From positions 1-36,634 of the IMG/VR virus record IMGVR_UViG_3300030329_001479: 36,634 nucleotides of DNA; one strand, 5' to 3'. The stretch comes from a virus. Positions 1 through 36,634 of the stretch are shown one piece after another. Numbering within the stretch: position 1 is the stretch's first letter; each line of letters starts with the position of its first letter. The notes beneath the pieces were generated by a model. That model saw only the letters and a list, made by a program, of their open reading frames with translations. It did not search any database and was not told the origin of the DNA. The translations under genes were made by a program, and so were the position numbers.

Positions 1-2
1 GA

Positions 3-2105
3 AAGATTCCTAACGACTGGTACTCTAAACACGTATCAAAAGCAATTAAAGGTGATGTAGATGCATTAAATGATTTATCTAGAATTACAGGCAGAAGTGT
101 TAAAGATTTACAAGATGCTTTTGGTAAAATAAAAGGAGCAAAACAAGCTGTAAGATCAGTTGCAGCAGCTAAAAGCCACGTAGGAATCAAGCAGGTTAAT
201 ATAGATTTTATGGACCTTCTTAAAAAAGGAACTACTAAAAAAGAAGATTTTAAAAAATTATTAAATATTACTGAAGACGAGTTTCAAGATACCGTCAGTT
301 TTTTATTTAAAAAAGCTTATCATGACAGAAGTAAACTTAGAGGTGGAAAAATTAAAAATAGCTATCTAGGTAGTACGCTAAAAGAATTTGACGAATTAGT
401 GGGAGATGATGGACTTCTTAAAAAGATAGAAGGAGTTTCACGAAAAACTAATCAAAGAAATGCTACTGCAATGATAGAACTTGTGTTTGGTGTAGATGGT
501 ACCCATCCAAATACTAAAATGTATAATAAAATGAAAGGAAGGGTTAATGACTTTTATAAATTAACTAAAGAATTAGCTGATAACGGAATTATCTTAAATT
601 TAGACCACACTATTCCAGTAACGTTAATTGATGCCATTCAAGATACTAAATTAGGGGCAAAACCTCTTAAAGCAAATTATCAAGCAATTAGTCAAGCTTT
701 AAACATGGGATTAAAAAATAAAATAGATATTGCTTATGCAGATGCATATAAATTTGGAGATAATATTGTAAAACCCACTAACCAAAATTTAAGATTTAAA
801 AATCCTTCAAATTTAACAGGTAAGGAATTAATGAAAGTTATTGATGAAATATCGACAGGAATTGGTTTACCTGTAGGTAAAGTTTCAGACAATATGATAA
901 ATCTAGGAAACAATCCGTATTTGAGTGGTGACATGAAACAAATGATTTATAATAATTTGGTTGCTCAAAACCAGATTTCAGGAAAAGCTAAAAAATTAAA
1001 TCCAGAACTATTAAAAAAAGCAGGTTTGGATAATTTGAATTTTGATATTGCTAAAGTAGATACAGATCTTGTAGCTAAAATATTTTCTAGAGGAGATGCA
1101 AACTTTACCGAATTTGTAAGAAATCAAAGATTAATTAACAGTGGAAGTACGGGTGTTTCTTTTATGGGTGCTGGAGGATTTGATGATTTATTAAAAAGTA
1201 AAAATTTAAGAAAAGTAGGAAGCGGGCTTAGAAAAGTAGGAGCTGAATTTGAAGCAGCCTTTATTGGTGCAGACTTTTTAAATAACTTAGATAATGGAAT
1301 GGATACAGATACTGCATTTCAAACAGCATTAGAAAATGCAACACTAGGAATTTATAAAGGCGGACAAAGAAAACAGTGGGAAGATTTTCAAACTGCGGGA
1401 AAAGAATTAGGACATAATTCAGAAAATTTAGCTGAAGTTAAAAGTATTATAGATTTAGAAAAAATGTTAACTAAAGAAAAAGAACATTTAGAAAATTTAA
1501 AGAATTATTTAGAATCTGGTGATCCAACTTTAATTGATGATAACTTAGCGGACTTGCAAAAAAGAATTGCAGCGCAGGAATTATTAATACCTAAATTAGA
1601 AAAACAATTTAATGATAATGTAACTAATTTTTGGAGTAAAGATAATGCCCAAAATATTATTAGTAACTATCAAGATACAGTGGGATATGTTGCACGAAAA
1701 GAATATAATAAAAATGTAGATGATGCTTTGTTAGACAAAGGAAGAAAACATAGAGTTAACCCTGAAATGGGTTCAATTGGAAGTCCACTGTGGGAAGCTG
1801 TTTCTGATTGGAGAACTTACCTTCCACAAAATTTAATGGAGACTAGTGATGTGTTAAGACCCGTTGTAAGGGGTTTAAGAAAACTTCCAGGTGTTTTTGG
1901 AGATATTTGGGATCCAACTTCTGAACAAGCACAACTTTCTGCTATGAGTGCTGAAGAGATAGAACAAAGAGCTAAAGATTTAAATATTATAAAACAAAAC
2001 TATCATCCTGTTACCGGCAATACGATGACTGAGGGGCAGATGGAGCCTTACTATGAAAGATATTATTCACAAGGCGGAATAGCGAGTTTAAAAAAGAAAT
2101 GGTAA
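3..2105 (+). CDS. Large putative internal virion protein, 5' end outside window
   Basis: The frame is open from the first complete codon at position 3, so the ATG at 210 is only an internal methionine and the N-terminus lies upstream. About 700 residues are visible. They are mostly charged, helix-rich sequence, with a likely coiled coil encoded around 1455-1620. A segment at about 600-710 reads LDHTIP, then NYQ and a later N...K, which loosely recalls an HNH nuclease core but lacks a complete signature. The C-terminus YSQGGIASLKKKW carries the GG motif found in several other proteins here. The gene precedes the portal, a place where marine phages often keep large structural or ejection proteins. 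No family is recognised with confidence and the function is inferred from position only. Confidence 0.75.
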   Translation, partial: KIPNDWYSKHVSKAIKGDVDALNDLSRITGRSVKDLQDAFGKIKGAKQAVRSVAAAKSHVGIKQVNIDFMDLLKKGTTKKEDFKKLLNITEDEFQDTVSFLFKKAYHDRSKLRGGKIKNSYLGSTLKEFDELVGDDGLLKKIEGVSRKTNQRNATAMIELVFGVDGTHPNTKMYNKMKGRVNDFYKLTKELADNGIILNLDHTIPVTLIDAIQDTKLGAKPLKANYQAISQALNMGLKNKIDIAYADAYKFGDNIVKPTNQNLRFKNPSNLTGKELMKVIDEISTGIGLPVGKVSDNMINLGNNPYLSGDMKQMIYNNLVAQNQISGKAKKLNPELLKKAGLDNLNFDIAKVDTDLVAKIFSRGDANFTEFVRNQRLINSGSTGVSFMGAGGFDDLLKSKNLRKVGSGLRKVGAEFEAAFIGADFLNNLDNGMDTDTAFQTALENATLGIYKGGQRKQWEDFQTAGKELGHNSENLAEVKSIIDLEKMLTKEKEHLENLKNYLESGDPTLIDDNLADLQKRIAAQELLIPKLEKQFNDNVTNFWSKDNAQNIISNYQDTVGYVARKEYNKNVDDALLDKGRKHRVNPEMGSIGSPLWEAVSDWRTYLPQNLMETSDVLRPVVRGLRKLPGVFGDIWDPTSEQAQLSAMSAEEIEQRAKDLNIIKQNYHPVTGNTMTEGQMEPYYERYYSQGGIASLKKKW

Positions 2106-2248
2106 AAAACCCAACATTAGTTAAAAACATGAAGCACGTTAAATGGAAGGAAATACCCCCATTAAGAGGACCTAGTTCGCAAGGGTTGATTAAACCTAAA
2201 AAACAAGATAAGAAGAAGCAGGAGAATTTAAATGGCAGAAATAGATAA
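2099..2248 (+). CDS. Small 49-residue protein overlapping the portal start
   Basis: A 49-codon frame starts inside the end of the preceding gene (ATGGTAA overlap) and ends 17 bases inside the portal gene. It fills the only gap between these two genes. The product is basic and includes the segment IPPLRGPSSQGLI; similar short IPP-RGP-QG peptides beside the portal are familiar to me from uncultured marine phages, which is memory rather than a search. There is no convincing ribosome binding site, so translation would depend on coupling to the upstream gene. The alternative is that this is merely a portal leader. Function unknown. Confidence 0.5.
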   Translation: MVKNPTLVKNMKHVKWKEIPPLRGPSSQGLIKPKKQDKKKQENLNGRNR

Positions 2249-4718
2249 AGGTCTCCCAAACATTAAACGACCAGAAGATATCGAAGAAGAAACGATAGCA
2301 GAAGTTGATGTTGCGGAGGAATTAGGAAAAGGTCCCGTTGAAGTTATAGAAGACGAAGAAGGGGCTACAATTGATTTTGATCCAAATGCAATGCCTCTTC
2401 CAGAAGAGGGTGATCACTTTGCAAACTTAAATGATTTATTACCAGATGATGTTACTGATCCAATAGCCAATAGGCTTGAGGGAGATTATAGAGAATATAA
2501 AGCTTCACGTTCAGATTGGGAAAGAGCTTACACTGTGGGCTTAGATCTGTTAGGATTCAAATATGAAAATAGAACCGAACCTTTCCAAGGCGCGTCGGGG
2601 GCGACTCACCCGGTACTTGCTGAAGCTGTTACTCAGTTTCAGGCGCTCGCTTATAAAGAGTTACTCCCAGCTGATGGACCAGTAAGAACTCAAATCATGG
2701 GAGCATCGAATCCCCAGAAAGAACAACAGTCGCAACGTGTTAAAGATTTCATGAACTATCAACTCATGGATCAGATGAAAGAATATGAACCTGAGTTTGA
2801 TCAAATGTTATTTTATTTACCACTTGCAGGTTCTACATTTAAAAAAGTTTATTATGATGAATTATTAGGAAGAGCTGTTTCTAAATTTGTTCCAGCTGAT
2901 GATTTAATTGTGCCATACACTGCAACATCTTTACAAGATGCAACTTCAGTTTGTCATGTAATTAAAATGTCCGAAAATGATTTACGTAAACAACAAGTAA
3001 ATGGCTTTTATTCTGATATAGAATTAAATAAACCACAAGATGTAACTACAAATGAATTAAAGAAAAAAGAAAGAGAATTAGAAGGTATGACTAAATCACA
3101 AAGAGTTGAACCTTTATATACATTACTAGAATTCCACGTAGACCTTGATTTAGAAGGTTTCGAAGACGTTGGTCCCGATGGCGAACCAACAGGAATAAAA
3201 TTACCTTACATCGTTACAATCGAGCAAGGTAGTCGGAAAGTTTTGTCGATAAGACGAAACTTCGCGCCCAATGATCCAAAGAAAAATAAGATCCAATATT
3301 TCGTCCATTTCAAATTTCTGCCAGGACTTGGATTTTATGGCCTTGGACTCATTCATATGATTGGCGGATTGAGCCGTACTGCAACTGCGGCTCTCCGTCA
3401 ATTGTTAGACGCGGGAACATTATCAAATCTTCCGGCAGGATTTAAACAAAGAGGTGTCAGAGTAAAAGATGATGCTGCAAACATACAACCAGGTGAATTT
3501 AAAGATGTAGATACACCAGGAGGAAACTTAAAGGATGCATTTGTATTCTTACCGTACAAAGAACCTTCTGCTACATTATTGCAATTGATGGGAATTGTCG
3601 TTCAGGCAGGACAAAGGTTCGCGTCGATTGCTGACATGCAAGTCGGTGACGGGAACCAATCAGCAGCTGTTGGTACGACTGTAGCCCTATTAGAGCGTGG
3701 CTCACGGGTAATGTCAGCAATCCATAAAAGACTGTATGTATCGTTAAAGCAAGAATTTAAATTACTTGCTAATATCTTTAAAACTTATTTACCACCTGAA
3801 TATCCATATGATGTAGTAGGCGGACAAAGAAATATTAAAGTTCAAGATTTTGATGACAGAGTAGATATTCTACCTGTTGCTGATCCAAATATATTTTCAA
3901 TGTCACAAAGAATTTCATTAGCACAAGCTGAATTACAATTAGCTATGTCTAATCCACAAATGCACAATTTATATATGTGCTATAGAAAAATGTATGAAGC
4001 ATTAGGTGTAAAGGATATTGATAGAATATTACCACCTCCTCCACCAAATCAACCTAAAGATCCAGCGATTGAACATATTGATGCAATGGCTATGAAACCT
4101 TTCCAAGCATTTCCAGGTCAAGATCATAGAGCACACATAACTGCTCACTTAAATTTTATGGCTAGTAACTTTGTTAGAAACAATCCTAGCATTACTGCCG
4201 CATTAGAAAAAAATATTATGGAGCACATATCATTGATGGCACAAGAACAAGTACAATTAGAATTTGCACAAGAATTTCAAATGTTGCCACAAATGCAACA
4301 AGCAGCTGTGCAAAATCCACAAATGCAACAACAACTAGCTCAAATATCTCAGAAGATAGAAGCTAGAAAAGCTGTATTGATTGCAGATATGACTGAAGAG
4401 TTCTTAAAAGAAGAAAAAACAATTACATCTCAATTCGATCATGATCCATTACTTAAATTAAAACAAAGAGAAGTAGATCTTAAAGCTATGGAGAGTGAAC
4501 GTAAACAACAAGAAACAGATGCAAGAATTAATTTAGATAAAGCTAAGATGGTTCAGAATAGACAGATTACTGATGATAAACTGGAGCAGAACGAAGACTT
4601 AGCTCAATTGAGAGCAGATACAGCTATTGAGAAATCATTGATATCTGCTGATGTTAAACTGACTTCAGACAAAATGAAGGCTAAAGATGTAAAGACCTTG
4701 AAAGGTCCTAAATCTTAG
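2232..4718 (+). CDS. Portal protein (head-tail connector)
   Basis: An 828-residue protein with an acidic N-terminus (about residues 1-75), a mixed alpha/beta core containing a segment on the envelope-free portal pattern (FQGASGATHPVLAEA, about 118-132), and a long Gln/Met/Lys-rich helical C-terminus (about 640-820). Length and layout fit the large portal proteins of P22-like and marine podoviruses, which form the dodecameric ring through which DNA is packaged and ejected. AGGAG lies at a good distance before the ATG. The product precedes the capsid module, as expected. Codon use is patchy: about 2580-2740, 3150-3420 and 3595-3730 use many more CG-containing codons than the rest of the gene. 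I am fairly sure of the portal role and less sure of the family. Confidence 0.85.
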   Translation: MAEIDKGLPNIKRPEDIEEETIAEVDVAEELGKGPVEVIEDEEGATIDFDPNAMPLPEEGDHFANLNDLLPDDVTDPIANRLEGDYREYKASRSDWERAYTVGLDLLGFKYENRTEPFQGASGATHPVLAEAVTQFQALAYKELLPADGPVRTQIMGASNPQKEQQSQRVKDFMNYQLMDQMKEYEPEFDQMLFYLPLAGSTFKKVYYDELLGRAVSKFVPADDLIVPYTATSLQDATSVCHVIKMSENDLRKQQVNGFYSDIELNKPQDVTTNELKKKERELEGMTKSQRVEPLYTLLEFHVDLDLEGFEDVGPDGEPTGIKLPYIVTIEQGSRKVLSIRRNFAPNDPKKNKIQYFVHFKFLPGLGFYGLGLIHMIGGLSRTATAALRQLLDAGTLSNLPAGFKQRGVRVKDDAANIQPGEFKDVDTPGGNLKDAFVFLPYKEPSATLLQLMGIVVQAGQRFASIADMQVGDGNQSAAVGTTVALLERGSRVMSAIHKRLYVSLKQEFKLLANIFKTYLPPEYPYDVVGGQRNIKVQDFDDRVDILPVADPNIFSMSQRISLAQAELQLAMSNPQMHNLYMCYRKMYEALGVKDIDRILPPPPPNQPKDPAIEHIDAMAMKPFQAFPGQDHRAHITAHLNFMASNFVRNNPSITAALEKNIMEHISLMAQEQVQLEFAQEFQMLPQMQQAAVQNPQMQQQLAQISQKIEARKAVLIADMTEEFLKEEKTITSQFDHDPLLKLKQREVDLKAMESERKQQETDARINLDKAKMVQNRQITDDKLEQNEDLAQLRADTAIEKSLISADVKLTSDKMKAKDVKTLKGPKS

Positions 4719-4743
4719 TATATATCAAACCTAGGAGAAAAAT

Positions 4744-4977
4744 ATGGCTAAAGAAGGCAAAGGATACAATCAGTCAATGTTCACTAATAAAGACGGTTAT
4801 CTTAAAGGTGGCAATAATATTTCTATTCCTTCTCAAAATATTCATTTAGATCCAAGATCTAAAACAAGTATTAGAGGAAGAAATTATATTGCTCAAGGAG
4901 ATAAAGTAACTGTTAGAAGTACAGGTGGCAAAGGCTCTAGTACAAAAGCTAGAAAACAAACAGCAACTTGGTACTAA
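4744..4977 (+). CDS. Small basic protein downstream of portal, function unknown
   Basis: A 77-residue Gly-, Ser- and Lys-rich protein that starts after AGGAG (CTAGGAGAAAAAT). Its content (GGNNISIPSQN, RNYIAQGDKVTVRSTGG) suggests a small beta-rich structural piece rather than an enzyme. No signal peptide or membrane segment is seen. It lies 25 bases after the portal gene and 3 bases before the holin-like gene, so it is co-transcribed with them. A minor head or connector-associated protein is possible, but nothing in the sequence proves it. Confidence 0.7.
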   Translation: MAKEGKGYNQSMFTNKDGYLKGGNNISIPSQNIHLDPRSKTSIRGRNYIAQGDKVTVRSTGGKGSSTKARKQTATWY

Positions 4978-4980
4978 TCT

Positions 4981-5367
4981 ATGGCTTGGTTTACTCTAGC
5001 AAAACTTGCTTTACAGGCAGGTGGTAAAATTTATGCTAATAGACAAAAAGCAAAAGTTGCTATGTCTGATGCACAACTTTTACACGCAGAGCGTCAAGCT
5101 CGTGGTGAGGAAGCTTACCAGGGTAAACTTTTAGAAGCCCGTCAATCAGACTACAAGGACGAATTTGTCCTCGTGATTATTTCGGCGCCCATCATTGTGT
5201 TAATGTGGGCAGTCATGTCGGACGATCCGTCGGCAATGGAGAAGGTAAAACTTTTCTTCGAATATTTCCAGTCGTTACCGTCATGGTTCACAAATTTGTG
5301 GATTTTGGTCGTTGCGAGCATTTTTGGGATAAAGGGAACTCAGATCTTCAGGAATGGTAAAAAATAA
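4981..5367 (+). CDS. Holin-like membrane protein, two hydrophobic segments
   Basis: A 128-residue protein with an N-terminal amphipathic half (Ala-, Gln- and Arg-rich, about 1-55) and two hydrophobic stretches at about residues 61-80 (EFVLVIISAPIIVLMWAVMS) and 103-118. The C-terminal pattern, SLPSW followed by a hydrophobic run and GIKGTQIF, recalls the GTA-type 3-TM holin family (PF11351), in which a short lead-in to the second membrane segment is typical. It would permeabilise the inner membrane for release of the endolysin, but it stands 30 kb from the endolysin gene. No Shine-Dalgarno is obvious; the start is 3 bases after the previous stop. Codons from about 5150 to 5345 are CG-rich compared with the surroundings. 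A structural membrane protein is the alternative. Confidence 0.6.
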   Translation: MAWFTLAKLALQAGGKIYANRQKAKVAMSDAQLLHAERQARGEEAYQGKLLEARQSDYKDEFVLVIISAPIIVLMWAVMSDDPSAMEKVKLFFEYFQSLPSWFTNLWILVVASIFGIKGTQIFRNGKK

Positions 5368-5414
5368 GGTGGACACTAAATAATAAAAATAATATAAATA
5401 ACTAAGGAGAAAAT

Positions 5415-5654
5415 ATGAGAAACGATTTTGGAACAAGACCTTATAAATCTAGATTCCCATACAAAAGTAGTAAATCTGCTGGAAGAAAAAAATTCAAGCA
5501 GGGATACAAAGCTAGAGAAGATGAATCTCTAGGTATGAGAACTGGAAAAGAATCTACTAAGAAACAATCTATGAAAGATCGTAGAGATGAATCTTATGGA
5601 GCTTGGGGTAAAAGAAAAGCTAAGTTCGGACGTAAGAACAAAGTTAATAAGTAG
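5415..5654 (+). CDS. Small, highly basic protein, unknown function
   Basis: A 79-residue protein very rich in Lys and Arg with a duplicated-looking DES pattern: DESLGMRTGKES, then DRRDESYGAWGKR. AAGGAG precedes the ATG (CTAAGGAGAAAAT). Its charge suggests binding to DNA or to acidic virion proteins. Comparable short DES-G-K-KQSMK proteins are familiar from marine phage genomes, but I know no assigned role. It starts a run of small basic genes with tiny intergenic gaps that ends at the co-chaperonin. Confidence 0.7.
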   Translation: MRNDFGTRPYKSRFPYKSSKSAGRKKFKQGYKAREDESLGMRTGKESTKKQSMKDRRDESYGAWGKRKAKFGRKNKVNK

Positions 5655-5659
5655 GACTT

Positions 5660-5983
5660 ATGGGTATAATAACTAAAGGAATGGGAGCGATCCTTAAAGG
5701 CAAGCTCAAACCTAAATCTAAATCTAATTTTATTAAAGATAAAACTGGAACTATTGTAGGCGTTAAACCTGGAACAGGTAAAGTGCCTTGGTACATTGAT
5801 GCATCAGGAAAAAATTTACAAAAAAGAGCTCAAACAGTTAAGACTTGGAGTAAAGTTAAAACTATAGATAAAATAGCGGGTGCCGAAAAGAAAATTAAAG
5901 AAGGAACAAAAGAACTTAAAAAACTAAGAGAAACTGGTTGGACTAAACGAATCGGTAAACAATATTTTCCAAAGGCAAAATAA
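5660..5983 (+). CDS. Small basic protein of the KGMGA N-terminal family
   Basis: A 107-residue basic protein starting MGIITKGMGAILKG. The same ITKGMGA start occurs in the products of 13012-13281 and 28753-28968, so the three form a paralogous or domain-sharing set within this phage. The rest is Lys-rich (more than one helix with KK runs) with no membrane segment. Its stop overlaps the next start (TAATG). An amphipathic N-terminal helix that docks onto a virion or membrane surface would be one reading; this is inference. Confidence 0.7.
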   Translation: MGIITKGMGAILKGKLKPKSKSNFIKDKTGTIVGVKPGTGKVPWYIDASGKNLQKRAQTVKTWSKVKTIDKIAGAEKKIKEGTKELKKLRETGWTKRIGKQYFPKAK

Positions 5984-6312
5984 TGAGATTTTTTAGATCA
6001 CCAAACTCTGGACAAACATCTTTGACTTTACAACACAGTACAAGTCCAGCATCTGGTTATAGACCAGCTTTAGGTCATAATAGAGATGGCTATCCTACTG
6101 GAGGAATTCCTATTCATGGATATAGATCCGGTGGAAGAGTTGGTTTAAAAAAAGGTAAATCAGCAAAGAACTGGATACAATCAGTAAATAAATCAATCAA
6201 GAAACGTGGAACTAAAGGAAAGTGTACACCTATTACAAAAAAAGGTTGCACTGGAAGAGCAAAAGCTTTAGCAAAGACATTTAAGAAAATGGCTAAGAAA
6301 AGGAAATCATAA
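5983..6312 (+). CDS. Small basic protein with GGRVG motif and paired cysteines
   Basis: A 109-residue protein, start coupled by TAATG to the previous gene. The first half is Ser/Gly/Pro-rich and ends in YRSGGRVGLKKG, one of the clearest copies of the GG motif recurring in this window. The C-terminal half is strongly basic and contains GTKGKCTPITKKGCTGRA, with two cysteines nine residues apart, followed by ALAKTFKKMAKKRK. The Cys pair could form a disulfide or bind metal only together with another pair, which is not present. The charge pattern fits a nucleic-acid-binding or internal head protein. Function unknown. Confidence 0.7.
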   Translation: MRFFRSPNSGQTSLTLQHSTSPASGYRPALGHNRDGYPTGGIPIHGYRSGGRVGLKKGKSAKNWIQSVNKSIKKRGTKGKCTPITKKGCTGRAKALAKTFKKMAKKRKS

Positions 6313-6605
6313 TGGGAAAAAGAATCAACAGTTCAACACTAAGAAAAGCAACTGAACTTATGAAAAAAATTGCAACACGAAAAGGATATTTTGATAAAAA
6401 TCCTGGTGGCGGAAAAGATGCGCGTAAATTTAACATAGGTGGAAGAGCTAACTTACTAGAAGAAATGGGTCGTATCGATGCAAGAAGACACCCTGATGCA
6501 GCAGATAGAGCTGAGAAAAGAAGAGTTATTGGAGAATTAAACAGAGGCTATAGTTCTGGTGGTGCAGTTCTTAAAGGCAAAAAAGTAGGGTGTCAAATTA
6601 AGTAA
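6312..6605 (+). CDS. Small basic protein with two GG motifs
   Basis: A 97-residue Lys/Arg-rich helical protein beginning at a TAATG junction with AAGGA upstream. It contains NIGGRANLLEEMGRID in the middle and YSSGGAVLKGKK near the C-terminus, both matching the GG motif seen in its neighbours. A single cysteine lies near the end (VGCQIK). No catalytic signature is visible. It belongs to the cluster of small basic genes between portal and co-chaperonin and is likely co-expressed with them. Confidence 0.7.
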   Translation: MGKRINSSTLRKATELMKKIATRKGYFDKNPGGGKDARKFNIGGRANLLEEMGRIDARRHPDAADRAEKRRVIGELNRGYSSGGAVLKGKKVGCQIK

Positions 6606-6781
6606 TGGAAATTTTAAAGAAAATATGGAACTTCCTATTTGGAAGTAAAAAAGAAGAAGCTTTTGTAGAAGAATCTTCTGCAGAAGAAAAGAAAGAAGAA
6701 TCAACAGTTCAACACTGTGGTTCTCATATAAGATTTAGAAAGACTTGTCCTGATTGTTTAAGAGCAATTGGGGTTATATAA
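6605..6781 (+). CDS. 58-residue protein with zinc-knuckle-like C-terminus
   Basis: A 58-codon frame that begins on the last base of the preceding stop (TAATG) and ends one base before the next start, so it fits precisely between two genes. The N-terminus is hydrophobic and basic (MEILKKIWNFLFGSKK), which could be an amphipathic membrane-surface helix. A Glu/Lys-rich linker follows. The C-terminus has H37, C38, then C48-P-D-C51, a plausible four-ligand zinc site of the short knuckle or ribbon type. No family is recognised. The exact fit between neighbours and the cysteine pattern argue for a real gene; metal binding is inferred. Confidence 0.65.
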   Translation: MEILKKIWNFLFGSKKEEAFVEESSAEEKKEESTVQHCGSHIRFRKTCPDCLRAIGVI

Positions 6782-6782
6782 T

Positions 6783-7034
6783 ATGGCTGATTTAGAAAAC
6801 GTAATTTATAAATTAAAAAGAGCACTTAATAACCGAATACAGCAATTAGCAATCTCTGTAACGTCCGGAGGGGTTGACAATATGGAAACATATAAGTATA
6901 TTATAGGACAAATTAACGCCCTAGAGGCAACTAAACAGGAAATCTCTAACCTGCTAGACGATAAGGAGCAAAATGAAAATACAGGGACAGTCATTAACAT
7001 CAACGGCAGCAAGCCCAAAAATCCTAACACCTAA
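6783..7034 (+). CDS. Small helical protein, unknown function
   Basis: An 83-residue protein from ATG 6783; an upstream in-frame TTG at 6768 is less likely because the ATG directly follows the previous stop. It is alpha-helical (VIYKLKRALNNRIQQLA, then an Ile/Leu/Gln-rich helix) with an Asn-rich tail, and lacks Cys or membrane segments. Its last 62 bases overlap the co-chaperonin gene in another frame, including that gene's Shine-Dalgarno. A promoter-like sequence lies inside it at 6874-6902. Small helical proteins here may be assembly factors; no function can be assigned. Confidence 0.65.
   Translation: MADLENVIYKLKRALNNRIQQLAISVTSGGVDNMETYKYIIGQINALEATKQEISNLLDDKEQNENTGTVININGSKPKNPNT
6874..6902 (+). 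promoter_or_regulatory. Near-consensus sigma70 promoter upstream of co-chaperonin
   Basis: TTGACA and TATATT are separated by 17 bases, 11 of 12 consensus matches. It lies inside the coding sequence of 6783-7034 and about 70 bases before the co-chaperonin start, so it could drive the co-chaperonin, scaffold and capsid genes. The reading frame explains the sequence too, so coincidence is possible. Confidence 0.45.
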
Positions 7035-7425
7035 AAAAGAATTAGTTGGATTAAAAAAATCAGAAGAACAGAAAACAGTTACAAACGAAAAAGATAAACT
7101 TCCTCAACCAACAGGTTGGAGAATTTTAGTCCTACCTTTTAAAATGAATGAAAAAACTAAAGGTGGAGTTATTATAAATGAATCAACATTAGAACGTCAA
7201 CAAGTTGCATCACAATGCGGAAACGTATTAGCGATGGGATCAGAATGTTATAAGGATAAAGAGAGATATCCAACAGGTCCATGGTGCAAGATTGGTGACT
7301 GGGTGGTCTTTGCTCGTTATGCCGGATCACGAATAAATATTGAAGGTGGAGAAGTAAGGTTGTTAAATGAAGATGAAATTTTAGCAACTGTCAAGAATCC
7401 AGAGGATATCTTGCATAAATACTAA
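6973..7425 (+). CDS. groES-like: GroES-like co-chaperonin
   Basis: A 150-residue protein with a roughly 45-residue unstructured extension and a GroES fold at about residues 46-141. Family signatures are clear: GWRILVLPF, EKTKGGVII (mobile-loop region, about 60-68), GNVLAMG, IGDWVVFARYAGS, and LNEDEILATV. GroES proteins cap the GroEL chamber; phage versions such as T4 gp31 replace the host GroES so that the capsid protein fits. No GroEL is in the window, so a host GroEL partner is expected. AAGGAG seven bases before ATG 6973 decides the start despite the overlap with the previous gene. The position just before the scaffold and capsid genes supports a capsid-folding role. Confidence 0.88.
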   Translation: MKIQGQSLTSTAASPKILTPKKELVGLKKSEEQKTVTNEKDKLPQPTGWRILVLPFKMNEKTKGGVIINESTLERQQVASQCGNVLAMGSECYKDKERYPTGPWCKIGDWVVFARYAGSRINIEGGEVRLLNEDEILATVKNPEDILHKY

Positions 7426-7444
7426 ACATAGAAGGAGAAAAACT

Positions 7445-8410
7445 ATGCCAGAAGAAGAAAAGAAAACAGTAGATATTGACACATCGGGTCCCGGTGCGGA
7501 AGTAACTATTGAAGAAAAAAAGGATGAAGCTGTTATTGAAACAGAAGCTCCTCAAGAGGAAACCACGGAACAAGAAACACAAAAAGAAGAAACACAAAAA
7601 GAAGAAACAGTAAAAGAAATAAAAAAGGAACAAAAACAAGAAGACTCTAAGTTAGAGGATTACAGTAAAGGTGTTCAATCACGTATTGCTAAATTGACTC
7701 GTAAGATGAGAGAAGCAGAACGTAGAGAAGCAGCTGCTGTAGAGTATGCCTCTGCATTAGAACAAAAAAGAAAACTTGATCAGGAAAGATTTCAAAAAAT
7801 TGATTCTGATTATAGTAAGAAAGTTGAGGAGCATGTAAAAACTGGAATGGAATCTGCGCAGAAAAGTTTAGCGCAAGCCATTGAATCAGGTGATGCAGCT
7901 GCTCAAGTCGAAGCAAATAAACGTATTGCCGAACTAGCGTTCGAAAATGCGAAAATACAACAACAAAGAGTTGTACAGGAAGAGAAACCTGCACAGCTTT
8001 CTGACGGTGGAAAACTACCAGAAAGAACTCCACAATCATTACCTGAAGCTGATCCTATGGCTGAAGATTGGGCTGCTAGAAACAAATGGTTCGGAACTAA
8101 CCGAGCTATGACGTTTACAGCGTTCGAGATTCACAAAGATCTAGTGGAAAAAGAAGGTTATGATCCTAAAACAAATGAATACTATGAGGAAATTGACAAG
8201 CGTATAAGAGTTGACTTTCCAAGTAAATTTGATAATAGTGGAGACATACAAACGACTAGACCCGTTCAGTCGGTGGCTTCTGCAACACGAAGTGCAAAAA
8301 CTGGTCGCAAACAAATGAGACTCACATCATCTCAAGTAGCAATAGCTAAAAAATTGAATGTGCCACTCGAAGAATATGCAAAACAATTAAAACTCACGAA
8401 GGAGGCATAA
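7445..8410 (+). CDS. Putative capsid scaffolding protein
   Basis: A 321-residue protein without recognisable enzyme motifs. Residues 1-70 are very acidic and include a tandem ETQKE repeat; residues about 75-175 form a long charged coiled coil with alternating Lys/Arg and Glu; the C-terminal part (about 205-321) is mixed and ends in a basic helix (VAIAKKLNVPLEEYAKQLK). An acidic, coiled-coil protein two to three genes before the major capsid protein is the usual sign of a scaffold, which is then expelled or degraded. AAGGAG precedes the ATG. The assignment rests on composition and position, not on family recognition. Confidence 0.65.
   Translation: MPEEEKKTVDIDTSGPGAEVTIEEKKDEAVIETEAPQEETTEQETQKEETQKEETVKEIKKEQKQEDSKLEDYSKGVQSRIAKLTRKMREAERREAAAVEYASALEQKRKLDQERFQKIDSDYSKKVEEHVKTGMESAQKSLAQAIESGDAAAQVEANKRIAELAFENAKIQQQRVVQEEKPAQLSDGGKLPERTPQSLPEADPMAEDWAARNKWFGTNRAMTFTAFEIHKDLVEKEGYDPKTNEYYEEIDKRIRVDFPSKFDNSGDIQTTRPVQSVASATRSAKTGRKQMRLTSSQVAIAKKLNVPLEEYAKQLKLTKEA
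7574..7618 (+). repeat. Three 15-base tandem repeats in the scaffold gene
   Basis: GAAACACAAAAAGAA occurs twice in a row at 7574-7603, then once as a near copy (GAAACAGTAAAAGAA). It encodes the acidic ETQKE repeats of the scaffold's flexible N-terminus and keeps the reading frame. Confidence 0.85.
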
Positions 8411-8414
8411 GCAT

Positions 8415-8876
8415 ATGACAAAAGATAAAAAAACAACTTCTCGTGCGGCTGATACTCGGTTAAACACTGAAAGACCAAAAGAGTACAAGCCACCATCTTC
8501 TCTAGATGCACCCCCTGCACCTGATGGATTCAGGCACAGATGGATAAGAGCAGAATCCGTAGGATTCATTGACAGTAAAAATATTTACGGTCGATTAAGA
8601 GAAGGATATGAATTAGTGAGAGCTGATGAATATTCTGACTCAGATTATCCAGTTGTGGCAGACGGCAAATATAAGGGGATCATTGGAGTAGGAGGCCTAT
8701 TGTTGGCTAGGATACCCGAAGAACTCGCGAAGGCTAGAGTTGACTATCAGAAAAAACTTTCTGATTCAGCCGACCAGTCAGTTGAAACCGACTTGCTTAG
8801 GGAGCAACATAAGAGTATGCCGATCGACATCGATCGACAGTCTCGTGTAACCTTCGGTGGTACAAAGAAAAGTTAA
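8415..8876 (+). CDS. Conserved head-region protein, unknown function
   Basis: A 153-residue soluble protein with a disordered basic N-terminus (about 1-30), a Pro-rich linker, then a compact region with RHRWIRAESVGF, RLREGYELVRADEY and GVGGLLLARIPEEL (about 38-105), followed by a helix and charged tail. I recall similar proteins between scaffold and capsid genes in marine phages, without a known role. Its start follows the scaffold gene by 4 bases with GGAGG upstream. The second half uses CG-rich codons. A minor head protein or assembly factor is likely from position. Confidence 0.65.
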   Translation: MTKDKKTTSRAADTRLNTERPKEYKPPSSLDAPPAPDGFRHRWIRAESVGFIDSKNIYGRLREGYELVRADEYSDSDYPVVADGKYKGIIGVGGLLLARIPEELAKARVDYQKKLSDSADQSVETDLLREQHKSMPIDIDRQSRVTFGGTKKS

Positions 8877-8932
8877 TTTTTTAACTATTCTCGGGATAAC
8901 AACCAATTCCCTACTATCGATTAAATTAACCC

Positions 8933-8950
8933 GTCTATAGCAATATAGAC
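8933..8950 (+). promoter_or_regulatory. Stem-loop with GNRA loop before head protein gene
   Basis: GTCTATA (8933-8939) pairs perfectly with TATAGAC (8944-8950) around a GCAA loop. It ends just before the ribosome site TAAGGAG of 8967-9569. There is no T run, so a role in mRNA stability or processing is more likely than termination. Confidence 0.5.
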
Positions 8951-8966
8951 ATAAGGAGTAATAACT

Positions 8967-9569
8967 ATGGCAAATAGTAACACAGCAGGATTTGGTTTGA
9001 TCCCAGTAGGTACGATCGGTTCAACACCGTCTACTCAGGGACAAGGCAAATACTATATAGATGCTGCGTACAATGCTGATCTATTCCAAGGTTCTGTAGT
9101 ACAGAGCAAAGTGGGATACATCAAAACTGCGCAAGCAGCTATTACCAACCTAAGTATAGGTGTGTTAAACGGTATCTTCTACAATGCGGCGACAACTTTG
9201 AAGCCGACGTGGTCGAACTGGTACAACCAACCTATTACTCCAGCGAACAGTGAAGACTTGACAGCGTTCGTTTTAGATAATCCGTTCCAACTTTTTGTTT
9301 GTGCAACGGATGGTGCAGTAACACAAGCGGGATATGGTAAAACATATGGCGTAACTGTGACAGCTGCTGGATCAGAAATTTCTGGTCAATCTAGTTCAAC
9401 GCTAACAACCGGCACTGTAAGTAATACAGCAAATCAGTGGCGTTTAATAAGAACGGCTGAGGACCCTGAGAACAAAGATATGACTGCGGCTTATACTTCA
9501 GTTGTAGTTGCTCACAACCTTAACCAATACTTACAAAACACTGGTACAGCTGGTATTACTTGGCAATAA
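8967..9569 (+). CDS. Head-associated structural protein (decoration candidate)
   Basis: A 200-residue beta-rich protein with high Ala, Thr, Gly and Asn and no cysteine cluster except one Cys. It opens with a polypeptide of the type NTAGFGLIPVG and carries repeated short beta segments (SVVQSKVGYI, FQLFVCATDGAV, YTSVVVAHNLNQYL). It lies one gene before the capsid protein with strong TAAGGAG, preceded by a stable-looking stem-loop at 8933-8950. That setting and composition suggest an abundant virion protein such as a head decoration or minor capsid protein. Exact family not recognised. Confidence 0.65.
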   Translation: MANSNTAGFGLIPVGTIGSTPSTQGQGKYYIDAAYNADLFQGSVVQSKVGYIKTAQAAITNLSIGVLNGIFYNAATTLKPTWSNWYNQPITPANSEDLTAFVLDNPFQLFVCATDGAVTQAGYGKTYGVTVTAAGSEISGQSSSTLTTGTVSNTANQWRLIRTAEDPENKDMTAAYTSVVVAHNLNQYLQNTGTAGITWQ

Positions 9570-9585
9570 TAGGAGCATATAGACA

Positions 9586-10497
9586 ATGGCAATATCAAGA
9601 GCACAGCTAGTTAAAGAACTAGAACCAGGCCTAAATGCACTATTTGGGCTGGAGTACAAACGGTATGACAATGAGTCTGCCGAAATATACGTAACAGAAT
9701 CAAGCGACAGAGCTTTCGAAGAGGAAGTAATGTTGTCTGGATTCGCAAACGCTGATGTAAAAGCAGAAGGTCAAGGCGTATCTTATGATACAGCACAAGA
9801 GACTTACACTGCTCGTTACACAATGGAAACGATCGCGCTTGCTTTCGCAATCACAGAAGAAGCTATCGAAGATAACCTCTACGATAGATTAGCTTCTAGA
9901 TATACAAAAGCACTAGCAAGATCTATGTCAAACGCTAAACAAGTAAAAGCGGCTGTCCCATTAAATAATGGTCTACCTTCGGTAGCTACTTATAAAACTG
10001 GTGACACCGTTTCATTGTTCTCAACAAATCACAGCACAATTGCTGGGGCTTGTGCGAACACTTTGTCTACGCAGGCTGACTTAAACGAAACTTCATTAGA
10101 ACAATCGCTAATCGATATCGCTGCGATGACTGATGAAAGAGGTTTAAAAATCGCTGCTAAAGGCGTTAAGATGATAGTTCCATCTGCTAATCAGTTCCAA
10201 GCTGAAAGACTTATGAAGTCTCAAGGTAGAACTCAAACAGCAGACAATGATGTTAATGCAATCGTATCTATGGGGATGATTCCTCAAGGATACAGAGTGA
10301 ACCATTTCTTAAATGATTCTGATTCATGGTACATCATTACGGACGTTCCAAACGGTATGAAACACTTTGAAAGAACTCCATTGACAACTTCAATGGAAGG
10401 TGATTTTGATACTGGTAACGTTAGATACAAAGCTAGAGAAAGATACGTCTTCGGATGTTCTGACTTTAGAGGTATCTTTGGCGTTGAAGGTGCGTAA
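9586..10497 (+). CDS. Major capsid protein, HK97-fold (Mu gpT-like type)
   Basis: A 303-residue protein with the layout of Mu gpT-like and related HK97-fold capsid proteins. The helical N-arm (about 1-60) is followed by the conserved E-loop/spine region reading TARYTMETIALAFAITEE then NLYDRLASRYTKALARSM (about 77-115), and a P-domain containing FERTPLTTSMEGD and a YKARERYVFG segment near the end (about 261-295). It is the expected size for an unprocessed capsid subunit. TAGGAG precedes the start. It is followed by a strong hairpin terminator, consistent with high, bounded expression. The upstream co-chaperonin and scaffold support the call. Confidence 0.85.
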   Translation: MAISRAQLVKELEPGLNALFGLEYKRYDNESAEIYVTESSDRAFEEEVMLSGFANADVKAEGQGVSYDTAQETYTARYTMETIALAFAITEEAIEDNLYDRLASRYTKALARSMSNAKQVKAAVPLNNGLPSVATYKTGDTVSLFSTNHSTIAGACANTLSTQADLNETSLEQSLIDIAAMTDERGLKIAAKGVKMIVPSANQFQAERLMKSQGRTQTADNDVNAIVSMGMIPQGYRVNHFLNDSDSWYIITDVPNGMKHFERTPLTTSMEGDFDTGNVRYKARERYVFGCSDFRGIFGVEGA

Positions 10498-10510
10498 TCT
10501 AAACTAATTA

Positions 10511-10540
10511 TGTGGCGGAACATAGTTCCGCCACATTTTC
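10511..10540 (+). terminator. Rho-independent terminator after the capsid gene
   Basis: A perfect 11-base-pair stem (TGTGGCGGAAC pairing with GTTCCGCCACA) with a three-base loop ATA, followed by TTTTC. It starts 13 bases after the capsid stop and is one of the few G-C-rich stems in the window. The short T run may allow partial read-through into 10557. Confidence 0.85.
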
Positions 10541-10556
10541 AAAATAAGGTGAGAAA

Positions 10557-10799
10557 ATGAAGAAATTCCTAGTAAAAATATGGGCTTATGATCATACTTC
10601 TACTTTTGAAGTAGAAGCTGAAGATAATGCTCAATCTATTGAGAAATCTATCCTTGACAAAATTGGAGAAAAGAGTATAAAGTGGGAATCAACGGGAATG
10701 TTTTCGAACACTCCTAACAGAATAACCTATGAGGAGGTTATAGATGGTACAAGACCTGTACAAACAAAAACGGTCCTTGGAGTTGAGGTGGCAGCTTGA
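10557..10799 (+). CDS. Small alpha/beta protein, unknown function
   Basis: An 80-residue protein with alternating beta and helix segments (FLVKIWAYDH, FEVEAEDNAQSIEKSIL). The pattern resembles small phage proteins of unknown role that sit after the capsid gene. AAGGTGAG precedes the ATG, 17 bases after the capsid terminator. Its last 56 bases overlap the next gene in another frame, and a near-consensus promoter sequence lies inside it at 10654-10681. No catalytic residues are evident. Confidence 0.65.
   Translation: MKKFLVKIWAYDHTSTFEVEAEDNAQSIEKSILDKIGEKSIKWESTGMFSNTPNRITYEEVIDGTRPVQTKTVLGVEVAA
10654..10681 (+). promoter_or_regulatory. Near-consensus sigma70 promoter inside 10557-10799
   Basis: TTGACA and TATAAA are separated by 16 bases, 11 of 12 consensus matches. 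It lies 62 bases before the start of 10744-10953 and downstream of the capsid terminator, where a new start site would be useful. It is within a gene, so it may be chance. Confidence 0.4.
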
Positions 10800-10953
10800 G
10801 TATGAACAACACGGTAAATATACTCTTGATATGGTCAAAATTGATAATGCTATCAAAGAAGTTATCAATGAGATTAAAGCCGAGGAACGAAAAATTGCAG
10901 ATAGAGAACTTGCAATTATTAATTCTGCCCCCGAAGTTTCTGTGGCAACTTAA
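10744..10953 (+). CDS. Small coiled-coil protein
   Basis: A 69-residue, nearly all-helical protein: basic first turn, then heptad-like spacing through IDNAIKEVINEIKAEERKIA. The start at 10744 is decided by GAGGAGG eight bases upstream, although the frame begins inside the preceding gene. A small coiled coil after the capsid could be a connector or assembly factor, but no family is recognised. Confidence 0.65.
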   Translation: MVQDLYKQKRSLELRWQLEYEQHGKYTLDMVKIDNAIKEVINEIKAEERKIADRELAIINSAPEVSVAT

Positions 10954-10996
10954 ATAACGCCACATCGCTGAAATCGCGCATTTCTTGAGGGATCGC

Positions 10997-11025
10997 TTGC
11001 ACTCAATTCAAATCTACTATATAAA
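10997..11025 (+). promoter_or_regulatory. Possible sigma70-type promoter for 11111-11521
   Basis: TTGCAC and TATAAA are separated by 17 bases. The -10 element matches five of six consensus bases and the -35 element only three of six. It lies in the longest non-coding stretch of the window (10954-11110), which also holds a stem-loop leader. Confidence 0.35.
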
Positions 11026-11047
11026 CTAATCACTATACAATTAATTA

Positions 11048-11088
11048 GAATACTGACGAGTATAGTCGACGGCCTAGAGACAGTATTC
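11048..11088 (+). promoter_or_regulatory. Stem-loop in the leader of the single-gene unit
   Basis: GAATACTG (11048-11055) pairs perfectly with CAGTATTC (11081-11088) around a 25-base loop. It ends 22 bases before the start codon and just upstream of the AGGAGG. It could stabilise the transcript or position the ribosome site. There is no sequence evidence for a known riboswitch class. Confidence 0.45.
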
Positions 11089-11110
11089 GGAAAACTAGGA
11101 GGATACAATT

Positions 11111-11521
11111 ATGGCAACAACATTGTTTAGAGGACCTGTTTTACAAGGTAAGAAAAACGAAGGTAGTGTAAGTGGATTTAACATTGAAGAAAAAGCATCC
11201 AATTATACTGTCGTTATTTCTACTGATTCAGGAAAAACTCTTTTGTCAAAAACTAAGGATGTAGTATTTACCCTACCAGCAATTGCGATAGGGAATGTAT
11301 TTACATTCGTCAATACGGCTGAGGATGGTACTAATAATTTAACTATTAGTCCTAATGCTAGTGATGGTATTACTTACAAAGGATCATCTACAGATGATAA
11401 AGATTTGATTAATACTCAAAGCACATCTAAAGTTGGAGACTATGTTACCATTGCATCTTTGGACGGAACTACTGCATGGCAAGTAGTTGACGCTCAAGGT
11501 GTTTGGGCTAAAGAGTCTTAA
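11111..11521 (+). CDS. Beta-rich virion protein in its own transcription unit
   Basis: A 136-residue protein rich in Thr, Ser, Asp and Val with regular beta strands (YTVVISTDSGKTLLS, DVVFTLPAIAIGNVFTFVN, DYVTIASLDGTTAWQVV). The VFTLPAIAIGNVFTFVN type of strand pair is common in phage surface and fibre-associated proteins. It is the only gene between a putative promoter at 10997-11025 and the terminator at 11531-11558 and has a 78-base structured leader and AGGAGG. An independent single-gene unit suggests a protein needed in high copy, for example a head decoration or stabilisation protein; this is inference. Confidence 0.65.
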   Translation: MATTLFRGPVLQGKKNEGSVSGFNIEEKASNYTVVISTDSGKTLLSKTKDVVFTLPAIAIGNVFTFVNTAEDGTNNLTISPNASDGITYKGSSTDDKDLINTQSTSKVGDYVTIASLDGTTAWQVVDAQGVWAKES

Positions 11522-11530
11522 TAGATAATT

Positions 11531-11558
11531 AAAGATGCTCCTTCGGGAGCATCTTTTT
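11531..11558 (+). terminator. Rho-independent terminator with UUCG tetraloop
   Basis: An 11-base-pair stem (AAAGATGCTCC pairing with GGAGCATCTTT) closes a TTCG loop, flanked by a T run. The C(UUCG)G loop is exceptionally stable in RNA. It starts 10 bases after the stop of 11111-11521. Confidence 0.9.
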
Positions 11559-11571
11559 AAGGAGAAAAAAT

Positions 11572-11892
11572 ATGGGAACAATGGTATCGAGTGTTAAAGC
11601 TTCAGTAGCTTTAACTTCTACAGGACAATTACAAGGATATATTGCTGGGTCAGCAGCAAATCTTGGACCAGTAAGGCTAGTTAGTCTTAATGCTCAAGCA
11701 AGTGCAGCTGATGCAGACATAAAAATATATGATGGTACCGCAGCATCTGGAGACATAGTAGTTCATCTTAAAGGATGTACTGCTGCTAATGAAAACCTTA
11801 ATTTTAATTTTGGTGGAAATGGCGTAAGATTTACTACTGGATGTTATGTGGTATTAACTAATTGTGATCATTTTGTAGCTTACTATGGATAG
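11572..11892 (+). CDS. Small beta-rich structural protein
   Basis: A 106-residue protein rich in Ala, Val, Gly and Asn, with strand-like segments (VRLVSLNAQAS, IKIYDGTAASGDIVVHLKG, NFGGNGVRFTTGCYVVL) and three cysteines. AAGGAG supports ATG 11572 over the in-frame ATG at 11581. It begins directly after the terminator and shares a transcription unit with the adaptor gene. Its size and strand pattern fit small neck or tail structural proteins; no family is certain. Confidence 0.65.
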   Translation: MGTMVSSVKASVALTSTGQLQGYIAGSAANLGPVRLVSLNAQASAADADIKIYDGTAASGDIVVHLKGCTAANENLNFNFGGNGVRFTTGCYVVLTNCDHFVAYYG

Positions 11893-11900
11893 GAGCATAA

Positions 11901-12662
11901 ATGGCAAATACAACGTCAAGCTCTTATACATTTGAAAAAAATTTTGCAATTGATGACATTATTGCAGAAGCATATGAACGTATTGGTCTTGTAGGATCTG
12001 CAGGACATCAATTACATAGCGCTAGACGATCTTTAAATATTCTATTTCAAGAATGGGGTAATAGAGGAATTCACTTTTGGGAAGTGGGTGATACCAATAT
12101 TGATTTAATTGAAGGTCAAGCAGAATATACTTTTTATAGATCATCAGGTGATGGAACATCTTCTGTTACAGTAGGTGGAACATCTGGTGCTTCTACTTAC
12201 GGATTATCAGATATTTTATCTGCTCAATACAGAACAGATAGAACTTCAACTTCTCAGACAGATTTACCTATGACAAAAGTTGCAAGATCAACTTATGCAG
12301 CTTTATCTAATAAATTAACTAAAGGAACACCTAGTCAATTCTGGGTTCAAAGATTCGTGGACAAAGTTACGGTAACCATTTACCCAACACCAGATTCAAC
12401 TGCTGCTTCTAAAGATATGCATATTTACTTTGTTAAAAGAATTCAAGATGCAGGAGCTTATACAAATGCAACTGATGCTCCTTATAGATTTGTTCCTTGT
12501 ATGGTTGCAGGATTAGCTTTTTATTTATCTCAAAAATTTGCACCACAAAGAACACAAGAATTAAAATTATATTATGAAGATGAATTAGCAAGAGCACTAG
12601 CGGAGGATGGATCAGCGGCGAGTACGTACATTACACCGAAAACTTATTATCCAAATATATAA
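11901..12662 (+). CDS. Head-tail adaptor protein (P22 gp4-like or tubular A-like)
   Basis: A 253-residue protein whose N-terminus reads AYERIGL (24-30) followed by LNILFQEWGNRGIHFW (45-60), a pattern I associate with P22 gp4-like head-completion or tubular adaptor proteins, which form the ring between portal and tail. The middle is beta-rich and the end helical (ELKLYYEDELARALAED). The product of 14099-14830 has a similar overall layout, so two stacked adaptor rings are possible. TAGGAG precedes the start and the stop overlaps the next start. Confidence 0.7.
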   Translation: MANTTSSSYTFEKNFAIDDIIAEAYERIGLVGSAGHQLHSARRSLNILFQEWGNRGIHFWEVGDTNIDLIEGQAEYTFYRSSGDGTSSVTVGGTSGASTYGLSDILSAQYRTDRTSTSQTDLPMTKVARSTYAALSNKLTKGTPSQFWVQRFVDKVTVTIYPTPDSTAASKDMHIYFVKRIQDAGAYTNATDAPYRFVPCMVAGLAFYLSQKFAPQRTQELKLYYEDELARALAEDGSAASTYITPKTYYPNI

Positions 12663-13012
12663 TGGCTAAACTAAAAATTATAAAAGAAATAATTAAACCT
12701 AAAATAAAAAGTAAGCGTAAAAAATTATTTCCTTTGGAAGTTAAACCAGGACCTGGAAAACAAAAGTGGGAACTTGATCCAAAAAGTCCTTATTATCATG
12801 TTGATGAATTAGGGTCTTATCCACTTCATAGAGGCAGTGGTTCTTCTGGAGTAGAAAAGAAAAAATTAAAAGAAGCAGGGGAAAGCATTGAAAAATGGTT
12901 TAGAAAAAAAGAAGGAAAAGGCCCTGTTAGAGTACAAGAAAAATTACCTGGTATGAGACACGGTGGTTTAATTAGAGGTTTTCCTAAAATTGCTAAGAAA
13001 GGTTGGAGATAA
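12662..13012 (+). CDS. Basic protein with C-terminal GGLIRGFP motif
   Basis: A 116-residue Lys-rich protein, start coupled by TAATG with no clear Shine-Dalgarno. The middle has a Pro/Gly-rich stretch and the C-terminus ends MRHGGLIRGFPKIAKKGWR, a very distinct version of the GG motif seen across the window. I recall near-identical endings in proteins of marine phages, but not their function. No membrane segment or catalytic site is visible. It lies between two adaptor-like genes, so it is probably a small virion component. Confidence 0.7.
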   Translation: MAKLKIIKEIIKPKIKSKRKKLFPLEVKPGPGKQKWELDPKSPYYHVDELGSYPLHRGSGSSGVEKKKLKEAGESIEKWFRKKEGKGPVRVQEKLPGMRHGGLIRGFPKIAKKGWR

Positions 13013-13281
13013 TGACATTATTAACTAAAGGAATGGGAGCTGTTAAAAAAATAATGGCTAAAACTGCGGCTGGAAGAAAAGATCAAGTATTAGATACTAT
13101 AAGAAAAAGCAGAAATCGAAGACTTCCAAAAAAACTTCAAAATAAAAAAATAAAAATAAAAGGAATAGGTGAAGTCAAGAGTGATCAACATATTATGGAT
13201 GTAGATACTTATTCTGCAGTTTCTTCAGCACCAGATAAGGAAGTGAAAGCATGGTTAAAACATAAAGGGTTTAAAGAATAA
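13012..13281 (+). CDS. Small basic protein of the KGMGA N-terminal family
   Basis: An 89-residue protein starting MTLLTKGMGAVKKIMAK. ATG 13012 overlaps the previous stop (TAATG); an in-frame TTG nine bases upstream would add only three residues and is unlikely. The N-terminus matches those of 5660-5983 and 28753-28968, the latter starting MTLITKGMGAIIKK. The remainder is basic and ends with VKAWLKHKGFKE. No known family. The shared N-terminus suggests a common binding partner or a packaging tag; this is inference. Confidence 0.7.
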   Translation: MTLLTKGMGAVKKIMAKTAAGRKDQVLDTIRKSRNRRLPKKLQNKKIKIKGIGEVKSDQHIMDVDTYSAVSSAPDKEVKAWLKHKGFKE

Positions 13282-14096
13282 TGGGAAAATTTTCTAAAGG
13301 TAGATATTCATTAATGATTTCAGATCGTTCTGGAGCTGCATTTCCATATAGAGAAATGGTTCAAGAATGGAATGGTGCCTGGGTACATACTTCTGAATAT
13401 GAACCTAAACAACCACAAATTTCTCCAAGACCACATGGAGCAGATCCACAAGCATTACAACATGCTAAACCTCCTCGAACAGAATTTCCGGTTGAGGATA
13501 TTTTACCAGATGATCCATTTACAACAACAGCAGCATCTGGAACTTTAAGTGTTTCATTTCCAAGTAATGGTTTTAATGCTGGAACAACTTATGTTAGATT
13601 TAGAGATGTTAAAAGTCAGGTAGGAGGAGTTGCTATCACAACGTTAGAATTAGAAACAACTTTAAATGGAAGTATCTCTTCTTCTGCGACTACTATTACT
13701 TTAACTGACGCAAGTGAATTTCCAACAGCAGGATATATTGTTATAGAAAAAGTAGATCAAGATTCTAGTTCCTCTACTTATGGACAATATTTTAATGAAA
13801 CTATTAAATATACTGGAAAATCAAGTAATGATTTAACTGGATGTACACGAGGCACAGCAGCTCCATATAAAGGAGTTACTTTAACAAACACAACAGCTGG
13901 AAGTCATAGTACAGGAGCAAAGGTATTTGGATCATATTTAGCCACTGCAGTAGGAACTACGGTTAATACAGTGGGTCAACCATCTACAGAAACTCAATAT
14001 AATTCTTTAACAGTACCTCTTGTATCAAATGCAAGTAGTACAGCTACAGGGGGCGGTTTTCTATGTACAATTGGACCCGTTAATGATAGGGGTTAA
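13281..14096 (+). CDS. Structural protein with embedded beta domain
   Basis: A 271-residue protein in two parts. The N-terminal region (about 1-65) reads GKFSKGRYSLMISDRSG then FPYREMVQEWNG and EYEPKQPQ, which resembles a conserved small neck or tail completion family of marine phages as I remember it. The second part is Thr/Ser-rich beta sequence. Within it, about residues 135-215 carry SATTITL, FPTAGYIVIE, IKYTGKSSNDLTGCTRG and HSTGAKV, matching in order a segment of the 23542-25746 product. So a small beta module has been shared between two virion proteins. Start overlaps the previous stop. Confidence 0.7.
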   Translation: MGKFSKGRYSLMISDRSGAAFPYREMVQEWNGAWVHTSEYEPKQPQISPRPHGADPQALQHAKPPRTEFPVEDILPDDPFTTTAASGTLSVSFPSNGFNAGTTYVRFRDVKSQVGGVAITTLELETTLNGSISSSATTITLTDASEFPTAGYIVIEKVDQDSSSSTYGQYFNETIKYTGKSSNDLTGCTRGTAAPYKGVTLTNTTAGSHSTGAKVFGSYLATAVGTTVNTVGQPSTETQYNSLTVPLVSNASSTATGGGFLCTIGPVNDRG

Positions 14097-14098
14097 TA

Positions 14099-14830
14099 AT
14101 GTCTGGAATTAGTTATACTACCTTAGTTACAATGATAAGAAATTATACAGAAGTCGATGACACTGTATTTACTACTGCTATATTAGAAAATTTTATTTTA
14201 AATGCTCAACAAAGAATATTTAGTGATGTTCCTGTTGATTCTGATAGAGTTGAGTATCAAGGAACATTAGCAGCTGATACTAATACAGTCAGAGTACCAG
14301 CAGGAATGGTTTTTGTAAGAGGTGTGGAAGTTTTTAATTCTACTTCTTCAAGAACAGGTCCAGCAACTTGGCTTCAAAAAAGAGATAGAACTTTTATAAA
14401 TGAATACGTAGGACAATTAACAGGACCATCTGGAGGTTCAACAGGTCAAGATGTGACTGCATTACCTAAATATTATGCTATGTTTGGAGGAGCGACTGGA
14501 CTTAGTTCTACTACATCAGGCAATATTATAATGGCTCCTACTCCTGATGCCAATTATTTAATAAATATACATGGAAATATAATACCAGCTACTTTAGAGT
14601 CAGGAAATGAAACTAATTATATTAGTCTTAATTACCCTCAATTGCTTTTATATGCTTGTTTAGTAGAGGCATATGGATTCTTAAAAGGTCCAATGGATAT
14701 GTTGACATTATATGAAAATAAATATAAACAAGAACTAACTAAATTTGCAAGTGTGCAAATTGGGAGACGTAGAAGAGATGATTATACGGATGGCACTGTT
14801 CGTATACCAATTGAATCTGCGAATCAATAA
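14099..14830 (+). CDS. Second adaptor-like or tail-neck protein
   Basis: A 243-residue protein beginning SYTTLVTMIRNYTEVDD, with an N-terminal helix pair (AILENFILNAQQRIF), a beta-rich centre and a helical end (MLTLYENKYKQELTKFASVQ) before a basic tail (GRRRRDDY). The layout is like the adaptor at 11901-12662 and like connector proteins that stack beneath portals. Its neighbours are structural, and the start lies 2 bases after the preceding stop. The adaptor role is plausible but not certain; a neck protein is the alternative. Confidence 0.6.
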   Translation: MSGISYTTLVTMIRNYTEVDDTVFTTAILENFILNAQQRIFSDVPVDSDRVEYQGTLAADTNTVRVPAGMVFVRGVEVFNSTSSRTGPATWLQKRDRTFINEYVGQLTGPSGGSTGQDVTALPKYYAMFGGATGLSSTTSGNIIMAPTPDANYLINIHGNIIPATLESGNETNYISLNYPQLLLYACLVEAYGFLKGPMDMLTLYENKYKQELTKFASVQIGRRRRDDYTDGTVRIPIESANQ

Positions 14831-14844
14831 TTAGGAGATAAATT

Positions 14845-15285
14845 ATGGCAATAACATCGGCAATTTGTAACAGTTTTAAAGTAGAGATTCTTAAAGCTGA
14901 ACATAATTTTACAGCAACAACTGGAAATACTTTTAATTTAGCTTTATACACAAGTTCTGCAACTTTAGGGGCTTCGACAACTGCTTATGCAAGCACTAAC
15001 GAAATAACTAACACTTCAGGATCAGCTTATTCAGCTAAAGGAAAAGCATTAACAAGTGTTACTCCAGCATTAGACTCTTCAACTGCAGTGTGTGATTTTT
15101 CTGACGTTTCTTGGACATCAGCTTCTTTCACAGCTAATGGATGTTTGATTTTTAACGATTCACATTCAACAGATGCAGCAGTTTGTGCAGTAGCTTTTGG
15201 TGGAGATAAAACTGTTTCTAGTGGAACTTTTACAGTTCAGTTTCCAGCGGCAGCAGCAACAACAGCGATTGTCCGAATAGCATAA
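14845..15285 (+). CDS. Beta-rich tail or fibre-associated protein
   Basis: A 146-residue Thr/Ser/Ala-rich protein with alternating strands (FNLALYTSSATLG, CDFSDVSWTSASFTANGCLIF, TFTVQFPAAAATTAIVRIA). It resembles small tail proteins with LALY-TS starts seen widely in phages. The ribosome site AGGAGATAAATTATGGC is identical to that of the fibre gene at 16408. Two cysteine pairs might be structural. It is the first of four consecutive fibre-like genes. Function by position: tail or fibre component. Confidence 0.65.
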   Translation: MAITSAICNSFKVEILKAEHNFTATTGNTFNLALYTSSATLGASTTAYASTNEITNTSGSAYSAKGKALTSVTPALDSSTAVCDFSDVSWTSASFTANGCLIFNDSHSTDAAVCAVAFGGDKTVSSGTFTVQFPAAAATTAIVRIA

Positions 15286-15298
15286 GGAGGAATTCCTT

Positions 15299-16333
15299 AT
15301 GGCATCAATCTGGGGCGGTGATGATCCTTTAGTAGCCTGGGGTGAAAATGCCTGGCAATCTAATACCATCACACAATCATTAACAGCACCATCTACATTA
15401 ACATCTAATGTAGGTTCGGTTTCAGCTTTCCCTGAGGAAGGTTGGGGTAGACAACAATGGGGCAACTCTGGTTGGGGTGTAGAATATTCAGTTGGATTAT
15501 CAGGAATAGGTGCAACATCGAGTGTTGGTAGTGTTGAAGCTGCTCAATATATAACAGCAGATTTAACTGCTCCTTCCACTTTAACATCTTCACTAGGATC
15601 ATTAACTTTAGAACTAACTTCTATTGCTGCTTTAACAGCACCATCAACTTTAACATCTAATGTTGGTGATTTTGATAATGCAGGAACATTAGTTGGTTGG
15701 GGTAGAAATGGCTGGGGCGAAGAGCCATGGGGAGATTCATTTAATAAATTAGTTCAGGTATCCGGATTAAGTGCTACTTCATCAGTAGGTTCTATTTCTC
15801 CTGCGGATGTAATGGGATTAACAGGTGTTGATGCTACTTCATCAGTAGGTTCTATTTCTCCTGCCGATGTAATGGGATTAACTGGCGTAGGAGCAACATC
15901 TTCTGTTGGTGATGTAGATCCACAAATTGGAACTCCGTTAACAGGAATTGGAGCAACTTCTGCAGTAGGTGCTATTACACCAGCTGATGTAATGGGATTA
16001 ACTGGAGTAGAAGCAACTTCTTCTGTAGGAGCTTTAACAGCCGACGATACTCAATTGGTAGACCCAACCGGAGTAGGAGCAACTTCTTCTGTAGGATCTA
16101 TAACCGTAACAGAGATGACTATTGGGTTAACAGCTCCAAGTAGTTTAACTGGTTCTGTAGGATCCATTACTACTACAGAAATGCTTGTAGGTTTAACAGG
16201 ACTTTCAGCAACATCAAGTGTAGGGCAAGTATCTGGTCCAATAGCGTGGAATAAAGTTACACCTTCTCAAGGTGGAAGTTGGAGTGAAAGAACAGCTACA
16301 CAAGGTGGAAGTTGGAGTAAAAGAACCCCATAA
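15299..16333 (+). CDS. Repeat-rich tail fibre-like protein
   Basis: A 344-residue protein made of short repeats. From about residue 150 to 320 a roughly 20-residue unit recurs (LTG-xx-ATSSVGSI plus PADVMG), and the N-terminal half has related LTAPSTLTSNVGS units. Two tryptophan-glycine motifs (WGRQQWGNSGWG at about 49-60 and WGRNGWGEEPWG) and a doubled QGGSWS-RT at the C-terminus are also present. Regular hydrophobic spacing suggests a beta-solenoid or fibrous shaft. No enzymatic motif is seen. GGAGG precedes the ATG. Fibre proteins of this kind vary quickly, and the DNA-level 60-base repeat at 15773-15892 offers a route for repeat-number change. Confidence 0.75.
   Translation: MASIWGGDDPLVAWGENAWQSNTITQSLTAPSTLTSNVGSVSAFPEEGWGRQQWGNSGWGVEYSVGLSGIGATSSVGSVEAAQYITADLTAPSTLTSSLGSLTLELTSIAALTAPSTLTSNVGDFDNAGTLVGWGRNGWGEEPWGDSFNKLVQVSGLSATSSVGSISPADVMGLTGVDATSSVGSISPADVMGLTGVGATSSVGDVDPQIGTPLTGIGATSAVGAITPADVMGLTGVEATSSVGALTADDTQLVDPTGVGATSSVGSITVTEMTIGLTAPSSLTGSVGSITTTEMLVGLTGLSATSSVGQVSGPIAWNKVTPSQGGSWSERTATQGGSWSKRTP
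15773..15892 (+). repeat. Two 60-base direct repeats in the fibre gene
   Basis: The copies at 15773-15832 and 15833-15892 start GCTACTTCATCAGTAGGTTC and match in nearly all positions, with differences clustered at the copy end. They encode whole 20-residue protein repeats, so gain or loss of a copy stays in frame. Weaker copies continue to about 16230. Confidence 0.9.
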
Positions 16334-16347
16334 AATAAGTTATATTT

Positions 16348-16363
16348 ATAATGTTGACATTAT
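16348..16363. promoter_or_regulatory. Perfect 7+7 inverted repeat, possible operator
   Basis: ATAATGT and ACATTAT flank a TG centre, overlapping the TTGACA of the putative promoter. Too short and A-T-rich to fold well as RNA, so if functional it would act as DNA. Confidence 0.25.
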
Positions 16364-16382
16364 GTATAAAACAAAATAAAAA
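16354..16382 (+). promoter_or_regulatory. Possible promoter before the fibre gene 16408
   Basis: A perfect TTGACA is followed after 17 bases by TAAAAA, a weak -10. It lies in a 74-base non-coding gap. The -35 element overlaps the palindrome at 16348-16363, which would suit an operator, but both could be chance in A-T-rich DNA. Confidence 0.4.
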
Positions 16383-16407
16383 TGAAGAATTAAGCAGGAG
16401 ATAAATT

Positions 16408-17088
16408 ATGGCTTCTACATATACACCTTTAGGTATTGAAAAAATGGCAACCGGCGAAAACGCTGGTACATGGGGAACAAAAACCAACACAAACTTAGAA
16501 ATTATAGAACAAGTAGCTGGTGGTTATACAACACAATCTATAGCATCAACTCCTACTACATTATCTGTTTCAGACGGATCAACTGGTGCAACTCTTGCAC
16601 ACAGAATTATAGAATTTACAGGAACAATTGGTGAAGCTACTACGGTAACAATTCCTATAGATGTTCAAGATTTTTATATTATAAAAAATAACTCATCAGG
16701 TGCATACACAGTCACATTTAAATATGTTTCAGGTTCAGGATCCACGGTACAATGGTCTGCTACAGACAAAGGAACTAAAATTATTTATGCCACTGCTAAT
16801 GATGGAACTAATCCTGATATTGTCGATGTATTCGCTACATCTTCAGAAATTACATTAGCTAATGCTAATGCATTAAAATTAGGAGACGCTGATACTTCAG
16901 CTTATGTGGGCTTAGATGCCCCATCTACAGTAAGTGGATCATATACCATAACTTTCCCTGCGGCAGTAGCGAGTGGATCAGATTATGCTTTAACAACGTC
17001 CGATAGTTCAGGAACTATGCAGTGGACAGCTACCTCAACTTTTGGTATATCAATAGGAAAATCTATTGCAATGGCGATGATTTTCTAG
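16408..17088 (+). CDS. Tail fibre-like protein
   Basis: A 226-residue protein that begins with a conserved fibre-type motif, TGENAGTWGTKTNTNLE (15-31), familiar from marine phage fibre and appendage proteins. The body is beta-rich (ATTVTIPIDVQDFYIIKN, AYTVTFKYV), with DSSGTMQWTATS near the end and a hydrophobic terminus IGKSIAMAMIF that is also typical. It has its own putative promoter in the gap before it and AGGAG. This is likely part of the host-recognition apparatus, possibly the base piece to which the adhesin at 17504 attaches. Confidence 0.7.
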   Translation: MASTYTPLGIEKMATGENAGTWGTKTNTNLEIIEQVAGGYTTQSIASTPTTLSVSDGSTGATLAHRIIEFTGTIGEATTVTIPIDVQDFYIIKNNSSGAYTVTFKYVSGSGSTVQWSATDKGTKIIYATANDGTNPDIVDVFATSSEITLANANALKLGDADTSAYVGLDAPSTVSGSYTITFPAAVASGSDYALTTSDSSGTMQWTATSTFGISIGKSIAMAMIF

Positions 17089-17111
17089 TAATAATGTATA
17101 GGAATTAATTT

Positions 17112-17477
17112 ATGGCAACACCAAATTTAGTATCAGTCGGAACGATAACACCTAAGAACGCTATGGGTAATCTTGGCGATACAAACAGAACTACAATGGT
17201 AGACGTTACTGCAGAGTACGCTGCTAAAATAGATACAATTTTAATCGCTAACGTAGATGGAACAAATGCATGCGATGTAACAATCGAAGTAAGTAATGAC
17301 AATGGAAGTACATACTACAAAATTGGAAGTACTATTTCTGTACCCGCAGATTCTACTTTAAGTTTTTTAGATGCAACTGGACCTTTATGGTTAGATGAAA
17401 CCGATTTATTAGCCGTTACAGCAGGAACAGCCAGCGATTTAGCATGGCATGTTTCTTATGTAGAAATGGCTGATTAA
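17112..17477 (+). CDS. Small beta-rich structural protein
   Basis: A 121-residue protein with strands such as KIDTILIANVDG, CDVTIEVSNDNG and DLLAVTAGTASDLAWHVSY. The strand order and the ending (HVSYVEMAD) resemble the product of 26662-26997, suggesting a shared beta-sandwich fold although identity is low. It lies between the fibre and adhesin genes and is probably a tail or fibre accessory protein. TAGGAA precedes its ATG. Confidence 0.65.
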   Translation: MATPNLVSVGTITPKNAMGNLGDTNRTTMVDVTAEYAAKIDTILIANVDGTNACDVTIEVSNDNGSTYYKIGSTISVPADSTLSFLDATGPLWLDETDLLAVTAGTASDLAWHVSYVEMAD

Positions 17478-17503
17478 AATTAATAGGGAGGAAAGAATAA
17501 AAA

Positions 17504-18184
17504 ATGCCTAGAATAATTAAACCTTCAACAGGAGCTTTTACATCAACAAGTTTATCCGTTGACTCATCAGGAAGAGTTTATTCAGCTTCTAGTGGAGCTG
17601 GAGCCGCAATGTTTAGAACTACACTCAAAGCAGTAGGCGGTCAATCAGGAACTTACACAGCTAAATCTAATTCAACAAAAGCACTTGTTTTTATCTCTGG
17701 CGGCGGCGGTGGCGGATCTGGACAGGGGGGCCCGGGATCGGGATCCGGTGGAAGTATGACTTACGGTACATATTTTTCTCCAGCACCTTCTCCAACAAGC
17801 TGGTATTTTTCCGCTGGTAGCGGTGGTAACGGTGGCGGTAGAATGCAAGGAACTGCTCAATGTGGTGGAGATGGCCAAGCAACTAATTTTGGACAACCAG
17901 CAATTGTAACAGCCAATGGTGCTAATAGAGGATGTAATCCTGGTGGTGGCGGTTCGGGTAATGCTGGAAACTGGACTACTAATGCACCTTCAAATACAGT
18001 GGCATATAATGACCCATCTCCAGTAGGACAAGGAAACGAATTAACACAAGCAACATGGTTAAACATGGTCGGAACTCCGAGCGGTAATACCTATGGACAA
18101 GGTGGTAGTCCTTCAACTACAGGGCAAGCTGGTGGACAGGGTGTTGTTTGCATCTGGGAAGATGCAGGAGCGGATGGATTCTAA
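17504..18184 (+). CDS. Glycine-rich adhesin candidate (receptor-binding tip)
   Basis: A 226-residue protein with three or more glycine-rich blocks: SGGGGGGSGQGGPGSGSGG (about 69-88), then AGSGGNGGGR, then NPGGGGSGNAGN, and GQGGSPSTTGQAGG near the end, with a Cys-containing terminus (VVCIWEDAGADGF). Layered poly-glycine stretches are known in phage adhesins such as gp38 of Salmonella phage S16, where they form packed polyglycine helices capped by variable loops. The N-terminal residues (1-65) look like an attachment region. GGGAGG gives a strong ribosome site. This is the best candidate for the host-binding tip; the comparison is by composition, not by established homology. Confidence 0.65.
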   Translation: MPRIIKPSTGAFTSTSLSVDSSGRVYSASSGAGAAMFRTTLKAVGGQSGTYTAKSNSTKALVFISGGGGGGSGQGGPGSGSGGSMTYGTYFSPAPSPTSWYFSAGSGGNGGGRMQGTAQCGGDGQATNFGQPAIVTANGANRGCNPGGGGSGNAGNWTTNAPSNTVAYNDPSPVGQGNELTQATWLNMVGTPSGNTYGQGGSPSTTGQAGGQGVVCIWEDAGADGF

Positions 18185-18627
18185 TGGGATACGTTATTGT
18201 AAAAGATCCTGCTGATGCAAAAAGTGTAACTGGAGCGTTTTTAACAGACGCAGATAAAACTAAAAGAGAAGCATTTGCAGTAGGGACCGATGAACAACTT
18301 CAAGAATTATCTTCATCAGATATAGAAAAAGTTTTTAATGACACTCATATATTTTCTTCTTCAGGAGGCGCTATAACTGTAGCGACTAATCCAGACTTTA
18401 ATGGTACAAATGATGCAGAAATGTATAATTCAAAATTAGACCAATCTATATCAAACATAAAATCTCTAAGTGATTCTCATGTGGAATATGCTGAATTACA
18501 AGAATATTTAGCATTTTTAAATACAATTGACATTTCTTCTCTCACTATTGACCCTAATACATCTTTCAGACAATATGTAATGTCTGTTAACAGTAATAAA
18601 TACTGGGATCCTATGTTTGAAATTTAA
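18184..18627 (+). CDS. Protein downstream of adhesin, possible fibre assembly partner
   Basis: A 147-residue acidic protein from ATG 18184 (TAATG coupled). An in-frame TTG at 18148 would add 12 residues unlikely to be used. It is mostly helical at the ends (DPADAKSV, SFRQYVMSVNSNKYWDP) with no membrane segment. Tail-fibre genes are often followed by an assembly chaperone, so that role is plausible, but there is no family match. It is the last gene before the oxygenase cassette. Confidence 0.6.
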   Translation: MGYVIVKDPADAKSVTGAFLTDADKTKREAFAVGTDEQLQELSSSDIEKVFNDTHIFSSSGGAITVATNPDFNGTNDAEMYNSKLDQSISNIKSLSDSHVEYAELQEYLAFLNTIDISSLTIDPNTSFRQYVMSVNSNKYWDPMFEI

Positions 18628-18655
18628 TTGACATTTTAAGTATATAGTTTATATT
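18628..18655 (+). promoter_or_regulatory. Strong promoter-like sequence at the start of the cassette
   Basis: TTGACA (18628-18633) and TATATT (18650-18655) are 16 bases apart, 11 of 12 consensus matches, in a short non-coding gap 22 bases before the first cassette gene. It overlaps the stem at 18654-18670. Confidence 0.6.
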
Positions 18656-18670
18656 TCCTTAATAAGGAAA
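18654..18670 (+). promoter_or_regulatory. Hairpin covering the ribosome site of the first cassette gene
   Basis: TTTCCTT (18654-18660) pairs perfectly with AAGGAAA (18664-18670) around AAT. The right arm is the Shine-Dalgarno of 18677, so the stem could hide it or could be a DNA operator next to the -10 element. Confidence 0.4.
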
Positions 18671-18676
18671 GTAATA

Positions 18677-19450
18677 ATGCTTAATAATACTATAGAATTT
18701 GCATGTCATCCAGAATATATCAAAAGAGAAAAAGATGTTTATCCTATACCTGCTTCCTTTAATATTCCTGAATGGTTTAAAAAATTAAAACATAAAGCTA
18801 CACAACGCACCGTCAAAGGTTGCCTTCCTTTTTTAGACACTTTGACTGCAGGATATATATTAAAGCTTCCCCAGGATCTTCATTTGAGATCTAATTTTAA
18901 AATGGAAAGAATAAATGAAAAAGGAGAAAAAGAAATAATACAAAATGCGTATGGACAACGGGCTGCCTTATCTAATTCCGTGCCTACTAATGAGATTAAT
19001 ATTAATTTAAGAGGAGAAGAGTCTCAGGAAAGAAGTCAATTAGAAGGATCTCCTTTACTTGAAAAAAATAATAATATGCCTAAAGTCATGAAGATAGTAA
19101 ATCCATGGCATATTAAAACTCCTCCTGGTTATTCATGTTTATTTGTTTCTCCTTTGAATAATGATAAAAATGATAAGTTTCATATAATTGCTGGTATTGT
19201 GGATACGGATACTTATGAGTTAGAAATTAATTTTCCTTATATTGTAAATGGAGATAAATATAAAACTTTAAATGAGATTATACCTAAAGGAACTCCCTAT
19301 GTACAAGTTATCCCTTTTAAAAGAGAAAATTGGAAAATGAAAATTAAAAGTAGAAATATTAAAGAAAAGTTTTGGACGGATTTTTTATTAAACACCCGCT
19401 TTTTACACAACTATAAACTTAAATATTGGAATAAAAAGACATGGAAATAG
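18677..19450 (+). CDS. DUF6065-like protein heading the oxygenase cassette
   Basis: A 257-residue protein with PIPASFNIPEWFKKL (about 23-37), CLPFLDTLTAGYILKLPQDL (about 49-68), NPWHIKTPPGYSCLFV (about 142-157) and IPKGTPYVQVIPFKRENW near residues 213-230. This order matches what I remember of the DUF6065 family, common in bacteria and phages and without an assigned reaction. The last part has the look of a small jelly roll (cupin-like), which would be in keeping with the oxygenases beside it, but the metal-binding residues are not obvious. It overlaps the next gene by 10 bases and is the promoter-proximal gene of the cassette. The family name is from memory and should be checked. Confidence 0.6.
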   Translation: MLNNTIEFACHPEYIKREKDVYPIPASFNIPEWFKKLKHKATQRTVKGCLPFLDTLTAGYILKLPQDLHLRSNFKMERINEKGEKEIIQNAYGQRAALSNSVPTNEININLRGEESQERSQLEGSPLLEKNNNMPKVMKIVNPWHIKTPPGYSCLFVSPLNNDKNDKFHIIAGIVDTDTYELEINFPYIVNGDKYKTLNEIIPKGTPYVQVIPFKRENWKMKIKSRNIKEKFWTDFLLNTRFLHNYKLKYWNKKTWK

Positions 19451-20013
19451 AAGATTATATAAAAATTTATGATGAAGTAATTCCTTATCCAATGCTTTCT
19501 ATTTTTATAAAATGGATTAATACTATTGAGTTTACTAAAGCTACTGTTTTAACTCACGACGGAAAGAGTGTTTTAAATGAAAAAAGTAGAAGTGTTAATG
19601 AACATGCGCTTTTTTTTCATAGCAATTCAAAGACTAATGTAAAATGGACTAATTATTTATTTCAAAATTTTCTTAAAAAATCTAGTTTATATTGTTCCAA
19701 TTTCATTCATCCTCCTCAATATCAATTTATAAATTATATGAGTATTTTAAAATATGAAAAAAATGATCATTATAAGTATCACACAGATCACGCTCCTAGT
19801 GAACATAGAACTTTAAGTTTAATCTACTTATTAAATAATGATTATAAAGGAGGAAATCTATTATTTACGGATGCTAAAACTCAAAAAGAAGAATTTATGG
19901 TTGAAGTAAAAGCTAATAGATTAATTATATGGCCTAGCAACTTTATGTTTCCTCATAAAGTTTCTCCAGTTACAGAAGGAACAAGATATTCGGTGGTTGC
20001 ATGGATGATATAA
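19441..20013 (+). CDS. 2OG-Fe(II) oxygenase, prolyl-hydroxylase type (1 of 6)
   Basis: A 190-residue protein with a complete set of 2-oxoglutarate/Fe(II) dioxygenase residues: H114-x-D116 in KYHTDHAP, H172 in FPHKVSPV, and R182 ten residues later, the usual 2OG-binding spacing. GGNLLF (137-142) matches the strand after the first metal site in prolyl-4-hydroxylase-like proteins. The family couples decarboxylation of 2OG to hydroxylation of an amino acid side chain, base or small molecule. It overlaps the previous gene by 10 bases and the next by 13. The substrate cannot be read from the sequence; protein hydroxylation is the first guess. Confidence 0.85.
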   Translation: MEIEDYIKIYDEVIPYPMLSIFIKWINTIEFTKATVLTHDGKSVLNEKSRSVNEHALFFHSNSKTNVKWTNYLFQNFLKKSSLYCSNFIHPPQYQFINYMSILKYEKNDHYKYHTDHAPSEHRTLSLIYLLNNDYKGGNLLFTDAKTQKEEFMVEVKANRLIIWPSNFMFPHKVSPVTEGTRYSVVAWMI

Positions 20014-20561
20014 GAAAATTTAAATATAAAAAAATAAAAAACTTTTTATCTAAGCAAGAGATAAATTTATTAAAAATTTATTGTGATATAAAACATAGGA
20101 TATATTCTCCTAACAAGAACATGACAGATACTCAGTCTACTGATAGCAGTTATTATGGGGATCCTGCCATGGAAGCTTTATTATTATCTAAGCATAAAAA
20201 AATGGAGAAATTAACAGGATTAAAATTGTTTCCTACTTATGCTTATTGGAGAATGTATACTTATGGGGCTATTTTAAAAGAGCATGATGATCGACAGTCT
20301 TGTGAAATATCTGTCACTGTTTGTATAGATAAAGAAAAAATAGATTGGCCCATTTATATAGATGGTACCAGAATAGATATGGAACCAGGAGATGCAGCGA
20401 TTTATTTAGGATGTGAACTTAAACATTGGAGAGAAGAATTTAAAGGAGATTTTCAAGCTCAAGCTTTTTTACATTATGTAGATCAACATGGTCCTAATGC
20501 AGAATGGCGAGCTGATAAGAGAATGTTATTTGGAACAAAGCAACAAACACAAGGAGGATAA
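20001..20561 (+). CDS. 2OG-Fe(II) oxygenase (2 of 6), atypical arginine
   Basis: A 186-residue protein with H95-x-D97 (EHDDRQ) and a distal His at 142 in LKHWREEFKG. The usual Arg or Lys about ten residues after the distal His is not found: Q152 is at that place, although R144 and K148 are close. The core between (CEISVTVCID, DMEPGDAAIYLG) fits a jelly roll. The pattern HWREE followed by FLHYVD is one I know from oxygenase-like proteins of marine phages. It may bind 2OG in an altered way or be inactive. It overlaps its neighbour by 13 bases, and the next gene starts one base after its stop. Confidence 0.75.
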   Translation: MDDIRKFKYKKIKNFLSKQEINLLKIYCDIKHRIYSPNKNMTDTQSTDSSYYGDPAMEALLLSKHKKMEKLTGLKLFPTYAYWRMYTYGAILKEHDDRQSCEISVTVCIDKEKIDWPIYIDGTRIDMEPGDAAIYLGCELKHWREEFKGDFQAQAFLHYVDQHGPNAEWRADKRMLFGTKQQTQGG

Positions 20562-20562
20562 A

Positions 20563-20883
20563 ATGCAATTTGTACAAAAAGAAGATGGAGGTGTTAATAT
20601 ATATTTTAATGATATAGATAAAATAGCTATTAACAAGAAAGGAGTTATTAATATTTCACCCAAGGTAGCTAAGGTAATGGGAGATGAATTCGTCAGAATA
20701 GCATGGAATATAAAAAATGCTACATTAGCTGAAGATGCTACTCCCGCAAGTGAAGAAAAAAAATTTGTACCTAGAAAAATAAAAAAGAATTTTGATTATA
20801 TAGAAAGAACATCTCATTATTATAGTTGGAAGGTTGGAAAATATATTTTTTATATGGGAACTATGCATTGGAAAGATGATTGA
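20563..20883 (+). CDS. Small protein inside the oxygenase cassette, unknown
   Basis: A 106-residue protein from ATG 20563, chosen over an upstream in-frame start at 20488 because AAGGAGG lies 6 bases before it. It has an N-terminal alpha/beta part (VNIYFNDIDKIAINKKG, VGDEFVRIAWNI-like strand) and a basic, aromatic C-terminus (HYYSWKVGKYIFYMG). It lacks HxD and cysteine motifs, so it is not an oxygenase. It separates the second and third oxygenase genes and overlaps the latter by 8 bases. A partner or substrate-presenting factor is possible, but this is speculation. Confidence 0.65.
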   Translation: MQFVQKEDGGVNIYFNDIDKIAINKKGVINISPKVAKVMGDEFVRIAWNIKNATLAEDATPASEEKKFVPRKIKKNFDYIERTSHYYSWKVGKYIFYMGTMHWKDD

Positions 20884-21412
20884 AATAGAAAAACAAATTG
20901 AAAGAACGATTCCTCGCGACGTTTTTTATTATCAGTTGACTTTAGATATAGATAAAAAAGATTTGCAATATCTTAAATCTAAAATTGATAAAGGTATTAA
21001 AGAAAAAGGAAACATGAGTGGAGTTACGAATGTTAAAGGTAATATGACTCCCTGGTTATTTTTTTCAAGAGATGAAGTTTTTCAAAAATATTTAAAGATA
21101 GCATTTGATACTTTCAATAATCAAGGAATACGATTACACGTAGGTCTTAAAGAAGCGTGGGGGGTCAGAGTCGATAAAAAACAATGGACTGCATTTCACG
21201 ATCATGATCCGAATTGGTTAGCTGGTATTTTATATTTATCGGATACTGACCTTCCAATAATTTTTAAGGATATAAATGTCCAGACTAAACCGAGAGTAGG
21301 AAAATTTATTGTATGGTCAGGTTATATTCATCATGGAAATGAAGAAAAGAATCCTTATGATTCTAAATACGCTATTGCTTTTAATTGTAGTGAAATAAAG
21401 ACATGGGAATAG
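20876..21412 (+). CDS. 2OG-Fe(II) oxygenase, HxH type (3 of 6)
   Basis: A 178-residue protein from ATG 20876 (an upstream in-frame start at 20834 would lengthen the overlap). The first metal motif reads FHDHDPNWLAGILYL, with H108 and H110, aligning with the HMHPDTHLSG of the product of 22393-22983; the distal site is in SGYIHHGNEEK (H142/H143), and K154 stands where Arg is usual. This fits the type with HxH, recalling the phage-rich 2OG-FeII_Oxy_5 group (PF13759) in a diverged form. A lysine in place of arginine is known in some 2OG enzymes. It overlaps both neighbours by 8 and 10 bases. Confidence 0.75.
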   Translation: MIEIEKQIERTIPRDVFYYQLTLDIDKKDLQYLKSKIDKGIKEKGNMSGVTNVKGNMTPWLFFSRDEVFQKYLKIAFDTFNNQGIRLHVGLKEAWGVRVDKKQWTAFHDHDPNWLAGILYLSDTDLPIIFKDINVQTKPRVGKFIVWSGYIHHGNEEKNPYDSKYAIAFNCSEIKTWE

Positions 21413-21894
21413 AAACTAAAGTTATTGATAATTTTATAAAAGATGAAGATCTTTTTAAAACTTTACAATATTTTTATACTTATAAAACTCCACATAAGTT
21501 TATGGGTTATTCAAGTGATCCTAATAAAGTTAATTTTTATTTTAGTCTTTTAGATAAAGAAGATATTATGCAACATTATTTTTTAAAATTAATTTCAAAC
21601 GTTGTTAAGAAAAATTTTGAAGTATTTCGTATGTATTTAAATATACAACATAAAGAAATGGATGGAGATTGGCACATAGATACGGATCCTACAGAACCAG
21701 TTAATTGTACAGCTCTTCTGATGATTCGAGGATCTGGACCCTTTGAAATAAAAAATGAAACTATAGTCGATTTTGTTCCTAATAGATTTATTCTCTTTGA
21801 TGCCGCTAAAGAGCATAAAGGACATGCACCAGATAAAGATACTCCAAGAATAACTTTAGCTGCAAAACTGTTTATAAATAATGAAGATATATAA
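21403..21894 (+). CDS. 2OG-Fe(II) oxygenase (4 of 6)
   Basis: A 163-residue protein with DGDWHIDTDPTEP (H91-x-D93) and the distal site LFDAAKEHKGHAPDKDTPR (H138 or H141, R149). Spacing between H138 and R149 is 11 residues, as in many 2OG oxygenases. Compared with the first oxygenase it is shorter at the N-terminus. The start junction (AAGACATGGGAATAGAA) is nearly identical to that of 19441, an unexpected similarity between two gene borders. It overlaps neighbours by 10 and 14 bases. The substrate is unknown. Confidence 0.8.
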   Translation: MGIETKVIDNFIKDEDLFKTLQYFYTYKTPHKFMGYSSDPNKVNFYFSLLDKEDIMQHYFLKLISNVVKKNFEVFRMYLNIQHKEMDGDWHIDTDPTEPVNCTALLMIRGSGPFEIKNETIVDFVPNRFILFDAAKEHKGHAPDKDTPRITLAAKLFINNEDI

Positions 21895-22396
21895 AGATTT
21901 TTTTCCTTCTTATATTTACGAGATTATTCTTAAATATTTAGAAAAAACTCCGTTTGTCATAGATCCGACTCCGTTGGCTCAAGACATTGATAAATCTGTA
22001 CCTAGATTAACCCCTACATCTTATCAAGGATTTATTCATCAAAGTTTTCCCCAGGACCCTCACTCTAATTTAAATTTGAATTTTTTTGCTGGAATGGCTT
22101 TAATTAAAATTAAAAATGAAGAAAAAAAGATTTTTAATCTAGAAAGAGTTCTATTTAATTACTTAACAAAAGGTACAGTGGGACAACTTCATTATGATGC
22201 TAAGGAAGATAATGCTTATACTTTTATTCTTAATCTTACGGATGGTGATGGCGGCACTCAAGTTAATAATAAATTTTATAAAAATAATTTTAATGAAGGT
22301 TTATTATTTAAAAGTAATATTTTACATCAAGGCATAGGACCTACTGAAGGTTTATACCGGCAGAATATGGCTCTTATTTTAAGAGAACAACAATGA
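21881..22396 (+). CDS. 2OG-Fe(II) oxygenase (5 of 6)
   Basis: A 171-residue protein with H104-x-D106 (QLHYDAKED), distal H149 (SNILHQGIGP) and R160 eleven residues later, so the metal and 2OG sites are complete. The strand between reads TFILNLTDGDGGTQV. Its N-terminus (YKDFFPSYIYEIILKYLEK) is a helix as in the other members. It overlaps the next gene by 4 bases (ATGA). Fold and motifs are clear; what is hydroxylated is not. Confidence 0.85.
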   Translation: MKIYKDFFPSYIYEIILKYLEKTPFVIDPTPLAQDIDKSVPRLTPTSYQGFIHQSFPQDPHSNLNLNFFAGMALIKIKNEEKKIFNLERVLFNYLTKGTVGQLHYDAKEDNAYTFILNLTDGDGGTQVNNKFYKNNFNEGLLFKSNILHQGIGPTEGLYRQNMALILREQQ

Positions 22397-22983
22397 TCAT
22401 TGATATATTTAAAACATCTATTTATAGAAACAGGCTTAATGATAAAGAGCTAGATAAGTTAATTTTAGAAACTTTAAAAAATCCTAAATATACAAATATT
22501 AATAAATCTAATATTGGAGGGAAACAGATTCATCCTAATGAAACAAAAATTGAAAAACGGTTATTAGAAAATTTTACTACATGTTTACCGGATTACTTTG
22601 AAGGAGCTAGTATTCAACATAATATTATAAAATGGCAAATAAAAAATTATTGGATTAATGAAAACTATAAATATAATTATAATATGACTCATATGCATCC
22701 GGACACTCATTTATCTGGGGTTTATTATTGTAAGGTTCCTAAAAATTCTGGGAATATAGTATTTATAGATGGCTATAAGGATTTAAAAAATATATGGTCT
22801 ACTCCACCTTTGGAGTGTTCTTTACAAAATTCTGAATATACCATAACTCCTTTTGCTGGTTTACTACTGCTTTTTCCTTCTTATCTTCATCATTATGTAA
22901 CTCAAAGTAATAGTGATGACTCACGAATATCTTTATCATTTAATATAAATTTTTATGGCTCAGAGAAAACTACTAACAATTGA
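22393..22983 (+). CDS. 2OG-Fe(II) oxygenase, PF13759-like (6 of 6)
   Basis: A 196-residue protein with THMHPDTHLSGVYYC (H100, H102, D104), a GxxxF strand followed by GNIVFIDGYKD, the distal FPSYLHHYVTQ (H166/H167) and R178 in DDSRISLSFN. This order is the hallmark of the 2OG-FeII_Oxy_5 family, widespread in cyanophages and marine phages. It is the most recognisable of the six. It overlaps the next gene by 29 bases. In phages its substrate has not been established. Confidence 0.88.
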   Translation: MIIDIFKTSIYRNRLNDKELDKLILETLKNPKYTNINKSNIGGKQIHPNETKIEKRLLENFTTCLPDYFEGASIQHNIIKWQIKNYWINENYKYNYNMTHMHPDTHLSGVYYCKVPKNSGNIVFIDGYKDLKNIWSTPPLECSLQNSEYTITPFAGLLLLFPSYLHHYVTQSNSDDSRISLSFNINFYGSEKTTNN

Positions 22984-23509
22984 TTTAGATTGGATTCAAA
23001 ATCCTAGACAATTTAATGATATCCTATCTTTATGTATGGAACTTTTTAAAAATAAGATTCCTACTATTTTTATTAAGTCTCATCATGAAATATACAACCA
23101 TATTAATGAAGAAGAATTTATAATCAACATAGATCATCACCATGATTTTGGTTATGATAATCTTTCTATAAGGCAAGCTTTAGACAATATGTTAAGGGAG
23201 GGGAATTGGGTATTAGGGGCAGCTATTCATAAAAAACTTAAAGGTTATGTATGGATAAAAAACTATAATTCTGTTTTTATTCCTGATCATATTACCGATT
23301 GGATTAGAAATTTAGACACTCTTCAAATTAGAAATAAGATTGAAGAGGTAGATTTTAAAAATATTTATAAAGTAGTAATATGTGAAAGCGCTGAATATGA
23401 AAAAAACGTTAGTCTTTATTCAGATATATTGAAGAAAATCTCTAGAAGTATTAACCCTAATACAGAAATAACCGACAATAAAAACTCTTTTAAACACCTA
23501 AATTCTTGA
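22955..23509 (+). CDS. Putative metal-dependent hydrolase with DHHHD motif
   Basis: A 184-residue protein with TIDLDW (D10, D12), SHHEIY (H43, H44, E45) and NIDHHHDFGYDN (D60 to D64). The D-x-D plus histidine-rich plus DHHHD arrangement, at the ends of predicted beta strands, is suggestive of an arginase-like metal site as in UPF0489 proteins, a family that includes peptide arginases from peptide-natural-product clusters. DHH-type phosphoesterases are the alternative. Residues 120-184 are helical. It is the last gene of the cassette, and its stop codon TGA is part of the promoter-like sequence for the next gene. Family placement is tentative. Confidence 0.5.
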   Translation: MAQRKLLTIDLDWIQNPRQFNDILSLCMELFKNKIPTIFIKSHHEIYNHINEEEFIINIDHHHDFGYDNLSIRQALDNMLREGNWVLGAAIHKKLKGYVWIKNYNSVFIPDHITDWIRNLDTLQIRNKIEEVDFKNIYKVVICESAEYEKNVSLYSDILKKISRSINPNTEITDNKNSFKHLNS

Positions 23510-23515
23510 TATAAT
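23507..23515 (+). promoter_or_regulatory. Extended -10 promoter before the tail gene 23542
   Basis: TGATATAAT is a perfect extended -10 element (TGnTATAAT), needing no strong -35; none is seen at 16-18 bases upstream. Its TG comes from the stop codon of the preceding gene. A transcript would begin about 20 bases before the start codon and carry AAGGA. It would let the tail genes be expressed independently of the cassette. Confidence 0.6.
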
Positions 23516-23541
23516 AGACACCACCAAACTTAAGGATTTTT

Positions 23542-25746
23542 ATGCTACAAAAAATAGGGTTTTTACCTGGTTTTAATAAACAAATTACCCCCACAGGAGC
23601 CGAAGCACAATGGACCGGGGGAGAAAATGTTCGTTTTAGATATGGAACCCCTGAAAAGATAGGTGGTTGGCAATCTTTAGGAGATAAGAAGTTGACGGGC
23701 GCTGCTAGAGACCTTCATCACATGGTTAATAAAGAAGGAATTAAATATGCAGCTATTGGAACCAATAGAATTTTATATGTTTATTCTGGAGGAGTTTATT
23801 ATGATATTCATCCTTTAACTAATCCATCTGGAACTGCTATTACAAATGCTTTTAGTACAACAAATGGATCAAAAACTGTAACTTTAACTTTTGCTAGTGC
23901 TCATAATTTTAAAGCCGGAGATATTATACTATTTGGAGCAACTTCTACTTTTTCATCTATTACTAATTCAAATTTTGGCGCATCTGATTTTTGTGATAAA
24001 AAATTTATGGTTACTACTGTTCCTACTACCACTACTTTAACCATAACAATGGATGATACGGAAGGTGGTTCAGGAGCTAGTGAATCAGGAGGAATTACTT
24101 ATTATAGATATTACCACGTGGGACCCGCTGAACAGGTGGGAGTCTATGGCTGGGGTATATCTCAGTTTGGTGGTACTGTAACTAATCCACAAACAACAAC
24201 TTTAAATGGAGCTTTGTCCGCTAACGCATATGGAACTGGAGGATCAGGAACTTCTATTACATTAACGAGTACTACAGGATTTCCCACAACAGGGACAAAT
24301 TATATTCAAGTAGGAAGTGAAGAAATTTCTTACACTGGAGTTTCTGGAAATGATTTAACTGGGATTACTAGAAATGTTAGAGGAACCTCTAATGCATCTC
24401 ACTCTGATGGTGCAACCGTAACTAATACCAGTGATTATGCTGCATGGGGTCAAGCTGCAGCAACAACGGATAAAGTTGCAGAACCAGGACTTTGGGCTCT
24501 AGATAATTATGGTTCTAAACTTATTGCATTAATTGTTAATGGCTCAGTATTTGAATGGGATGCTGATGCTACAAACGCAACAGCAACTAGAGCAACTATT
24601 ATATCGGGTGCACCTACAGCATCTCGAGATATGTTAGTTTCTACACCCGATCGTCACTTAGTTTTATTTGGAACTGAAACAACGATTGGAGATACCGATA
24701 CACAAGATGATATGTTTATAAGATTCTCGTCTCAAGAAACATTATCTACTTGGACACCCACTTCAACTAATACCGCTGGTACACAAAGACTGGCTGCCGG
24801 ATCACGGATCATGGGAGCTGAGCTTGGAAGAAATGCAATTTACGTATGGACAGATACCTCATTATTTACCATGCGTTTTGTAGGCCAACCTTTTACTTTC
24901 GCATTCGAACAAGTAGGAACGAACTGTGGATTAATAGGAATGAATGCAGCGGTTGAAGTTGATGGAGCTGCTTACTGGATGTCGGAAAATGGTTTCTTTA
25001 GATTTACTGGTAAACTAGAATCTTTAGATTGTTTGGTAGAAGACTATGTTTATGATGATATTAATACTACTTCTAATCAAATGATATGTTGTGGAGTTAA
25101 TAACTTATTTGGAGAAGTATTATGGTTCTATCCAACTTCAGATTCTAATGTAAATAATAGATGTGTTTTTTATAGTTATTTAGATTCAACGGTTAATAGA
25201 CCTATATGGTACACTAATGCAAACTCATTATGGCCTAGAACTACTTGGCAGGATTCAGCTATTTTTGGTAAGCCGCATGCAACTTATTTCGATGCAGATA
25301 CAGATTCATCCTTTGATGTTACAGGAAATACTGAAGGCGTTACTTATTACTATGAACATGAAACAGGAACTAATCAAATTAAAATTGGAACAACAAGTGC
25401 TATACCGGCTAACATATTATCTGGAGATTTTGATATTACTCAAGATCAAAGACAAGGAATTACGTTTAGAGGAGATGGGGAATATATAATGAGAGTTAGT
25501 AGATTTTTACCTGACTTTATAACCCAAGCAGGTAATACTATTGTTACACTAAATTTGCGAGATTTTCCTAATGAAACCGCAGCTAGTTCAACGTTAGGAC
25601 CTTTTACCATTACATCTTCTACTAAGTATCAATCTTGTAGAGCCCGAGGTAGATCTGTTGCATTTAAGATAGCAAACACAGCGGTAGATTCTAATTGGAA
25701 ATTGGGAACTTTTAGGTTAGATGTACATGCAGGAGGAAGAAGATAA
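23542..25746 (+). CDS. Large tail protein, P22 gp10-like stabilisation type
   Basis: A 734-residue protein opening FLPGFNKQITPTGAEAQW then ENVRFRYGTPEKIGGW (about 7-43), a start I associate with tail accessory proteins of the P22 gp10 / phage stabilisation group (PF11134-like), which lock the tail to the adaptor ring. The remainder is beta-rich and probably propeller-like. Residues about 235-294 carry TSITLTS, GFPTTGTNYIQVGSE, ISYTGVSGNDLTG and HSDGATV, matching a module in 13281-14096. It has its own promoter-like sequence and AAGGA. Good match in length for the family; exact role in this particle is inferred. Confidence 0.7.
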   Translation: MLQKIGFLPGFNKQITPTGAEAQWTGGENVRFRYGTPEKIGGWQSLGDKKLTGAARDLHHMVNKEGIKYAAIGTNRILYVYSGGVYYDIHPLTNPSGTAITNAFSTTNGSKTVTLTFASAHNFKAGDIILFGATSTFSSITNSNFGASDFCDKKFMVTTVPTTTTLTITMDDTEGGSGASESGGITYYRYYHVGPAEQVGVYGWGISQFGGTVTNPQTTTLNGALSANAYGTGGSGTSITLTSTTGFPTTGTNYIQVGSEEISYTGVSGNDLTGITRNVRGTSNASHSDGATVTNTSDYAAWGQAAATTDKVAEPGLWALDNYGSKLIALIVNGSVFEWDADATNATATRATIISGAPTASRDMLVSTPDRHLVLFGTETTIGDTDTQDDMFIRFSSQETLSTWTPTSTNTAGTQRLAAGSRIMGAELGRNAIYVWTDTSLFTMRFVGQPFTFAFEQVGTNCGLIGMNAAVEVDGAAYWMSENGFFRFTGKLESLDCLVEDYVYDDINTTSNQMICCGVNNLFGEVLWFYPTSDSNVNNRCVFYSYLDSTVNRPIWYTNANSLWPRTTWQDSAIFGKPHATYFDADTDSSFDVTGNTEGVTYYYEHETGTNQIKIGTTSAIPANILSGDFDITQDQRQGITFRGDGEYIMRVSRFLPDFITQAGNTIVTLNLRDFPNETAASSTLGPFTITSSTKYQSCRARGRSVAFKIANTAVDSNWKLGTFRLDVHAGGRR

Positions 25747-26498
25747 TGCCTTTTAAATCTGAGAAACAAAGAAGATACCTATGGGCTAATGAACCAGAGA
25801 TCGCAAGAGACTGGACTGAAACTTATGGAAGCAAAATTCAAAAAGCTGACGGTGGAATAATGAGAATACCTTTTCAAGGGGGTGGTGCCGATATGGGTGC
25901 TCCAGATAGAGCGCAAGAAAGAGCCGATAGAGGTTATGGTGATACAGGAGGTGTTCAAAGAAGTGGTGACGGAAATAATAATCAATTTACTTCCTTTACT
26001 AAAGAAAATTTAAATCCACAAAAAGATTATATGGGATCTACACAATTTGGTCCTGCACAAAAATACACAGGTTCATTTTTAGATAATGTATTTAATCAAG
26101 GTTATAGACCTGTAACACCGACTGGACAATTTCAATCAAGATTATCTCAATATGGAGGAAATATATTAAGTGGTATTATGGGAGCAGTAAATCCTTTTTT
26201 AGGAATTCTGTCACAAGGTTTTCAAAACTTTAGAGATACTCCTTATTTACAAGATTATATAAGTAATCTTAGACCGAGACAAATGAGTGATGTGTTTATA
26301 GATCAAGGAAGAGGTAGTGGAATAAGAACTATTCCTATGGAAGACAATATAATTCTGCAATCTCCATTTGTAGATGAAATATCTATGGAAACTGTAGATG
26401 AATATGGTAACACTTATCGAGATTCTCCATATAGTACTCAAATGACAGAAGAAACTTTTGACGCTGTGTTTGGAAACACGGGACAGGAAACAGGATAA
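25746..26498 (+). CDS. Protein with SEKQRRYLWANEP N-terminus, virion-associated
   Basis: A 250-residue protein starting MPFKSEKQRRYLWANEPEIA, a short motif found at the start of many phage proteins from diverse families. A GG motif (KADGGIMRIPFQGGG) follows at about 33-47. The rest is Gly/Gln/Asn-rich and low in hydrophobics, with an acidic tail, so much of it may be disordered. It is coupled to the preceding gene by TAATG after a strong AGGAGG. Function unknown; a tail or internal virion protein by position. Confidence 0.65.
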   Translation: MPFKSEKQRRYLWANEPEIARDWTETYGSKIQKADGGIMRIPFQGGGADMGAPDRAQERADRGYGDTGGVQRSGDGNNNQFTSFTKENLNPQKDYMGSTQFGPAQKYTGSFLDNVFNQGYRPVTPTGQFQSRLSQYGGNILSGIMGAVNPFLGILSQGFQNFRDTPYLQDYISNLRPRQMSDVFIDQGRGSGIRTIPMEDNIILQSPFVDEISMETVDEYGNTYRDSPYSTQMTEETFDAVFGNTGQETG

Positions 26499-26662
26499 TG
26501 GCAAAGATAGTACAAACATTAACGAGAGCAAGCCCTGAATATAGAGAAGACGTAGCTCAATCTTTAGTAAGAGATTTAGACGCCGTGTTGGAAAAACTAA
26601 ACACTACTTTTCAACAAGATTTAAAACAGGAGATAGAAGCTAAAGCTTTCTTCATGGAATAA
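26498..26662 (+). CDS. Small 54-residue helical protein
   Basis: A 54-codon frame starts on the last base of the preceding stop and its own stop overlaps the next start, both as TAATG. The product starts AKIVQTLTRASPEYREDVAQ and continues as one amphipathic helix with LDAVLEKLNTTFQQDLKQEI. Short proteins of this type beside SEKQRRYLW-type genes are familiar from marine phages. The two precise junctions argue against chance. The coiled-coil character suggests a small structural or assembly protein. Confidence 0.75.
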   Translation: MAKIVQTLTRASPEYREDVAQSLVRDLDAVLEKLNTTFQQDLKQEIEAKAFFME

Positions 26663-26997
26663 TGGCTGTTGTTAATCAATATAAATTTTACGGAGTAGAT
26701 GATAATACCACTGGATCTGCATTAACTATGTTTGGATCTGGTAATCCTACTAATACAGAAACATATATAATTAAATCTATTAAGGTAACATCAGCAGGAA
26801 CTCCAACGGTAACTGTTGTAAACAATTCTATTACCGCTATTAAATCAGCTGCCTTAACAGCTAATGTAACGACAGAATTATTGACGATGCCAATGGTAGT
26901 TGAAGGAGGAAATAGCTTAACTGTCCAATCAAGTAGTTCTGATTCTTTTGACGTGGCTATTAGCTATCTAAACATTAATAAGGAGATTGTATCATAA
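26662..26997 (+). CDS. Small beta-rich structural protein
   Basis: A 111-residue protein with strands IIKSIKVTSAGTPTVTVVNN, ELLTMPMVVEGGNSLTVQSS and FDVAISYLNI, a layout like that of 17112-17477, hinting at a common fold. Start coupled by TAATG without a strong Shine-Dalgarno, so reinitiation from the previous gene is likely. Its next neighbour follows with the same junction. Probably a small tail or neck component. Confidence 0.65.
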   Translation: MAVVNQYKFYGVDDNTTGSALTMFGSGNPTNTETYIIKSIKVTSAGTPTVTVVNNSITAIKSAALTANVTTELLTMPMVVEGGNSLTVQSSSSDSFDVAISYLNINKEIVS

Positions 26998-27194
26998 TGA
27001 AAACAACTACGGTAGACGGTAAAGAATTACCTGTTTTTGAACCTAAGGAAATAATTACTACTATCTCAAACCTTAAAACAGGAGAGATATACAAGACTGA
27101 AGAGGAGTGGAAAGCTAAAGGAATTGATGAAAAAGACATCCGAAGAGATGTAAAAGTAATCATGCCAGACCTTGCTATGTTGTTAAAAACATAG
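26997..27194 (+). CDS. Small protein, unknown function
   Basis: A 65-residue protein with a beta-hairpin-like start (TTTVDGKELPVF) and a charged helical centre (TGEIYKTEEEWKAKGID), ending with a hydrophobic helix MPDLAMLLKT. AAGGAG lies before the TAATG start. Its features (GEIYKTEEEW) resemble small conserved phage proteins of unknown function. It is followed 8 bases later by the large 27203 gene. Confidence 0.65.
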   Translation: MKTTTVDGKELPVFEPKEIITTISNLKTGEIYKTEEEWKAKGIDEKDIRRDVKVIMPDLAMLLKT

Positions 27195-27202
27195 TAAAGT
27201 AT

Positions 27203-28756
27203 ATGCTCAGGAATTATACGCCTGCCTTTAACGTTAAATTAGACAAAATTATGGCAATAACAGATTTACAGATTTCAGAAGAACTACAAACAGGAGCTCC
27301 TTCTATCAAATATAGAGGTAATGAAGGACCTCAATCTCCACAAGAAGAACAACAAATGGTGGGACAAGACTATTCTAGCCCACAATATAGAATGAAATTA
27401 ATAGAAAAACTAATGCAACAAGGATTAGATTTTGGGGCTGCTTCTAATGAAGCTGATAGACTTATAAAATTAATGCTAGACCGACAAAGACAAGGTTCGG
27501 CTGAAGGTGGAAGAGCTGAATATGGTTTAGGAAGTATAGTTAGAAAAATTACAAGACCAATTAAAAAAATAGCTAAGAGTCCAATTGGAAAAGCTGCGTT
27601 ACTTTATGCAGGTACGGCTGGATTAGGAAATTTAGCTGGAGGTCTAGCAGGAACACATCCTTGGATGTCTGGTAAATGGTTAGCACCAAGTGCTGTTAAA
27701 GCAGGGCTATTTGGTAAAGCTCTTCCTAAAGGATTTCAGGGACCAGGAATGCCAGGAATTTTAAATAAATGGGGTCTAACAAAAACTGCAGGTTCTATGA
27801 TGCCAACAGGAAAAGGTGCACTAGCAGCACTTATGGCAGTTCCATTCACAGGAATGGGAATGGGTAAACAAGAAAGTCTTGGTGACATAGCAGGAATGGA
27901 TGATTTAAAATTTGATTTTAATTATGATGACATGATAGCTGAAGTAAAAGCTGCTGTGAGTTCTGGAGATGTAGAAGAAATTAAACGTGTTAATTTAAAA
28001 TATGGATTAGACCTTGTTGAAGATGTAAATGTTTATGCAGCTAACGGCGGAAGAATTGGATACTACTCAGGTGGTCAATCTATTCCATCAAAGAACTCAT
28101 TAGAAGATGCTAGAAAAACTGCGATGCAAGATAGACTAGGTGGTATAACAGAAGTAATGAAACTAGCAGACTTATATCGTCAAGGAGACGTAGGTCAAAT
28201 GTATGCAGCTCAAGGCGGAAGAATTGGGTATAAAGATGCTGGAGGAGTTAGAATGGCTAGTGCTGTCACTGGTGGAGAAGATAGAGATATCGCAGGTGAA
28301 ATGTGGATGAGATTAGATAAACAAACTCAATCTGCTTATGGAAGTTTTGAAAATTATTTTAAAAGTGGAGACTGGATAGAAGGAGTTAAACAAATAGATC
28401 AAGGATGGGCTGGAGCTCAAGGCGGAAGAATCAAAGCTCAAGAAGGAGGGATCATGGACCTTGGTGGTATGGAAAAAGATTATAGAAATACTGGTGGCTT
28501 TGTTGACTTAGGAGCTGAAGAAAAAGCTGATGACGTTCCAGCAAGATTAAGTGTAAATGAATTCGTAATGACAGCTGATGCTGTTAGAGGTGCAGGCGGT
28601 GGAGACATCGACAAAGGAGCAGAGATCATGGAAAGAGTAATGAAAAATTTAGAAGAAGGTGGTAGAATATCCGAAGAGTCTCAAGGATTAACTAATAGAA
28701 GACAAGGAGCTTCAGATATGTTTGAAGTTTCGGAAAGATTAAGCGAGGTAGTATGA
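27203..28756 (+). CDS. Large internal protein with several GGRIG motifs
   Basis: A 517-residue protein. ATG 27203 and ATG 27251 are both possible; neither has a good Shine-Dalgarno, and the conserved-looking MAITDLQISEELQTGAPSIK starts at the latter. Residues 120-230 are Gly/Ala/Lys-rich with hydrophobic segments (KAALLYAGTAGLGNLAGGLAG). At least three GGRIG-type motifs occur (GGRIGYYSGG about 281, GGRIGYKDAGG about 338, GGRIKAQEGG about 407) and one GGRAEYG near 101. Near 443-475, DDVPARLSVNEFVMTADAVR and GAGGGDIDKGAEIMERVM form a conserved phage block. Its position suggests an internal or ejection protein. No enzymatic motif. Confidence 0.65.
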   Translation: MLRNYTPAFNVKLDKIMAITDLQISEELQTGAPSIKYRGNEGPQSPQEEQQMVGQDYSSPQYRMKLIEKLMQQGLDFGAASNEADRLIKLMLDRQRQGSAEGGRAEYGLGSIVRKITRPIKKIAKSPIGKAALLYAGTAGLGNLAGGLAGTHPWMSGKWLAPSAVKAGLFGKALPKGFQGPGMPGILNKWGLTKTAGSMMPTGKGALAALMAVPFTGMGMGKQESLGDIAGMDDLKFDFNYDDMIAEVKAAVSSGDVEEIKRVNLKYGLDLVEDVNVYAANGGRIGYYSGGQSIPSKNSLEDARKTAMQDRLGGITEVMKLADLYRQGDVGQMYAAQGGRIGYKDAGGVRMASAVTGGEDRDIAGEMWMRLDKQTQSAYGSFENYFKSGDWIEGVKQIDQGWAGAQGGRIKAQEGGIMDLGGMEKDYRNTGGFVDLGAEEKADDVPARLSVNEFVMTADAVRGAGGGDIDKGAEIMERVMKNLEEGGRISEESQGLTNRRQGASDMFEVSERLSEVV

Positions 28757-28968
28757 CATTAATAACCAAAGGAATGGGAGCAATTATTAAAAAGTTTGGT
28801 AAGAAAACTGCCAAGCATATGGCTGATACAGATAAGCGTCATAAATCAATGAAAAAATTAGGATACAAAGGACCTAAATATAGAGTTCTTGGTAAGAAAA
28901 AAGGAGAAACATCTCATAAGATGGAAGAGGTGTGGACTTTTAATCCTTACAGAAAAGGAAAAAAATAA
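28753..28968 (+). CDS. Small basic protein of the KGMGA N-terminal family
   Basis: A 71-residue protein starting MTLITKGMGAIIKKFGKK, almost the same N-terminus as 13012-13281 (MTLLTKGMGAVKK). The rest is very basic with GYKGPKYRVLGKKKG and an aromatic ending. Its start overlaps the previous stop by 4 bases (ATGA). The next gene begins on its own stop (TAATG). Role unknown; the repeated N-terminus is the only firm clue. Confidence 0.7.
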   Translation: MTLITKGMGAIIKKFGKKTAKHMADTDKRHKSMKKLGYKGPKYRVLGKKKGETSHKMEEVWTFNPYRKGKK

Positions 28969-29792
28969 TGGCTGTACAACAATCACAACTTTTACCAGCG
29001 CCGTTTTTAACGGACGTAACAAAAGATTATGCAAAAAGACTAGGAGCAGTAGGAGCAGCTCCTTTAGAAACTGGTGCGTTTGCTCCTAAAGTAGCACCAC
29101 AAGATCAAGCTCAATTAGATGCTTACACAAGAGCCACGACTCAAGGACAAGGGATTGGAGCATACCAACCTTACATTACACAAGCTGCAGCTTACACAGG
29201 ACCATCTGCTTACTCAGATTTTATGTCGCCTTATCAACAAGATGTAATTGATGCAACTTTAACAGAATATGACAAGCAAGCTGCTAGAGGAATTCAAGGC
29301 ATAGCTGATCTTGCAACGCGATCAGGAAACTTAGGTGGTGGAAGAGAAGGTGTGATGCGATCAGAGTATCAAACACAATCAGATTTAAACAGGGCTTTAT
29401 TACAATCAGGATTATTACAACAAGGTTTTGGTCAAGCACAACAAGCAGCTCAGCAAGCATACATGAACCAAATGCAAATGGCTGGAATGTTACCACAATT
29501 ACAGCAAGGAGATGTAGCAAGTTTAGGGTCAGCGGGCGCGACTCAACAAGCTCAAGCGCAAGCTGTCCTTGATGCTGAAAGAGAACAAGCAAGATTAAAA
29601 GCTTACGAACCTTATGAAAGACTAGGTTATCTAGGATCTGGACTTGGTTCTATGTTAGCTGGCTATCCTGCTCAATTCCAATCTCAAGTTACACCTAACC
29701 CAACACCGTTGCAAACTGCGTTAGGAATAGCTTCTGTAGGTAGTGGAGTTTTAGGAAACTTGGCTGATTATAGATGGGGTAAGCAAAGATAA
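28968..29792 (+). CDS. Probable internal or ejection protein
   Basis: A 274-residue Gln/Ala-rich protein. Residues about 84-137 read FMSPYQQDVIDATLTEYDKQ, then a block with ARGIQGIADLATRSG and GGGREGVMRSEY; this conserved block is typical of a family found in many podo- and myovirus tail or internal-protein regions. A long Gln/Ala helix follows, then a Gly-rich C-terminus (LGYLGSGLGSMLAGYP). Such proteins may be ejected with the DNA, but that is by analogy. TAATG couples it to the previous gene. Confidence 0.65.
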   Translation: MAVQQSQLLPAPFLTDVTKDYAKRLGAVGAAPLETGAFAPKVAPQDQAQLDAYTRATTQGQGIGAYQPYITQAAAYTGPSAYSDFMSPYQQDVIDATLTEYDKQAARGIQGIADLATRSGNLGGGREGVMRSEYQTQSDLNRALLQSGLLQQGFGQAQQAAQQAYMNQMQMAGMLPQLQQGDVASLGSAGATQQAQAQAVLDAEREQARLKAYEPYERLGYLGSGLGSMLAGYPAQFQSQVTPNPTPLQTALGIASVGSGVLGNLADYRWGKQR

Positions 29793-30706
29793 TGAAAAGA
29801 GTAATGCATAGACCGATGTTTAGAAAAGGCGGTAGTGCCGGTGAAGGTATTACTTCAGGCCTAGCTCCTAGACAAGGGTATGCAACTAATGAAAATAATT
29901 TAGTCCAACAATGGGACATGTCTAAATTAGGTAGAGTACAATCTGATTTAGCTTTGTTAAATCAATTAGCACCAGCTCCTGAACCACGTGCAAGCAGAGC
30001 ATTTAATGATTTTTTAATTAATACAGGATTAAATCTTGCAAGTCTGTCACCACAAGGAGGTTTATTATCTACAGCCGCATCTGCAGCTAAAGGACCTTTT
30101 GCACAATTTCAACAACAAAAAATGTATGAAGGCGCTTCTTTAGACAAAGCAGCTTCAGAGCGTAGATCAACTGTAGCTAGCTTACTTCAAGGAATTAGTG
30201 ATGATGATAAAAATAAATTATGGGAAGAAGCTACATACATGTTTGAAAGAGGTGCTACGAATCCTTTCACTCAACAACCTTTTAAAGATCAAAATGAAGC
30301 GTACGATGTTTTAATTAGAAAATCCTTAATGAGTAAAGAAAGTTTAAAAACGGATGAAGCAATGTTTAATGAAACAGTTGACACGTTATTTAATAAAAAT
30401 TTACAAGATCCAAACTTTAGAGGAAATAATTTAGGTGCTAGAACGTTAGCTGAACACGAAGCTAAAGTTATTCATGGTCATTATCCAGAAAGATTATACG
30501 ATCAATTCGACACTCAAACTACATACATTGATTCTGTGTACGTTGATGTAGATGAAATAGGAAATATGACACTAAATAACATTGGAAAAAACGTAGGTTA
30601 CAGACCTAATAAGATTTACTTTAATATATCGGATAAATCTTTTTATAGATTAGGGGCTGACGGTGTAACATTTACAAAAGTCGACATAGCAGACTTCCAA
30701 GATTAG
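29792..30706 (+). CDS. Internal protein with RPMFRKGGSA N-terminus
   Basis: A 304-residue protein beginning MKRVMHRPMFRKGGSAGEGITSGLA, a start recurring in marine-phage proteins and including the GG motif. A second feature is LINTGLNLASLSPQGGLLSTAASAAKGP (here only noted as its pieces LINTGLNLAS and GGLLSTAASAAKG) which resembles a hydrophobic membrane-interacting helix. The remainder is helical and then beta-rich near the C-terminus (NKIYFNISDKSFYRLG). Coupled to the previous gene by TAATG. It precedes the giant 30717 gene and may be part of the DNA-ejection set; that is inference. Confidence 0.65.
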   Translation: MKRVMHRPMFRKGGSAGEGITSGLAPRQGYATNENNLVQQWDMSKLGRVQSDLALLNQLAPAPEPRASRAFNDFLINTGLNLASLSPQGGLLSTAASAAKGPFAQFQQQKMYEGASLDKAASERRSTVASLLQGISDDDKNKLWEEATYMFERGATNPFTQQPFKDQNEAYDVLIRKSLMSKESLKTDEAMFNETVDTLFNKNLQDPNFRGNNLGARTLAEHEAKVIHGHYPERLYDQFDTQTTYIDSVYVDVDEIGNMTLNNIGKNVGYRPNKIYFNISDKSFYRLGADGVTFTKVDIADFQD

Positions 30707-30716
30707 GAGGTAGCCA

Positions 30717-33700
30717 GTGGCTGACAAATTTTTAACAGAAGAAAGAAAGAAAAAACTAGATGCTGCATTTGATGCACTAGATTTTTTTAATCCTAACATT
30801 AAAACTACTTTAGATAAGATAGATGCTTATAATAAAAAAGTAGAAAAATTAAAACAAATAGAAACAGATATAGAAGAATTACCTGAAGGAAGTCCAGGTT
30901 TTAAAAAAGCATCTATTGATAAAACACTTATTGAAAGTGCTGAAGATAATAATGAAGTTAGTTTATCAACTTCGGTATCCAACGCTGTTCTAAGTGGATT
31001 AATTAAAATTCCTTATGGATGGGCTCAACTTACAGCAGAAATAAAAGATGCAATTGGAGATGATGTGCCAATCGATCAAACTAATGTAGCTAAATTAGAT
31101 GCATGGTTTGATCAAACTGTTGTAGGTGAAATGATGAAATACTCAGAAGAAAAAGCAAGAGCCACAGGAGCGGGAAGAATAACAGAATTTTTAACATCAA
31201 TGTATGGTAACTGGCGAGCAGCTGGTAAACCTCTAATGAAATTTATAGATGATCCTTTAATTTTAAAAAGGAAAGGAAAAGAAATTGCAGACAAATTAAT
31301 TGATGCAAAAAAGAATGGTCGTTACATTTCTTCTAATAATAGAAATTTAAAGAACGCCGCAGACAAAGCTAAAGAATTAAGCTTTGGAAAAAGAGCAAAA
31401 AAATGGGGAGCTATTGCAGTTGGAGGAGGAGTAACTGGAGCTTTAGTTGCTGACACAGAAGATATTGGAACATGGGGCGACTGGTTATTTGAACCAGGTC
31501 ACTATAGTGCTTTAGATAGAACTCAAAAAGAAACATCTTCTGATGATGCTATAAGAAAATTAACAAATCGATTAAAGCTTGGTGGAGAAATGGCATTTCC
31601 TATTTCACCTTTCTTTTATGGCATAGGTAAATTTGGAAAGTGGGCTTCCAAGTATGGAAAAGATGCAGCGTACAGTAATAAAGCTGCAGAACGTTGGGCT
31701 GATAAATGGGTGATGAAACCTTTTAGAGCTCGATCCGATAGACCTAGAGAAATATTTAGAGGTGTACAAAGATTAGAAGGAAAGCAAGCTGTAGCACGAA
31801 ACATGGCTCAGGAACTTAATAGAAGAATTAGTTATGATTATAATAATATATTTCAAGCTACAAGAAAATCTGCACAAGCAGTAGATAATCCAAATTTAAT
31901 TAATGATATGCTTGTTAATTTTATGAAAAGTACAGATGATGTAATTAAAAAAGGAAAAATAGTTTTTCCTGGTTTTAAAAATGAAGGAGCATTTGCACAA
32001 TCTTTAATTAAATTAGGGGCAAAACAAAAAGACGTTGATATTTTATTAGCTAACTTAACTAAATACAGAGATACAATGAATGTATTTAAAAATTCTATAC
32101 TTCAAGGAAAAAATTTAAACGTAGCTCCTACAGAATTTAATCAAATAATGAATGATAGATTTAAGAATTTTTTATCAACGGAATATAAAATTTTAACTGA
32201 TAAAGGAGTAGGTCCAATTAGTGGTTATAAAATTACTAATGAAATGGTTGATGAAGTTGCCGATGTATTTGTAAGATATGCTAGAGCAAATGGAGTTAGT
32301 TTAAGTAAAGCCAATGCAAGAGATGCGGTGTATGATATTGCAGATAATGTTTCTTTAAATCCACTTACTAGAACTCCAGAATTTGTCTACCCTATTCAAA
32401 GTATTGGTGCAGATAAAGCTACACAACTTAAAAATATAGCAGAAAATATAACGAGTGGTGGAAAATTTAAAGCTGATAAAGCTGGAGGATTAATTCAAAA
32501 AAAATCTGACCTTGAAGCATTTAAAAAATTATTTGGTGCTAATCAAAACGCGGAAAGAATTATTGTAAATACTATGGAAGATTTAGGTGGTATTGCAGCA
32601 AGAGATAATTTTTATAATGCTATGAAAACAGCTAGCGATCAACTAATTAAAAATGGAGAAAGAGGTTTATTTTATCCTAATAGATTACAAGCTATTAGTG
32701 CTTTTAAAGGTGCAAAGAATCAACCTGGGTTAAAAAATATTAATATATCTCCTAATGGTTTAAAATTAAGTGCTAATTTGGCAGAAGAATATTACACAAG
32801 TCCATTAGATGGAATGTTTACTAATGATGTTATAGAAAAAGCAATGAAGTTTGGAGACAAACTTCCTTTAAGTGGTATTACTAAAAGTTTAGCGTACAGA
32901 TATTTATTTTTAATACCAAAAGGTTTAACTCAATTTGGTAAAACAGTTCTAGGTCCTTTCACTCATGGAAGAAATTTTACATCAGGAGCAGTAACAACTA
33001 TTGCAACTGGTAATATATTTATTCCACCAACAGAAATGGCTAAAGCTATTTCACAAGCGTTTAGATCTATTCAACCACAAACTATGTATAGAATTACAGG
33101 TAATCCTAAATGGTTAAATCAGCCAGCTGATCAAGCATGGTATCAATTTTTTCTAGACGAAGGAATGGTTAACTCCAGTGCTACTTATAGAGAAGTTATG
33201 GGAATAATTACTGACATTGAAAAAGGTGGAGACTTTTTTAATAGAGCTTTTAAAATGTTTGGTAATAAAATGAAAAAGATTGCTAAGACTACTGAGTGGG
33301 CTCAGGATATGTATATTGCTGAAGACGATATTTGGAAAATGACAAATTTTTTTGGCGAATCATACAAGCTTCGAAGAGCATGGAACAATGCAGTGGCTAA
33401 AGGAATTAAAAATCCTGCAACAGGAAAAAAATATACCAACGCCGACATACCTAGTGACATAGAGATGTATAAAACAGCAGCTCAAACAGTTAGAAATACA
33501 TTACCAAACTACGCTTATGTATCTGACTTTGTTAAAGCAACTAGAAGATCACCATTAGGAAATTTCGTATCATGGCCAGCAGAAATTATGAGAACAACAG
33601 CTCACATTTTACAAAGAGGATTAAGAGAAATTAAAGACCCGGTTTTAAAAAGAAATGGATATGAAAGGTTAATAGGATTAGGAACAGCTTATGCAGTTAT

Positions 33701-34904
33701 ACCAACTATGTTAGTTGAAGGAGCAAGGGGATTGTATGGAATTACAAGAGAACAATTACAAGCTATGAGAGAAATGGTAGCGCCGTGGTCTGTTGATTCA
33801 ACATTAATACCTATAAGAGATGAAGAAGGAAATTATAAATACGTAGATTTTAGTGGAGCATTTTTCTATGATACCGTAGTCAACCCAGTTCAATCAGTTA
33901 TCTCACAGTCAGAAATACAAAATGAAAAAGCATTAATTCCTGACATGATGGAAGGAATGGTAAGAGGATTAGATAGATTAATAGAACCATTTATTGGTGA
34001 ATCTATTTACTATGGATTGGTAGCTGATTTATTTATTAGAGGTGGTGTGGATAGAGATGGCAATAGAGTATGGAACCCTGAAGATGATCTAATTGATAAA
34101 TGGATTAAAGGAGTAACGCATTTTGGTTATACGGCATCTCCATTATCTTATCCTCAATTAAAAAGATTGTATGCAGCAGCAACAGATCAAACTATTAGAG
34201 GGAAAAAATATGATATACCAAATGAGATGATGGGATTCTTTGGAGGAAGACCCGTTCAAATTTATCCTTTAGATGTTATTAACTTTGCAGTTGCTGACTT
34301 CGTGGAAGCTGAAAGAAATCAAAGAAAATTAATTACGGAAGATATGTTTACCGGTGATCCTGTAACAGATAGAAACTTTGTTCTTGAACAATACTGGAAA
34401 GCTAACAAGAAAAGATTAGACTCTTTAAGTGCTTTGCGAAGAAAAGTAGATGCTGCAATTATTTTAGGAGAAAATCCTAAGAAAATTTACAAAGAGTTTT
34501 ATGATAGAGGTAAAGGAAATTTATATATACAAATGATGAAGAACAGATTTGTACCATTTAGTTCTGATATGAAATGGGCTCATGAAAAAGCATTAGAAGA
34601 AGCAAGAGAACAAGGTTTACCAAACCCGTTAGATGGTAACAGTAAAATATTAGCTATCATGGAAAAAATATTATCTAAAGCTCAGTTCTTAAACAATGAT
34701 TATATTTTAAACATAGATGATTTTATTGTTAAACCTTCGGCACGAGACCGATCTAAATTACCTACACCACCTTTAGGCAATACACCTATGCCTGTTGTAA
34801 ATATGGCTCAAAATACACAGCAAAAAGATCCCATTACTAACTTGACAAGGAGTGAACAGGCATTACTATCACCGGCAGAAAAAATAATTGCGGGGAGAAC
34901 CTAA
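30717..34904 (+). CDS. Giant internal virion or ejection protein
   Basis: A 1395-residue protein and the longest gene of the window. The start is GTG at 30717, supported by AGGAGG seven bases upstream. It is helix-rich, Lys/Asp-rich and contains a Gly/Ala hydrophobic segment at about 230-248, a Phe/Gly-rich block at about 724-768 with LAYRYLFLIPKGLTQFGKTV and GPFTHGRNFTSG, and a long helical C-terminal half. I recall such blocks in large internal proteins of marine phages. It does not resemble a peptidoglycan hydrolase or a tape measure with long repeats. An ejection or channel-forming protein is the best guess from size and position beside the lysis genes. Confidence 0.7.
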   Translation: MADKFLTEERKKKLDAAFDALDFFNPNIKTTLDKIDAYNKKVEKLKQIETDIEELPEGSPGFKKASIDKTLIESAEDNNEVSLSTSVSNAVLSGLIKIPYGWAQLTAEIKDAIGDDVPIDQTNVAKLDAWFDQTVVGEMMKYSEEKARATGAGRITEFLTSMYGNWRAAGKPLMKFIDDPLILKRKGKEIADKLIDAKKNGRYISSNNRNLKNAADKAKELSFGKRAKKWGAIAVGGGVTGALVADTEDIGTWGDWLFEPGHYSALDRTQKETSSDDAIRKLTNRLKLGGEMAFPISPFFYGIGKFGKWASKYGKDAAYSNKAAERWADKWVMKPFRARSDRPREIFRGVQRLEGKQAVARNMAQELNRRISYDYNNIFQATRKSAQAVDNPNLINDMLVNFMKSTDDVIKKGKIVFPGFKNEGAFAQSLIKLGAKQKDVDILLANLTKYRDTMNVFKNSILQGKNLNVAPTEFNQIMNDRFKNFLSTEYKILTDKGVGPISGYKITNEMVDEVADVFVRYARANGVSLSKANARDAVYDIADNVSLNPLTRTPEFVYPIQSIGADKATQLKNIAENITSGGKFKADKAGGLIQKKSDLEAFKKLFGANQNAERIIVNTMEDLGGIAARDNFYNAMKTASDQLIKNGERGLFYPNRLQAISAFKGAKNQPGLKNINISPNGLKLSANLAEEYYTSPLDGMFTNDVIEKAMKFGDKLPLSGITKSLAYRYLFLIPKGLTQFGKTVLGPFTHGRNFTSGAVTTIATGNIFIPPTEMAKAISQAFRSIQPQTMYRITGNPKWLNQPADQAWYQFFLDEGMVNSSATYREVMGIITDIEKGGDFFNRAFKMFGNKMKKIAKTTEWAQDMYIAEDDIWKMTNFFGESYKLRRAWNNAVAKGIKNPATGKKYTNADIPSDIEMYKTAAQTVRNTLPNYAYVSDFVKATRRSPLGNFVSWPAEIMRTTAHILQRGLREIKDPVLKRNGYERLIGLGTAYAVIPTMLVEGARGLYGITREQLQAMREMVAPWSVDSTLIPIRDEEGNYKYVDFSGAFFYDTVVNPVQSVISQSEIQNEKALIPDMMEGMVRGLDRLIEPFIGESIYYGLVADLFIRGGVDRDGNRVWNPEDDLIDKWIKGVTHFGYTASPLSYPQLKRLYAAATDQTIRGKKYDIPNEMMGFFGGRPVQIYPLDVINFAVADFVEAERNQRKLITEDMFTGDPVTDRNFVLEQYWKANKKRLDSLSALRRKVDAAIILGENPKKIYKEFYDRGKGNLYIQMMKNRFVPFSSDMKWAHEKALEEAREQGLPNPLDGNSKILAIMEKILSKAQFLNNDYILNIDDFIVKPSARDRSKLPTPPLGNTPMPVVNMAQNTQQKDPITNLTRSEQALLSPAEKIIAGRT

Positions 34905-35092
34905 TGGCAAAGAACGCATTACAAAAAATTGAAGACCATGAGAAACTTTGCAGGATTATGCAAAAGCAAACTCATGATAAAATACATAAGCTTGAACGCC
35001 AAATAAACCGCATAGAAAGTATCTTATTAGTATCGACTGGAGCGTTGATTACTGGTATGGGATATGTTATATTTACTTTAATCTTACACTAA
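34904..35092 (+). CDS. Small coiled-coil membrane protein, holin or antiholin candidate
   Basis: A 62-residue protein: an N-terminal charged helix (about 1-38, HDKIHKLERQINRIES) followed by a single hydrophobic segment (about 39-61, ILLVSTGALITGMGYVIF). This layout recalls XhlA-type holin accessory proteins (PF10779). It lies 6 bases before the endolysin gene, the usual place for a holin. The start is at TAATG after GGGGAG. It is a second membrane candidate besides 4981-5367. Confidence 0.65.
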   Translation: MAKNALQKIEDHEKLCRIMQKQTHDKIHKLERQINRIESILLVSTGALITGMGYVIFTLILH

Positions 35093-35098
35093 AAAATC

Positions 35099-35584
35099 AT
35101 GCAATTATCGAAACATTTTAAATTAGAAGAAATGACTAAGTCAATGACCGCAACTAGAAAAGGCATTGACAATTCACCTGGAGCAGGTGATATTAAAAAC
35201 TTGGAGAACGTATGTTATGAAATTTTGGAACCAGTTCGTGCGCACTTTGATAAACCCATTACTATTACCTCTGGTTACAGATCGGAAGCACTTTGCGAAG
35301 CTATCGGCTCGAAAAAAACGAGTCAGCATGCTAAAGGGCAAGCGGTCGACTTCGAAATAGCAGGCGTACCAAATATTAAAACAGCTTATTGGATTCAAAA
35401 CAATTGTGACTTCGATCAATTGATCCTCGAGTTCTACAAAAAAGATGATCCCGCGGGTGGCTGGGTCCACGTGTCGTACAATGAAAAAGGTGCGAACAGA
35501 AAACAAGTTTTAACATATGATGGGAAAACTTACGAAAACGGACTGCCCGAAATGAAATGGTCCGGCGGAAAAGTCGTATCTTAA
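35099..35584 (+). CDS. Endolysin, peptidase M15 type
   Basis: A 161-residue protein with the complete M15_3-like peptidase signature: LSKHFKLEEMTKS at the start, ITSGYRSE (about 56-63), SQHAKGQAVDFE with H77 and D84, and WVHVS with H124, the three expected zinc ligands. Such enzymes cleave D-Ala-containing cross-links or peptides of peptidoglycan. No signal peptide, so a holin is needed. It follows the holin candidate and ends the rightward block; the next gene is convergent. There is no clear Shine-Dalgarno before ATG 35099. The second half is CG-rich in codon use. Confidence 0.88.
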   Translation: MQLSKHFKLEEMTKSMTATRKGIDNSPGAGDIKNLENVCYEILEPVRAHFDKPITITSGYRSEALCEAIGSKKTSQHAKGQAVDFEIAGVPNIKTAYWIQNNCDFDQLILEFYKKDDPAGGWVHVSYNEKGANRKQVLTYDGKTYENGLPEMKWSGGKVVS

Positions 35585-35591
35585 AATTTTA

Positions 35592-35606
35592 GCGCGCGTC
35601 GCGCGT
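35592..35606. terminator. Possible bidirectional terminator between convergent genes
   Basis: CGCGC (35593-35597) pairs with GCGCG (35601-35605) around GTC, with one extra G-T pair outside. It is the only G-C block in the 30-base gap between two converging genes and is bordered by A-T stretches. The stem is short and lacks a long T run, so the call is moderate. Confidence 0.45.
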
Positions 35607-35614
35607 ATATCCTA

Positions 35615-36634
35615 TTAAATCCATGATTTCAATTCTTCACCTAAAACTTCTGACGCTATATTTATTTTTTTCCTTAGAGATTTTACGATTTTCTCGTCAA
35701 CTGTCTCGTCGGCCAGGATGTCCACGTACGTTACCGACTTTTGTTGTCCGATTCTGTGTGCTCTGTCTTCTGACTGTAATCTTTTTTCGAGGTCATATCC
35801 ATTAGAATAGTAAATTACGGTGTTTGCAGCCGTCAAAGTAATCCCATAGCCGCCCGTAGAAGGCGTTCCAACAAGAAACCGGCACTTAGGGTCGGACTGA
35901 AATTTCTTTATATTAGGTTGTCTTTCATCTTGTGGAGTTAACCCATAATAGTCAACAATGGAACCCGGACCATGGACCTTCGTAACTTCTTTAATTATAG
36001 TGGTAATATCGTACTGATAGTGAGCCCATATAATTGCTTTTCCTTCAACCTCTTCTAATATATCCATTAATTCATCTATTCTATTATTTTTTATAGGTTG
36101 AGTAACACCATCATCAGATGTAAAGTGACCACATGTAATCTGATGTAATCTCATAAGTTGAGTAAGAGCATTGACAGTCGTAACTTTTTTACCATTTAAA
36201 GTAGCTAATGCTTCTTTTCTCATTTGTTCATACAATTTATGTTGATCAGGACTTAAGTTAATTTGACGTTTCATATAAATTTTGTCGGGAAGATCTAAGC
36301 AATCTTCTTTTAAAACTCGGTAGGAAAAAGGTTTTAATTTTTCAGATAACTCCCCTAAATTTCTAAAGCCAGATACCAATTGAATTTTTCGACCTGCAAT
36401 ATTAGCCGTTTTCATAACTGCATATCTCATTCGAAATGAGTAATAAGACTCGTGATTTAAATGAAAAGGATCTAAAAAATAACATTGGCTAAATAAATCT
36501 AATGGATTTTTAGTAACTGGAGAACCTGTCATTATTCTTCTATATTTAGCTCTTTCTGATAGTTTGATAATATTTTTAGTTCTTTTAGCCTGAGGATTTT
36601 TAATAGTAGTAGATTCATCAATAGCCATTAATGT
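35615..36634 (-). CDS. SNF2-type DEAD/H helicase, 5' end outside window
   Basis: The frame is open to the window edge, so ATG 36628 is internal; the visible 339 residues are the C-terminal two-thirds. Motif II is seen as DEST, motif III region as RIMTGSPVTKNPLDLFSQ, then the helicase domain 2 with IIWAHYQYD, FLVGTPSTGGYGITLTAANT (motif V) and QSEDRAHRIGQQKSV (motif VI). This is the SNF2 family of DNA-dependent ATPases, which phages use in replication or recombination. It is the only clear gene on the - strand and probably the last gene of a replication module lying beyond this window. Confidence 0.9.
   Translation of the reverse strand, partial: TLMAIDESTTIKNPQAKRTKNIIKLSERAKYRRIMTGSPVTKNPLDLFSQCYFLDPFHLNHESYYSFRMRYAVMKTANIAGRKIQLVSGFRNLGELSEKLKPFSYRVLKEDCLDLPDKIYMKRQINLSPDQHKLYEQMRKEALATLNGKKVTTVNALTQLMRLHQITCGHFTSDDGVTQPIKNNRIDELMDILEEVEGKAIIWAHYQYDITTIIKEVTKVHGPGSIVDYYGLTPQDERQPNIKKFQSDPKCRFLVGTPSTGGYGITLTAANTVIYYSNGYDLEKRLQSEDRAHRIGQQKSVTYVDILADETVDEKIVKSLRKKINIASEVLGEELKSWI

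Follow-up and report, generated by a model that had tools for sequence, protein, structure and literature searches.

A variable row of 2-oxoglutarate oxygenase genes beside the fibre genes of HTVC023P-type pelagiphages

Genes of the row and its surroundings

The window, by which we mean the whole stretch of 36,634 nucleotides analysed here, is a relative of the HTVC023P-type pelagiphages. This marine phage is akin to phages that infect the ocean's commonest bacteria. Six diverged 2OG-Fe(II) oxygenase ORFs stand side by side at 19441-22983, with one small gene as the sole interruption (Table 1). The oxygenase ORFs share 4-14 bases with their neighbours; the second is the exception on its 3' side, where a single base separates it from the 106-residue gene. 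All seven ORFs lie where an earlier account of this DNA, made from its letters and hereafter called the sequence-only reading, had placed them.

Table 1. Positions of the genes discussed, with the matches on which each assignment rests
Feature	Coordinates	Strand	Evidence
Glycine-rich (23% Gly) fibre-tip/adhesin-like protein	17504..18184	+	weak PF21722 Gly_rich_2 match, 21.1 bits vs cut-off 24.3
DUF6065-like protein	18677..19450	+	phrog_7084 E 1e-40
2OG-Fe(II) oxygenase 1, P4H/PHD-like	19441..20013	+	PF13640 E 9e-19; phrog_61 4e-33
2OG-Fe(II) oxygenase 2	20001..20561	+	phrog_2954 E 1e-50; AF2 model
Small 106-aa protein, last gene of recurring sub-module	20563..20883	+	unrelated; no Pfam or PHROG match
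2OG-Fe(II) oxygenase 3	20876..21412	+	PF13759 3e-6; phrog_81 1e-10
2OG-Fe(II) oxygenase 4	21403..21894	+	phrog_274 2e-19, family labelled 'DNA endonuclease V'
2OG-Fe(II) oxygenase 5	21881..22396	+	phrog_274 9e-16
2OG-Fe(II) oxygenase 6	22393..22983	+	PF13759 2e-22; phrog_81 5e-36
UPF0489/peptide-arginase-like metallohydrolase candidate	22955..23509	+	weak PF12640 match, E 0.0075
Conserved virion gene, 'stabilization protein', downstream edge of slot	23542..25746	+	phrog_3287 E 9e-93

The metal triad HxD/E (or HxH)...H is present in all six genes. The motif residues are HTD114, H172 and R182 in oxygenase 1, HDD95 and H142 in oxygenase 2, HDH108 and H152/153 in oxygenase 3, HID91, H138 and R149 in oxygenase 4, HYD104, H149 and R160 in oxygenase 5, and HMH100, H166/167 and R178 in oxygenase 6. 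A basic residue, the putative 2OG ligand, follows about ten positions after the distal histidine in five of the six, just as the sequence-only reading had stated; the exception is gene 2, which lacks it at the usual place. These motifs are not a product of chance, since the pattern HxD/E/H...H...R/K occurs in 282/300 profile-found ORFs of the phage group against 23/239 other ORFs of similar length, and the median dN/dS over 200 close pairs is 0.14, a value of purifying selection. In oxygenase 4, H91, D93, H138 and R149 are invariant across 20 relatives. Profile matches and motifs, joined for gene 2 by a confident model, thus uphold the initial identification of all six as 2OG oxygenases.

The fold of most of these proteins is predicted by way of their families. 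The best PDB match of oxygenase 1 is EGLN1/PHD2 (E 5e-5), with further matches to prolyl 3-hydroxylase 1 and PiuC, and the phrog_81/PF13759 family profile, which covers oxygenases 3 and 6, matches the solved structures 3bvc (E 4e-27) and 2rg4 (E 5e-24). Oxygenases 1, 3 and 6 are therefore predicted to be double-stranded beta-helices. The same fold is predicted for oxygenases 4 and 5 via an hhalign comparison of phrog_274 with the phrog_81 family (prob 96.7, E 4e-10); a PDB profile search of phrog_274 itself gave nothing credible.

Oxygenase 2 belongs to phrog_2954, a family that the pelagiphage literature labels 'ferrochelatase' (PMC9599517, PMC11561400). Structure prediction, proposed as a check in the sequence-only reading, was run on this gene and returned the expected jelly roll: the AF2 model (pLDDT 92, pTM 0.88) is a prolyl-hydroxylase-like double-stranded beta-helix. 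Its matches in the PDB include SnoN, PHD2 and P. putida P4H (Z 14.3-15.6); RNA or small molecules are the substrates of some of the top ones (SnoN, OkaE, ALKBH5). A PDB profile search of the family found nothing credible. In place of the usual basic residue the family has a nearly invariant R84 and invariant R144, Q154 and H158. Because the confidently predicted structure is a beta jelly roll like that of 2OG oxygenases, and not the alpha/beta fold of a chelatase, we reject ferrochelatase as the identity of phrog_2954 and regard the label, on the strength of this model, as wrong at fold level.

Homologues of the DUF6065-like protein match PF19541 DUF6065 (best E 2e-5), and a PDB profile search of this family yielded nothing credible. 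The DUF6065-like gene is the first of a recurring sub-module, followed by phrog_61, phrog_2954 and the small gene, and this order is repeated in the loci L032, L050, L064 and L069. The small protein has no Pfam or PHROG match; homologues, of 72-79 aa, are found in L032, L050, L110, L112, L113, L115 and L122.

The last gene before the virion gene may encode a UPF0489-like metallohydrolase. The PF12640 score is 17.1 bits for the window gene and 26.1 for its best relative, both below the curated cut-off of 27, with E-values of 1e-5 to 8e-5 in homologues. Candidate metal motifs are TIDLD (D10, D12), KSHHE (H43) and DHHHD (D60, H62, D64), and the six putative ligands are retained in 4/4 sequences. 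Known peptide arginases carry EEH(N/H)E, DxHxD and IDLD (PMC10028609, PMC12703449), and the order here deviates from theirs in that IDLD is N-terminal, not after DxHxD. In a model too weak to decide the matter (pLDDT 67), the peptide arginase OspR (8brp) ranked 13th (Z 2.7, rmsd 5.2, 108 aligned), on a par with unrelated structures, and a PDB profile search of the family found nothing credible. Where present, this gene is always immediately upstream of the flanking virion gene.

Slot content and its relation to the fibre genes

With oxygenase 5 as the sole query, neither a search of IMG/VR nor tblastn in phage records turned up a relative. We therefore collected relatives by slot-anchored searches, with the phrog_3287 virion gene as the anchor. 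In cultured and uncultured relatives the oxygenases occupy a fixed place between the fibre genes and this gene, and the slot holds 0-11 of them; the row has 4-5 genes in HTVC023P, and in HTVC027P it is reversed and has 3. The sequence-only reading had treated a row of six as out of the ordinary. This is not supported: rows of 4-6 are frequent in this phage group and the longest has 11 genes, and co-located 2OG genes of HTVC023P-type phages were published in 2022 (PMC9599517).

The rows are strikingly non-redundant. Same-group repeats within a row number 5 where 76 +/- 5.5 are expected, and the phrog_2954 type occurs exactly once in 107/107 loci that have it. None of 294 oxygenases has its best hit in its own locus, and identity within a locus is at most 39%; on these grounds we reject tandem duplication as the origin of the rows. 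Single oxygenases pass freely from row to row, and phages whose virion genes are similar have different rows. The small gene is absent from most rows, and so is the UPF0489 gene.

The sequence-only reading had proposed a multi-enzyme cassette in the virion region with a tie to the fibre genes, and covariation over 97 dereplicated loci, the kind of test it had called for, bears this out. Row content follows the fibre when the flanking virion gene is controlled for (partial Mantel r 0.33, 0/499 permutations), whereas its correlation with genes beyond that virion gene, given the fibre, is negligible (r 0.02, 174/499 permutations). The row adjoins the fibre genes, so joint replacement by recombination would produce such covariation without a functional link. 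Variation of the six genes independently of each other and of the tail genes had been named as evidence against a common cassette; it is seen in part, for single oxygenases, but as a set they follow fibre type.

A Gly-rich protein sits at the fibre position in 61/84 forward-row loci and 0/21 reversed-row loci (p 3e-10). In a replication set the presence or absence of a row was not significantly associated with a Gly-rich fibre (p 0.15), though larger rows still went with a higher local Gly content (r 0.49). Rows are also found beside Gly-poor fibres, and not every Gly-rich fibre is accompanied by a row. Proline content of the fibres was weighed as a substrate clue and set aside: with all fibres taken together it correlates with row size (r 0.39), but the signal is lost within the Gly-rich and Gly-poor classes. 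No fibre residue screened within fibre classes follows row size robustly; arginine shows a correlation within the Gly-rich proteins only. These residue comparisons are exploratory and uncorrected for kinship, and we base no claim on them.

Possible targets of the enzymes

We infer that the row enzymes have a virion or host-envelope substrate. The reading that we favour, at close to even chances, is that the row is a variable, non-redundant 2OG set co-inherited with the receptor-binding fibre, and that its enzymes modify that fibre. They would be produced late, together with the virion, and each would use O2 and 2-oxoglutarate to hydroxylate its own residue or site on a protein target, for which the adjacent fibre or adhesin is the likeliest candidate. 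In the window, the glycine-rich protein is the proposed partner or substrate. Among the nearest solved relatives of oxygenases 1 and 2 are enzymes that hydroxylate prolines in proteins, namely PHD2, P. putida P4H and P3H1. UPF0489 includes peptide arginases whose substrates are ribosomal peptides, and the biphenomycin arginase prefers peptides already hydroxylated (PMC12707348, PMC10028609, PMC12703449); where a UPF0489 gene is present, it might turn arginines in the target of the row enzymes into ornithine. A fibre swap would be accompanied by a swap of part of the enzyme set. A bolder form of this idea, for which we would give only about one chance in four, is a combinatorial modification code on adhesins, in which each fibre type is paired with a particular set of as many as 11 site-specific oxygenases, and hydroxylation patterns set host recognition in these abundant marine phages together with fibre sequence.

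It is rather unlikely, though the best of the alternatives, that the enzymes modify the host surface (a glycan, a lipid or an envelope protein) in infected cells, for example so as to shut out superinfection or release progeny. The fibre defines the receptor to be altered, so the same covariation is predicted. 2OG enzymes with lipid A or sugars as substrates exist, which counts in favour, and glycosyltransferase genes are annotated near the slot in HTVC023P and HTVC027P. However, the row lies inside the virion block instead of an early one, and a lipid- or sugar-modifying 2OG family was never the top match for the genes examined.

We consider it improbable that these are auxiliary metabolic genes acting on small molecules or drawing down 2-oxoglutarate, which is the published view for cyanophages and pelagiphages (PMC3037559, PMC9599517, PMC11561400). 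Host iron uptake genes do rise on HTVC027P infection (PMC12753301), and SnoN and OkaE, which act on small molecules, belong to the closest structural neighbours of gene 2. But metabolism gives no reason for the row to change with the fibre instead of the rest of the genome, the near-absence of same-group repeats is unexplained, and the part of the iron argument that rests on a 'ferrochelatase' is undone by the predicted fold.

A slightly poorer prospect still is a recombination hotspot, where diverged cargo piles up passively beside an exchanged fibre with no common pathway. The sharing of single oxygenases by different rows, and the differences among phages with similar virion genes, would fit. 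Against this, one superfamily fills the slot almost exclusively, motifs are kept (282/300) under a dN/dS of 0.14, and each locus with a phrog_2954-type gene has precisely one.

We give very little credence to a RiPP-like cluster in which a precursor, encoded by the 106-residue gene or some other small ORF, is processed by the oxygenases together with the arginase-like enzyme: biphenomycin clusters do combine hydroxylases with a UPF0489 arginase (PMC12707348), and the small gene travels with the DUF6065, phrog_61 and phrog_2954 genes, but most rows have neither the small gene nor the UPF0489 gene, and alignment of the small protein across relatives revealed no conserved C-terminal core.

Comparison with known systems

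If the row modifies the fibre, its members serve virion maturation instead of metabolism, the 'ferrochelatase' label has to be given up, and a post-translational layer is added to the host range of abundant ocean phages. PHD2/EGLN1 and P. putida P4H, the latter solved with EF-Tu, share the fold and the HxD...H site of genes 1 and 2, and are examples of this fold at work on proteins; they are, however, single genes with known substrates, and their identity to genes 1 and 2 is about 10-19%. The UPF0489 peptide arginases OspR and BipC resemble the candidate metallohydrolase in six metal-ligand residues and local motifs. It differs from them in its N-terminal IDLD, its sub-cut-off Pfam score and its setting in a phage instead of a RiPP cluster.

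Among phages, T4-like cyanophages have up to five 2OG-Fe(II) genes in one genome, which were read as serving 2OG draw-down or DNA repair, and their 'ferrochelatase domain' family stands apart from these (PMC3037559). A baseplate-region protein of S-RSM4, named '2OG-Fe(II) oxygenase family like', was considered as a fused example and dropped, as it has no 2OG family match.

The closest precedent is the HTVC023P-type pelagiphages themselves (PMC9599517, PMC11561400), the same phage group, with phrog_61, phrog_2954 and frequent co-location. Eight non-orthologous 2OG types are reported there (PMC9599517, PMC11561400), and in 2022 their multiple 2OG genes were described as metabolic genes, 'nearby ... 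although not adjacent' (PMC9599517). In contrast, the genes described here form adjacent rows, and phrog_2954 is predicted to have a 2OG-oxygenase fold. New in this work are rows of up to 11 genes in one fixed slot, with fibre genes on one side and a conserved virion gene on the other; the non-redundancy of these rows, which contain no tandem duplicates; and the finding that the upstream fibre genes, unlike genes on the far side of the slot, covary with row content.

Identity of the six enzymes

Because gene order and proteins place the window, a 36.6-kb IMG/VR virus record, near the HTVC023P/HTVC027P-type pelagiphages and phage 023Pt_psg01 (flanking virion protein 44-48% identical), a SAR11 host is likely. 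The six open reading frames and their overlaps are as the sequence-only reading had them, and its motif assignments proved correct in detail, including the absence of the usual basic residue from one of the six.

All six genes encode 2OG oxygenases. Four PHROG families are represented, with one gene each of phrog_61 and phrog_2954 and two each of phrog_81 and phrog_274; three of the six have a Pfam match. In the PDB, gene 1 hits PHD2, prolyl 3-hydroxylase 1 and PiuC, and the profile of phrog_81 hits the structures 3bvc and 2rg4. Across the metal site, the phrog_274 and phrog_81 profiles align (hhalign probability 96.7, E 4e-10). The identity of gene 2 was in doubt, its family being named ferrochelatase. 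Its AlphaFold2 model (alignment of 56 relatives; pLDDT 92, pTM 0.88) has as its best solved matches SnoN, PHD2, OkaE, P. putida P4H and P3H1 (Z 14.3-15.6; best Foldseek E 4e-7). Since these are 2OG enzymes, the fold gives no support to the ferrochelatase label that PHROGs, phage records and a pair of papers (PMC9599517, PMC11561400) attach to phrog_2954, and ecological claims resting on the ferrochelatases of these phages need revising. 'DNA endonuclease V', the name given to phrog_274, conflicts with the motifs and the profile match to phrog_81.

Coordinates of the oxygenase rows and neighbouring features
Locus	Position	Feature
Window	17504-18184 (+)	Gly-rich fibre/adhesin-like gene
Window	18677-19450 (+)	DUF6065-like gene
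Window	19441-20013 (+)	oxygenase gene 1
Window	20001-20561 (+)	oxygenase gene 2
Window	20563-20883 (+)	small gene, 106 aa
Window	20876-21412 (+)	oxygenase gene 3
Window	21403-21894 (+)	oxygenase gene 4
Window	21881-22396 (+)	oxygenase gene 5
Window	22393-22983 (+)	oxygenase gene 6
Window	22955-23509 (+)	UPF0489-like candidate
Window	23542-25746 (+)	conserved virion gene (phrog_3287)
L002	7823-8326	167-aa gene
L004 (HTVC023P)	6536-7039	167-aa gene
L041	4506-5009	167-aa gene
L048	2879-3382	167-aa gene
L076	4085-4588	167-aa gene
L048	19150-19662 (-)	single 2OG oxygenase
L044	20983-21465 (-)	single 2OG oxygenase
L003 (HTVC027P)	15468-16415	glycosyltransferase gene
L004 (HTVC023P)	14950-15879	glycosyltransferase gene
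S-RSM4 (FM207411)	194263-498	UPF0489-like match

Rows in related phages and their fibre genes

Loci were retrieved with the conserved downstream virion gene as anchor, giving a first set of 80 IMG/VR loci and a second set of 114, duplicates excluded, plus four phage records. The slot immediately upstream of this gene is variable, holding 0 to 11 oxygenases in either orientation. Where rows are bounded upstream, they most often comprise four oxygenases, and at least six are present in 18 of 105 loci; the rows of L027 and L076 number 11, counting in each a weak member without a clear HxD. A row of six is therefore ordinary in this group, and the finding is the group-level pattern.

Several long rows have on their fibre side a 167-aa gene that weakly resembles phrog_81, with no clear HxD in the copies inspected; it may represent a degenerate oxygenase, or else a protein with an accessory role. 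Oxygenases are not all confined to the row, as lone opposite-strand copies lie far downstream in two loci. In HTVC027P and HTVC023P, glycosyltransferase genes come directly after the flanking virion gene; the genes at the corresponding position in the window have no glycosyltransferase PHROG match.

Row similarity tracks upstream-gene similarity in the first set (partial r 0.40, 0/999) and is uncorrelated with the flanking virion protein (r 0.00). Both sets were then combined, dropping near-identical loci (97 loci) and leaving out the DUF6065, UPF0489 and small genes together with everything that resembles 2OG oxygenases even weakly. Here row similarity correlates with the fibre genes at r 0.33 (0/499), with the virion protein at 0.10 (1/499) and with genes beyond it at 0.02 (174/499). 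A Gly-rich fibre accompanies 61 of 84 forward rows and 0 of 21 reversed ones. Its presence is clearly related to row size in the first set and more weakly in the second (p 0.046), where a presence/absence test did not reach significance (p 0.15) and the graded glycine correlation was upheld (r 0.49). Physical linkage, rather than function, is a real alternative explanation for all of these associations.

Composition of the rows

None of 294 first-set oxygenases has its best match inside its own locus, where identity reaches at most 39%. When 544 oxygenases were clustered at 35% identity, same-group repeats numbered 5 across the 125 rows of at least two, compared with 76 +/- 5.5 after shuffling (2 against 53 expected at 40%; 71 against 130 at 30%), and phrog_2954 occurs exactly once in 107/107 loci having any. 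This non-redundancy suggests distinct jobs for row members, although homologous recombination could itself purge repeats. Median dN/dS is 0.14 over 200 close pairs, indicating purifying selection.

A sub-module of DUF6065, phrog_61, phrog_2954 and the small gene recurs in the window, L032, L050, L064 and L069, and the UPF0489-like gene always immediately precedes the virion gene (window, L088-L090). The window looks like this first module with four more oxygenases and the UPF0489-like gene. DUF6065-like proteins are oddly distributed, in marine podoviruses and archaeal tailed viruses: many haloviruses of Halorubrum and Haloarcula encode homologues of the window's protein, as does halophage HF1 (L006).

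A possible substrate and a neighbouring enzyme

The most likely reading, with confidence just short of even, is that the enzymes of the row are hydroxylases acting at different sites of the fibre or adhesin encoded next to them. The genes would be expressed late, the substrate would be a protein, presumably the adjoining fibre or adhesin, and each enzyme would act on its own site as the virion assembles. Fibre composition gave no robust residue as a clue to substrate. Multiple 2OG genes are already known in this phage group (PMC9599517) and in cyanophages (PMC3037559); our searches of open-licence papers turned up no description of long adjacent rows, their non-redundancy or fibre coupling.

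The UPF0489-like product falls below the Pfam cut-off, with relatives reaching E 1e-5. It carries all six residues with which peptide arginases ligate two manganese ions (motifs from PMC10028609, PMC12703449), and these do not vary among four relatives. Because its IDLD motif is N-terminal, its relation to that family would involve permutation or some other rearrangement; the structure model is of too low confidence to decide. This gene, with its reordered metal motifs, also has a distant match (E 1e-4) in cyanophage S-RSM4, adjoining late transcription factor g33.

In biphenomycin biosynthesis, a UPF0489 arginase prefers hydroxylated peptide (PMC12707348). Hydroxylation is paired there with a UPF0489 arginase, and in the window a UPF0489-like candidate lies beside six hydroxylases. 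If the UPF0489 reading is right, then a peptide- or protein-acting enzyme would stand beside the row, and this neighbour is the strongest hint of a protein target.
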